Shown: positions 1-64,000 of the stretch, one piece after another
How the letters are laid out: every line of letters begins with the position of its first letter
How positions within the stretch are numbered: the first letter of the stretch is position 1
From: Acephala macrosclerotiorum
Lineage: Eukaryota > Ascomycota > Leotiomycetes > Helotiales > Mollisiaceae
Direction: 5' to 3'
Assembly: GCA_014904845.1 (NCBI GenBank)
Contig: MU119243.1
Coordinates: forward strand, 248,001-312,000
Length of the DNA: 64,000 nucleotides
The notes under the pieces: generated by a model
The model's input: the letters and a program-made list of their open reading frames with translations, nothing else
Told to the model about the DNA's origin: nothing
Databases searched by the model: none
Made by a program: the position numbers and the translations under genes

Positions 1-1
1 G

Positions 2-472
2 GATGGAAATATTCCGGCTCCCGAAAAGATTGTGAGGCTCTGGATATTCGCAGATAGGATCCTGTGTCCTCGTCTTCAAAATCAAGCAATTGTTGCCCTA
101 GATGCTGCTCGGATACAATACGGACCATTCACGTACGCTGTGCCTAAGCTGGTCTACGATGGAACTCCCACTGGGAGCCCTTTGAGGCAGTATTTAGTTG
201 ACTATTCGGTTAGCAACACCAATCCATTAGGCAAAACAGATCCACTCCCCAATCAGCTCCTTCTCGACATGCTCATTGCTACACGAAGCCTGCTACGCCA
301 ACGAATGTCCGTAGAAGAGCGCAGAAAAAGTTGGACTCCATCATATGAACAGCTGATGCTCTATGCGGTCGATGAGAACGCGGTATCGGGCGACGAGGAA
401 AGGCGCGATCTATTGGGCGACATTGAGGCTCGCAATGCCGAGGAGTCATCGCCATCAGAGGAAGCATGGTGA
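2..472 (+). CDS. BTB/POZ-domain protein, C-terminal part (5' end outside window)
   Basis: The frame is open from base 2 and ends at a TGA at 470-472, giving about 156 residues. It has the segment that follows the BTB core in fungal BTB proteins (an LWIFADR helix, then CPRLQNQAI, then a YDGTPTGSPLRQYLVDY block). The BTB core itself would lie upstream of the window. The next gene (1552-2596) has the same blocks in the same order, so the two look like tandem paralogues. Such proteins are usually adaptors for protein-protein contacts, in some cases with cullin-3, but the specific role is unknown. The C-terminal 25 residues are acidic and serine-rich. No in-frame ATG is needed here because the gene continues beyond the left edge. 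Confidence 0.8.
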   Translation, partial: DGNIPAPEKIVRLWIFADRILCPRLQNQAIVALDAARIQYGPFTYAVPKLVYDGTPTGSPLRQYLVDYSVSNTNPLGKTDPLPNQLLLDMLIATRSLLRQRMSVEERRKSWTPSYEQLMLYAVDENAVSGDEERRDLLGDIEARNAEESSPSEEAW

Positions 473-1551
473 TAGATATCACCATACTAGCTCGCCGTAT
501 TCGAAACTTCCACAAGTTAAAGTACCAGAAAGTCAAGGACATTCATTGGGACACGAACTCAAGACTATAGCAGCTAAAGAGGTAAGTAGAACGTAAGCCG
601 CCCAAACCTAGCCCTAATATTTCAAGTTATTTTCCAAGTTTTTCCAACATCATAACAATCAGCTGGTCTGTGTACCTTGATTCACACCTCGGAGGGGGCC
701 GGACAGTATTGACCGTGTCAGTTATATCTTTCCATAGGCAACAGTGGAAGTTATTCTCATCTTCATATTGGAGTCTCTGGCGTCTGCTGCTAGGAGTTTG
801 AAGGAGTTGGAATTTGACTGATGCTTACATTGGTGGTCAATGGTCTTGGACTATGCGTTATGGGTATACTGGAGTTTGGGCATGAGAGGCTTCTCCTATT
901 GCTTGCACTTAGTTTTGGTGATGAAGTCGATATAGATGAAATTCAGTGTGAAGCCTGTTACTCGTTAGTACATTACTTGTACGATGCAGTAAACTAAATG
1001 TGACATTAGGAACAACATATGCTCTCTCGACCACAAGCTATCAGTGCAATGTCGACAGATTCTGCACCTTGTAAACACCTTAACCTTTACCGAATAAATT
1101 CCCAATGAATCTAGGACTGTTCATTATCAAGAAGTGTAATTGTGATGCAAATAAATTGTCAAGCTGAATTCGGTGGCCTGTCTGCCTAGGCTGTCATACG
1201 CTAGTGCTAGTGCTATAGGCTATTTTAGTGATACCTCAGCCCAACATCCAGCCTCGCTGTCGCGATGATACCCCTCCTTCATCCATCCCTTCTCGCGCAA
1301 TAACACTCCGTATTGCTTCACGCTCTCATAATTCTAGTATTCTTACCCAAAATCGAGAAAGCTGTCGTATCCAACATCCATATTTCTTTGGATTTCAACC
1401 TATCATATTGCTCTCAAACTCCAAAAGTGATACCTGCTTTTTCACCAGATCATCCAATATATATCATACCAGCAGATCCCAAACCCTATACCAGCCAGGG
1501 CATCCACCTGCTCCGAGCATCTTCCGAATTCCTCAATCTACTCCTCTCGAT
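473..1551. other. intergenic, no gene seen
   Basis: The stretch between the two BTB genes has short ORFs only, and none resembles a known family. It is expected to hold the 3' end of the first gene and the promoter of the second. No repeat or RNA gene was recognised. Confidence 0.5.
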
Positions 1552-2596
1552 ATGTCAGTACCGGGACAATCTCGTACGTCAACCGGGCTCACGTTTGGAG
1601 CAGCGCTGAGGATCGCTCGACAAAGCAATGGATTTTACAAGCACCCTTTGGAAGCAGAGAATCCTCCAGCAAAACGAGCATGTGTAGAGAAGCCAACCCC
1701 GAACCTTCTGTAAGAATCTGCGTCCGCAAAGCACCTTCATGTTCTAATTATTTTGCAGAAAGCCTACCTCGATTGTCACGGTCAATGTCCGTAAGAATGA
1801 AGATGGTGAATACGAAACCTTCCGCGTACACTCTAACTATATCTGCCACTATTCGCCTTTTTTCCAGGCAGCTTTCAATGGTGGATTTGAGGAAGCGGAC
1901 AAGCAAGAGCTGAATCTCGAAGACACGAACCCTTTGGCGTTTGGCGTATTTGTTACCGTACGTAAACGGGGAATGCACATGCTTCCCTATTTTCCAATGT
2001 CTCATAATATTTCCCCCAGAACACTACTCTCCCAAAACATTCTTGAAAAGACAACTGCTAACCCCCCCGTCTTCTAGTGGCTATATACGCAAAATATTTG
2101 CAGGGACAGCGAAGATGCGATGAAAAACGATATCACTTGGTATTCGGTTCTCATCGATCTGTGGATTCTAGCGGACACGATCCTGGTCCCTCGACTTCAG
2201 AACCAAACTCTCGAAGATATCGATAAACATCGGGCAGTTGTAAAACGAATCCCCAGACGCCTATACCATCAAATATATGATGGTACTTCTCCGGGAAGCC
2301 CGCTTCGGTTGTACCTGATCGACTATTGCATCAACTCCCCAAGAGAAACAGCTGAAGTGGACAGCCACCCGACGCAACTACTTGTTGACATCATCAACGA
2401 GATGAGGTCGCAAACTAGGGCGCAGCCATGCAGATCTTGGCGGTGGCAGTTGCAAATTGAAGATTGGACTAAATACATGGTCGATGAGGAAGTAGGTCGG
2501 GATATCGAGCAGAGACATGAGCTACTGGACAATCTCGAAAGTACTCAAAACGATGGCAATGCTTCAACACTTGAAACGACCGTGCCGGGGGAATAA
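1552..2596 (+). CDS. BTB/POZ-domain protein
   Basis: Three exons, 1552-1709, 1759-1957 and 2078-2596, give 291 residues. Both introns are GT-AG (GTAAGA...TTGCAG and GTACGT...TTCTAG) and the frame closes across both. Residues 1-50 are a low-complexity leader. The BTB core follows, with an FRVHSNYICHYSPFFQAAF block and an EEADKQELNLEDTNPLAFGV block. Then come WILADTILVPRLQNQ and the YDGTSPGSPLRLYLIDY segment shared with the partial gene at 2-472. The ATG at 1552 was chosen because it opens the exon that splices into the BTB core; the frame is also open further upstream to 1228, but that part is unlike the family. Likely an adaptor; partners cannot be read from sequence. Confidence 0.88.
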
Positions 2597-3151
2597 TACT
2601 ACGCTAAGCCTGGCAAGCATAGCACTGCTCCAGGTTCTCAACCTCCCAGCCTTACCCAGACTTTTCTAGTTATGCTAAGCGTTAGCCAGCGAATAATTCT
2701 CCGCCGAGGAGAATTATCCCAGAAAGTCCAGGTACAGCTAGGAGACTGAGAGTTTTGACGCTGCTAATCATCCACCCCGAAACCATAGCAGCACCAGTAT
2801 TGAGATTGAATCATGATACTGTTAATATCGCAGAACGCGGCACTTTGGTTAGAAAGAGATCAAGATCCTGGATGGCGGGCGGACTTGCACATAATTTCCT
2901 GACTTTTTTTTTTTTTTTTTGGAAAATGGGGTGTAAGATTTGATTCCGAACTAACTCACTTGACACAAGTAACTCAGAGCCGTGAACCTCCAATCTTTAA
3001 CGGAGTGTGACAAACTCAAGAGCATCCCACTCGTGGCAGTCGGGCACAATCCGGAGCTGCTAGCCTCGAAAACAGATGGAAAAGTTTCCCGGGATTGTAT
3101 CATTGCGGGATATCTTCTTTCTCCCGCGTTTCTGAACATCTTCATGAGTCG
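2597..3151. other. intergenic with a T homopolymer
   Basis: This spacer lies between convergent genes and holds a run of about 16 T near 2905-2920. No coding signal. Confidence 0.5.
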
Positions 3152-4034
3152 TCAATTCGGTGCTACACCCCTGATGTCGTTCGCATGCGTTCCAGGTGGC
3201 GGCTTCGTCGCTCTGGTCCCCACTTTCCCAACTTGCTTCAAGTGGGCTTCTTTCTCGCTTGAGCCTTGGGTGAACGTGAAGACCCGATATTCGCAGTTCT
3301 TGTATGCCGTCCCTGGGATATATCAATCACTGTTTCAATTCCCGGGCAAAGGAGTATATTGCTCACCATGACTAGCCTCAAAGTTATCCCAGTCTTCAGT
3401 CAAATAATGCAAGAAGGCTCCATGTGTCACCAACACAATCTCCTTCTCCGGTCTTCTCCATAACCATTTTCGAAGCTCAGCAGCTCGGTTCTCAACAGCT
3501 TGCAAGCTGTCCTCGTACAGTCCATTCTGTTTTCTAGTCAGCTCGAGCTCCAGGCTCGTGGAAAGCACGAACCTTTAGACTCCATCCCTCCTCCAGAATC
3601 GAATAATCGATTCTCTTGGGATCAAATCCCTCCTCCTTTCCTTCCTCACTAAGCAGTCTCTTGAGCTCCTTTTCCAAGTCTTCCCGCTCGTGACCGACAT
3701 CACATGGCTTGGCGCTGATTTCCTGTGCTAACGGAACAAGAAGGAATTTAACCTCTGGGCGTAAAAGAGCGGGCGAGAAAGAGTGAATTGCGGTTTGAAT
3801 TGCTCGCCGCAAGGGCGAAGAGAGAACGATTTCGACTGAGGAGTGGTGGGGGAAAGTCTGTTGGAGGTGCTGACATTGGGTGCGTCCGTAGGGTGTTAGA
3901 GTGGCATCGGGAACGTAGAAATTATTCTAAAAGTATATCAGCATGTAATGTGTGAAAGCAAGAAAGGACCAAAGTCTGACAGCGATGTTGTGCTCGCCTT
4001 GAGCATGGCGGACGAGGTAGATTTTCTTGACCAT
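3152..4034 (-). CDS. histidine phosphatase superfamily (phosphoglycerate-mutase-like) protein
   Basis: Four exons on the minus strand, 4034-3981, 3926-3573, 3526-3367 and 3312-3152, give 242 residues. The protein begins MVKKIYLVRHAQGEHNIA, so the catalytic RHA(G) histidine motif is at residues 9-11. The second catalytic histidine is in IVLVTHGAFLHYLTEDW, and the conserved arginine is in SSPLRRAIQTA. The EEGW block is split by a 46-base intron (3572-3527); splicing it restores EEGWSLKNGLYEDSL, typical of fungal members. These cytosolic enzymes remove phosphate through a phospho-histidine intermediate; the substrate is unknown. The length fits fungal homologues of about 240 residues. Confidence 0.9.
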
Positions 4035-5363
4035 TTTCTGAGAGTGGGATGAGAAGGGGGATATGGGGTATCGAACGAAGGAGACAGAACAGCAATATAT
4101 GTAAATTACGAAGAGTAAAGACGGTGAGAAGGTTTAAGATTCATAGGTACGACGGCCGCTACTGTAGTAAGTCCCTTGCACAAATATCTTCGTTTGACTC
4201 GGGATAGATTCTAAGTCTCGTCGGTAAAGTTCCCCTGACTAATGTCGCTCGGGAAGTAACTCTTTCGGGATAGCACCCTAGTTTAGGCTCACTTGCCTAG
4301 TCGGGAACGATATCCTGGAGGAAAGTTTTCCTTCTCTCATCATCAAAATGCACAAATCGGGCAATCGCTCAACCCAACGCCTACGATAGCCTTCGCCTTC
4401 CAGACACCAAGCTTCTAAATATTAAGCGAGCATTCGTTCTTCTAGTTCCGGGCGCTCACAACTTCGTATTGCTGTTAATCTCCAGCTTCACCCACGTGAG
4501 CACCGCAAAAGCTCTCTCCCCGTGCTGGAAATGGTGAGAATCAGTTTGAAGGAGCAAGAGGACAACATACCTCCAATATGATTGCGTGAACCGGTCTCAA
4601 GGCCAAAGTCCTCTTCCCTCCTAGCTTACCGAACCCGACCTTTCTCTCCCTGCGCCCCTCCACTCCAGCTCGGATCCATCGAGATCTCGACATCTGTGCT
4701 CAGATGCGTCTCCTGTCCTTCTCGAATAGTCGGTACTGTCCACAATAAGATGTCATGGCTCTTGTGACTTGCGAGTTGAGGTACTTTCTGTAGACTTTTC
4801 ATCGACCGAGGAGGTTTGGCGCAGTGTTGAAGTCTACCTGCGGAGACTACGCGCTAATGACGATTGATAAAGCTAGTCGGCATATCAATACTTAGCGAGG
4901 AGACTGGGGTCATATGGACAACCTCGCAGGCGTTCTTGGTGTCCATTCTCGATTCGAGTAATAACAATGCAAACACTTAGGGACAGTGTCTATAATATGG
5001 ACCTTGTAAACCAAGCGTATACGCTCGCAATAGAAAAAGGATACGGTCTTATATTGCGCAATTTACTTGAATTTACTTGAATTTGAATTTGCGCGTTTTT
5101 AAAAAAAAAAAAAAAAAAATTGCATGGTGGGTTCTTTACTAGGAAGTGTCTACTTCCGAGATTATAGGGAGACATGAATTTGTGCTCACAAGTAATGGAC
5201 TTTTTTGCCCTGAACTTCGCGCATGAAAACTGATTTACTGCATTCCATCCATGTTCCGCGTACAAAGCATCAACTTCCATCTGCTAGCAAGCCCCAGATA
5301 AACACCAAATATCTGTTCCAGTATTCATTCATCCCTAGTAACGCCTTGTATTCCCACGTATGC
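4035..5363. other. intergenic, 1.3 kb, no gene seen
   Basis: No ORF here resembles a protein family. A 19-base A homopolymer lies at 5101-5119, just beyond a short tandem run of gaatttactt-like units at 5056-5095. The stretch presumably includes the promoter of the minus-strand phosphatase. Confidence 0.45.
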
Positions 5364-5728
5364 TTACCATTTGTCCTCGACGACCTCCATGATCGGCGCA
5401 ACTGCGTATGGCCAGAACATGACAACAGCCACGACGGGAAAGTACCTAGAGTAAAGTACAAGTCAGCAATTATTTCTCGATGAACTTGGTAGTTTTATCT
5501 TCATCTGGTACCGAAGTCTCGGGGAATAGCTCACATCATTGCGACTCCGCCAACTTTCTTCCATTGATATCCCCAGTCAGCTTGCGCTGCACTGCCAAAC
5601 TTCGTCGAAACTGTGCCAACATGGCCACCTTGAGATGAGTGCCTGATTTGGCGAAAAGCCTTGGTCTGGTATCTGCTTCGAGCAAGTGCCGAGAGGATGG
5701 GAGACGCAGTTCTTGGCAAGGCAGGCAT
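5364..5728 (-). CDS. small mitochondrial inner-membrane protein, family not assigned
   Basis: Two exons, 5728-5535 and 5445-5364, encode 91 residues. The intron is GTGAGC...TCTAG and splicing gives an unbroken frame. The first 35 residues are rich in Arg, Ser and Ala with no acidic residues until after HSSQ, as in a mitochondrial presequence. After a short GSAAQADWGYQWKKVGG linker there is one hydrophobic segment (VAMMYFPVVAVVMFWPYAVA, about residues 61-80). The end is acidic (MEVVEDKW). This layout suits a small supernumerary subunit of a respiratory complex, but I do not recognise which one. Confidence 0.65.
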
Positions 5729-6616
5729 GGTGATGATGTTTAAGAGTAGAATATATCGTTCTTAGAATAGATGGACTTGAAGATGGTATTTTTGCAGAGA
5801 TGCTTGATGGTTTCGGGAAGACAAGAGGAAGTGCGCTTTTCAAGGTCGAACGAAGTTCCGGCTTCTCAGGCACGTCGGGATTTGGCTGACCGCGGGGTTT
5901 GTGTGACGTGAAGGCGGGACTCAAGTTTGGCAGACACCTCGGAGACAGAAAGTGGCCTGATGCTTTCTCGTTCTCGTTCGAAGATTACTGATTCCGTATC
6001 AACGCCAAAGTGCGTCCTTCTCGTGTTGTGAATAGCGAAGAGAGAAGTCGAAGTCCGAGGTCAGAACCAAGTCGTACCCCTCAACTTAATTCTCGAGGCT
6101 GAGAAGTCCCGACATCCTTTGTCACAGCAACAGCCCACACTTGCATGAAGTCCTTCTCGATATGGTCTACAGTCTCACCTTCCACGCAGTGCCATTGGTG
6201 AGGTGTGATGGTCCCTGCAGTAGTAGAGGGTGCGATTGGGTGTAAGCGCCGGCTATTTTGAGAAGGGTGTGTCAGTACCCCGCATATGGGGTTTCGTGGA
6301 GCGGGGTAGTGCGACTCTCGTGCTGGATTTGGGTGTTGGGATTGGTTGGGTTTGTGACAACAAGACTTGGTTTGGACTTAGTACTAAAAAGAAAGTCAAG
6401 GTCTTTCCACACTCGCGAGTGCGAGGAAGATACTTGAGGGACTAAATGGTATGCAGTGGTCGTCGCCCCTGAAAGTTCTCGCTAAGGAACTTCGCCTTTC
6501 GATTAGCAGCTACTATGTCACGAGTCCAGCTCGTACGAAATCTGGTGAGAAAATTTTGATGCAACGATACACTTATTATCTGGCACGATAATCTAGGTCT
6601 CTGTTTGCCTGCGCCA
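5729..6616. other. intergenic, no gene seen
   Basis: No supported coding sequence. The stretch holds the promoter side of the small mitochondrial gene and the 3' side of the monooxygenase gene. Confidence 0.45.
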
Positions 6617-8263
6617 TCATTTGGCCGGAAAGAATTCATCTGGAAGTTTCCAAGAAGGGTCGAACTCCGTCATAATTTTGACTGTCCGCTGCAGCACATC
6701 TCCGCTGTAAGCCAATTCAACTCTCTCATCGAAGTTCGCTGAATTCACAGTTAGTCTCACCTTCGAAACAGTGGTTAGTACAAGGAACTGGAAAAGAACT
6801 AACTTGGCACAGCTCGTCCCTCCAACAACCCCGACAGCTCTTTCGCTATCGTCTCATGACTCTCATCGCATCCAAAATTGCTCAGCATTTGAATGGAAGC
6901 CGCACGATTCCGTCTGATCTTCTCATAAAGTACCAAACGGGTTTCAATCTGCGAAGAATCCGTTACGCCGTGCATCACGAGACCAAGAGCCAGTCCATCT
7001 TCAATGCCTTGTGCGCCACCTTGTGCATAGTCTGGTTTCTGTGGTCAGCATCTTGATGGGATGTTGTGGGAAGAAGATGTGTTACGTGGAAGCATTGGAT
7101 GGGTAGCGTCTCCAACAAGCACCAGTTTGCTTTTGTGCCACGTTCGTATTGGAGGGCGGTAGAGAAGTGGCCAGCGTTTGACTTCTGTTGCTTTGCTGTT
7201 TGGGTCTTCTCAGTAATTCTTGCCCCGCATATGAAGAGTGATTTTAGGCTTACTTTATGACAGCGAGAAGATCTGGGTGATAACCAGCGAAAAGTTCGAG
7301 GACTTCACTTTTGTCTACTGCAGCGTGCCAATCTGACAAGGAGGTGGAATCAGCTGGTTTGCTAGGATGAGACTCATTCGCTCGAACACTTACCCTCTTT
7401 CTTGGCAATAACGCTATCATTATAGCAAAGAAGTGCAAAGTTGTGGATCTCGTGGCTATCTCGGTGTTAGATGCTGTCTATTGCATGTGGAGAATAATAA
7501 AGGCCACTCTCATACTTGCGACAGTTGTACGACACCAGTCGCCTGGGTTTCTCAGGGTCTGCATACACCCTGCACCCATGGCGTTGGTGACTCTGATTGA
7601 ACCATTGCGTTTCTGGGTTTGCGTCTAAGTCGGTTCTAGGAATGAGGAACCGATAGCAACAGTTCAGATTCCTGGTCGCCTCCGGATGGCTAGCTTCTCC
7701 AAGGATAACTTCAGCGGCATCAGAGTTGACCCCATCGGCAGCGATGACGAGGTCAGCGGTGATAATCGTCCCGTCTTGGAGTGTGATTGAAGGGGTGTTT
7801 GGATTCTATTCATTCATTAGCATGTATGAGCAGCCTCATGGTAACGTTCGTTTGAACTTACGTAACTACTAACACCAGATTTCAAATGAATCTTAACAGG
7901 AATTCCAGGCCCACCAGAATCAACTGCCATCTTCTTTAGACTTTCGTGGAGATCGACACGATGCGCATAGTAAAGCGGTTGTCCAAACTTCTCCGCATCG
8001 TGTGAATGATCATAGCACCCCAACTCCTCCAGCGTCGTTGGAGACACAAAAAACAATCCAGTCGACACTACGAAGCCATACTTCACTGGATCGAGTCCCC
8101 ATGGAATTAGGAATCGGCTGACGTTTGGTGGGACGTTGATCGCGGCGCCGACTTCATTGTTGAGAGAAGAGCGCTCGTAGATGGTGACCTGATGTCCGCT
8201 TCGGCGAAGCGATATCGCTGCTGCAAGCCCTGATATGCCGGCCCCGGCGATTAAAACATTCAT
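6617..8263 (-). CDS. FAD-dependent monooxygenase (salicylate hydroxylase-like)
   Basis: Seven exons on the minus strand, 8263-7862, 7805-7516, 7455-7394, 7332-7254, 7195-7086, 7031-6804 and 6738-6617, give 430 residues; all six introns are GT-AG and phases agree. The FAD/NAD(P)H-binding Rossmann motif is at the N-terminus ([13 protein letters not shown]). The DG motif appears as [10 protein letters not shown]. The second FAD-contact (GD) motif is [19 protein letters not shown], followed by [11 protein letters not shown]. Enzymes of this class hydroxylate aromatic or polyketide substrates using NAD(P)H and oxygen. No pathway genes flank it except a TRI12-type pump beyond the AT-rich block, so the substrate cannot be named. 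The model looks intact. Confidence 0.92.
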
Positions 8264-8540
8264 GTCGACGGTGTGTGTGATGTATTGTGGAGAGAGGAGG
8301 CGTTCGCTGCCAGACTAGTCACACAAGTTAAGGACTTGTGGCTGACGTCGAAGCGAGCAGCTCCTGGTTGCTTGCATTGGGAACTGCTGCAGGCATGCTG
8401 ATGTCTTATATGCTAGCTTATTTACGAAATTTAGGATACTGAGTAAGATCTTATTCTACATGTCAGAACGTCTGATAAAGATGTTGTCATACATAAGTAC
8501 ATGCACATGCGTCCAAAAGTATTCTGGTGGCGCTCTAAAC

Positions 8541-11500
8541 CAGTGTATTAAATGATTAAATTAAATTAGATTAATTACTTTTAATTTAAATTTAATCAAA
8601 GAAAATATAGTATTACTCTAATTCTAATCTAATTTAATCAAATTAATCTAGATTATAATTAATTAATATGATTAATACGTGATTATATTCGATTTTCGTT
8701 CAAAGAAACGAATAAAACTTTGAATTAAAGTTCGATCAATCGGAAATTACGAAGCTAAAACAGAACTAATATCGCGCACGCTACAATCGAACTATAAATG
8801 AAATATCGATCTTCGAATCAATTTTTTCTTTCGAATTTTTTTTATTTTATTATTTTATTATAAATCAAATAAATTATATAAAATTTTGATTTTTTTAATT
8901 TTTAATATTTTAAAATCAAAAAATAATTATAAATCAATAGAAATTTAAAAAAAAAACTATTAAAATAAAAGAAATTTTTATATAATTAAATAAATATTTT
9001 CGAATTTTTTTTTATTTTAAAAAAAATTAATATTAATTAAAATCGTAAAAATTTTAACGTTGAATTTTTTGAAAATCAAATTTTTATATTTAAATATAAA
9101 TTATTTGAAAATTTTTAAAATTTTATTAAAAAAAATTTCTCGAATTCAAATAATATTCGAATTTATACAATTAAATATTTTTATAAAAATTATAAATAAA
9201 TAATTTTTATTTTAAAAAATATTTAATTTATTAATATTATTTTAATAATAAATTTAATAATAAATAATTTATTTTAAATTTTAAAATAAAATTATAAATA
9301 TTAATAAATTTTTAAAAAAAAAATTTAAAATTATAATTTTTTAAACTCAAATAAATATTAAAAATAAATTTATTTTACAAAGAATTAATAAACGATTAAA
9401 AAATCTCAAAAAAACGTTTTAAATTGAAAAATTTAATAAATTATTATTAAATTTTTAATTTTTAATAATTTATTTGAAATTTTTTAAAAATTTAATATTT
9501 TATTATAATAAATAAACAATTAATTAATTATTTTTAATTAAAAAATATTAATTTCTATAATAATAAAATATTAAAAATATATTATTAAAAAATTAATAAT
9601 TAAATAAATAATTAAAAAACAAAAATTAAATAATAATAATTTTTTTTTGAATTTTAAATATTTAAATAATTATTAATTAAAATATATATTTTAAAATTAT
9701 AATATAAATTATTTTAATAATGATTTTTTTAAAAATATTTATTAATTATATTAATAATTATTTTATAAATAAAAACTTTAAATTAAAATTTTATTTATTA
9801 ATAATAAAAAATTTAAAAAATAAATATATTAATATTTATATATTTTAAATTTTAATTAAAATATTAAATATAATATTTAAAAATAAATTTCAATTTTTTG
9901 ATTTTTATTAATAATATTAAATTAATTTTTAATAGTATTATAAAAAATAATATTAATTCAAATAATATATTAATAAATATATTTCGTTTATATTATAATT
10001 ACAAAAATATAAAATTTAATAATAAAATTTTTTATATAATTTATATTTTGAATTTTGTAATTTAAAATATTTTAAAAGTTTTTATTAAAAATAATTATAA
10101 TTTTTTTAATAATAATAATAATTTTCAAATTAATAATAATTTATTTGAAAATATAAATAATAATATTTTTAATAAGTTTTTAAATATTTATTAATAATTT
10201 TTTTTAAATTTTTTAATTTGAAAAAAAATTAAAAAAATTATTATTAATTTAAAATATTTTTAAAAAAATATACGAATTTTAAAATTTCAAATTAAAATTC
10301 AAAATATTAAAAACTTTAAAATTTTATAATTAAATAAATAATTATTAATTTATTTTAAATCAAAAAATATATTAATTTTTAATAATTAAAATATTAAAAG
10401 ATTTTTTATATTTTATAAAAACAATTAATACGATTATTTAATTATTTGATTTAAAAAATTTTAAAAATAATAAATTAATATTATTTGAAAATAAAATTGA
10501 ATATTTAAAAAAAATTTTTAAAATTTTTAAATTATTTATTAAAATTACAATTAAATTATAAATAAAAAAATATTTTATTATTTATTATTTAATTTTTATA
10601 ATTTATAATATTTATAATAAATTAAATAAAATTAAAAAAAAATTAAATATAAATTATTGTTTTTTTTAATTATATATTTTCGTTTAATTTTATTTAATTT
10701 TTTTAAAGTTTTTAATTTTATTTTATTTATAATTTTTTGAATTTACAATTATTATTAATAAAAAATTAATCAAATTAAAAAAATATATTTCAAATAAAAA
10801 ATATATTTCAAAGTCAAATAAATTAATATATTTGATTTTAATTTTTAATTTTCAAATTTATAAAAAAAAATTATAAAACGTTAAATTTTTTAAAAATTAA
10901 AAAATTAATATTTATAATAAATTTTATAAAAATTATCAATTGTAAATTATTTGATTTATTAATTTTTTTATAAAAAAATTTATATTAATTTATATTTTAA
11001 TTATAAATAAAAATAATATAAATAAATTAATTCGATTTATAAATAAATTGTTTTTTTTTTATAAAATTTATATTAATATATAAATAAATAAAAAATTTTA
11101 ATTTTTAATAAAATAATAAAAATAAATATTTTATATTATTTTTAATTATTTGAAAATATTTTTAAATATTTATAATTTTAATTTTTTTCAAAAAAATCTT
11201 TTTATAAATTTTTTTAATTATTAATAAAACTAAAAATAAATTTATTAAAAAAATCTTTGAAATAATAATATATTTAAAAAATTGAAAAATTATTTAAAAA
11301 AATAATAATAATATTAAAAAAAAAATTATAAAAAAAATAAAAAATAATTTTTTTATTTAATAATAAATTTTTATTTATTTATTTATTTATAAAAATTTAA
11401 TATTTTATTTAAAATATCAAATTTTTATTATTTATAAAAATATTTAAAAAACATTATTTTTCAATATAATTACGTAATTAATCAAAGTTAATTTAGATTA

Positions 11501-11625
11501 TAATTAATTATAATTATTAATTTAATCAAATGTTTTTAAATTTTTGTTAATCAAATTTTAATCTAATTTAATCAAATTAATCTAGATTATAATTGATTAA
11601 TTTGATTTTTTTTGATCACGCTACT
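8541..11625. repeat. AT-rich, RIP-like degenerate block
   Basis: About 3.1 kb is almost entirely A and T, with no open frame of note on either strand, between ordinary-composition flanks. Such blocks in Pezizomycotina are usually transposons destroyed by repeat-induced point mutation (RIP). A 36-base identical segment occurs in the same orientation near both edges (8625-8660 and 11559-11594), with a more degenerate relative near 11478-11530. These may be remains of terminal repeats. The original element cannot be identified. Confidence 0.8.
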
Positions 11626-11660
11626 CTAAACATCCTCGACCGGAGTCGACGCTTGACATA

Positions 11661-11817
11661 CTGTGGTCTTAGGATAAATAAGTCCACCCCTAGGAGTTCT
11701 GAAGTCAGCCTCACCAAGGGTAGTGAGCCAATGCGAAAAGCGGAATTGGCGTAATTGTGGGGTCGAAAGTGCTAGAAGCAGATGCCAGGGGTGGACTTAT
11801 TTATCCAAAGACCACAG
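11661..11817. mobile_element. MITE, Tc1/mariner-like, 157 bases with TA target duplication
   Basis: Terminal inverted repeats of about 33 bases start CTGTGGTCTT on the left (11661-11693) and run to the matching complement on the right (11785-11817), with about two mismatches. A TA dinucleotide flanks both ends (11659-11660 and 11818-11819). There is no coding capacity. This is the pattern of a non-autonomous Tc1/mariner element. It lies at the right shoulder of the AT-rich block. Confidence 0.8.
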
Positions 11818-11819
11818 TA

Positions 11820-12601
11820 CTATGTGGAACCTAGTGTTTTGGCACATGAGGGAGACCGAATGCGAGTTTGGTAAAGAGCGCAGTGCATCTTTCTAAGAGC
11901 GAGATCCTACTGGGCGATGGGGTCTTTGTGCATATGCCGTGCTACCGGCAGAATGCAAGATAATTAATACACTCCAGACGACACATAGCCTAGAAACAGA
12001 GCTAATTTGATAGGCCGAATAGGCAACTCACGAGTCTCTTATCAGCATCGAACAATGTGCCATCGAAGGAGCATCGGCTTCTGTGAAATTATACTGTAAG
12101 ATCGGACAAGACTTGATTGATCTGCGCCTGCACCATTATTTGCCGAAACTAAAAAGACGGTCTGCCGGCACATCAAAACTATCACAGGCTAGCGTAAGGT
12201 TCCTTCTAACCTATTTGCTGGCTCCTGGGCTAGTCTTATCCTGCATGCAGCCAAGCGCAAGTGGTTTTGCTTCCGGATTTCCAAAATTCGTCGATCACAG
12301 CGACTCTTCGGACTTGGAGGTTTTGGCCTGTTCGTGCACTGTGCATGTCATGTCAAGGAACACCCGCCGAATGCCGGTCAGGAAGTCGATGCCCTTGAGT
12401 CGATGCCCTTGAAGTCATCTGAGCCCAATTTTTGCCTTCTCTCCCCTGTCTCTTCGCTTCGCGATCAATTCTGTCTACTTTCACTACCGGTACCACCCTC
12501 ATGGGATTCTCATCTGGTATTGTCTCCTATGTCATATTTTTTTCCCAGTCTGCACCTAGACTTCTCATCTCAACACTCCTCTGCCGCTGTGTGTCGCCAA
12601 C
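11820..12601. other. upstream region of the MFS pump gene
   Basis: No supported gene. A short duplicated segment (gtcgatgcccttga) occurs twice near 12385-12412. The stretch is the likely promoter of the downstream transporter. Confidence 0.4.
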
Positions 12602-14600
12602 ATGTTAGACCAAGTCACACCCAAGCAAGAACCCGCCGATGCCACCATTACTTCTACATCACCCGAAGCGATTTCTGACAAAGACATCGCCAGCATTGAG
12701 AAATTCAACACCCAAAAGGTCGACAATACCAGTGAAGAAAACGAAGAGCTCCAACCACATCTCCACGCTAGAACATTTCTCGCTGTCTTTGCTGTTTGCT
12801 TGATCTACTTTGCACAAGACTTTGCTCTTGTGGGAGCTGGTGCAGTGAGTCGTAATCTCGCTTCCTATCAAATGAAATTACTCACGTTCACTTCCTCGCC
12901 AGCAAGGACAAATCATCGCAGGTCACTTCAACAGTCCCGGAGAAACACCTTGGATCACAGCTCCAATTGCTATCCTAACAGTTGTTCTTTGCCCAATCGT
13001 TTCGCAGGCATCGGACTACTGGGGCCGAAAATGGTTTCTGGTCATTCTCAGTCTATTCGGAGCAGTTGGTGGACTGATAGTAGCCCGTGCATCCAGCATG
13101 GGAATGGTCATTGCAGGATTCGCCATTCTCGGGAGTGCTTTTGGAGCTCAATCATTACTTCATACCGTAACTTCTGAAGTCCTGCCCCGCCGCTGGCGTT
13201 CTTGGGCTCAAGCTGCTGTGATGGTCGCTAATGCCTTGGCTCTCATCTCTGGTCTTGTCGTTGGTGGAGCACTGAACAGACACGGGAATCCCGATGGCTT
13301 TAGGTATCACTTCTACATCGCAATGGCACTGTTTCTTGCTGCTGCACTGGTCACTGCATTTGCGTATCGACCACTGCCAACGAAGCTACAGACACAATTT
13401 AGCTTCAACGAGAAGATGGCTCAGCTTGACTGGATTGGTTATGGTCTCTTGGCTTCAAGCCTCGTGTTGTTCTTCATGGGGCTATCCTGGTCTCAAAATC
13501 CATACCCATGGTCAGATCCCTACGTCTCTGCTACCTTTTCAGTTGGCGTAGTCCTGTGCTTGGTTCTCATTCTTTATGAAACCAAGTTCAAGAAGGATGG
13601 GATGTTCCATCATGGACTATTCCGGGGCAACATGAACTTCACGATCGCACTCATTTGCGTCTTCTGCGAAGGAATTGCTTTCTTCGCGGCCAATATCTAC
13701 TTTGCTTTCGAAGTCAGTATACCCCGCATTGCCCGCATTTTCGTTATCTCCGTTCCGGTCTGACTGTTGCATAGGTCAGCGTTCTCTACGAGACCGACTT
13801 TCTCATCGTCGGAGTACGATTCGCTATTGCCTTTCTGGCCGCCGCCGCTGCATCCGGATTCACAGGTCTCTATTGTGCTATTACCAAAAAAGTTCGCCAT
13901 GTAACCTTTGTTGCATTTGTCATCTTCACGGCTTTCTTTGTTTGTATGGCTGCTGCGAATAGGAACAGCTCGTTGGCGGTGTGGGGATACCCCGTTCTGC
14001 TTGGTTGGGGCTTGGGAATGACACTCGTTGCACTTATTACCGTTGCTCAGCTTTCGACTCCTCCGGAACTTATTGCTAGCGCTAGTGGCTTGATCATCAG
14101 TGTGCGATCTTTAGGTGGTACTATTGGGATTGCTATTTGTAAGTGATTTCTTGCTCAGTGAGAGGTTTTCTAGACTCAGTATCTGATACTTTTGCAGATA
14201 ATGCTGTTTTCACCACAGCAACTCGACACGTAGGCTCAAACGTTGGGAAAGCAATCACTGAAGCTGGTCTTCCAGCGACTTCAGTCAATCAATTCCTAAC
14301 GGATATCCTCACTGGAAATGTAACAGGCTTGTTCAGCGTTCCTGGCGCAACACCGGCGATCATCGCTGCCGGCAGTAACGCTCGCCTCGACACCTTTGTG
14401 GTGGGCTTTAGAAACGTCTGGGTTTCAGCCTTGTGCTTCATTGTTCTTGCCGCGATTGGTAAGGCCACCCCCTCGTTCTGTGCGCAAAAGCTGATAATGA
14501 GTTTTTTGAAGCTTCACTCTTCCTGTTTGATCCTAGTGAAGAGTTCAACAACCGAATCGATGCACCAGTTGAGAAAGAAGAAGACATGTATTCCATGTAA
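12602..14600 (+). CDS. MFS transporter, TRI12-type efflux pump
   Basis: Five exons, 12602-12844, 12903-13712, 13775-14138, 14198-14458 and 14512-14600, give 588 residues, the usual length of the fungal trichothecene-efflux (TRI12) family with 14 predicted helices. A hydrophilic N-terminal stretch of about 55 residues precedes the first helix. The loop motif after helix 2 is SDYWGRKWFLVILS. The conserved TSEVLPRRWRSWAQA block and later SASGLIISVRSLGGTIGIAIY are present. The C-terminal tail is acidic and cytoplasmic. The family exports toxins or other small molecules by proton antiport at the plasma membrane. No biosynthetic cluster is visible next to it, so its cargo is unknown. Confidence 0.9.
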
Positions 14601-15232
14601 AACTTCCTGAAGAAGATGTTGAACATGCTAAATTTAAACATAAATTCGACGCGTTGGATATTGAAATAACTGTATTTGGCGGAATATGTCTTCTAAAAGT
14701 CCGCTCGGATGGACAGTCGAGGAGCAAAAGGGGATTTCTCGCTTATTAGACTGAACATCATAGTTTTGGACGATTCCACATAAGATGGTCGTGCATCTTG
14801 AGTAGTTCTAGATTTGGGAGGGGAAATCTAGTCGGCCAAAAAGCGACTATGAAAGCTGGTGGCTGCTGGGAGAATGCAGTTTCTTTGCATCCACCGGTCG
14901 AGCAGCCCGTTGTAGGTGCTAAGTGCTATAAATTTAATGATCTTGCGCTGAACACTTAGGCTTCATCCACTATAAAGTTAGCGGCACAAAGCCTGAAGGT
15001 GTGTTGCTGACAGGAGCCCGTGCTAAGCGAACACTGTCCCCTTATGAAGTCGTATGCCTCTCGAAGCGTATTAGAAGAGTTCAAGATTGCACTTTAGCGT
15101 CTTGTTCTATGCATTATTTCTGCCTTGGTCTTATGATCATCTCTATACTCAGCGTCTATATCTAAAGCAAATTGGGGAGGAAATCAAGGCAGCTGCCTGA
15201 ACACCATCATCTAATTCAGGACTTGAAAGGTC
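14601..15232. other. intergenic between convergent genes
   Basis: No coding signal or repeat recognised; it holds the 3' ends of the MFS pump and threonine aldolase genes. Confidence 0.5.
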
Positions 15233-16381
15233 TCAGTCCTTCATGATATCCGTCATCAACCCCTCCAATCTCTCCACTGCCTCATCAGCAATCTGGTAGT
15301 GGACCACCACTCTCCCTCGTGTAAGTTTCAAACCTCTCTCCTTTGCCATTTCCCTCAACTTGGTCACCTCAACTCCAGCTTTCTTCAAATCAAGCCAGAC
15401 CATATTCGTGTCCACAGGATTCTCAACTACCCCGCCAACACTCTCCCAATGCTTTGCAATCCTCTTCGCAAACACATGAGTCCTCTTCAGCTTCTCACCT
15501 TGGCCCGCAAAGTTAATGTCAACCGCATTCTGCGCAGCAGCTGTGATGACACCAGCTTGTCTCAAAGCCCCTCCAATAGCCTGACGGATCCACTTCACTC
15601 TCTTGATAAACTCATGGCTACCTACCAAGATACTTCCCATTGGCGCGCCAAGACCCTTCGAGAAGCAAAGTGTGACGCTGTTGAAGCACTTACCGTATTC
15701 CTCCAAAGAGCCTGCTCCCGCAGCAGTCACTTCCCACAATCTAGCGCCATCAAGATGCATCTTGATACCGTTCTTCTTGGCGAAATCTGAGATCTTCTTA
15801 ACATTCTCAAGAGGATTGATGGTTCCTCTCAAGGTATTCTCAAGACTGATTACTTTTGTGGGACACGCATTCACGCCCTGACTTAACTCAACATGCTCCT
15901 CAATATCCTCTAGTCTCAAGTAAGTCCCGTTGCTAGGGGTGACTCCGTTTACCATAGCACCACACAGCATCGCGATACCACCAGCTTCGAGATAGCGAAT
16001 ATGAGCTCTCTGATCACAGAGCACGGCGTGTGGGGGCTGAGTGAGAAGGGAGCGGATGGCAACTTGATTTCCCATGGTTCCGGAGAGGAGGAAAAGGCCG
16101 GCTTCATGGCCACAAAGTTTGGCCATGTTGGCTTCAAGAGCGATGGTGGTGGGGTCTTCGCCGTAGCCATCGTCGAAGAGAGTGGTGTTCTGGATAGCTT
16201 GAAGCATTGAGGCATTCGGAGTAGTAATGGTGTCACCTGATCGAAGTTAGGCGGACCGTGTAAAGTGGTTCGATAGAAACTTGCTTCGGAAGTCAAAGGC
16301 AGATGGACCCGGCGTGGACCAGGCATTTGATGTGTCTCCTTTCGCTGTTGTGGCAGAGGAGCCAATGGCTAAGTCACTCAT
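15233..16381 (-). CDS. L-threonine aldolase (low-specificity type)
   Basis: Two exons, 16381-16285 and 16236-15233, give 366 residues. The enzyme uses pyridoxal phosphate to split threonine or allo-threonine into glycine and acetaldehyde. The FDFRSDTITTP start of the family is created by splicing. The PLP lysine lies in CFSKGLGAPMGS, and MHLDGARLWE is the conserved cofactor block. The intron (16284-16237, 48 bases) begins GCAAGT, not GT, and ends CAG; no GT donor restores the frame, so this looks like a GC-AG intron. It is homologous to yeast GLY1. The protein appears complete. Confidence 0.92.
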
Positions 16382-17467
16382 GTTCTCAATCAACCCCATT
16401 CTTCAGTCTTGATGGAATTTTTGTTTGTAGAAAGTTGGGCTTGTGAGTTGGACATGAATTGAGAACTTTTGAAGATGACTCTTGCGTGACTTAAGGTTAC
16501 ATCTAAAGCACGTGTAAGAACCGACACCGGACTAGGGGTCCGACAAAAGGGCGTGCGGATTTTAAGATTATTCCGAGCTTTAGTCTGCGTCTCGACTTTG
16601 TCCCCACTTTTGCGGCTTGCCCCGCCCCTGTCGTATTTATATATATCTTCCATCAACTGCAATGCGAATGGTAACCATTCATGAATATTCAGAGAAACTT
16701 CCTTGGAAGTTGAATACTAGTGACAATTTACTATGCGTCGAGGAATCTGTTGAAGACTTGGGAGGGTAAACTTTCCCAGCTTGGAAATAAAGTGTTCTCA
16801 ATATTGTGAACACTTAAATACAAGTTCTTGGCTCTTTCTCTAGCGAATTGGAGATCGCACGATTCTCAACTGTGAATTATCGAAGTGGCGCCTTAAGCAA
16901 CTGAGTCGATTTTGAGAAGTGGCGTCCAAACTCAACGCCAATCTTGCCCCCAATTGTCTTGATATATTTTCCCAAGATCGGAGCTTCACCTCTTTCTAGA
17001 AGGATTAACCATTCAATCTTCTTTCCTATTCGACATGGGCAAGACCATCTTGAGGTCGAGGTTGCTTGATGCTCTATTCGTACCAAGAAAGAGTCTCGGC
17101 TGCGCCGCCTCTGTTCGCAATCAGCCTTTTCCTACAGGCCTAAGGGCCATACTAGTGCTCGGTTCACCGCCGTCGATTTGAAATCCACCAAGAGACAGAT
17201 CTTGCTTACCTCAACCTCGAGGGAAACCTTGCCTCTACTGAAACTTCGTCCATTAGCAATCTTGCCTTCGAACTGAACTCCAGAACGCCCCTCTCCCCGC
17301 CGAAGCCAGCGGGCATCTTGAGTTTTCTTTATGTCCGTGTAGAGATCTCAGTGGTCAAATCGTAAGCTATCTCCTATTATCGACCTTCTGCTGTTCATTA
17401 TTGAACTGAGTTACTGAGTGATTAGCACAATAACTTTCTTCTATTTCGGACTTTGCCTTACCTCAAC
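16382..17467. other. intergenic, 1.1 kb, no gene seen
   Basis: Several short ORFs occur on both strands, none resembling a family. The left end is the threonine aldolase promoter. Confidence 0.4.
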
Positions 17468-18774
17468 ATGCCCACCACTACCTGTCATTGCTGCTATAAA
17501 GCAGTGGCAACCACCGAATGCCATTTTTGCAAAGCGTTGGCCTATTGCTCCGAGTCATGTCAGAAGTTGGACGGCGAAACCCATAAATTCATCTGCTAGG
17601 GCTCTGAGGATTTCTATAAAGAGAATCCAAAAGGCCTGCGCGCCCTCTTCGTTTATTACTTCCTGTGAAGGGTCGAGCTCCTAAGCTTCTTTGGATGAAT
17701 TTCGACAAGAGATACAAAGACGGGATACCTTCTGAAGAACCGAACATGGATGAAGTCTGACAACATCTCACACCTATGTATTCCTCAACCCCCTTCAAAA
17801 CTTTCGATATCTCTAAAGACAATTATGATGTTAGGGTTATGGCTGGCTAAACTCGTTTCGCTGATGGCTCCAAAGAGAATCGATGCTTGACACATCCCAT
17901 GGGTGGTAGGGAGCAGTACAGAGGGAGAGGTCCGATCCTCGTGATGAGACGAATGGGTTCAGTTAACGATGCCCACTTAACATATGCTAATGTTGAGGCA
18001 TCCGATATCGACGCAGTCAAGAAGCATTTCACTGACCAGAAATCCACGAAGCCGAAACTCGATGAAGATCTTGACTTCACGTATAAGGATCCTGATCCAA
18101 GATTCCGTGTGCCGAATGGTGTTAAAGGCGTTTTGATCAGCTGTTTTGGAGACATGAACGCTTCCAATCAAGCCGAGTTCCGTGAAGTTAGCTTGTCCTA
18201 CAAGGACTCAGTATTCATGGGTGGCGCCAGGATATCTAGTGTCTCGAGACACATGGGTCTTATTCTTCGACTACCGAAGACTAGGGAAGGAAGTTCAACT
18301 TGGTGGAAGATGAAGTCGGCTTCGAAAGACAATGATGGAATTCCATTAAATCCATTTGATAGCAGTGAGAACACGGAACCTTGGCTAATGCTCGTCAACG
18401 CGGGCTCGAGGGTAGACAGCGATACGTGGGGACATATCGAGTTTCAGACATGGGACAATGGTCCTGTTGGTTCAGTCGTGGTGGCCGGACAGGACAAGAA
18501 GCCCCTTGCACCTCGTCACGTCGAAGTGTTTGAGTCTTTCTGCCGCAACATTATTACGCCCGCAATACCCGCACAAGGGGAGAAATGGGAAAATTTCTGG
18601 AAGATCGATATGGACAAGGAGAGGACCACGCGTAGGCTGAAAGAAAGAGAGGCACTGGTAGCCAAATAAATGTCTAGGGAGAGATTCGAGAGCTTCCTCG
18701 AGGACTACAAAAAGATGAAGATCGATCAGGGGTACGAGTCATGGGCTGAAGTACAATCACCTTTCCTCACTTGA
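17468..18774 (+). pseudogene. MYND-type zinc-finger protein, decayed
   Basis: The N-terminus has a clear MYND finger: MPTTTCHCCYKAVATTECHF leads into CKALAYCSESC and a final H-x3-C. The frame is then broken by a TAG right after the finger, a one-base frameshift near 17662-17665, a TGA near 17758, a TAA near 17846 and another TAA at 18667-18669. Reading through, the conserved body continues to a natural-looking C-terminus ending AEVQSPFLT at 18774. The longest remaining open piece is 17887-18669. All four stops can be derived from CAG, CGA or CAA by one C-to-T change. Homologues in related fungi are common proteins of unknown function. Confidence 0.75.
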
Positions 18775-19254
18775 GACCTGATATGGAATCGTCATCGCTT
18801 CCATTCCTTTAGATTCCTGCCGGCGGAAATCTATAGGAAAGGAGTCCGACGGTTACATGAGATAGGACTTCAAGCTCATTTCAAAAATGCTTCTGGTGCA
18901 TCGGGAGGCGTGCACCTCGGCCATGTACGGAAGGTAACAGTTGACAGCAACTATAGAGAAACAAGTTACTGGAGGAATTCTAGATTGGAGGTTTTTGGGT
19001 AGCAGTCTTGGTAATTTTGGATTGAGAGCAGCCCATCACTTCTCTAGACTTGTGGCTCGTACTCCCTTCTCAATATAAACTGAAAGGAAACAAGTTGTGA
19101 TTTGAACGCGCCAAAAGAAATTCCACCAGATTGAAACAATCTAAATAAAGGTTGTCTTAAATGAAGAAATCTCTTCAGGTTAGACCCTCAAGCCATATAG
19201 TCATCTAGACGCGGATGAAGGAGTCTGAAATGACGCACTTGGGGGTTAAATCTA
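18775..19254. other. intergenic downstream of MYND pseudogene
   Basis: The pseudogene frame stays open after its last stop for about 75 codons (to near 19002), with a stretch RFLPAEIYRK. I do not recognise it and treat it as chance. Confidence 0.3.
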
Positions 19255-19517
19255 TCCCCTCAGCGACGGACTCGCTTGCCACTTTTAGCGTCAAAATACA
19301 ACAACTTGAAAGGGTCGCATTAGGAGTGTACTTGACATCTAGAAAGGCAGCTTTCTCTCAATAATAGAGCTTCTTCGAAAGTTTGTAGGGCTGCTTTTTA
19401 AAATATAGATATCTTTGCTCTCGAACTCGTTGTGTTGCTCAGTACAGAGGGTCTGATTTAGCGAGAATGCGCTCTGTAGAAAAATGACGCTAAAATTGCC
19501 TGCCGTCGCTGAGGGGA
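19255..19517. mobile_element. MITE, about 263 bases, TA-flanked, upstream of lipoyl synthase
   Basis: Inverted ends TCCCCTCAGCGACGG on the left (19255-19269) and the exact complement on the right (19503-19517) are perfect for 15 bases. They continue imperfectly through TTTTAGCGTCA after a small gap. TA flanks both ends (19253-19254, 19518-19519). There is no coding capacity. It ends 130 bases before the lipoyl synthase start codon, so it sits in the promoter region. Confidence 0.75.
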
Positions 19518-19647
19518 TAAAAGTGTCAGACACGTGACGCGGCAAAACGCGGTCCGACGCAAACCATTTTGGTGACTCGGATTTCCAAGCAACGAAGACA
19601 GCCTCAACAGACTCAATTCCCGACAGGGAGCTTTTCCACTACACACA

Positions 19648-20918
19648 ATGGCGACAACAGTGACACGGTTCAGGTGTCTGAATACACCTTCCTTTCGAAA
19701 TGCCTCACGAACCCTCATCCCTGCCTCCTCAACCTCTTCTCGAAGCCTCGCCACCGAAACCGCACCTCCAGAAACAAGTCCCCGAAGACGGCCTACATAC
19801 TTCAAAGACAAGCTCAACTCCGTTCCTTCGTTCTCTGAGTTCGTTGGACTTCCAGAGAAGCCTCTGACCGCCGAAGATGCGCTCGAATTGCGGACTGCTA
19901 TGATAGGCCCGCCTGGAAAGAAGAAGCAGATCACACGGTTGCCGACATGGCTGAAGACACCAATTCCAGACAATTCGAACTACAAGAAGATTAAGAAAGA
20001 TCTGCGGGGTTTAAATCTGCATACAGTCTGCGAAGAGGCACGATGTCCGAACATTTCGGATTGCTGGGGAGGAAGTGATAAGAGTGCCGCCACTGCGACT
20101 ATCATGCTTATGGGAGACACCTGCACACGAGGCTGCAGATTTTGCAGCGTGAAGACCTCAAGAGCTCCTCCGCCATTGGACCCTCACGAACCGGAACACA
20201 CGGCGGAGGCATTGTCTCGATGGGGCTTGGGATATGTGGTATTGACCGCTGTTGATCGTGATGATCTTGCAGATGGTGGCGCGAGACATTGGACTGAGAC
20301 GATCATGAAGATTAAGCAGAAGAAGCCGGATATGTTGGTTGAAGCATTGACTGGCGATTTTGACGGCAATCTGGAGATGGTGTCAATGGTGGCGAACAGC
20401 GGGCTGGACGTCTACGCCCATAATATGGAGACCGTTGAGGACTTGTCGCCTTTCGTCAGAGACAGGAGGGCGAAGTACAGACAGAGTTTGGCAGTCTTGG
20501 AGGCGGCCAAAAAGGCAAAGCCTGGTTTAATCACCAAGACAAGTATCATGCTGGGTTTTGGAGAGACAGAGGAACAGCTCTGGGCAACTTTGAAAGGTAA
20601 TTTACTCTTTCCGACATTCATGGCTCTTATTAATTTCTGATAGACCTCCGTAATGTCAACGTCGATGTTGTAACATTTGGGCAATACATGCGACCCACAA
20701 AACGTCACATGAAGGTTGAGGAATACGTCCATCCTGATACATTCGAGTTATGGCGCCAACGTGCTCTCGAGTTGGGCTTCCTATACTGTGCAAGTGGACC
20801 CCTAGTGAGGAGTTCTTACAAAGCAGGTGAAGCTTTCATCGAGAATGTCTTGAAGAAGAGAAAGGGTGTAACGATACTGGCCGATGAGGCTACAGGGATG
20901 CAGAAGGCTGTAGTGTAA
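19648..20918 (+). CDS. LIP5: lipoyl synthase, mitochondrial (radical SAM)
   Basis: Two exons, 19648-20596 and 20644-20918, give 407 residues. The enzyme inserts two sulfur atoms into octanoyl groups on lipoyl proteins in mitochondria. The first 45 residues are Arg, Ser and Thr rich, as in a presequence. The auxiliary iron-sulfur cluster cysteines are in [13 protein letters not shown]. The radical-SAM cluster motif is CTRGCRFC. The conserved C-terminal RSSY appears in [14 protein letters not shown] in exon 2. The intron is GTAATT...GATAG. The gene looks intact. The only oddity is the MITE just upstream. The symbol follows the yeast orthologue. Confidence 0.96.
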
Positions 20919-22243
20919 AGCATTATGGCCGGTGATTCAACACGCAATGGACATTGTCAGGGTGTTTTAGAGCATGCATATCAGGCGTTCTAGAGGATCT
21001 TGGGCATGCCCAAACAATTGTACCAACGTATCAAGTATGGTCGGAAACAGACATCTACAATCTGAGAACTAGTGACCTGATATCGGACGTTTACTCTCAA
21101 ATCCGAAATTCCCCAGTGGGAAGAAAATATGTGCCTTCCCCTACTATTTAAAGGGTCTTTCCAATTTTTATAATCGTTGCTATACATTAATATTCGAAAG
21201 TTTCTCGAATTGTCTTTCATTGGGATTTGACTTTTCAAGTTGAAAATTTGTAATCTGTTAATGAACGTCCCCAGCCCTAAAATGCACTCATCTCATGTAA
21301 TCATAAGGCAGAGTACTCAAAAAGCCCCAATCTGATTCAGCACCTTTCAAATTAAGATATATGACGCCAGGTTCGGAAAATCTGTGTCAATGATATATAG
21401 AAAAGCAGAACAATGCATCACCGAGTCGACCACCTCGCTTCAGCAGCCAAGCGAACAAATCTCCTGAACCCCTGAGAAACACCTGACTGCACTCTTCAGC
21501 TCGGAGCGGGCCATGCCGACTGCATATCAATGGCCGTCAAAAACCTAAGATATCCTCACCGTTCTATGAAAACAGCTGTATTGCCAAGACGTCATCGAAG
21601 AATTTCAGCAAGCAAGTTTTGTGGTGGCTGATGCTGACGCAGCGAGAATCCACCAATGGTGGGAAAAGGGGACAGTGTGAACGTTACTTGAAGAGTGGAG
21701 CGTTCATTCCTTGCATCACGATGTTGGATGCCAAGCTCAAATCGGGAACATTCATGCGGAAAATCTCACGATATTTGCATCGCTCACAAGTATCGATCCA
21801 TAAGGCTGAATTCTTGAAAGCCACAATTTTGAGGTGGTGGTAGTAGCAGCAGCCCAGTCTCGGTACGTCCGTGCGGTGTGTGAAGGGTGGGTGACTTCCT
21901 CACAACATTCATTTAACAACTTCATTCCTAAGGAATCAAAAGAAAGTGTCATAATTTCCTAATTGGTAAACAGTGTCAGCGTTGCAGAATAATCTTTGCA
22001 TCGTTGGGCTCCTCAGCTCAAAGCCACTATCTCAGTGGAGCCCGAGGAACAAGAAATCCTGGGGTCAGAGCTATTACAGAAAAACATCTTGAAGTTTGTA
22101 AGACCGATCAAGCATTGATATAAATACCTGAGATCTTCCCTCTGTAAAAACCATGATCTTCACCCATCCTCGACTGCAACTTCCTCTTCTACACTTGCTA
22201 CAAATTTTTACAGCTTCAAATCCTTCAGCAGAAATCAGCCAAG
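20919..22243. other. intergenic, 1.3 kb, no gene seen
   Basis: Short ORFs only; none is supported. The stretch holds the lipoyl synthase 3' end and the glucanase promoter. Confidence 0.4.
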
Positions 22244-23127
22244 ATGGTTATTCAGAAGAGATGCCTCGCTTGGGACTGGACCAACACCAGAGATTGCCCT
22301 CAGATGATGGACCAAGTCAAATTCGACGGTCCCATCTCCGCAGCCTCGAACTGGAACACTTGGTATCCACCTGAGTACGATCACCTATTTCCTCCCTCCA
22401 CTTCACAGAACAAAGACTGACAAAGAACGTAGACTTAAAGGCCGGGCCCCCTTTCGTCCAATGGTCCGCCTCCAACCCCAACTCTCAGGCGACGACTGGA
22501 ACAACATCTGGAACACCGACCAACCCGTAATCCACTACTTCAATGAGCCCGAACGAGCAGGTATTACCCCTCAACAAGCTTGCGACTGGTGGTACGAGAA
22601 AATGGTTCCTCTCCGCAACGAAAAGGGGAAGAAGCTCGTTTCTCCCAGCTGCGCCAATGATCCTGCTGGTCAGGCTTGGATCGATGATTTCCTACAACGT
22701 GTTTCTGGAGCTCCGCCTGACTTCCTGGGCCTGCATTATTATGGTACTGATGGGAATGCTGCTATTGCGTTCATTGAGGATATGCATAATAAGCATCCGA
22801 ATATGCCGGTTATTGTGAGTGAGATTGCGAGTATTCATCGGAATTATATGGATGTTTTGGGGTTCACTTGTCAATTGTGTAACTGTAAGTCTCCCTTTCC
22901 CATCTTAGATCGCCTCATAACTTCCCCCGAAAGTGCTTGAGAATCGATGGCTGACTATTTATTCAGGGATGGACGAACAGGATTGGGTTTTCGAGTATGC
23001 TTTCTTTGGATGCATGAGGACTACTGCGGATAACTTCGTGAGCCCGGCGGCACAATTGATGGATCCTAATGGGAATTTCACGGATTTGATGTGGAAGTAT
23101 ATGTCTGACCAGCCTTTCCATATGTAA
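22244..23127 (+). CDS. glycoside hydrolase, GH128-type glucanase-like protein
   Basis: Three exons, 22244-22374, 22433-22884 and 22967-23127, give 247 residues. The start has the family pattern KRCLAWDWTNTRDCPQMMDQ. Then come NWNTWYPPELKGRAPFRPM (made by splicing), and the two catalytic-type glutamates in HYFNEPERAG and IVSEIAS. GLHYYGTDGNAA lies between them. The end is FFGCMR...DLMWKYM. Members of this group split beta-1,3-glucan. No signal peptide is visible at the chosen ATG and the upstream frame offers none, so an intracellular location is likely unless an unseen 5' exon exists. Confidence 0.88.
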
Positions 23128-23315
23128 ATTCCAAGAGACTTAGAATCGTTTAGCATTACAGGGTGAAAAGGGGTTCTATGGGGGTCGAAAGAGCGGGGTT
23201 GGAGATTGAATAGGAAGGAGTCATTCATCTTTGCTTCAGTTTCTTTTCTGCATTTAGATTTGGCACCAAATACATTCATTTTGTTTTCACATCTGGCTTG
23301 TAGTCAGTAAATGTC

Positions 23316-24576
23316 TCATTTTAGGAGAGACTTACAACTCATCATCCGCTTTTCCAAATCCCACACCGTGATGAGCGGCCTCAGAAATGCACTACCCAGC
23401 AACACCACTTGATCTTCTTCCAAGACAGGCAGAAATGCATTCATGCAATATATCCTCCCCTCCATACTTTCATCATCCCACTGCTCTAACGAATAGTCAT
23501 AGGCCGTTAGCACAAATTCCTCTCCTGCGAGCACAATCGTGACATCTGGCAATTCATCTCGCATCGAACAATTCAACCAAGCCATTGGACCCCACGTATC
23601 TGCACCCAGGACTTGATTGATGGCTTCCCGCATGGTGTTGGGAAGTCCAATAAACGGCCGGAAGACCTCGACTACAGCAACTGTAGGTTTGGTGTATTCT
23701 TTGTGGATATCAGGATGGTCACCGAATGAGAAGGAGTCGATTTGGACTTTCCATCTGTCACCCTGTGCATTTCCAGGCTGATGAGGAGTAAAGTAGGGGA
23801 GTTCTGGCACTGGAAGATCCGAAGCCTGGATAATCTTGAAAGAATCCTCCGGATCGTATCCATCGCCTGGAGATGGTCGAGTACCAAGAAGTAGCCAGTC
23901 AGTGTTATCAGTTGGACCGCGTGAGAGACAGAGCGAGAAGATGTTTTCGTCTAGGATCTCGTTCTGGACCAGGCGCGCGAGTGGTGACATGAAGTTGTGC
24001 TCGAAGCTTGCATTGAACGGAGCGAGTGGGAATACTGTGTCGTAGGGTATATCGCACAATCCGCCGCATTCTTGTCTATGCCGCATGTCAGAAGCTTCTT
24101 GGAAAAGCATAGCAGGAATTTGGATTTCTGAGAGGTGGAAGTCGTCTTGAGATAGGTTGCCTCGATAAGCACCCCAAAGCTGGGATGTTACGACTAGTGT
24201 TCCGTTCTGTTTGTATGTCTCTGACAAGAAGTGATTATAGCGATGCGGTACTGGGTCTTCGGGATTGCCTGGGGTTTGAATTGATGGTATAAGTAGCTCG
24301 GAATCACCAAAATCCAAGACAGCTCGGAACACTTGAGGAGGATTCCCGGTTGAGAGATTGACTGCGTGTAGAACATTTATAAAACCCTGACATGTGGTCA
24401 ATATCATTTAATGTATCAAGTAACAAGATCGTGACATACACTTTAATAGGTATTAAATTGGACGAGATCACATCGTGTAGCGGGCCAGTCAGTGGATGTT
24501 GAAAATCGCGACTCAGGTGATGGTTTCCGATGCTAGATGCATGAAGCACTTCCGCCAACGGAATTGAAACCTTCAT
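23316..24576 (-). CDS. pepsin-like (A1) protein, probably catalytically inactive
   Basis: Two exons, 24576-24442 and 24386-23316, give 401 residues. The fold follows aspartic proteases: FINVLHAVNLSTGNPPQ, then the first active-site region reads LDFGDSELLIPS in place of DTGSS. The second active-site region, normally a D-(S/T)-G, reads AVVEVFRPFIGLP, with no aspartate. The C-terminal VVLLGSAFLRPLITVWDLEK is a normal pepsin ending. Loss of the second aspartate should abolish proteolysis. No clear signal peptide is seen at the ATG used. It may be a pseudo-enzyme, for example a binding or inhibitor protein, or an early stage of decay; there are no stop codons. Confidence 0.8.
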
Positions 24577-25103
24577 TGTAACAGCGGACGAGAACTTTCA
24601 AATCCAGATATTGTTGCCGAGGTAGGAGCGCGCCCGCGATGAGATGTAGAATATAGCAGCCTGCTTTGAACCCCTGGAGACGCCGTGCTGCCAGGAAGGC
24701 CAAGCCTAAGCGATACCAAGAGATGGCTGGTTGGTGTAGCGTCACTCCTTCGGATGATGGTGAAATTTACGTCAAACTAGGCTTACAAATAAACTGGCCA
24801 AGAAGCATTCCCAAGAAGAATTAATCATCTAGTAATCTATAATGCAAAAGCTAATAGTGACCTAATTCGAGCTTGCGTCAGGAGGGGTGATACACAAGCT
24901 CGCTAAACTTGCAGGGATTCGTTTAGGGGTGGGCTCCCCAATGCCATAACATCGCAGAAGAACAAGAAACAAATACAGTAAATAAAGGAACCCTCAAAAG
25001 TAGTGAAATCTAGAAAATAAAGTGCGATTATGACGATCGTTCAACCCATGCAATATCAAAACCAATGCCCGCAACATACCGTTCAAGTCTTCGATTCCCA
25101 ATC
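24577..25103. other. intergenic
   Basis: No supported feature. A hydrophobic minus-strand ORF at 24533-24745 overlaps the protease start in another frame and is not convincing as a signal-peptide exon. Confidence 0.35.
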
Positions 25104-26365
25104 TCAATCCTTCCATCCCCTTCTTCGCCCGATTGCCTTCACAACATAAACCAGTCCCACAGTAGAAGCTGGCGCCTGATCACTGTCCTGACCATAAGTC
25201 GCGACCGCAACAGCAATCGCTAGCTCGAAATTGTTGCTTGCCGCCGTGAAGCTCTGAGTCGCCGCAAGTTTGTACCCAAATCCAAGCTTATGAGTTACTA
25301 GCAGCGTGATGACGCCGAAGTAAAGCATCAATGGCGCAGAAACTTGAAGGACAGAGACGATTTGATGAACAACCTGATGTCCTCTAGAGGCAAACAAAAC
25401 CAGAATAGTGAACAAGAGCCCAATCAGCGAGCATGGTGCGGCGAGCTTCACGAATACTCTTTCGTACCAATCCGGACTGATGAGTTTCTGAAGTGAAAAT
25501 CGAGTTGCGACTGCAGCGCCAAGAGGGATTCTAAGAAAGACTACAACTGATTTGGCGATGACTTCGTACGAGACCGTGGCGTCTGCGCCGCTGATGACTC
25601 GAAGGACTAGGATGGCGAGAGGTGCGAAGAGAACCATTTGTAAGATCGAATTTATGGCGACGAGCATCGCGCAGTACTCTGTGTCGCCGCCTGCCAGCCC
25701 TGTCCAGATCAGAACCATGGTGATACATCTGGCCAGACCGACTAGAATCAAGCCTTCTCGGAGACCTGGCTTGTCGGGAAGAAATGCCCACGTAAGACCA
25801 AGCTGTTGAGAGACCATTAGCAATGGCAAAGAACAGGGATGATGTGTACATACCATGACGAGGGGAGCAATAATTTAGTTGGCCACAGCGCTGAACCCAA
25901 TCTGTACCCAGATTTTTCGCTCACGGAATACATGGTGGAGACTTTCGAAGCGAACCTTGCATAGGATAGAGTACATCACGACAAGTAATCCGACAGCTAC
26001 CAAGAGACATCGATTAGAGGATACTCTCGGAATTGAAGAAATACATGCAGCTTACCAATTGGAATCGAGACTCCAACAAACTATCCCTTTTGGAGAGCTG
26101 GCCTTGTGCTAGGCACGAAGTTTCCGAGAATGATATCGACGGCCATAGAGAGCAGAATCCACACGGCTAGGTATCTGTCTAGTAACCCTAAGCTTTTGAA
26201 TGCGGAAGTTCTCATGTCATCATTTTCTTCTGTTGTATTGCTTGAGTGTTGTAGTTCGAGGTCATGTTTGAGGGATGAGGGTGGATCTGGTTCTGAGATT
26301 GTCTTCTCCGGGTCTGGATCTATTTCTGATGATTGATGGCCAAGGATTTGTGTTGCTGACGACAT
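25104..26365 (-). pseudogene. ACR3-type arsenite efflux transporter, decayed
   Basis: Three exon remnants, 26365-26056, 25996-25854 and 25802-25104, read as an ACR3 family pump (bile/arsenite/riboflavin transporter superfamily, ten helices). Recognisable blocks are LLDRYLAVWILLSMAVDIILG, VGLLVVMYSILCKVRFES, GLTWAFLPDKPGLREG, GLARCITMVLIWTGLAGGD (with the conserved cysteine) and ATQSFTAASNNFELAIAVAV. Two in-frame stops break it: a TAG after PALQKG where the family has glutamine, and a TAA after FSAVAN where tryptophan is expected. In the last helix the family segment with the essential glutamate (PLIEVP-type) is missing, so TVG runs directly into LVYVVK. It cannot make a working pump. It is divergent from the ACR2-like gene. 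Confidence 0.85.
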
Positions 26366-27057
26366 ATTGATTGTGTTTGGGATGAAGACATCTGAATTAG
26401 GACTTTATTGTTTGTGATTCTCAGTAGTTTTGAAGTGATATTGAAGTGATATTGAAGTGATATTGAAGTGATATTGAGCCTTGAGAGGTGGGAGGAGCTT
26501 CTTAAATACCAGAAATTATTAACTAGACGAATTTGAAGATCAGAAAAGTAAGTAGAGAAAGCAGTAGAACATCGAAATTGCTAAGATTTGAAAGTTCGTC
26601 ATGAGGGCAATACGGTTTGGAAGTTTGGGGAAGAGCGACGTGCTCCAAAAATCAAGCTGCCTTCGCTTAAGAAAAGGGGAACAGGGCTCTGGCCAATCAT
26701 ATGAGGGCAGTGACCTCCTCAGGTAGTGACATTCCACCGTAAGCCTCGACGCCCCATGGTTCTTCAAATTGCAGATGTCCCTCATCGAAGGTGTCTCTTG
26801 AACTCGTGCTTCAATTCTCGTCAAATATACGCTTAGAGAAATCGTTATTGCTTTCAAATCGTTCAAGGCTCTGTTCTTTCTTACTCATCTTGGTTGGATC
26901 TATTTTGTTCTAGACCCAAGACACATCTGTAGCATTTGTGTGCTCTCCTTCGTTTCTCTAGCTATATATTGCAGTGACAGTCTCGCCTATCGGGTATTTT
27001 TCATCAAATATCCCCAAACCCCTCTGCCAACTAGAAACTTCTCTAGTAGCAACAGCC
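26366..27057. promoter_or_regulatory. shared upstream region of the arsenic gene pair
   Basis: This 692-base spacer separates the divergent ACR3 pseudogene and the ACR2-like gene, so it should contain both promoters. It carries a 12-base tandem repeat (unit like ttgaagtgatat, about four copies, 26430-26477) close to the ACR3 start. No specific operator was identified. Confidence 0.4.
26430..26477. repeat. 12-base tandem repeat, about four copies
   Basis: The unit tgaagtgatat(t) repeats perfectly with a 12-base period, ending in a partial unit. It lies about 65 bases upstream of the ACR3 start codon. Confidence 0.8.
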
Positions 27058-27666
27058 ATGGCCGTCCATGCACCTGACCCCATCGAACCCAAAGCTACCT
27101 CCGAACAACCCTGGCACGCCGCCTATCCAGCACCCAAGACTTCCGCTTCCAGCATCACTCGCGAAGAGCTTATATCGTGGATGAAAGCCGGCAAGCATCC
27201 TGCAATGCATTTCGTCTTAGTCGATCTGCGACGAACAGATTTCGAGGTATCCCATTTATCTCTTCTCCAGAGCTATAAGTCTCTCGCTAAAACATCGGTT
27301 ATAGGGAGGAACGATCCGCGGATCTATCAATCTTCCTGCGCAGTCTCTTTACATGACTATACCGTCGCTGTATACTTTATTCTTAGAAGCTGAGGTGACT
27401 GAGGTTATTTGGTATTGTGGTAGGTCTCGGAAGACGCTTAGTTGTTGAACATGTGTTTGAGAAGTGAGCTTGGCTGAAGAATTCCAACAGGCTCCTCGAA
27501 GGGTCGTGGCACTCGTGCAGCCGGATGGTTTGCAGACTACCTCAAGGAACAAAACGATCGAATGATGGAGAGTTTGGTGCTTGAAGGAGGGTTGAAGGGA
27601 TGGGCGACAGCGGGAGACGAATATGTGAAGTTGATGGACGGGTATGATGCTGCTGTATGGAATTGA
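27058..27666 (+). CDS. rhodanese/Cdc25-type arsenate reductase-like protein (ACR2-like)
   Basis: Three exons, 27058-27246, 27305-27419 and 27491-27666, give 159 residues. A rhodanese fold is seen: HFVLVDLRRTDFEGGTIRGS, then INLPAQSLY, then EVTEVIWYCGSSKGRGTRAA. The catalytic C-x5-R loop is CGSSKGR, formed by splicing within its first codons. The best fit is the fungal ACR2-like group, which reduces arsenate to arsenite or acts as a small phosphatase. The neighbouring divergent ACR3 gene supports an arsenic role. Unlike ACR3 it is intact. A plain tyrosine-phosphatase role remains possible. Confidence 0.82.
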
Positions 27667-27950
27667 GATTCGGAATACGGTTTTGTGCTTGTCTGGACGC
27701 GCCTTTGTGCCTCCTAGAGTGCCTAATTGCGTTTGTGAGGAGGAATTTGAGCTTTTAGTGATTGATAGCCTGAAACTTTAGCGACCCATGCCCTGGAGAC
27801 GTATTGCGATCCGCTAAAATATAGTGACCAATGTCCCGAGCGAACCCTCGCTTGGCGGAAATGGCCCCTCAGTTTCCACATGCACCAGGCAAAGACTTTT
27901 TCGTACTTCTTCAACTGCTTATCTTGAATTGAAAGCTCTCAAGAGGTGTG

Positions 27951-29395
27951 CTATCCTCGACGAGATGACTTATGAGCCTTCAAAAGCTCAAGACTAATCG
28001 CGCTAGCCACCAAATACGTCGACCCAGCAAAGATCTGCGGGTATAGGAACTCTCGTCCAGAATCTGGACGCCTTAATTTGAGTGCGATAACTTCTGAAAC
28101 TGTAATGAATCAGAAATTTTTCCGGGGGTCGAATTTTTGCTACTTACAGGTGACTGGTAGCACAATCACCAACCAGGAGAGCGAGAGCATTGATGGTAGG
28201 TGTTCCAGTCCCACGACTTCTGCGCATACCGGACCGATTGTCTGATTAAATTCAGTACGAGACCTGACATGAAAAATGGAAAAGACTCACAACCCAGAAC
28301 ACCCCGAGAACTGCTCCATTAATGATAACGAAGAAAATGGTAACACCATACGAAGTCGCAGGCAGCCAGATCGTGAACACCGACACTGCACAAACAAACG
28401 TAATGACTCCGGCCGTTTGTATGCGACCAAAATAATCACTCGCAACTCCGGTGAACGGCCTTCCAAGTGCCGTACCCAGGTTCAGCAGCGCAGTGACAGT
28501 CGCAGCTTTATCGTCACCCAAACCAATCGACCTCGCAAAATCCGACATCGAAAACAGCAACGTAATATACCCCAACATACTAACAAACGCCCAAGCTAAC
28601 ACCAAAAGTACTTCATACCGCTGAAGCAGCACTCTATCAAAAGGATGCTGCTTTGACTGAATGATATGGTTCCGACTCCGGATCGCAATCGTTGCTAGGA
28701 TATTCATAAATCCGCTTACAAGGCCTATGATACGAAGTGACCATGCAAGGGAGACATTGGTAATAACTGCTCGAACAGCGAGAGAGAACATCAAGCCTCC
28801 GATCCCAGAACCAGCGGCACTGATGCCGTTCGCAAGGCTGCGGTGATGGAGGAACCATTGTGATAGGATTGCGATGCTGGGGATGTATGTGAATCCAACT
28901 CCGAGGCCCACGAGGATCCCTTGGGTGAGGTATAAATGCCATATTTGTGCTGCGAATGAGGCTATAATGAAGCCGGCTGTTTGGAAGAAGATGCCGATGG
29001 ACATTGGGACGTGGATTCCGTACTGACGAGCTAGGATGGTGACTATTGGAGAGGCAAGCATTGCCATGGCGAAGTTCAGGCCGCCGATAAACGCGAAGTC
29101 TGTGGGTGTGGCGGAAGGGAAGATTTTGTGCTCGAGATAGTATCCTAAAAAGATGCCATAGGACTGTGAATTCTCAGCTAATGTCGAGAATGCTTGGCGG
29201 GGAAAAGTGACGAACAGAAACCACACCCCACGTGAAACAATTGATGTTGAAACAAGCAGCGACACAGATCCAGCCATAGCCACCGTCAGGGGGAGGTTCG
29301 ATCTCAACTTGGGCAGGAGTTTCAATCCCCATCATGAATTCATCCTGTTGATTGCGCTCGGTATCATCGCTAGATTCCTGGGCTTTGCTCGACAT
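27951..29395 (-). CDS. MFS transporter, monocarboxylate (MCT) type
   Basis: Four exons, 29395-29222, 29172-28291, 28241-28148 and 28099-27951, give 432 residues. The family signature after a charged N-terminus is PPPDGGYGWICVAACFNINC, followed by TWGVNSQSYGIFLGYYLEH, the latter created by splicing. About twelve helices follow. The second half carries GRPFTGVASDYFGRIQTAGV and ends with PVCAEVVGLEHLPSML. These plasma-membrane proteins carry monocarboxylates or related solutes, but fungal members often have unknown cargo. An in-frame ATG at 29431 would add 12 residues; 29395 fits the family better. Confidence 0.9.
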
Positions 29396-29890
29396 TTTCA
29401 AGTCGGAGAAAGGAACAATAAACGAAAACACGATACAGTAGAAGTAATATGCAGAAATGGATGGGACCCGACTAGAATTTAGGATTTAAAGAAAGACAGA
29501 AGTTGATATGTCATTGTCGATATGTCACTGTTTGCCCTGGCAAGAAGCTTCGGCAACAGTTGAGATGCTGATCCTTCGAAGTAACCGTATTCCCCACTTG
29601 GGGCTGTGGTATTAGTTGCTTCATCGAAGTGTTTGAAAAATCTATCACATGGTGCTTCGATAGATGTAGATGAAGAAGTTATGGAGTTTCTCTCATAGGT
29701 GGGGTCGCCTAATGGAGTCTAGTTTGCCGTGGCTGGGACAAGGGTCCTCCCATTCGCCACATCGTCGACGCCTTCTATTTCTCATCCTGAAGTCTCACTC
29801 ACCTGCGCACTCACAAGCAATGCCACCGCGAAAGACAAAGACAAAGGTACCTGCATACCCGTCTTCATACCTTTCCAGTCTTCACACGTC
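29396..29890. other. divergent promoter region (MCT transporter / bZIP)
   Basis: About 0.5 kb between divergent genes. The bZIP frame is open upstream to 29729, so a longer N-terminus is possible but unlike the family. Confidence 0.4.
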
Positions 29891-30781
29891 ATGGCTGACA
29901 CATCGCCCCACGCCCAGGACGCCACCTTAATCCGGGTGCGCGACAATCAACGCCGGTGCCGGGCTCGAAGACGAGAATATATTGCTGAGCTCGAGAGCAA
30001 GTTGCAAGATTGTGAAACTACTGGGATTGAGCCTGATGTTAAGACTTATAAAGGTACGGTGGATAAGCTAAAGGATGAGAATAGGAGGTTGAGGGAGTTA
30101 TTGGATCAGGTGGGGGTGAGTGGGAGAGACGTGAGAGCGTATCTTGGAGAGGATGATATTCCGGAAGAGAGAGTTGAAGAAAACGATCCTAGTCTCTCCC
30201 AAGTTCATGAGGGTACCTCATTTAGTGGTTTAGAAGCAGTAAGCTGAACTCAAAGATTGTTGTTGTCACATGACTGATGCGTTGAGCAGACAAAACCACT
30301 ACCAGATGATGAGAAGACAAGCACGTCGCCAATCTTCAACGACTTGTTAAACGCCCCATTCCCAGATCTATCTGAAGACTTCTTCCAATTTGAGTCCTCT
30401 CAATCCATACCTCCTCTAGACCTCTCATCAACATTCCCGCCTGTCGACAGCGTCGAGTCGACACTCTTAGCACTCCATACGCCCATTCAACCCATAGCCC
30501 CACTCACCGAAAGTACTGAAATTTCCAACGAATGGTCTCTACCACCCTTTTGTTTTGTTCCAGGAGATCTTGAGAGTGTGGAGACAGCTCCAAAGGAGTG
30601 TGACACGACGCTTTGTACCGTCGCTTACGACATGATTCGCCAACAAAACAAGAAAGGAGTTGATATGATCGAGATTGGCATTCGACTTTGGAATGGATTC
30701 GTCAAGGGAGAAAACGACGATGAAGGTTGTAAAGTGAAGAACGACTTGTTGTTCGGTGTGCTGGAGTACGTCAAAGGATGA
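29891..30781 (+). CDS. bZIP transcription factor
   Basis: Two exons, 29891-30238 and 30290-30781, give 279 residues. The basic region is RVRDNQRRCRARRREYIAEL, directly joined to a leucine-zipper-like coil that continues through TVDKLKDENRRLRELL. This belongs to the fungal group with an RDNQRR(S/C)RARR basic region near the N-terminus; cysteine replaces the usual serine. The C-terminal half is acidic and Ser/Pro rich, then has a conserved helix around DMIRQQNKKGVDMIEIG. It is expected to bind DNA as a dimer in the nucleus. Targets are unknown. It overlaps nothing and is convergent with the thioesterase pseudogene. Confidence 0.85.
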
Positions 30782-30803
30782 TGCTAACCACCAAACCCTG
30801 CTA

Positions 30804-31618
30804 CTACTCCGGCACAAGCTTCTCCAAAAACGTACAGATATCCCTAAACTCCGCCCCACTCGTAACATGTCCCATCCCCTCATACTCCTTACTCTCTACC
30901 ATCTCCTCCCCCACCGTCCTCTCAACCCTCTTCTTCGTATCCCTAAAAACCCTCATCGGAACCAGCAAATCCTTCGTCCCATGCGCAAGCAACACTTTCA
31001 TCCCCTCCCCCGCATCTTGTTTCACAAACCCTTTCCTTGCCTCCAAAACCTTCTTCCCTCGAGGTAAATACCCACTCAAAGCCACTACACCACCAATCTT
31101 TCCCTGATACCGACTCGCGAGTCCCGTGACGAGGCTGATGGCACAACCTTGACTGAAACCTCCTATTACGATCCTTGAGGGTTTGACTCCATTCTTGATT
31201 TCTTCGTCGATGAGAGTGCAGAGATACTCAGCACTGGATAAGATTTCATCTTCGCCTTCTTCGTTGAATTCATCTTCTTCCTCATTTTCATTTCCGGCTG
31301 ATGAGCGGCCAACTGGGATTGGACTGAAAGAGGTGGGAGGATACCAGGCGTTGGCCATGGCTTCGTGGTTCCATGGTGCGTTCGGAAATACTCAGTTTAG
31401 GTGGGGGAGTTTGTTTGCGGATTGGAATTGTTGTGCGATATCTATTGCTCTGTCAGTCTTCCGGACGAAAGAAACAAGATCAAGCGGGGCATCAACTCAC
31501 CGACAAAGCCCTCGGCATCATCATCGTAGCCATGGAGGAAGAAGATTGTCGCTGGGTTTGAGCTGTCGGAGTTGAGTGCTGGGATGCGGATAAGTGGTTT
31601 CTGCTGCCTGGAAGCTAT
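30804..31618 (-). pseudogene. acyl-protein thioesterase / carboxylesterase, recently disabled
   Basis: Two exons, 31618-31501 and 31441-30804, read as a 251-residue alpha/beta hydrolase of the acyl-protein thioesterase group, which removes palmitate from proteins. The nucleophile motif is IGGFSQGCAIS, the acid is in GTKDLLVPMR, the histidine is in EGMGHV, and FFLHGYDDDAEGFV is the oxyanion region. Two faults stand out. The expected start reads ATA at 31616-31618, followed by an ASRQQKPLIRIPAL N-terminus, and no ATG lies in frame above it before a stop. A TGA interrupts LPHLN-VFPNAPWNHEAM where tryptophan is expected. Both are single G-to-A changes. Translation from the internal ATG at 31358 would lose the N-terminal third. 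Confidence 0.75.
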
Positions 31619-32570
31619 GACACTTGATATATCTCGATCCTTGAGAAGAGGTCAAACAGAACATGGGATAGTTGTGGAGCTTGGATGGATGATGCACCCC
31701 GCATTGTAGGCGAGGCGAGAGCCGGACCCGTTGGAAGCGTTCCCGGAAAGAAGGAACTCTGAATTGGGAGGCTGGGAATGGTGGAGGCTATGATTTATGC
31801 GAGGAGGATCGTAGCAGGCTCCGCCTTGTGCCTTGAATTAAAAGATTCTAAGAGCCTCATCCTGGGCACAATTCGACAGAAGCGTTCTTTGGTCTGCATG
31901 AACGTATTCTTTACCAGGTTGATTAAAGAGGTAAAATTCAGGCGAGCGCTCCTGAACTTCTGAAGCGAGCTCCTCCTAAAGAACTCAAGGTCTGCAGTTC
32001 TCAACGTAGCGGTGTCTATTTACCTTACCGACACCAAAAACTACCGCCTATGACCCGAAACTCAACCTTGACCTCACCAGAAGTGACCTAGCTCCTTGAA
32101 AGTAAAAAGGGAATCACGTGCTGTTCCAAGTGAACCATAGGCCTGTGCGCTCTCCATCGCGACCTTTCGACCCATCACGAACCTTACCCACAATTTAACG
32201 CCGTCAGACGATCTAATCACCCTGTCGAGATGGCTGGATCTATCCCTGGATATCACATCGCCTGTTTTCTCATCACAAACTTTGTTGGGTAGTGTGTTTG
32301 ACCCGGAAGAATTTTATTGTGATGGCTGACCCCCGCCAACCTCCTGCATTTTGTCGCCCGCCATCACGCTTGCTAGCCACTCAAGAGACCGTTTATACAC
32401 TCTAAGCCCGCCGTTCATCATGCATTCCCCAGTAGTTAACCTGCATATCCTGCAGACGGCCTTCCATTCAGAATGAACCTCGGAGACTTAGACGTCCACA
32501 TCGTGCATCGTAAGTCCAGTTGGCCTGATGCGCTGTCCAACGCCTTGAATCGTACAGTAGCTGATTTACC
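31619..32570. other. intergenic, 0.95 kb
   Basis: No supported gene. The right half is the probable promoter of the DUF3433 gene. Confidence 0.4.
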
Positions 32571-34997
32571 ATGACAGATAACCGCCCACAACTCGAACGT
32601 GTTCTTACTGATGACCTTCCTGTTACACCTCTCAATGTTCGACTCGAAGCCGACCGAACTCCCTCTTTTGCGTCAAGTACATCAGATTCAGCGACGGTAG
32701 TCCGATGGCAGACTCCTCCCTCACGAATTCGTTCTCCAGAGCACAGCACGGAAACCCTCAGACCAGACAACTACGCACATCCAATTGGGGTCAATGAAGC
32801 TGCCTACAGATCAGATACTCCTTTGGTCGGTGTGCGATTCGACGAAGAGCAGATCAGAAGCAACGAGGCTCAAGCTTCACGGCGGGATCGAAACATGGAC
32901 AACGCTTCCTTGGACTCGAGTCCTCCCACGCCGATAGACGATACGCCATACATACGATTCGCGATCGATCAATTAACTCGAGATGAGGATATACGCGCGA
33001 CGCAACGACCGAGTCCTGCGACAAGCTCAGATTCATACCCAGTCGAACGAATCGTGCCTGACAATGGATTGGGATACATGTCGGCCGCAGAGCGAGAGAG
33101 GGAAGCTTTAGCACTCATCAGGAAGCACCGTTCTACTCCCGCAGAAGGACGATTATTTGCTTTTAATGCGACGAGACCCCTCTCGTTCGTTGACCCTCCC
33201 GTTACCGACGTCCCACTCAGGCAACATCGAACTTCCGACCCGGAAATTTTTATCCCTGTCGATCCCCCTCTTAATACGCCACGATATCCCGACCTAAAGT
33301 TCGTTCCAACGATGCTACGGTTACCTTCAACGATAATGCTATCATGTTTATGCCTACTAATGATTGCCGCGCTCATGTTTTGCGCTATATATTCCTCATA
33401 CAACCATGGTCTTGTAGCCTGGTCTGGCGGTATATATGGAGGTCTATATTTTGTATTTTCATTTCTGCCGCAACTTCTCGCGACTTGCATATTTATATAT
33501 GTCCAAGGAGTCATGTCTGCGATGACGAGAATAATGCCGTACACGTTGATGGCTATGGATAATCCGGAAAGTCGGACGAATGCGCTGTTTATCAAGATTT
33601 TTCCACGCAGTATGTTATGGCCGACATGGGAAGGGCCGATGATCATTGATGTTGCGTACTCGTTTTTGTGGTTGTCTGTTTTTACGATACCACTTCAAGG
33701 TTGCTTGTTTTCGGTTGTACAAGTTGACGGCGCATGGAGATGGACCACAGTTCAAGGAATTGCTTGGACTCTTGTTGGCGTATATATTTTGATTTTTGTT
33801 GGCATGGGCTTGGTCGGAATGTTCTTCATTTCAAGAACAACGGGATTAATGTGGGATCCTCGATCATTGGCGGATATCGTTGCATTGTTACCGAGGAGTA
33901 ACTGTTTGAGAGACTACCCTGGGACTGACATCATGAGAAAGAAGGAGGACATTCGACAAAAACTTAATCTTCGAAGCGATCGATTGGGTTACTGGAGGAC
34001 ACCAAATCAGACTCTGGGCATCTTCTACTGCATCGGAGAGGAAGGTGCCTCGACACGACAATACACATTGAATGCGGGCAGGCTTCACGAGAAGCCTTCG
34101 ATTCTGGACGATGCATCGGATGTCGAGAAAGCTGCCGAGCTTTACAACACGAACACCCGATATCGCTACATTCCGTGGTTTCTACGGGATACATTCGTCA
34201 TATTCTGGTCTGTGGCAGCATTCTTCCTTCTGCTCGCACTGTTCATCGTGTCGTTTCTCCCTTCGACCGCCATCCGCAACGGATTTGATCCATTGGTGGA
34301 GGTAATACCAACTTCCGCAGGTTGGTCGCCAGCAAACTTCTTGTACAGCTTTATCCCCTCGATCATCGGCATGTTCCTCTACCTCTTCTTCCAACCCCTC
34401 GACATGGCATTCCGCAAACTCAAACCCTGGACAGAACTCGGTCAACCCCATGGAGCTATCGCAGAGCAATCTCTTTTGCTCGACTACCCCGCTTGCGCGC
34501 CCCTCACCTGTACTTTCAAAGCGCTAGCAAATGGCCATTATCGAATTGCGATGCTATCGCTGCTATCCTTTCTCTTCATCCTCCTCCCTGCCCTCGCAGG
34601 CGGAGTCTTCTTCCCACTCACCACACCCTCCGGCGCTGTCCGCATGATCCCCAACCTCCCATCCTTCTACATCATCCTCGCCCTGCTCATCCTCTACCTC
34701 CTCGGTCTCTTGCTCCTCATCCCGAACCGTCACTCCATGCATCTTCCTCACGGTGTGGACTGTCTAGCTGAGATCTTCAGCTTTGTGTATGGCAGTCAGA
34801 TCCTTGATGATGCAGCGTTCAGGGCGCCGAAGTCAAAAGCGGATCTGGCGACGAGACTGATGGCTACGAAAGTTAGGGGCGGGAGGAATAGGTATGCGTT
34901 TGGGGTTTATAGAGGACGGAATGGGATGGAGTGTCTTGGAGTGGAGAGATTGGGTAGGAGGGGCGTCCAGGATGTTTTGGTCATTTCTGGGAGGTAG
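32571..34997 (+). CDS. DUF3433-family multi-span membrane protein
   Basis: A single exon encodes 808 residues. Residues 1-240 are hydrophilic and probably disordered, ending in PRYPDLKFVPTMLRLPST. Helices then follow in groups: two near 250-320, more near 360-420, a loop of about 130 residues, and a second set from about 545. The DUF3433-type block FFQPLDMAFRKLKPWTELGQ leads to AEQSLLLDYPACAP and further helices. The C-terminus carries an RGGRNRYAFGVYRGRNGMEC block common to this family. Function is unknown; related fungal proteins are plasma-membrane proteins. The frame is intact and long, which makes it one of the surest genes here. Confidence 0.88.
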   Translation: MTDNRPQLERVLTDDLPVTPLNVRLEADRTPSFASSTSDSATVVRWQTPPSRIRSPEHSTETLRPDNYAHPIGVNEAAYRSDTPLVGVRFDEEQIRSNEAQASRRDRNMDNASLDSSPPTPIDDTPYIRFAIDQLTRDEDIRATQRPSPATSSDSYPVERIVPDNGLGYMSAAEREREALALIRKHRSTPAEGRLFAFNATRPLSFVDPPVTDVPLRQHRTSDPEIFIPVDPPLNTPRYPDLKFVPTMLRLPSTIMLSCLCLLMIAALMFCAIYSSYNHGLVAWSGGIYGGLYFVFSFLPQLLATCIFIYVQGVMSAMTRIMPYTLMAMDNPESRTNALFIKIFPRSMLWPTWEGPMIIDVAYSFLWLSVFTIPLQGCLFSVVQVDGAWRWTTVQGIAWTLVGVYILIFVGMGLVGMFFISRTTGLMWDPRSLADIVALLPRSNCLRDYPGTDIMRKKEDIRQKLNLRSDRLGYWRTPNQTLGIFYCIGEEGASTRQYTLNAGRLHEKPSILDDASDVEKAAELYNTNTRYRYIPWFLRDTFVIFWSVAAFFLLLALFIVSFLPSTAIRNGFDPLVEVIPTSAGWSPANFLYSFIPSIIGMFLYLFFQPLDMAFRKLKPWTELGQPHGAIAEQSLLLDYPACAPLTCTFKALANGHYRIAMLSLLSFLFILLPALAGGVFFPLTTPSGAVRMIPNLPSFYIILALLILYLLGLLLLIPNRHSMHLPHGVDCLAEIFSFVYGSQILDDAAFRAPKSKADLATRLMATKVRGGRNRYAFGVYRGRNGMECLGVERLGRRGVQDVLVISGR

Positions 34998-35689
34998 GAT
35001 GATTCTGAATATGACTTTTAATGATTGATGGGATATGGGACATGGATATGCATTTAACGAGTTATGGTGTTTATGGTTATGGTTTACGGAGTATGGATAT
35101 GATTTATGGTTATGAGATTGGAGTTGGAATTAGACGGAATCTGGGGATTGTAGGATAGAAGATGAGATGAGAGATTATATAAAGATAAAGTTTCTGGTTT
35201 CGATCCTTTCTCGTTTTCTCACTTCCCTTTCGTTATTGTATCGACTCCACTGTTGCGTGAATGTTCTGATTTCGAGGCGACAATGCTTTCGAGGTGAAGG
35301 TTCTACTTCTCCTCCTGCCCAATATATGCTGCTTTCTGCTTTCAAATCCTCCAATGCTGAATGAATTTTTTGTTAAAAAAAAAAGCTTCCACGTATAATA
35401 ACCAAGCCCTAGGCAAGTGTTCCTCATCCCACTAATTTTAACTTTTGCTTTGCGGTCCCTTGTTTCACTTGCATTACATCTTCGAATTCCTTGATAAGAT
35501 GATCCTCACTTCTAGTTGTTCTATGCTGCGACTAGTATGGAATTTGAGACTTGAGTTATTATATCCATTTAACAAAGCAGTTTACAAGTGAATTTACAGA
35601 TCTCCCACCGAGGGGTGGAAGTTGATTCACTAGTCTCCAAAGCTGCTTCGCGAGTCACGAGTCGTGGCTTACGAGAAACAATTATAAAG
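34998..35689. other. intergenic downstream of the DUF3433 gene
   Basis: A tatggttatgg-like low-complexity stretch lies near 35060-35115. No coding signal. Confidence 0.4.
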
Positions 35690-36015
35690 TTAAAAAGCTC
35701 GAAAGACTTAAAAAGTATGGGCTTATAGAGTATATATACGACTTTTTATAATTTCTACGTTTTAATAAAAATTTTAAAAAAAGAACGACGTATAACGTTT
35801 TTATAAAACTATTTATAAAAGTATTATTTTTATATATTTAAATTATTTATTAAAAAATAAACGCGAAAAACCTGCAATAAATATAAAATGAAAAATTATT
35901 TTATTTTATTTTATTATATTATAAGAACTCAAAATTATTATAAAATATAAACTAAAAATAATAATAAATAAAATATTAATTGCCTTATAAATAACTTAGA
36001 AATTACTTCATACCT
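35690..36015. repeat. short AT-rich, RIP-like segment
   Basis: About 320 bases are strongly AT-rich and end only some 25 bases from the stop codon of the gasdermin-like gene. It looks like a fragment of a mutated repeat. Confidence 0.55.
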
Positions 36016-36039
36016 TTTCCGACGTTGAAATCGATCAGA

Positions 36040-36894
36040 TTACGAATTCGAGACTATCCAAGTTACTTGATTTGTTCCGTCATTAAATTCCATCTTTACT
36101 ATCATGTCCGTCATCTCGTCATCTGATTCTGCAATATCCTCGTCTATAACCTCTTCCCCTGTCTGAACGCCATGTCCATCAGAGTCCAGCATCGTTGCGC
36201 CCTTATTGTAGACGTCACCTACAAGATTGGCCGGCTTCCAAAAGCACCATCGCTTGTAATACAGCCTTTTTACGCGAAATCCGATAATAAAGTCTTCTGA
36301 CTCCTCAATCAACAACTCGTCTTGGTTTTCTTCCGCGTTGTGGAACGTCGGACCAACAGAGAGTCCCGTAAGACCACCAGGTTCCTTTAGCCCTAAATCC
36401 ATCTTGAGTTTCCGACTCCTTCCTATCTTCAGCTGGACAGCAGGACCACGAGCAATCTTTAGACCGGTGATCATGTACACTGGTTTGTAGCCAGATCCTA
36501 CAACATAGTCGTTGACATCGGGGAGGTTTATGCTTCGGTGTAGGTAGTCGCGAGTCGGATTGAAGTAGATTGTGTCGAGCGCTTTGAACTGGTAGGTATC
36601 GTTGGCAGTACGCTCAGTCGCCCAGCTCAACTCGCCACCTATTCCGGCTTGGGCCGCGAATTTGGCCCAAATTCCGTACTCTCCCCGCTCCATCTGTGCC
36701 CTGGATGAGGTAAATCCCTTCTTATGGTCGCAGTAAAGCTCTCGGACATCGATGGAGAGATGACAATCGATGTTGAGAGGCCGCTCACTGCCAAGACTCT
36801 TCAGATCGTCAATGATCATGCCCAAGTCAAGCTCTCCTCCTCTGTCAGGTGGCCCGAGGGAGAAGTTTGGTGATAGATGGTATGTTGGAAACAT
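36040..36894 (-). CDS. candidate fungal gasdermin-like pore-forming protein
   Basis: A single exon encodes 284 residues. There is no signal peptide. Residues 137-150 read KPVYMITGLKIARG and residues 202-213 FIIGFRVKRLYY. This spacing and pattern resemble the strand pair of gasdermin N-terminal domains (P-V-Y-V-T-E-V... and ...L-A-F-R-V-x-x-L). The last 65 residues form a short acidic tail (DEDIAESDDE at about 251-260). In Podospora, the gasdermin HET-Q1 has this size and is activated when the subtilisin HET-Q2 removes a short C-terminal piece. Here the gene upstream on the same strand, 578 bases away, encodes an S8 protease. Family assignment is my inference from pattern, length and neighbourhood; no search was run. 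If right, it acts at the plasma membrane in regulated cell death. Confidence 0.62.
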   Translation of the reverse strand: MFPTYHLSPNFSLGPPDRGGELDLGMIIDDLKSLGSERPLNIDCHLSIDVRELYCDHKKGFTSSRAQMERGEYGIWAKFAAQAGIGGELSWATERTANDTYQFKALDTIYFNPTRDYLHRSINLPDVNDYVVGSGYKPVYMITGLKIARGPAVQLKIGRSRKLKMDLGLKEPGGLTGLSVGPTFHNAEENQDELLIEESEDFIIGFRVKRLYYKRWCFWKPANLVGDVYNKGATMLDSDGHGVQTGEEVIDEDIAESDDEMTDMIVKMEFNDGTNQVTWIVSNS

Positions 36895-37472
36895 GGCGTT
36901 CCGAGCTCGAATTCTCTACGATGATTGGGTGCAATCAATTAAGAGGATCGTGGTCTACTTTCAGTGCTAGACAGGCTGGCTAGTGCTTCTAGAAGTATTA
37001 GGTCTCAGAAACAGAGTCTCAGTGATTAGACGAGACGCTCCTTGGGATGATCATCTACTCATAAAAGTATCGTTGTTGGGCTGAAGTTAGGCATCAAGAA
37101 TTGCACCAATGAGGTTGGTAAGACTCACTATTGGTTAGAGATATAATTAGGAAGCGATAAGATGAGGCTGAGATCATCTGACACGATATTAACTTTCATT
37201 TCTAGCTAATATCAGCCTAACGCCCCCTTCAGTACTTTCGCGTCAATGCTCCGTGCGTATTCAAAGTCGTCATATGAAGATACTTTGAGGTCGTTCCCTC
37301 TTGTTCGCGTATGTATACCTGAAAGAGGGCGCGCCTGTGCGTGGACCCAAATGGTAGAAAATTGAAGTCTCATGAACCCAAAAGTCTCTTGAGTAGTATA
37401 CGATATATCCCTCAGTGGAATGGATGAAGATGGGTGGGACGATCAATCAATTCAATTATAACTTCAGTAACC
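36895..37472. promoter_or_regulatory. spacer between S8 protease and gasdermin-like gene
   Basis: 578 bases between two same-strand genes. It should hold the protease 3' end and the gasdermin-like promoter. No further feature seen. Confidence 0.4.
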
Positions 37473-40462
37473 CTATGAAATATAGCCTGAGTTCCATATT
37501 TCTGGTATCTTGTCAGTATTCAGAAGCATTCGAATATTGTCACATATCTCCTCTATGTGGTCCTCCATCTGTTCCAGTCCAGCGTTCTGCCAGGGGAAAA
37601 TCTTCCACGGCGACACGTAGTCGTAGTCCCCCCGCGGAGATGACATACACCTGAACACCTGTCTCATGCCTGAATAGCTGCATAAACGTTCGTACTTATT
37701 CCGGTCGTGGATCTCCGTTAAGTGGTGCTTCGCGAATTCCAAGACGTTCGCTGCGATCCCCGCAGCTATCGGGGTAGCAAATGACGTCCCAGACTTAATA
37801 ACAGTCTCTCGGTTCCATCGAGACTCAATCCCACTTCCAAGGGTTGCAAAATTGTCGGCGCCTCTTTCCTTAGAGGGGTTGAACGAAGCTTGGTTTCCCA
37901 TTCCATCGGTTGCATGGACGCATATGACTCCAGTCAACGAAGCAGGATAAGCACGCGGCAGGTTTCCACCAGAGTTTGACGCGGCCGCAAAAACTAGCTT
38001 GCCTCTATTTATAGCTGCCTCTATCGCTTTGGTTATTGCACCTGGTCTTATATCAAGTCCGAATGACATTGTAATGATATGAGCATCACACTCGTCCGTC
38101 GCCCACCTGATTGCCTATTGAATAAGGTTTAGAAGTGTGCGAGATGTTGCTACGAACCGAGAGCAAACTTACATCCACAATATGATGCACTTGACTCTCT
38201 GATAAGTCCTTACCTTCCGAGATCTTTGCAATGAAGATGTCTGCAGAAGGGGCAACTTCCAGAAGCAGACGTACAACGTGTGTTCCATGACCATAGGAGT
38301 CTTCACAGTTTTCTGGTTTCGCTCTCCCAAGCTGCCCTGGACTCCAATAGCCACGAATTCGAGCCTTAGCAGCTCTGATCATGTTGTCGGTTCTAAGCAT
38401 CCCGGTGTCGAGAACAGCAATCCGAATTTTGTCCTCCCGTACTTGGGGTGAAGGACAAGTACCCTCAAAAACACCCAAAAGTGGGACGATGTACTGTTCA
38501 TGAAATTTCTTCATGTTTTCCATGAAAACTTTGCAAGTTTCACTCGAAGTAATCAGCATTTGTGTACCTCGTGATCAGATTCAAAGGGAAAGTGACTATG
38601 GTACTAACTTGTTAATGTCCTTGCTAATATTTATGTCATCGAAAAGAGTCAGAGTTGAAGCCCATGTGTAAATTCGGGGTAGTGCATCCGTCTTGATATC
38701 TTGTGCAAATACTCCAGATGCCGTGCGGCTATTGTAATGGCGAATTGGTGCCTTTCCCTTGAGCTCCGAATAGCTTGAGGCAGTACTTACTTGGGTTTGC
38801 CTTTGGGCCTTCGACTTTCTTGAAACAAATCGCAGATCTGCGTCGTTGGGCGTTGAACTTTTCCAGTCGGAGTAGTGTTTTCTCAGATTTTCGACTATGT
38901 TCCAGAGGATGATATGGCGTATCTTCATCTCCATATTCGTTCCTGGTGCCATGCCCAAGTCAAAGACAAATTCCAGACATCCAATCACAGCAGCGCGATA
39001 CGCCACAGCGATTTGGCCTCGCAATTCATGCTCGACGATGGTTTGCAGTTGATCGTAGAGGTCTTGATTCCTAGCGCCTGTTGGCGGAAGAACCTCTCCT
39101 CTCTCAATTTCGAGGAGGAGTCGCGCGAATGATAAGAGCACTGGCGGACAGATTTCGCCAGGCCTTGCTTCTAGAGCTTTGTTCTGAGTTCGATTGGGTA
39201 ATTCGTAGCAGATGTACGGTATATGACGCCCATGGATAATATCCGTTTCACTCTTGTTCAGGAAGAAAATCTGATCTGCATTCCAATCGCCAGGGCCCCA
39301 TGGGCCATCATAAAGGCAGAAAAAGCACCGTGCCAAGTTGAGCACCAGCAGGTACTTGTCCACTCTTGTGAAAGCAGAAGAGCTATCTCCGTCAGAGAAA
39401 GCACCAGCATCTAACAGCCGTCTTAATGAAACGCCAGGAACGGCGTGGCCCCACGTTAAATTCTGCTTCTTTGGTGATAACCAAAGACGGTCCTGATCGA
39501 AGGAAACGTGAAGAATCCGTTTGAACTTAGAATACTGCTCAATTGCGACGCAAATCGTCTCTTTCTCAGCTTCATCGGGTAAACAATCGTCTCTTCATCG
39601 CAGCGGGACATGGTGTTAGCTTTGGACGGATGATGGCGATTGGACGAGACTTGACTTACTCGGTCATTACACAGTGGGTCTCGTGCCACAGTATTGATGG
39701 GAGACAAGGTGAAATAAACAACTCGAAGCGGGATTCCGGGATCCGGCTGCGGTCTTCCTCAAACCCAGATAACTGGAGCATCACTTCATGGTGGGGACCA
39801 CATCCAGTCCGTGAAAACTCTCTCTCAAGGTGATTGTATAAGTGGGATGAATGCTCTCGGATAAGGCGATTTCTGGCTGTCTCGGTACTTGTAGTCGTGG
39901 ATTTACCTGAGAAGCGCGATGTTGCTTCCATCTCTCTATTGGCTGCTGTAAAATGCTCAATAGCTGTCTGGCGTTCATGACTGTTGCTGAGTTCAAGTAA
40001 GTCCTGAGCCTGGGGACGTCTTCCATGTTCCACGGCAGATCGAAGGGCTGCCAACAGTGGCTTGTCGGAATAGTTGTCTCTTGCTACATTTCAGAGTAGA
40101 GGGCTGGTGTCAGACTTTGATCTCAGATGTTGAAAACTCGATCGTTCGCTGGGGTGTAGCATACCGGAGGTAGTATAGTGAGAGTTTACTCTCATAAACT
40201 GCTGTTCACAGTATCTATTTAGATCATTGATTGCGTATGCAGTACCCTCTTGTTCTGTCAGATTATGCTCAAGTGTCTTCGCCTCGAATTCGAGGAAGGC
40301 TCGGTCGGTTTCGATGTCCTCTGCGTCGTCATCGCTATCGTCTCCGCCATTGCTCCAACTACTTTCGTTTTTTGTATCCTGTGTTTCAATATCATCTTGA
40401 ATAATGCGCGAAATGAATCGCGCGACCCCAAAAGGGTCCCACGATCCTGGCCAAAGGCGCAT
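37473..40462 (-). CDS. subtilisin-like (S8) protease with N-terminal DUF7580-type region
   Basis: Five exons, 40462-40165, 40083-39660, 39592-38609, 38542-38173 and 38114-37473, give 905 residues; all introns are GT-AG and phases agree. The first 240 residues are hydrophilic, with an acidic run and a coiled part. Residues about 240-560 resemble the fungal DUF7580 region (LVLNLARCFFCLYDGPWGPG, then HIPYICYELP). The S8 domain follows with all catalytic parts: Asp in IAVLDTGM (about 614), His in YGHGTHVV (about 654), Asn in AAASNSGG (about 739) and Ser in SGTSFATP (about 803). There is no signal peptide, so it is probably intracellular. It is the closest upstream neighbour of the gasdermin-like gene, fitting a HET-Q2-like activator role. 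Confidence 0.85.
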
Positions 40463-41093
40463 AGCCAAGTCAACATAAGATACAAGGACTCAAGGCTGCG
40501 ATGTGGCCATAGCCTATAGCCTTGCCAATTCAGGGCAAAATATCCTTACGCCGGCGTTTAAGCTTTATGATCCCAAAATGACGTCGCAAGTCCAGGATGA
40601 GACATCAAAACATTGAAGAGCTGTGATGAGGCAGGATGTCCTATATTTGTGTCTGGACATCCGATCCGATTCGGGACGCGAACGCTCCGTAAAGGGCAGG
40701 TTAAGGTTAGCGTGATGAAAACTGCAGGCTGGTATAATTTTTTCTCGTCAATTTAACATCCTCGGGGTTTCAACTCTACAGTAACCTTATCTATTGCACT
40801 TGTACCGACAACGGTGAAGGATCTCCACACCGAGACTTTTGCTAACGAACTATTCAGACGAAGTGTTATGCTGCTTACGATCTCTAGAACTAATCTTGAC
40901 AGCACCTACGGCACAAGTTGGAGCTCTCCGATCTGCAGCCTCTTCAGTGCATGTTTCATTCCAGTATGAGTAAACCAACAGTGACCACTACACGAACAGA
41001 CACTAACCTGTTATACCCAGCTCTAGCTAGCATAATCTCACTTTAGGTCGACTAACCACGGAAGTCTCAACATGGAGCCCGAGGTACAGCCCT
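40463..41093. promoter_or_regulatory. upstream region of the S8 gene, up to the transposon edge
   Basis: The right part contains ATG at 41072 in good context (AAC before, G after), followed by GAGCCCGAGGTACAGCCC. It then runs into the transposon end at 41094. This may be the true start of the gene now found at 44673 (see findings). Confidence 0.4.
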
Positions 41094-41284
41094 ACCAATA
41101 ACTAGCTTGAAAACACCAAAATTTAACCGAGACGCGTTTTTATGTCTCGAGCCCCAACCGCGAGTTTTACCTACCAGCGCCGGCGCGAATAACTTTACAA
41201 TCACACATTCAATCAAATAGGTGAGTAGCTTAAAATAAAGAGGAAGATGTCATCTATTAATAGAAGAAAGGTCAAACATATAAG

Positions 41285-42289
41285 ATGGCCCCTCGGTTGC
41301 ACCCAAGCGTCGTTGCTGCCATCGAAACCTCACTCCTCGAGTCGAATACACGCATTACTATCGATTATTGTTGTCAACTTGCACTTAATTATGATTGCAG
41401 TCTCGCAACGATTTACAACCATAAGAAGCGTGTTTTGACTAGTCTGCTACCGGGAAGATGTACAAGAGGTCCTCGAAGAGTAATTACTTGGAGAATAGAG
41501 TAGACTATAAAGTTATTATTGGAGGAAAGGCTATGGTTCTATTAGGACGAGATCAAAGCTTTTTTACTCGATATGTTCGATGTCGATGTAATACAACAAA
41601 TAATCTCGTATACACTTAAACGAATAAAGATCACACGGAAGAAGTTTAAAGTAGAAATTGCTCAAAGGAACCAAGAATTGAAAACACACTAGTAAAACAA
41701 TTTCCAATACTTTACGGTAGATCAAATTGTATGTATAGATGAATCAAGAAGCGATAATAAGACTGGTGATCGCCAATACAAATAGTCTGAAAATAGAATT
41801 CGAGCTATTATTCAACGCTGGCTACGGGATAAAAAGAGAGTTTTCGTTGTAGCGAGGTATAGTTTTGATGGCTATATAGTCTCTAAGACATTCGAAGGCA
41901 CTAGTACAAGAGATTTATTCGAGGACTTTATTATCGACGAACTACTTCCTATTTACAACGCCTATCCTGCTCCGAGATCTATTATTATTCTCGATAATGT
42001 TTTAATTTACTACTCGAATATTGACAATATTAAAAGAGTATACCAGAGAAGAGGAGTTTATCTCCGCTTTTTACTATTATACTCTTCTGATTTCAACCCT
42101 ATTAAAGAAAGCTTTAAAGACCTCAAAGTATATATACGGCGCCATTACAGAAGAGAGAGGAGGAATTATGGATCATACCAATCGTTTTTGGAATGGACTG
42201 TCAGGAAAGTAGGGGTAGGGGAAGCTGCTCGGCGTAGAGTTAAAGGACATTTCAGGAATACCGGGATTCAAAGTGTATTATCAGAATAA
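41285..42289 (+). pseudogene. DDE-superfamily (Tc1/mariner-type) transposase, inactivated
   Basis: One frame of 335 codons runs from the ATG at 41285 to a TAA at 42287-42289, with five internal stops and no frameshift. Recognisable parts are an N-terminal helix-turn-helix (CCQLALNYDCSLATIYNHKK), DEIKAFLLDMFDVDVIQQII, the first catalytic Asp in CIDESRSD and the second in IIILDNVLIYYS. The third site is SSDFNPIKESF, where the expected catalytic glutamate (PIE) is now lysine. The end is RRHYRRERRNYGSYQSFLEW and beyond. Stops sit where tryptophan or glutamine is expected, as RIP would give. Confidence 0.85.
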
Positions 42290-42668
42290 AAAAAAGTCAC
42301 TGCTAAAAATCATGGCTCGAGAAACAAGATTATATAGATTTTATGTTCAGTATTTTAAATATTCATTTCTCGCATTATGGCTATGTGCATGCAATATAAT
42401 TTAAACAATTAAACATTATTTTCTCATATATTTTATTTGCAAATATAATGTAATACATTTTACTTGGATATTGGGACGATGTTTAAAAGTATATACAAGA
42501 AGTTGATATTTTTTTTTTATTGTTTATTTCCAAGTTTTTTTTTAGTGTTTTCAAGTTAAATCACTTTACTTCCTATGAGCTTTAAATATAAGAAATAAAT
42601 CGATATTCCGTTATTACCGTATCTCAAACTAACTGCAAATAAAAACAAAGGAAAGGGATAAGGATATA

Positions 42669-44525
42669 TTAGTATTTATCAAAGTAATTATTATACTCCT
42701 TAAAACCAAGGCTATACTTTATACCATATGCTTTACTATTTTTCTCTTTTACTTGTCGATGTAACTTTGAAAAATTAACTTGTTTTCGAGAATTCTTAAG
42801 AACTAAGACCCCTTGAACAGCGACTTGTACCTTCTTATAGTCTACTTTGAAGTTAGAAACCTTCTTTCGGATCAAGTGAACTATTCTAGCAGGGGCACTT
42901 AAAGAGATCAATTGCTTAATAATATCATTTGATTTGAATTGTTCGATCTCAATAAACTTTCGGTCGATAATAGCAATAGTGTTTTTGATACTATGGATAC
43001 GGCCCAAAACAATTTCACTATCCAGTATATACTTTTCGAATTGATCCATTACGTTTTTCTCAATAGAAACGACTTGGATCGGAGACGAGGGTGGAAGGGG
43101 AGTTTCGCGGCGTGCAGAAGAAGGAGGTCGACGACGAGGCTGTATATGTTAAGAGTAAGAGGGCCCAGATTGGTATTGAGCATCGAAATACTCTTGATAT
43201 TGGAGAGTAGGTACTGAAAGAAGGGCCGAATTAGAAGGTATAATATTCTGGATAACGATAAACTTTCTTTTTTCGGTTTTAGGGGTTGATTCTCTCGCAA
43301 TTAGTGCATCCTTTTTCGTGCTTTGGCGCTTAATAAGTTGTTAATTGTAGCCGTCGTAGTATTTGGCAAGCATCTCTCTAAGAGGTACGTCCACAGTCAC
43401 GTCTTTGAGCCTAGTCATTATATATTCTACCTATTCGTTTTACTCTAAAAAAGTAACTCGATAATAAGACTTTGTACTACGTAAAACGTAGTAGTATTGT
43501 CTGTAGTTTTTGCACCGTTCTTCGATACATTGGTAGGTTTTGAATATAATCCTTTGAAGGTTTGCTTTCTTATTATTTGCCGAGTTTACCGCTTTTTTGA
43601 CTGTCAATTGTCGAGTAATTACAAAATCGCGTAGTTTTTTGTGCTTTCTTTGAGGGACCAATTCGTCGATATTCTTTTCCTCGTTGTCGCTAAAAGCAGT
43701 AGTATCCGAAGAGATCTCGTAAAGTGAAATCGATCGAATAGTATTTTGAGTTTTCTTTGCTTTTTTCCCTTTCGATGACTTCGAGTCCAAAGTTGGAGGA
43801 GTAGACGCTCGATCGTAGACTTTGTAGTAGGCATCGATTGAGAGATTGATCGAGTTCTTCTTGTTTTTAGTATGCCATGTTTGTCGAAGGTACAATAAGA
43901 CATTTAGTAATTGCGAGTCATCTCTTACAATAGCAGAGAAGCCATTGCCTTTTAATGACCCAACCACTATAACCAATTGCCGGAAAATAGGCTTATCTTC
44001 ACCTTGCAAATTTTTATTGTCTGTTTATTCGTCGACGAATTCTCTGCTAATAATAACTTGAAGTTCTTCGAGCCCCATAAAGTCGTAATCGTTGATATCA
44101 AAGGAATAGAAAACAATAGTCTTCTTGACAGTATTGATGATTAGAGTTATCTTAAGGGAGACGTAATAAAGGAAATCTTGTTTGTCGTTCGGGTTGAATG
44201 GGATTACTTGTTGAATTTGAGGTTTCGGTCTTTGTGCGAGTGGACTGCTATTGTGGTGGCTGGTAGGGGAAGTCGGTGCATTGCTGTAATCAGGGCCTTC
44301 GTCAGACTTTTGGGGAGCTTTCGAAGGTGTTCTAGGAGTATTATCATCTATATCCTCGTGTGTATCTCGTCTCTTGCGCTTCGAGGCTTTTTGAATTGGA
44401 GGTTGGTTTTTGGAGAATGCTGCCAATGTCCGAGTGTTCTCTTTGCGCGCTCTCGGGGGCAATTGCTCATCTGCCGGCTTCTTTTTCGCTAAGCGCCTCG
44501 AATGACGTTCCCCAGGCATAGTCAA
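42669..44525 (-). pseudogene. second transposon gene, 618-codon frame, unknown family, inactivated
   Basis: A single minus-strand frame of 619 codons runs from the ATG at 44525 to the end at 42669, with five internal TAA or TAG codons and no frameshift. The N-terminal 100 residues are basic and low in complexity (ERHSRRLAKKKPADEQLPPR). Next is a region around IPFNPNDKQDFLYYVSLKIT, then lysine-rich linkers, a segment with several cysteines (YQCIEERCKNYRQYYYV) and a C-terminal helix-rich part. I do not recognise it. The preserved frame shows that it was once a real gene carried by the element, convergent with the transposase. Confidence 0.7.
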
Positions 44526-44672
44526 CTTTTCAAATCCTTAATTATAAGCCAATCTGAGTAGTGGTTGTGGAGTTATAAGTGGGTAGGATATTACTAAGTG
44601 GGTGGAAGCACTTGTGCGATCACTAAAAAGTGGTCTCGGTTAAATTTTGGTGTTTTCAAGCTAGTTATTGGT

Positions 44673-47600
44673 GCGGCTGTAGAGTCCGTTGACGACAAGG
44701 CGCCCAGATCAATCTTTGATCTCGCGCGGGACTGCGCTAGTCTGTTCGAAGAATACCTTTCAGTGCCTCGACTTCAAGACAAAGTTGTTACTCAGAGTCG
44801 ACATCAATTTTTGTCATGGGTGAAATTCATGGGAGTGTTCGCCCATGAGGATATTTGTTTAGACACCCGATTGAAATATAAACCAGACATTCGTGGACTG
44901 GTAATGCTGCTACTCAACGTTCTGAGCCGAAACTTGCTTCGAGGTGCGGCACCGATACAAAATTCCCGGAGATAACTCCTGTAGCTCAAGCTGACATGTT
45001 AAATAGCTATCAAGACCCACAACCCTCACGCGGAGAGCATTGACGGAGAAACTGAGCATACAACAGAACCTATTGGTGCAACTTACGGCATTGATGGATC
45101 TATCGATAGGCTCCATCGTCTCGCCGTTAGGATCAGGCAATCGTCCAAAGATGGACTACTGGAAAGAGTTCGCGCATTTGCCAAGAAGCTTCCATCAGAC
45201 GACTCTGAAGCTATCATCGGGGAAATCATTAGGTTCAAGTACCCACTGGTCAATGAAGAACTATTGACTCATCTAACGAGGACCGTCTTATACCGCCGTC
45301 ACAGACTGATGTATATCAGGCGCCATCAAGGAAAACTGGCCCACGAGCGAGACCAGCCGTCACAGTCAATTCTTGAAGCCACCAAACCAGACCTGATCCA
45401 TAACATAGCCCAACCGACAGGCGACAAAACTCAGCTTCAGCCTGGGGTTTCTAAAGCTTCATTTGCAGGAGAATACTCTGAAACCGCTCCATCTCTTATG
45501 AACACGGACGTTTACAACCAACAAGATAATGTCAAACAGACCAGACCTTCAACGACATCTGGCAGTGTCTCCTCTTCTTTGACTGGCAAGATTATTTACC
45601 CTAACCCTCCTATCAACAACTTCAGTTCCAGTCACGCCATTTGCCCGTTCTGCTTCGAGGAGTTTCTGGTAACAGAATTTGAAAACACCTTATGGTGGAG
45701 GTAGGTTGAAAAAGGCAGAATGCACAAGATTGAGTTTTAATGGTTGCAGATCGCACGTCGACAAGGACCTGGAGCATTACGTGTGCATTTCCGATGAATG
45801 CAATCATTCTTTACTCTACTTTGGCAGCTTTTCTTCTTGGCTTGATCATATGAACGAGACGCACACCGAGGCCTGGCCCCAGTTCATGCACACCTTGACA
45901 ACATGGCGTTGCATCTACCCACACAATAACGCGCCTGTTTCATTCGAAACAGTTGGCGAACTTTACAACCACCTCGAAACCGATCACGGACAGGGTTTCA
46001 ACTCAAGGGAGTTGCTCGCACTCGCTCAAAAAAGCAAAGCGCTGAAACCACGAAATCTGGGCACATGTCCTTTATGTTATGAAGATATCACAAGGCAATC
46101 AGTATCTTTGGTAGATTTGGAATCAGCCAAGTCTGAGGATGCGGTAGCCGCGATGATACCAGAGAGTACTACATCTGCAAAACCCAAAACCCGACGGGTG
46201 GAGTGGACTGATACAATTGATCATGGGGTTCAGAATCAACCTTCGGGCATGAAGTCGGCCCCAGCTCTCATGAATTCGACTAAAACCGCCGGTTTTCGTC
46301 TGAAGATCGCAAAGCATGTTGCTGGGCACTTGAAAAGCCTCTCTTTTCTTTCCCTGAGAGGGCTTGAGCTGGGTACTGGGAACGAATCTGCGGCGAGCAA
46401 CAGTGCGGTGCAAGGATTCAATGAAGGAGAGAGCGGATCAGATCCTGAAGGAATCGAAAGTGCGACTTTTCTCATGTATGGTGAAGTATCGTTCGAAGAT
46501 AGCTCGGAGGCAGTAGTGTTGGTTGATGAAGAAGACCAAGAGAATCGTGAGCTCTGCCTTTTACGTGAGCCTCCTCACGACGCTCCCGAGTGGAACTTTG
46601 TGGTAGGTGCCCTCTCTGTCAACAGATGACTTCACGTTCAATTAGAGGGATGTAGACTTAACAAAGAATTTAGCAGCGGAAAACGGATCAACCAGAGGGC
46701 GATGATTTTATATTGAGATGCTTTAAGCAGTCCCAAGAGAAGGAAGGCGAGTCTAGGGGAGAAGAACATCAAGGGCTGAGAAGATCGATTCCAATTATAC
46801 CATGGCCAGCGGACCAGGTCGACAGCCTGGTAGAGCCCAGTAGCGATGGCAGTAGTGTCATCAATGACCTTGGTGATGCCAATTATCTCTCCGAGGTTCA
46901 ACGACCAAGTCACGTACTAACAAGCAGTGGGCATCAATGGTTGACTGCCGACTTAGCTTACACAGGCGCCGAATTTGCGGACGCTACTGATCCCCCAAGG
47001 TCCAACGAACTCGACAGTTCCGTCCACAGTGAGATAGTGCCGGTGAAGGAATTTCCGGAGGACGACCCATCTAGAGAGGAAGAATCTTTAGGAATGTCCA
47101 TACGGGCTGCACTCCAACGCTCTGCTTCTCGAGAACGGGAAAATTTCTTGCCTCTCGATGCCTTGGAGGGAATTGTCACCAGAAACCGGATTCGACTAGA
47201 GCTGGCAAACCTCCCAACTATTCCACCTGAACAGCTAGACTACCTAACTAACCAGATTTGGCAAATAGCGCGGTTGTCTCATTCGAAATCCTTTTTCAGG
47301 GAGACCACAAGAAGGAAGTTATTCGCCATACTTTCATTGCTACAGAAAGAGGGACAAATCGTGGATTTTATCAACGAAGGCCTCGATGATAGCGATCTGC
47401 CGTTTGTATTGTCTGAAGCTTCACGCAAAGGACTACTTCAATTGAACCGGAAAGGCGAAGACGGCAGCTTGCATTCTATCCACCTCTTCGCTAAGTGGCG
47501 AATATATGAAATAGAATCCTTCGATAATTGGCAATGGAAACTCATGGCTCCCTACTTTCAATTAAGCACGACAGAAGACCGAAAAATTCTGCACTACGTG

Positions 47601-49420
47601 TTAGAAGCCCGTGTAGTTTTACCATTCATTGAGGATGAGGCTAATGATAATGCGGTGGAGCAATGGGGTGGTTTCGGCAATGTGTGGAAGGTAAAGATAC
47701 ATCCTGCTCACTGTAACAACAAGGTACGTCTTGAGTTGATCTTGATTATTATACCTTATGTCCTATCGAAGAGGTCTACCTAACCACATGAGTAGACTTT
47801 CCAAAACGAAAACCCCTATTATGCCCTGAAAAGGCTAGGGTATAATAGTGTGGATCTTTTCAAAAGCGAGGTTTCGAATCTAAAGCGATTTAGCGGCAGG
47901 AAGAGTCACCTACATCTTGTCAGGCTTCTTATCACCTTCTCTTGGCGAGAGCAGTATTATCTTTTATTTCCATGGGCGGATAGTAATCTTTTCGATTTCT
48001 GGAAACGATATCCCTACCCGTCTAATTTTGAGCAAGACTATTATCGACTTACCTTGTGGTTTGCAAAACAATGCCAGGGAATCGCGGAGGGACTAAAGAT
48101 GGGTCAAACTATCGATTCACCTGATACAGAAGGTTCAGTCCCAAGAAGACATGGAGATCTTAAGCCAGAAAATATCCTCTGGTTTAGAGGATGTCAGGGC
48201 AAAGATCCGACCTCACTCATGGGACATCTAAAGATTTCAGATTTTGGTTTGACTCGGTTCCATCAATCCACGGCCAGAGCGAGTACCAATCAGAAGGTCA
48301 TGGTGTCACCCACTTATAGAGCACCAGAGTACGATGTGACCAAAATGGTTTCACAACAAGATGATGCATGGGCGCTGGGGTGTATTCTTCTCGAGTTTGT
48401 CACATGGTTCCTTATGGGATGTGAAGAAGTCGATGAGTTTTCCAGGAAACGAGCGGCGGATGATATCTCTGGAATTAGACAGGACGCATTCTTTAACTTT
48501 TACGAGATGGAGGATAACCAAGGGCCTGTACGATTATGCGCAAAATTCAAACGGTCGATACACGATGTAAGTCCCTTTCGTGCGAGTAATACAACCTTGT
48601 AAAGCTAATTGGTTTTCTTGCGTAGGAAATTAAGCTGTTAACTCAACATCAGGATTGCTCTGACTATTTGTCGGACTTGCTTGAATTCGTCAGCAATAGA
48701 CTTCTTCGCATGAGTCCCCTCAAAAGGGCGAATTGCACTGAGGTCGTGGAATATTTTATCGAGCTCCACCAAAGATGCACAACTGACCCAACATACTGTA
48801 CAAAGCGGGTAAAGGCAACTATAGCTCGCTCAGGGTCAGATTTGTCTGTCATAAGCCCCACGTCGCTCTTTATTAGTGATGCGACTCGACGTAAAATACA
48901 GAGCATCGTCCTACCAGAAACCGATTCTGGGACACTTCCCAGCCCATATTCTACAAAATCTCTGGACTTCGATTTGGCCGGGAATATACCGGTACACAAC
49001 AAGTCTGGCTGGTCAGTGGACACCCCAAGGAGATCGACCAGCCCCGACAATATTGAGCCAGAGACTTTACACCTTGCACCACCCAGGAGGGTTCATTTCC
49101 TGGACGCATCTGGATCTTCGCTTGGAGAGATGGCAGTGGACACCCAAGGGAGACCGATCAGCCCCGACAATATTGAGCCACAGACTTCACAACATGCACC
49201 GCCTAGGGGGATTAATTTCGTATCCGGAATTTCACTTAAAGATATAGGAGATCTACATGATATGCCGGCTGAGGATGATGCACAGAGAAAACAAGAGAGT
49301 CCTGTCGCATCAAGCTCCAATGATTCTGATCTTCAAGCTTCACGGCCACAATCGCCGTCTAATCGGACTAAGAGTTTCTGGAAGAGGCTGCAGAAACCTT
49401 TCAGGACTGAAAAAAAATAA
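44673..49420 (+). CDS. C2H2-type zinc-finger plus protein-kinase protein, 5' end lost at transposon
   Basis: Six exons, 44673-44943, 45007-45700, 45750-46602, 46674-47723, 47796-48566 and 48626-49420, give 1,477 residues without a start codon. Near residue 15 comes SIFDLARDCASLFEEYL, the usual N-terminus of fungal C2H2-type conflict proteins. Finger-like Cys/His groups occur around HAICPFCFEEFL, CISDECNHSLLYFGSF and GTCPLCYEDI. The kinase part has ALKRLG (VAIK lysine), HGDLKPENIL (near 1075), KISDFGLTR and PTYRAPEYD, so it should be active. No stop separates the finger part from the kinase part. The first in-frame ATG is only at 44829, so the N-terminus is lost at the transposon edge. Two adjacent genes remain possible, with a kinase start near 47096. 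Confidence 0.75.
49014..49253 (+). repeat. 120-base tandem duplication inside the kinase gene
   Basis: Two copies with a 120-base period, 49014-49133 and 49134-49253, each encode a VDT-x-x-R...SPDNIEP...APPR unit in the last exon. The period is a multiple of three, so the frame is kept. Confidence 0.85.
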
Positions 49421-50112
49421 CCTCCGCGAAGGTTTATTTCCATACAGTAATATAACCCTGCCTACGGCCATCTTCCTGCTCTAAAACCCCAAACATCTGA
49501 CATTTGTATAGCCTTATTCATCTGGAGCATCGCCCCTATCTGAGAACAACAGCATCAAACTGTACAAAGTCTTCACGGTCCGTTCTTCTTTATTCACTCA
49601 AGCTCAGCGTACTGACCAAAGTTAATTGCTCACTGAAGAGTAACATCCTATCGCGGTCAATCTTACCCCGCACTATATGCAATCACATCGTCCTCAACCT
49701 ACGAGCCGACCAGCGCTTATAGACCATGTCATTTATGCACTAATTTGTCATAAAGTCCTGCTCCATGCTCTAGTCGAGTAGATCGTACAGTTGACTGTGG
49801 GACTTGAAGATGACGACAGCGTTACCGATAGAACAACGCCGCAACCAAACAAGCAGAACTAGGGGGCAAAATGTCAAGAATACAGGCCAAAAGCCCCTGA
49901 AAGTAACCAAGCGTCTTCTGCTTGAGGGGTACCGTCAAGTGTGTGATTTTAAATCGAGCAGGCTGGATCGGGAGTGGCAGCTTCAGTGACAACAAGGGGC
50001 GGTTCGAAGGCAAAGTTAGCGCGGCTGAAGATTGTTGGCATAGCAACACCGACGTTCAAGAGAAACATCGACATCTTCATTTACGGTATTCCACAATAAT
50101 ACTACACACTCA
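49421..50112. other. intergenic, 0.7 kb
   Basis: No supported gene. The right part is the probable promoter of the PD-(D/E)XK-like gene. Confidence 0.4.
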
Positions 50113-51705
50113 ATGGAGCATGAAATTGAAGCCAGCTCTCTTCCTGACCCTAGCCTCCTCATCTCCTGGTTGTTGACAGCAAATGATTGGATTGATCCCA
50201 ACGACCTGCAGCAACCTGAAGCAAACGCAGATGCGCAACCACCATTTTTCCTGTCAACTACAACCACCACAACTCCTACCTCTTCTCTACCATCGAAATA
50301 TCCTTCCACCCGTCGTGGCAGACGACTATACTTGAACAGTAAAATGGACAGAGACAGCGAAACCACATCAAATGCGAGCGCATCATCCTCTCGAACGACA
50401 GCTACATCTCCAATTTCACTGCGCAACCGCCCGATTCTCAATCCTACACCGCCATCGACACGTCATCGCTCTCCAAGTCCGACGCGCCATATTCTGAGCC
50501 AGCTGAGATATGCGACGCCGCTGCCGTTGAGGGTTTGTCAGCCGGATGTGAGGGTGGTGGAGCCATCGATGGTGAGGGAGTTGACGGGTATGTTGGTGAA
50601 AGAGTTGACTGCGGGAGTGATTCCGATAGATTTGAAGGTATGGTTTCCGATTTCATCGTTTTGCAACTCTCAGCTGAGCTGTATAGCCTCGACTCCAAAG
50701 AGTCGAACCCATTCGGTTCTCACTCCCAAGCCCCCTCTTCGAAACCCATCCTACCGAATACACACCCACATACCTCTCCAACCTCTGGCGCACAACCGAG
50801 AGCATCTACAACGAAGCACGTGTTTGCAACGACGATTTCAAAGACGAAAACGCCTGGATGACAGTTGTCACCTCTGTCTTAAAATCCGCAACCGAATACA
50901 CAGATCCTGACTCGGATCTCGACGATTACAGACCTCCCATGCTAAATGTCCAATCCATTCAAACACAAGCCATCTCTTCCTCCCTCCTCCCAACCCACAC
51001 CTCCACATCCTTCGCCAAAAAAGCCGACCTCGCGCTCGCCTTCTCCCTTTCCCACCCCGAAATCTTTCGCACGCTCGAGCCTATCCACATACAATGCCCA
51101 GAGCTAAGTCTAAGCCAAATGGAGGACGCGTATACGATGCGTGTTCCGCTAGTTGCGGGTGTTGAGGTCAAGGAACGAGGAGGGAGCTACAACGAGGCAA
51201 TTGTCCAGTTGGGGGTTTGGTGTGCGGCGGGGCTGGAGAAATTGAGAAGGTTGAGAGAAGAGGGGTATAAAAAACGGACAAGGGCGAGAGGTGAGATGGA
51301 CGAACCACCGAGGATAGAGGGAGAAACGGAAGAGGAACGGGAACTGCCACCGCTCGTAGGCTGGACGGTTGTAGGGCACGAGTGGAAGTTACATATTGTT
51401 TGGAAGGATGGGAGCGGGAAGGTGGTGAGTCTTTTTCTCTTCTGCCTCCTTGACCAGCTTGTTTCGCAGGGAAGGAAAGGAGAGTGCTAATGGCAATTCA
51501 GACTGTTCTAGGACCTTGGCGGGTACTAAATGCCGGAACGGAAAGCCATGCTGAGATCTTGGTGCTGCTAGCATTAATACGGAGGGTGGAGAGATGGGTG
51601 AGGGGTGTGTATTGGCCATGGTTAAGGGGAAATGTGCTCGATGGATTTGGGGAAAGAGGAGGGCGATTGGAATGGGCAGATAGTGGGAAGGAATATTTAA
51701 TATAG
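50113..51705 (+). CDS. fungal PD-(D/E)XK nuclease-like protein
   Basis: Three exons, 50113-50637, 50687-51424 and 51502-51705, give 488 residues. The N-terminal 130 residues are Ser/Thr/Pro rich with SRTTATSPISLRNRP and a RHRSPSPTRHIL block typical of the group. The domain part includes LWRTTESIYNEARVCNDDF, then DLALAFSLS, AGVEVKERGG, EAIVQLGVWCAAGLEKLR, GHEWKLHIV and RRVERWVRGVYWPWLRG. The EVKE pattern after an upstream acidic residue fits a PD-(D/E)XK-like core. Members are widespread in Pezizomycotina, often near mobile or conflict genes, with unproven activity. The acceptor at 50685-50686 was chosen because earlier ones leave a TAG in frame. Confidence 0.82.
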
Positions 51706-52457
51706 TGGAATAATAGCAATTGAGTAGACGGGTAAGGGAGCAGAAATACTTTGACCCTCAATGATAAAAATATTTAAATAAAAATTATAAAGAAATTTAA
51801 CCAAGTCTTAGGTTTCAATCCAAGTTTACAATTTTAAATTTCTTTAAAATTAAATGCATTGCATTCTTTACTTTGAAACTATAGAAAGAATAAAAGAAAT
51901 AGATAACCAAGCACCTTAGAACTCTAGGCTTTATATTGGGTCTGGTTAAGAGGGCTGCAGCAGGTTGCTATTATTTAGACTGGGTGTGCAATGGCTGCAA
52001 GAATTATATTTGGTAATAAAGAGATGAAGCCGATAGCAAATACGATATTATTAATAGCAATATCGCCCTTCAAGCTCCGATAAAGGATAGGCCGACTATA
52101 AAAGCCTGAAAATGGTCTGGTTCCTGCTAGAATGTTTGCGAAATAGGATTGCGCAATACAAAGGAGGATCTAGTGTGATGTTCGGTTGAAAGTCTCTATT
52201 GTGATGATGTTGTGAGGAGAGAAATGAAGTGAAACAAATAATCAGAGATAATTGTCCAAATGGTTTTGAATGATTCAGCAAATTCCCAATTTAACGCCTG
52301 GTATCGCTCATACAAAAACTCGCTCGATGTATACAGATATGACAACCAAAATATACAGTAGAAACAGAAGAAATCGCTCACAATGTATCCTTCCAACCTT
52401 TGCACCATCCCCCCACTCCACGAAAAACAAACCCAAATATATGCATACAAAGAAGAC
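51706..52457. other. intergenic between convergent genes
   Basis: Mildly AT-rich, no coding signal recognised. Confidence 0.45.
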
Positions 52458-53448
52458 CTATCTCAAATCTCTCCTACTCTGCATCTCAAATACCTCCTCA
52501 TCATGATGCTGCACAAACACTTGTGGTATCTCGGGACTACCTCTCCCGCCCAAACTCCCCGCCCTGCCCGTCAGAGCTTGCCCTCTATACTTCTCACTCG
52601 CTCCCCCTCCATATGCCGTATACGCCTCCCCATAACTCGTTTGCCTCAAAGTCTCAAATCTAGTGTCTCGTGGATGGCTATAACCGGTAGGCAATGAGGC
52701 TTGGGACTCGATATCTGTGGTGTTAGAAGCGTATGCTTTGGCCGAATAGCCTGTGTATGGGTCATTTGTAGGGAGGGAGAATTCGGGAAGCGTATCGAGG
52801 TGTGCGGGGTTCGCGTTCGAGTCTCGGACTGGCGCGTAGATGGCAGAGCGACGTTCGCGGTGGTAGATGACAGAGCTGTAGATCAGGGGGATGATAAAGC
52901 AGAGCCTGCAAGACATTGTGTTAGCAATTGCCACTCTTTAGGACATTGAAGGAGGGGAAGTACCATAGAACAGCTTCGATTATTAGGCCGACGAAGGAGA
53001 CGGTGCGGGAGTTGGAGTCTATAAAGGAGACGATGTCGAGGACGAATAGGACGGTCCAGATGAAGGATTTGGTGGTGTTGAATATGACGAAGGTTTTGGG
53101 CTGGAGTTTATGGCGGGCTAGGAGGACGATTTCGGTGATTGTGAGGACGAGGCAGATTACTAGCATTGCGATCCAGATTGGTACAACGCTGTTCTCTTGT
53201 CAGTATATCTGCCAAGGGAAAATGCTTGAGGAGGAGACGTACATTTTAGCCTCAGTCGAAACATCGTTCAAGTCAAAGTTGCAGTCAATGCCATCGCCGC
53301 AATTGTCGTTGTTATGCTCCCATGTTACTATGCTCCCGACTGCTAGCGCAAGGAGGGCGAGATATAGGAGTTCGAGGAGGAGTTGTATAGTCCAAAATGG
53401 GATAAGGACAGCCTTCCGCCATGGCGCGTGTGCGTGGTAGGAGCCCAT
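52458..53448 (-). CDS. four-helix membrane protein, MARVEL-like
   Basis: Three exons, 53448-53243, 53188-52964 and 52905-52458, give 292 residues. Four hydrophobic segments are visible: PFWTIQLLLELLYLALLALA, IWIAMLVICLVLTITEIVLL, FIWTVLFVLDIVSFI and one around AVLWLCFIIPLIYSS formed by splicing. A loop between helices 1 and 2 has two cysteines (NDNCGDGIDCNFD). The C-terminal 130 residues are hydrophilic with tyrosine-rich GYSAKAYASN and GEAYTAYGGG stretches. The layout suits a MARVEL-type plasma-membrane protein, but the family was not confirmed. The start MGSYHAHAPWRK follows a plausible context. Confidence 0.78.
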
Positions 53449-55084
53449 AATATCTGTCTTCTCTTGATACCTGGCGCGTCGAAATTCGAGGTAGGAGAAT
53501 CTGCAGATCAGCTTTCCTCTTGAAGAGGTCTTCCAGCTGAATATAAGAACAAACAATATCGTGGAATCGATAAAGGAAAGCGCAGCCAAGCGGCTGAAGC
53601 TTCATTGCACTAGGTATGCGCTGTACGTAGCTCATCACCTACCTCTCTTTTGTATCCAATCCCAAGCAAGTATTCTCCTCGTCCCAGGTCAGACTTGGGA
53701 TGGCGAAGTACAAGCCATGTCAATTGGAGCCATGTAGCTTAGGGTCCTGCAATCTGTGATGCGGTTTGAAGTCGCGCGAAGGATGGTTTGCTTGACGTGA
53801 TGAAAGACTCGCTTGACACCTAGCCAACACCATCCCAACACAGCCCACCCAGGGCTGCCGCACGCGCCAATATGCTTAATTTAGGTGGCTTGGCGGATCT
53901 GGAACCTGGAAATGGGGGAAATAGGGGTGGTTGATTGGTGATCTCGCGGAGAAAAGGTTTATTGATTGAGGGGCATGAGCTGGAAACCAGTTTGGTGGAA
54001 ATCGAGAAGATGCAGGGGGACGCCAAGGCAGATTCCGCTTTGGAGGGCGGTCGTCACGTGCTGACGTCTGACCTCGGACTTCAACGTCGTCGTCTCGTCT
54101 CGTCCTCTCCCATCACTCGAATGGAGATGATCTCAGCAGATGCATTCTTTACTATATGGAGGAAAAGCACGTCAACGCTGTTTATGAGCTTCAAGCTAGC
54201 CAAAGCCCTTCTCCGAGATTTCTTTCTTTCTGCGGCCGTCAAATCTCACCTAGGCCATCCACCTTCCTCGCCAGATTTTTTTCCTACTTTGACTGCCAGT
54301 CACTATCTCTTCAGTTCCACAGACAGCTTTCGTTACGATGAATGTGACACAATGAGCGAAGAGCAATTCTGCTACTTTTTTCTAAGGTGCAAGTAGCTTT
54401 GGAGCACATGAGAGCCTCACTTCTATCTGTTGAGCTTCCAAAGCAACACGTGCCCGGCATCCCTCCAAAAAGAAAGGCCTACTTGCTATGGCACACGAAC
54501 AAGCAATTTTTACTGTATTCAATTGCGTGCAACTTTTTGGGGGAATATCAAGCAGTAGTTCTCTTCAAATTGCTACATTAAAGGAAACTGCCGATGATCG
54601 GTAGCTCGCTGAATGATTCCTGCTCTCTCTGATCAAGCAGCTAGCCATCACCTGCTTCCCGCACTTTCCTCACGACGTATCTTCCAAACCTCATACCCAA
54701 TCTCTCGACTTAAATTCTCCTTCGAGTTCCCTTCTCTTCTTCAACAAACTCACTCACAGCCTACTGTTCATTTTAATTCAACTCGAACCCAGTCAATGCA
54801 TAATTCCTCATTGCGAAACGTTCCGATAGGTCCAAGTTCCAATTCCTCCGGTTACTCTATTAAAAAAAAGTACCGACGGTTCAGCTGGACAGGTAAGCTC
54901 TGACTGGCTCTGGGAAATGGCAAGGTACTGTATACTCACTATATTTGTGAGGATGGGGATGGGAAACAGTTTATTGTTTTAAGGGTATCAACCCTTTTCT
55001 TGTCACGCCTTTCTAAGTTCTCTATGGAAAGGCTCCCAAAAGGGTCTTCTCCTTCCCGCTTTTCCTTTCTGAAACGAGTCTGCA
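53449..55084. other. intergenic, 1.6 kb, no gene seen
   Basis: Several plus-strand ORFs of 60-150 codons occur (for example 53935-54396) but none resembles a family or shows coding-like splicing. Confidence 0.35.
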
Positions 55085-55094
55085 TACTAATTCG

Positions 55095-55769
55095 TAAGCT
55101 GCTCGCGAAAAAACCATGGGAGAGAAAACCCCACGCTGCCCCCACCCCATGGAATAGATATGGGTGGAATTTTTTTTAAAAGTCTCTCACGAGTAGAGTT
55201 TTTTTTAATACTTCCCTTATAAAGCTTTATAGGGCCCCATATAAAAATATATTTTTATAAATTTATATAAAGAAATTTTAAATTTTTATTAATTTTTTTT
55301 AAATTAAAATAAAATTCGAAATTAAAGTTTCAAAATTATTCAAACTTTAAACTTTTAAAATCGGCCGCATATAAGCCGCATATAACTTTTTTCGAGCGAA
55401 CGAAAAATTTTTTTAACTTTTTATTATAGTAGATTTTTAGTTTATAAATCGATTTTTTTACTTTTTGTAATATAAATAAATTAATATAAAGTTTTCGAAA
55501 CGGTTCGATCGATTTTAAAAATAGTAAAACGGGTACCAAGCAAATCGTAAAAAAGTTTTTACGTATTTTATACGTAAATTTTCGTGTTTTTACGTGTTTT
55601 TATATATTTATAAACTTTTTTAACTTTATAAATTTTACGCATTTACGTATTTATACATCCGCCATGGGAGAAACCATAAATGGAGGAATAATATATCCTT
55701 ATCCATGGGGACCCCCGTGGGTAGGGGAAAATCTTAAAACCCTACACCATGGGTCCCCCACGAGCAGCC
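55095..55769. mobile_element. AT-rich insertion with 10-base direct repeats, Mutator-like candidate
   Basis: The ten-base TACTAATTCG flanks the segment on both sides (55085-55094 and 55770-55779), as a target duplication would. Just inside, the ends are inverted: AGCTGCTCGCG on the left and, as complement, GGCTGCTCGTG on the right, each followed a little further in by a CCATGG. The middle (about 55150-55660) is AT-rich with no ORF of note. A 9-11 base duplication suggests a Mutator-like non-autonomous element. Confidence 0.5.
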
Positions 55770-55779
55770 TACTAATTCG

Positions 55780-56616
55780 CTGTAGAATCCATGTGGGGTG
55801 ACGGAGCCGATGGGGTTGAATACTTATCGGAGTCTGTTGAGTTTCTTGGATGGAAGTTTTTGAAGGCCGGTAGATATGTATGTAACATTCTGCCCTTTAT
55901 CTGACCATATTGTTAGAGCCGAGCTCTTCGCGAGTACTGCGAACTCGGCTCAGCTCTTCGACTCTCAAATCATCCTTCAAATACCATACTGATCTCTCTA
56001 TATGGTGGGGAATGATGGGGTTTTTGCATTGGAGGCGGCGGCGTTTAAGAGCTATTTTAAGGGGATTGGGGGAGGGGTAAAGTGAGGTGGGTTCGAGGAG
56101 AGTGGGATGGAGTGAGGGTGAAAGGGTTGCAGGGAATGAGGTCAAGTGATCAAAAGAAGTCTTTGCATGATGATGAGGTTATGATGTGTGCCTCTTCGGA
56201 TTTTCTGTTTGGATTGTTGTTGTCAGGGTTTGGGACGAAAGTTCGAGTAGCGATGAGAGGAAAGGGGTAGCGAGATGCGGCGGGGTAACGGACGAGATCG
56301 AGGCAAAAGTACTTTTGTAGCGCAAGTGTATCAATTTCGGCTTATTTTTTCTGATGCGAGCTATTACTAGATTTTGCTGCTTTCCAATCTCATTTCCTTC
56401 TTTGAATCTTCTCTGGATCGATAGATAGTTTCGAGTCATTGTCACGTGCTATAAGGGGTAATGTCTGGAGCCAAGCGAATGGTCGTCCATGATACATTCT
56501 AGAGACAGCTAGAAGCTAGGAGATATTCAGAGTCTCTTGACACTCGCAAGAATATCTGTGTACATATATTGTGATTTACAGAAGACATTTTCAAGCCATC
56601 CAACTCTTCTTCAAAA
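55780..56616. other. intergenic, 0.8 kb, no gene seen
   Basis: Short ORFs only; no family resemblance and no repeat recognised. Confidence 0.4.
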
Positions 56617-58360
56617 TCAGACATTCTTCTCACCAAACTCCCTCCTCTCCTCTTCCATACCCTCTGTAATACCACCAGCTTTGCCGCCATGCTCAACAAC
56701 TTCTTGAATCCTCTGATCCAACAGACTGTCACTAGGTTTCGTCTTCCATGGTTTTGGTCCGCCTTTTCAGAACATGAGCTCGATTTCTTCGAGGGTCTTG
56801 CCAGCGGTCTCGGGATAGGTGAAGAAGGCTTGGATAGAGGCTCCGAAGCAGAGGACTCCGAAGATGACGAAGAGCTTCCATGAAACGTTTTGGAACGCTG
56901 GTGGGATGAATAGACCGATTGCGAAGTTGAAGAGCCTGAACATCAAAATTAGCGATGGGAGGGGAAGTAAAGTTTCAGATAACGTACCAGTTTGCCACGG
57001 AAGCAAGTGCCATACCAATGGCTCTTGTCTCTAAGGGCCATACCTCAGCTGCATAGACCCAAGCGATTGGTGCGAGAGTGAGAGAGTATATCAAGACAAG
57101 AATGTAGCAGAATGCGATGACGGTGTATGCTGGCGAGCCTGTCACTTGAATCTGGACACTCAAATTTCCGTCCAATCCGCCCGGAATATGGGTACCGTAA
57201 GTTCCAAGCACGCCACCAACAACGAACATGCATACACCCATACCAACAGAACCATAGATCTGTGAACAGGTATGTCAGTCAAGTCCCAATTCTGTTTAGG
57301 CTGAGGTCACCTTACCAGCAGAGGTCGACAGCCAGTCTGTCAATGAAGAAGAAGGTCGCGGCCGTTCCAATAATGAAGATAGCATACTGGACTCCAGAGG
57401 ATACCAAGCCAACATTTCCAGTCAAGTTCGCCATCTCGAAGATATACACAACATAGTATGTCATCACGTTGGCACCAGAGAGTTGTTGCCATGCCTGAAC
57501 TGAGGTGCCAGCAAGTGTTCGTCTCCACATGCCGTTCTTGAAGAAACGTCTCCATCCCTTCTGGCCTTCTCTCTCGGCAGCCAGGATCGTAGTGATTTCC
57601 TCCCATTCAGCAACAACGAGTGGGTCGTTGATGTTACCCTTAGCCTGGGTATCTGCAAGGATCTGAATAGCCTCTTTCTCTCGCCCAACCTTTGCCAGCC
57701 ATCGAGGTGATCTTGGGAGGAATGGAATACCGATCATGAGTCCGACTGCTGGCACGAATTGAATGGCCCACGCTGTTCTAAACGATGCAGTCGGAGTAGT
57801 GGAGATGAACTTGCAGCCATATCCAACAAAATATATGATGAAGATCCCCCACTCAATCGCCCACTGCTGGATAACAATAATCGATCATCTAGAGTCCTTT
57901 TTGGCGATTTCGGCGAGATAGACAGGGACTTGGGAGGAGGTGATACCGACACAGATTCCATTGATGAAGCGACCACAAATCAGCATGGCGATGCCGTTGG
58001 TAGCGGTCTGAGAGCGGTGCCGAGGAGCCACCAGATACAGGCGAAGAATATGGCGTCTCGGCGTCCGATTTTGTTGGATACGGGACCGGCCATGATGGCT
58101 CCTATGACGGAACCGCCTGCCAGTGCTGCACCGATACCTCCTTGCGTGATGCCTTGACGGTTGTTGAAGTAGTCGATATATTGTTGGGTGCCAATAATTG
58201 CCGACATAGAGGAGATGTCGAAACCAAAGCTGTTTTTTGTTAGTATTTGCACTATTTCTGATTCGAAGAGAGGGGGGACGAACAGCATTCCTCCAACAGT
58301 CGCAATTGCTGCGAGGAAGTACACATTTGTGACCTTGGAGAAGTGGAAAAGGGCCTTCAT
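56617..58360 (-). pseudogene. MFS sugar transporter, quinate-permease type, decayed
   Basis: Family blocks are all visible on the minus strand: FGFDISSMSAIIGTQQYIDY (made by splicing a GTTCGT...CAG intron), GRRDAIFFACIWWLLG, NGICVGITSSQVPVYLAEIA, FLPRSPRWLA, LSGANVMTYYVVYI and PIAWVYAAEVWPLETRAIG. Four faults break it. There is a one-base deletion near 58005, just before the TNGIAML segment. A TGA near 57889 sits before SIIVIQQWAIEWG. Another one-base deletion lies near 57340, in the FFIDR-TG region. A TGA after EEIELMF precedes a conserved-looking tail (PKPWKTKP...) that ends at 56617. The single-base deletions could be assembly errors, but the two stops need independent explanation. Confidence 0.78.
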
Positions 58361-59831
58361 GATGGGCAAGACAAATCTAGAAAGTTGTCTTGAGGAGGGA
58401 AGAAATGGAAGAGTGTTGATATTGGCAAAGGATGCTACCCTTTATACGAGAGAAAGTTTCTCCATTTCCTGCTTCTCGTCTCCGCAACCCCAGGAAGAAA
58501 GGAAGAATACAAGCGTAGTTTCCATCCGACACTTACCCCATCCCCATATCAATGCCTGACTCTCATTTGCGCGCATATTTCGTTCTCGGTGATATTGTGC
58601 TGCTCTTACCATAAAAAGGTAGGAGGCTCGTTAGAGCGGATCCGCGGCTCCAGAATGTGGAGCCCCAACTGTCAAGAATCATGTGATTTAGTGCTGAGTC
58701 AGTGCTGCGGGGTTTTAAGAGATCTCTCTCTCTCTGAGAACCATCATCATCAATATCATCAATAACAACAACAATCATCAATATCATCAAATCTTGACAC
58801 CAACGCGGAAATAGAAGGGGTCATCGCTGCCACTTGCCAACGCCAAAACATGCTTCGTGATTGACTTCATCAGCGGCGTTAGAGTTGGGGAATTGGCAAC
58901 AGACCCGTCGCTGTGGATATGGTTCCTGCTCAGAAAAGTTCTAATAGGAGCGCATAGTCGGATCGGACCTGACAAGTGCGGGACTTTCGTGTCGAATTTC
59001 GCTCTGCTTCCTAGAAGATTGTTTGACGTTGAAGATCTTCAGCGGAAGGCATGCAAGTCGCTGCTTTGCTTATGTTCTTTTGCTGTAAATAAATGTACGC
59101 GTGTCTGGGGGATGGCTTGGCAGCTATTGTTATATGGTTGGGTGAGAGGGAGATTGTGAATATCCACTTGTTGCGGACTTGACGTGTAGTCGCACGAATC
59201 AGATTCAAAGTCATATCTCGCTTGTCACTTCTCACCTCTATTATCATGAGTAGTATTCACCACGGTGAGATTTGTAGATTCCCAGTCTGCACAACTGTAT
59301 TGAGTTGCTGTCCTCATAGGAGGATTGGTATCAATAATGCGGGACTATTTGACTCTGAAGTCAGTATGATTCTCTTCTGTATCTATAGTATGTACTGGCA
59401 AAAGTTTGAGAGCTTCTTTTGAGTTATTCGGACATCTTCTATTATTCTTTGCAGCCATGAATCGTAGGCACTGCTTCTAATGATGGGCTAGGTCGCGTGT
59501 TGCCCCTTTCTCCCCGCTTAATATATCAAACGTCAGGGCTCCTTGGAGTCTGTGACAATGTGTGCATTGATCATTGTGCAATTTGATTCCCTAGCTTTTT
59601 TCTTACATGCGGCACCAAGCTGAAGAAGACTTAAGCTCGGATCTCAAACAATTCTTTGTCTGATCGCAACCTATTGTTCCGTTCTAGCAGGTCAAGTTCG
59701 CAAGCATCATTCCCTGTGTTTCCTTTGTTGATTTTTGGTGCTGATATTTTTCATTGATTGTCCCTCCCCAACGATCTCGACCTGCTTTATAATACACATT
59801 GTAAGTCTATTGCAATTTTTTCTCTGCTACC
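58361..59831. other. intergenic, 1.5 kb, with ATC/AAC microsatellite
   Basis: A catcatcaat/aacaac simple repeat occupies about 58741-58790. No gene was recognised on either strand in the rest. Confidence 0.45.
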
Positions 59832-61241
59832 ATGGGGTTGCTTTCGACCCCCACGCAAATCTCGCCAATGAGTAGCACGCACTCACACGGAAGTTGCACT
59901 GTAGACGGGCTTACAGACATCAACGCTCCCGAGCATAACTCGCAAAATGAGAACAGAATGAGGAGGACCAATATCATTAAAGCGGGAAAGGACAAGATAT
60001 TCTTGCCTCTAACTGTACAAGAGCAAATTCGTCTCGACTGAGAAAATTAGAGAGCTACTGTTATAGAAAAGATGAGGAAAGAAGCGTTAGCTTCGAACCT
60101 TGATACGCCTGAAAACTAGCTTCTAAAAGATCCTTACGTCTTAAGAACTCCCAATTCTAAGGAGTCCAATGTGGGAACAAATTTAGTAATTAACCAAGCG
60201 ATGGCAACTCAATAGATATAGAAGGGTGGCTCTGTGAACGATCTTGGGCTGGATGCCTACCTCGAGCCTGTCTGCGATTACGCTAATGTATGGCATAGTT
60301 GTCGCTACGATGTCGACCATCCAAGCTCGTACTCCAAGCATCCGTTGTTCCTTTCCACCAACAGTTTGTTCTATGACGATCTCTTTCACCCAAACATGGA
60401 CCTCGATGATATCACACGCGCGCTGTTCGAAGGGCTTCTTGAGCCGGAACAATTTTGGTAACTTCGTTATCTTTTGATACCGATATGCATTCATCGACAG
60501 AATATAGGACATGCAGCTCTCCTCGCCATACCTCCGAAAGTCAAGACCATTGAATACTATTGTTCAGATGGAAATAGTGGCCTCGATGCATCACACAGAG
60601 GTTGTAAGTGCCCCGAGCGTGTGATCCGTTGGCTTGCGCACTTTCTCGGAGACAACCCAAATGAGCGCTTCCTTCCTCATGAATTGAAGCTTCGTACACC
60701 GACCGATCAAACACAACGTTTTGCAGGCAGTACCCGCCAACAGTGCGGACTATATGTTATAAGTCATGCCATGTGTCTAGCGTTTGGATACGGAACTAGT
60801 ATATACGAAAACAAAACAGATGATGAATCGAGCAGCTAGAATAGCAATCGACCTAATTGAAGCAGGATTCCATAGATACAGAGAAAATGACAGCAAGGGG
60901 AATTCACATTACTACCCTATACTCGACACCCCACCCGAGCATCCTGGCGATGGCAGCAAAGGATGGGCGGCCTTGAACAAGGCAATACTGGAGCTTTGTC
61001 CACCTAGAATGAGATATATGAATGCATCGTACGCCAATTGTCCAGGAATGAAGAATTGGGGAAACATTGTTCGAGGGATTGGGCTTTGTATCCGAAATGG
61101 TCGGACTTCCAGTCGCAGGGATTCGATACACTCCTGGATTATGTGTTGGAAATGGACGGGGCACGATGCACAGGCGCTTTCCGACCCGCGATCAACATAG
61201 CATGGAAAGGTCCGAATGTTGGAGCTGGTAATCTTTGTTGA
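59832..61241 (+). pseudogene. Ulp1-like (C48) cysteine protease, decayed
   Basis: One frame from the ATG at 59832 runs to about 60835 and is broken by TGA, TAG and TAA codons (after QEQIRLD, after DTPEN, after AMATQ and after EPEQFW). The catalytic core reads NIGHAALLAI (His), YYCSDGNSG (Asp) and STRQQCGLYVISHAMC (Gln and Cys). Downstream parts shift frame: NRAARIAIDLIEAGFHRY in another frame, then FQSQGFDTLLDYVLEMDGAR back in the first. Such genes belong to a C48 family that is multicopy in some ascomycetes and often tied to transposons. It is clearly non-functional. Confidence 0.7.
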
Positions 61242-62119
61242 TGTCAGTGAAGGTGTGAGAAGCGAGGTACAACATCAATTAAGGAAGCACACTAACTTCA
61301 CGGGGAAGCTTTACATAAAGATGTAACAATACGGCCATGTAGTGTTATGGAAAGAGCGTTGTTTGCAAGTGTCCGTGCTCCTTTTCGGGAGATTAATGCT
61401 CCCCTGTACTAATACATATGATTTCAAAGTGCCAGATGGATTGCAATCGCGGGCTTTTATGGAAGTAAAGTGCATGCAAGCCAGCTGTGGTCGTTCTTGC
61501 CCGAATTTGGCTTTGCGCTTGTTTCTTTGACAAGTGTTACTACTTCCAAGAAAGTCAGACTTTAATCTCATTCTCGCTGCTTCCGTTTTAGTCTCTAAAG
61601 GTGAGCAGCGGCCGCTTTTACCTGAGCTAAGGGTGAGCAAGCCTGAACTTAGCCTAAAATAGAGGCTTCAGGCGCAGGCGGGGTATCGTCGGCCTCGCAA
61701 CTGTCCTCGCCCAACTCATCAGATCAATAAAACAACTCCATGATATCTAGTCATCTATGAAAGACGTCCCTATCTTACTTCTCTAGCTGAGAACCGATCT
61801 TACTGTGCTGCAACGAATCCTCGAAGACATGTACGATTATCTGATCGGAGGGTCTTAACCAGACCACACGATTCTATTGAGTGGGGTGCCGGAGAATTGT
61901 ACCTTATACGTCAAAAATTTAAACAAGATTATATAGCTACTTCGGTCAAAGCTCGAAGATAGTTGGAGAGAGAAGTTTTGGAAATCGATTATAGGCCATT
62001 TTTGTCGAGAAGATCAAAGGCTACTTTGTGAACTAGAAGTAGACACTCCTCTCTCGAACCCACACTTCACTCGTTGACCTGTCTTCCAGGACTCTCTCCA
62101 TACCGTCTATCCAGCAGAT
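61242..62119. other. intergenic, 0.9 kb
   Basis: No supported feature; the right end is the methyltransferase promoter. Confidence 0.4.
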
Positions 62120-62905
62120 ATGGCAGCTACGGAGCAGCAGTATGATACCATTCAAGCTCCCTACGATTACGTCCGTGGAGCGTCCATCGCCTTGATCGAG
62201 CGTGAGAATGTGCGCGAAAAAGTAGCACCTTTTATCGAAAAAGCTCGACTTCTCGAGCTCGCTTGCGGATCAGGCTTTTACACCTACAGCTTCCTCGCAT
62301 GGGGAGCAAGCTCTGTACTTGGGGTAGACATCTCCTCCGTCATGATAGACGAAGCCCGGCGCTTAGGGAAAGAGGTATCATTCATACAAGCCGACTGTTC
62401 AACCCCAAAAGCCTATGACGGCGGGCCCTTTGACATCGTCTTCGCCGCGTGGCTCCTCAACTACGCCCCAGATCGCGCTGGTTTAGTCAGCATGTTTCGC
62501 AACATCGCCATAAATCTCAAGGACGGTGGACGTTTTGTTTCAATCACGGTTCCGCCTTCTTCGAATCCGATAGATTCTCTCAATGCCGAGGCAAATGCTC
62601 GTCCCATGCCCGCGGGATCGGGATATTTGATTTACAACCATATCAAGGACGTCGAGGATGGGATTTATTTCCGCGTGCATGGTGACACGCCTGTCGGAGA
62701 CCTGAACTTTGAATGCTACCATCTGAAGAAGGAATTATATGAGGAGGCGGCGAGAGAGGCGGGGCTAAAGGGCAAACTTGATTGGGGTGTTACGAAAGTT
62801 CCAGAGAGGTACTTGAAGGGGGAAGGACCGGGAGGTGCAAGTTTGGCTGAGTTGGAGACTTATAAGATTATCCCTAATTATGGAGTGCTAGTTGTCATGA
62901 AGTAG
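62120..62905 (+). CDS. class I SAM-dependent methyltransferase
   Basis: A single exon encodes 261 residues. Motif I (SAM binding) is LLELACGSGFYTYSF, motif II-like is VLGVDISSVMIDEARR, and the later strands are FIQADCS and FDIVFAAWLLNYAP. LKDGGRFVSITVPP is the conserved post-III block. It uses S-adenosylmethionine to methylate a small molecule; the acceptor cannot be told. The start MAATEQQYDTIQAPYDYVRG is typical of fungal members. The frame is intact, in contrast with both neighbours. Confidence 0.92.
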   Translation: MAATEQQYDTIQAPYDYVRGASIALIERENVREKVAPFIEKARLLELACGSGFYTYSFLAWGASSVLGVDISSVMIDEARRLGKEVSFIQADCSTPKAYDGGPFDIVFAAWLLNYAPDRAGLVSMFRNIAINLKDGGRFVSITVPPSSNPIDSLNAEANARPMPAGSGYLIYNHIKDVEDGIYFRVHGDTPVGDLNFECYHLKKELYEEAAREAGLKGKLDWGVTKVPERYLKGEGPGGASLAELETYKIIPNYGVLVVMK

Positions 62906-63128
62906 AGATCTACATGAGGTGGTTGAAGACATTTGCACAGATATCGGTGCTTTGCTCAAGCTCAGTTAATACACCAATAGAACAACACCAAGCCCCGCCT
63001 GCTAAATCTAATCTACGTGTAACATCTATCATGCAATCGTTGCGTGGTCCCGTTATCCTAACGCACGTATCATGTCTAGACTGAGCGACTTGATGCATCA
63101 TGCCTGTATTGAGTGACAGCAACTGTCT

Positions 63129-63930
63129 TCATAACCCGAGGTGTGGTTGTATCGGAATCAAGTTTTTCGTCTTCCCATCCAAATATCGTGCACCGAAATC
63201 TTCACTCCTGACCTCCAACCAAGCCCAGCACTTCGCCATCTCTCGAATTACCGGCACCTGCTTCGAGAGATTCAAAACTCTGGGCTGCCTACCTTCTGGA
63301 TCAAACAAGATAGCCTCCAGTCCAAAATTTAACGCACCCTAGATGTCCGCGTCCAAATCATCGCCAACCATAAAAGAATTCCCAACATCTGCATCTAAGA
63401 CCTCGAGTGCCACTCTGAACATTCGCGCGTCAGGTTTCACAGCCTCAACATCTTCCGATGTGAGCAAAACGTCAACCAAACTCAACAATCCGATCTTATC
63501 AGCCTTTTCGTACTGGTCCTTGTTCTGTCTATTAGCGATGATCGCGGTGCGGAATCCACGTCTCTTCAATCTATATAGAGTTTTGATACTGCTTGGTGTT
63601 GCTCTGCGATTTGCTCTGTAAGCTTCTTTATATTCTTGTTTAAAATGCTCGACCTCGTCGAGGCTTGGACTGAGCATGCCGAGTTCGCTAAAGAAGAGGC
63701 GAATTTTTTTGATGTCTTTTTCTTCGTAGGTGATTTCTCTCATTAGGTATTGGTCGTATGTGCTTTCGAGACACTGGTTATAGGTTGCGACAAGATAGTC
63801 TTCCGTGTGGGCTTGAAGGAGAGTATACTTGGCGCAAACGGCTTGTATTGCGGAGCGCAGCTCATGGGGGTGATCGGAGAGTGTGGTCTAGATCGAAGAG
63901 CACGGTAGCTTTTCGCGCAGAGCTCGCCAT
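63129..63930 (-). pseudogene. HAD-family hydrolase, decayed
   Basis: The start MASSARKATVLFDLDHTL carries the first HAD motif (DxD-T). A one-base deletion in this motif then shifts the frame; the body resumes as SDHPHELRSAIQAVCAKYTL in the next frame and continues through LKRRGFRTAIIANRQ (motif II region) and the lysine in EAVKPDARMF. SFMVGDDLDADI (motif IV) is followed at once by TAG, where glutamine is likely. The frame beyond stays open through GALNFGLEAILFDPEG to a TGA at 63129-63131. The TAG fits one C-to-T change. The deletion should be checked in reads. Confidence 0.72.
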
Positions 63931-64000
63931 GATTTTGCAAGGATGTTTAGGAAGAGATATAAACAGATGAGAGGTAATGTTTCATGGAAGGTACATTCCT

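Follow-up and report, generated by a model that had tools for sequence, protein, structure and literature searches.

A Gasdermin-like Gene Adjoining a DUF7580-S8 Protease Gene in Acephala macrosclerotiorum Fits the Fungal Gasdermin Two-Gene Clusters

Fungal Gasdermins and Their Neighboring Proteases

The activation of fungal gasdermins by proteases is documented for the HET-Q1/HET-Q2 system and for a CHAT two-gene cluster (PMC12881547, PMC10989679). In the former, HET-Q1 loses 40 residues after F238 upon cleavage by HET-Q2 (PMC10989679); in the latter, activation was demonstrated for the TPR-CHAT protease encoded in the same cluster as the gasdermin (PMC12881547). A protease gene adjoins about 80% of the gasdermin genes of fungi (~63% S8, 19% CHAT; PMC10197012), and some species harbor more than 20 gasdermins (PMC10989679, PMC10197012).

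The genes het-Q1 and het-Q2 are idiomorphs, i.e., alternatives at a single Podospora locus (PMC12881547). Hence, the premise of the preliminary description of the locus considered here, that HET-Q2 is encoded next door to HET-Q1, is wrong, and the proper comparison is with the gasdermin/Q2-like two-gene clusters. Here, this comparison is made for a gene pair in a 64,000-nucleotide stretch (the window) of contig MU119243.1 of Acephala macrosclerotiorum, belonging to the Mollisiaceae, a family known for root associates. It is well supported that the pair fits the fungal gasdermin two-gene clusters on each testable feature and represents a kind already known.

Organization of the Locus

As described previously, the protease gene is situated directly upstream of the gasdermin gene on the same strand; both are on the (-) strand with 578 bases in between, and both reading frames of the pair are intact (Table 1). 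In the one genome examined, the two genes adjoin each other and are not alternatives of the het-Q type; the contig carrying them shows no CHAT match, which sets the pair apart from the CHAT-paired fungal gasdermins. As in genes for Q2-like proteins, the distance from the protease gene to the gasdermin gene is below 10 kb, and such proximity is recurrent (see below). On its far side, the gasdermin gene is bordered by an AT-rich stretch, followed by a gene on the opposite strand encoding an 808-residue DUF3433 protein.

Table 1. Features of the gasdermin-protease pair; positions are those of the window
Feature	Positions	Strand	Basis
Single-exon fungal gasdermin-like gene, 284 aa	36040..36894	-	
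Pore-forming (gasdermin N) domain, residues 1-236, approximate boundary	36187..36894	-	RCD-1 structural matches, model residues 1-235
Acidic C-terminal tail (residues 237-284 + stop), predicted to be inhibitory, net charge -13	36040..36186	-	
Gap of 578 bases, protease stop to gasdermin ATG, presumed gasdermin promoter	36895..37472	-	
DUF7580-S8 protease gene, 905 aa encoded by 5 exons	37473..40462	-	Splice model; 84% identity over 100% of query to PAC_08353
Exon 1, N-terminal region	40165..40462	-	No Pfam match on ORF 40091-40468
Exon 2, holds DUF7580 start	39660..40083	-	PF24476 E 2.5e-13 on ORF 39656-40054
Exon 3, bulk of DUF7580; fold predicted to be kinase-like, conserved catalytic motifs not seen	38609..39592	-	
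Exon 4, linker + S8 Asp614/His654	38173..38542	-	Splice model
Exon 5, S8 Asn739/Ser803 + C-terminus	37473..38114	-	PF00082 E 5.8e-13 on ORF 37473-38069

The Gasdermin-like Protein

The homologue search returned 42 homologues of the 284-residue protein besides itself (E 6.9e-167 to 9.3e-17), so its ORF is not a product of chance. Two strand motifs pointed out earlier are indeed present, KPVYMITGLKIARG starting at residue 137 and FIIGFRVKRLYY at residue 202. The profile built from a set of 39 family members, the window's protein included, retrieved among solved structures RCD-1-2 (E 1.5e-17), RCD-1-1 (E 2.2e-16), and the HET-Q1 pore (E 1.1e-11), i.e., the sequence homology to RCD-1 and HET-Q1 by which a fungal gasdermin is recognized. 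Pfam yielded no match on the protein itself and, over the 39 members, a single chance-level one (VMAP-M12, E 0.1, in one member).

The structural model of the protein (mean pLDDT 66) found gasdermins as its top matches and possesses the gasdermin N-domain fold, as expected from the preliminary description. The Foldseek match to RCD-1 had low TM-scores (0.41/0.58) with an rmsd of 11.1, and the RCD-1 matches stopped at about model residue 235. The HET-Q1 pore entry 9uv9 was absent among the 50 matches listed by each of two fold searches, which is uninformative either way. By analogy with its relatives, the protein may form membrane pores.

The short acidic C-tail noticed earlier amounts to 48 residues with a net charge of -13. 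Acidic tails are present in all 39 members of the set (net charge -8 to -17, length 30-63 aa), and W279, near the extreme C-terminus of the window's protein, is conserved in at least 90%. In size and position, the tail fits a removable C-terminal piece of the HET-Q1 type; by analogy with HET-Q1, it would inhibit the pore domain. In the model, 42 of the 48 tail residues fall within segments of pLDDT <50, so no inhibitory contact is visible there. The pore core is about neutral (net charge -1; family range -5 to +6), hence simple masking of basic residues by the acidic tail is not obvious.

The DUF7580-S8 Protease

Independent splicing of the upstream gene into five exons gave exactly the 905 residues reported before. 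Its four GT-AG introns span 58-81 bases and there is no internal stop; the splice sites were picked by eye, the second acceptor being the least certain. Since the protein shares 84% identity with a homologue across its full length (100%), this reading frame is not accidental. The S8 catalytic set is likewise intact: Asp614, His654, Asn739, and Ser803 reside in the contexts VLDTGM, SYGHGTHV, AASNSGGN, and GTSFATP, respectively, and the exon 4 piece alone scores under the Pfam cut-off for Peptidase_S8 (PF00082). The N-terminus (MRLWPGSWDPFGVARFISRIIQDD...) revealed no obvious signal peptide on inspection by eye.

Another part of the protease, missing from the preliminary description, is DUF7580 (PF24476, E 5.5e-36 on ORF 38596-39363). 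A kinase-like fold is predicted for it. No HRD/DFG motifs were seen in the 24 sequences listed (the window's included), where the presumed catalytic-loop residues vary, the loop being placed by eye. The literature search returned no paper on DUF7580 and none on gasdermin together with Phialocephala. Still, "other predicted kinase-like domains" are mentioned in PMC12881547, so the DUF7580-S8 architecture may already be counted; the supplement of Clavé et al. 2022 may also include the species or this architecture.

Pairing within the Genome

The 69.66-Mb assembly (778 contigs) was searched as a whole with seven gasdermin queries, from the window's clade or its paralogues, blind to neighboring genes. 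This search gave 16 gasdermin-like loci of the S8-associated clade, the window's own included and C75:158555 (E 0.25) and C249 (E 4.8) left out. In the ORF set, the family profile, which contains the window's sequence, recovers 15 of the 16 at E 3.5e-15 or better; the sixteenth, C286, matches one paralogue (E 2.8e-18).

A Peptidase_S8 match lies 402-3400 bases from the gasdermin-like locus in 15 of the 16 cases; by chance, 0.07 such cases would be expected within 5 kb, given the genome's 31 S8 loci and assuming uniform placement. The exception is again C286, a 503-residue ORF with no S8 or CHAT match on its contig. Five of the pairs are tandem, five divergent, and five convergent; the orientation varies from pair to pair, so the adjacency has been kept though the arrangement has not. 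These counts make the link between gasdermin and S8 protease hard to doubt.

Among the 31 S8 loci, 11 are preceded within 3 kb by a DUF7580 match on the same strand. Every one of these adjoins a gasdermin, as opposed to 4 of the other 20 (Fisher p 1.6e-5). A single DUF7580-S8 gene is presumed at the ten such loci other than the window's, whose gene is the one spliced. One of the four gasdermin-paired S8 loci lacking DUF7580 displays TPR-like repeats (E 1.6e-5, under Pfam's cut-off). Around 11 of the 16 gasdermin-less S8 loci, scanning of ~10 kb revealed no gasdermin ORF at E 0.01; the remaining five were covered by the genome-wide searches. Twelve more DUF7580 matches, compared by eye, have no S8 match close by.

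The distances among the 15 gasdermins and among their 15 S8 partners are correlated (Mantel r about 0.46, p about 5e-4 to 6.5e-4; r 0.51, p 3e-4 after omission of two partial loci). The correlation rests on the closest duplicate pair, C27a/C91, since without it and the partial loci r falls to 0.16 (p 0.19); accordingly, no general co-evolution of gasdermins and S8 partners is claimed. C27a and C91 probably go back to a joint duplication of the gasdermin and its S8 partner: these loci are mutual nearest neighbors for both genes (identity 63% and 47%), and each is a divergent pair.

Pairing in Other Fungi

Among other genomes, that of Phialocephala subalpina is closest at this locus; there, PAC_08353 (S8, 84% over 100%) and PAC_08354 (gasdermin, 87%) bear consecutive locus tags and reside on contigs of equal length, taken to be one contig. 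The same is true for IFR05_000513 (S8) and IFR05_000514 (gasdermin) of Cadophora sp. M221. In Stipitochalara longipes, the S8 and gasdermin homologues are each found on a contig of 1,790,034 bases, assumed to be the same one, with tags that are not consecutive. Outside the genome, at least 3 of the 42 further homologues of the gasdermin could thus be assigned to the same contig as an S8 homologue, a lower bound, since scoring in the S8 search was limited to the 7991 candidates with the most shared words and 66 matches are listed. Overall, the proposed pair withstood both refuting conditions set in the preliminary description: the top matches of the model are gasdermins, and relatives of the gene adjoin S8 genes in two fungi with consecutive tags, in a third with a presumably shared contig, and at 15 of 16 loci of its clade in the same genome.

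A Second, CHAT-Associated Gasdermin-like Family

The locus C249, initially set aside because of its score, is located 199 bases from a CHAT protease match. The search with its sequence gave seven loci, one of which (C27, E 1.8) belongs to the first set; six are left, including the query and a weak member, C84 (E 0.27). Five of the six, all but C20, are found 199-3795 bases from a CHAT match, where 0.01 would be expected by chance within 6 kb (14 CHAT loci). When aligned with the gasdermin profile by hhalign, the C249 protein reached a probability of 56% (E 1e-4) and the C286 protein 86%; in view of these modest scores, both are termed only gasdermin-like. Searched alone against solved structures, the C249 protein found no gasdermin, and in Pfam it gave only a weak FAD_oxidored match (E 0.0029), presumably by chance. 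A second, divergent gasdermin-like family mostly adjoining CHAT proteases fits the published CHAT fractions, including the figure of ~17% of Q2-like proteins bearing a CHAT domain.

A Possible Mechanism and Its Alternatives

Gasdermin homology and fold, the intact S8 set, the acidic tail, and the pairing in this genome and in other fungi make it highly probable that the locus is a two-gene gasdermin cluster, in which a tail-inhibited pore former is switched on by the neighboring DUF7580-S8 sensor protease. Under this mechanism, the 284-residue protein would be made inactive, the short acidic tail holding the pore former in check. The neighboring cytosolic protease would serve as the sensor, with its N-terminal and kinase-like DUF7580 parts restraining its S8 domain up to the arrival of a trigger, which might be an infection, damage, or a partner encountered on hyphal fusion. 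The triggered S8 domain would then cleave the gasdermin at about residue 236, with M235, L236, or another hydrophobic residue probably preceding the cut, and the freed N-terminal domain would oligomerize in the plasma membrane and kill the cell, with the death serving as a defence or non-self response. The cleavage by the partner protease, its site, the cell death, and its biological purpose are inferred.

The kinase-like DUF7580, putatively the sensor part, suggests how such proteases might detect their trigger; according to PMC12881547, the activating cue of such sensors is a major open question. It can be tentatively suggested, with somewhat less than even confidence, that DUF7580 is a degenerate, pseudokinase-like sensor gating the S8 protease, so that a dozen or so parallel modules of a pseudokinase-protease-gasdermin death pathway operate in the Mollisiaceae. 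If true, MLKL-like sensing would be coupled to a pyroptosis-like executioner in fungi.

Alternatively, the pair could serve allorecognition (heterokaryon incompatibility) in the manner of het-Q or rcd-1, mainly killing fused cells of unlike strains, as two characterized fungal gasdermins, HET-Q1 and RCD-1, do (PMC12881547). This seems unlikely, though it deserves to be kept in mind: the protease and gasdermin genes coexist here and have stayed paired in P. subalpina and a Cadophora, whereas the het-Q genes are alternatives (PMC12881547), and a multidomain protease of 905 aa, compared to 388 aa in HET-Q2 (PMC10989679), points to a sensor and not to a stripped-down S8 enzyme. It is improbable that the two genes are unrelated neighbors, the protease engaged in ordinary intracellular proteolysis and the gasdermin activated otherwise, e.g., through RCD-1-like hetero-oligomers; RCD-1 is activated without a protease (PMC12881547), but 15 of 16 loci are paired in the genome, pairing occurs in other species, and adjacency is kept across tandem, divergent, and convergent arrangements alike. 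That the protein is some other beta-rich protein with a superficial resemblance to gasdermins, for which the low mean pLDDT, the lack of a Pfam match, and the low TM-scores might speak, is hardly credible.

Comparison with Known Systems

The claim that the pair is a member of a toxin-like death system is supported, with the proviso that the arrangement is a widespread one and the pair no unusual, independent system. The locus adds one more gasdermin-protease pair, now in a fungus of the Mollisiaceae, with about fifteen such pairs in its genome.

Podospora anserina HET-Q1 shares with the window's protein a nearly equal size (278 vs. 284 aa), a short C-terminal tail, and control by an S8 protease (PMC10989679); at the same time, HET-Q2 comprises 388 aa as compared with 905 aa including DUF7580 here (PMC10989679), and het-Q1 and het-Q2 are idiomorphs, whereas both genes coexist here in one genome (PMC12881547). 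Neurospora crassa RCD-1 is the best solved-structure match by both sequence profile and fold, but its activation takes place upon the encounter with an unlike allelic variant and not by proteolysis (PMC12881547). Bacterial gasdermins possess the same fold and cluster with protease genes (PMC12881547), although their identity to the window's protein is 9-11% in the aligned rows. In the gasdermin/Q2-like clusters, as here, the gasdermin gene is located a few kb from a gene for a multidomain S8 protease, and there are many copies per genome; among the annotated Q2-like proteins, repeats (ANK, TPR, WD40) are the most frequently reported (PMC10197012), in contrast to the DUF7580 found here.

Gasdermin-like loci elsewhere in the genome and other features of the window

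Loci in the assembly containing the window (G000; C, contigs; L, stretches taken out for analysis)
Feature	Location	Strand	Basis
Gasdermin-S8 pair	G000:C31:252888-257050 (L015, L053)		
503-residue ORF, part gasdermin-like	G000:C286:26097-27605 (L058:298-1806)		
Divergent gasdermin-like family member	G000:C249:64039-64797 (L057)		
Other loci of this family	C214, C245, C223, C84, C20		
ORF with kinase catalytic-loop motif HGDLKPENI	window 47850-48602	+	motif

Judging from its sequence, the C31 pair may be decayed, since its gasdermin ORF comprises only 191 residues and the matched part of its S8 (subtilisin-type protease) ORF lacks the G[TS]SxA serine motif. The C286 ORF carries a long, Ser/Thr-rich C-terminal region, and neither S8 nor CHAT protease matches occur anywhere on its contig. 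The gasdermin homologue P0030 carries the name “major facilitator superfamily mfs-1” in public databases; this annotation appears to be wrong.

Within the window, the ORF about 7 kb away from the gasdermin pair would, by its motif, encode a conventional-looking kinase. The block at 8001-12000 is AT-rich (G+C 15.9% vs. 39–49% in the remaining 4-kb blocks).

The C249-type family is, with modest confidence, related to gasdermins; CHAT protease matches lie at most 3.8 kb away at five of its six loci.
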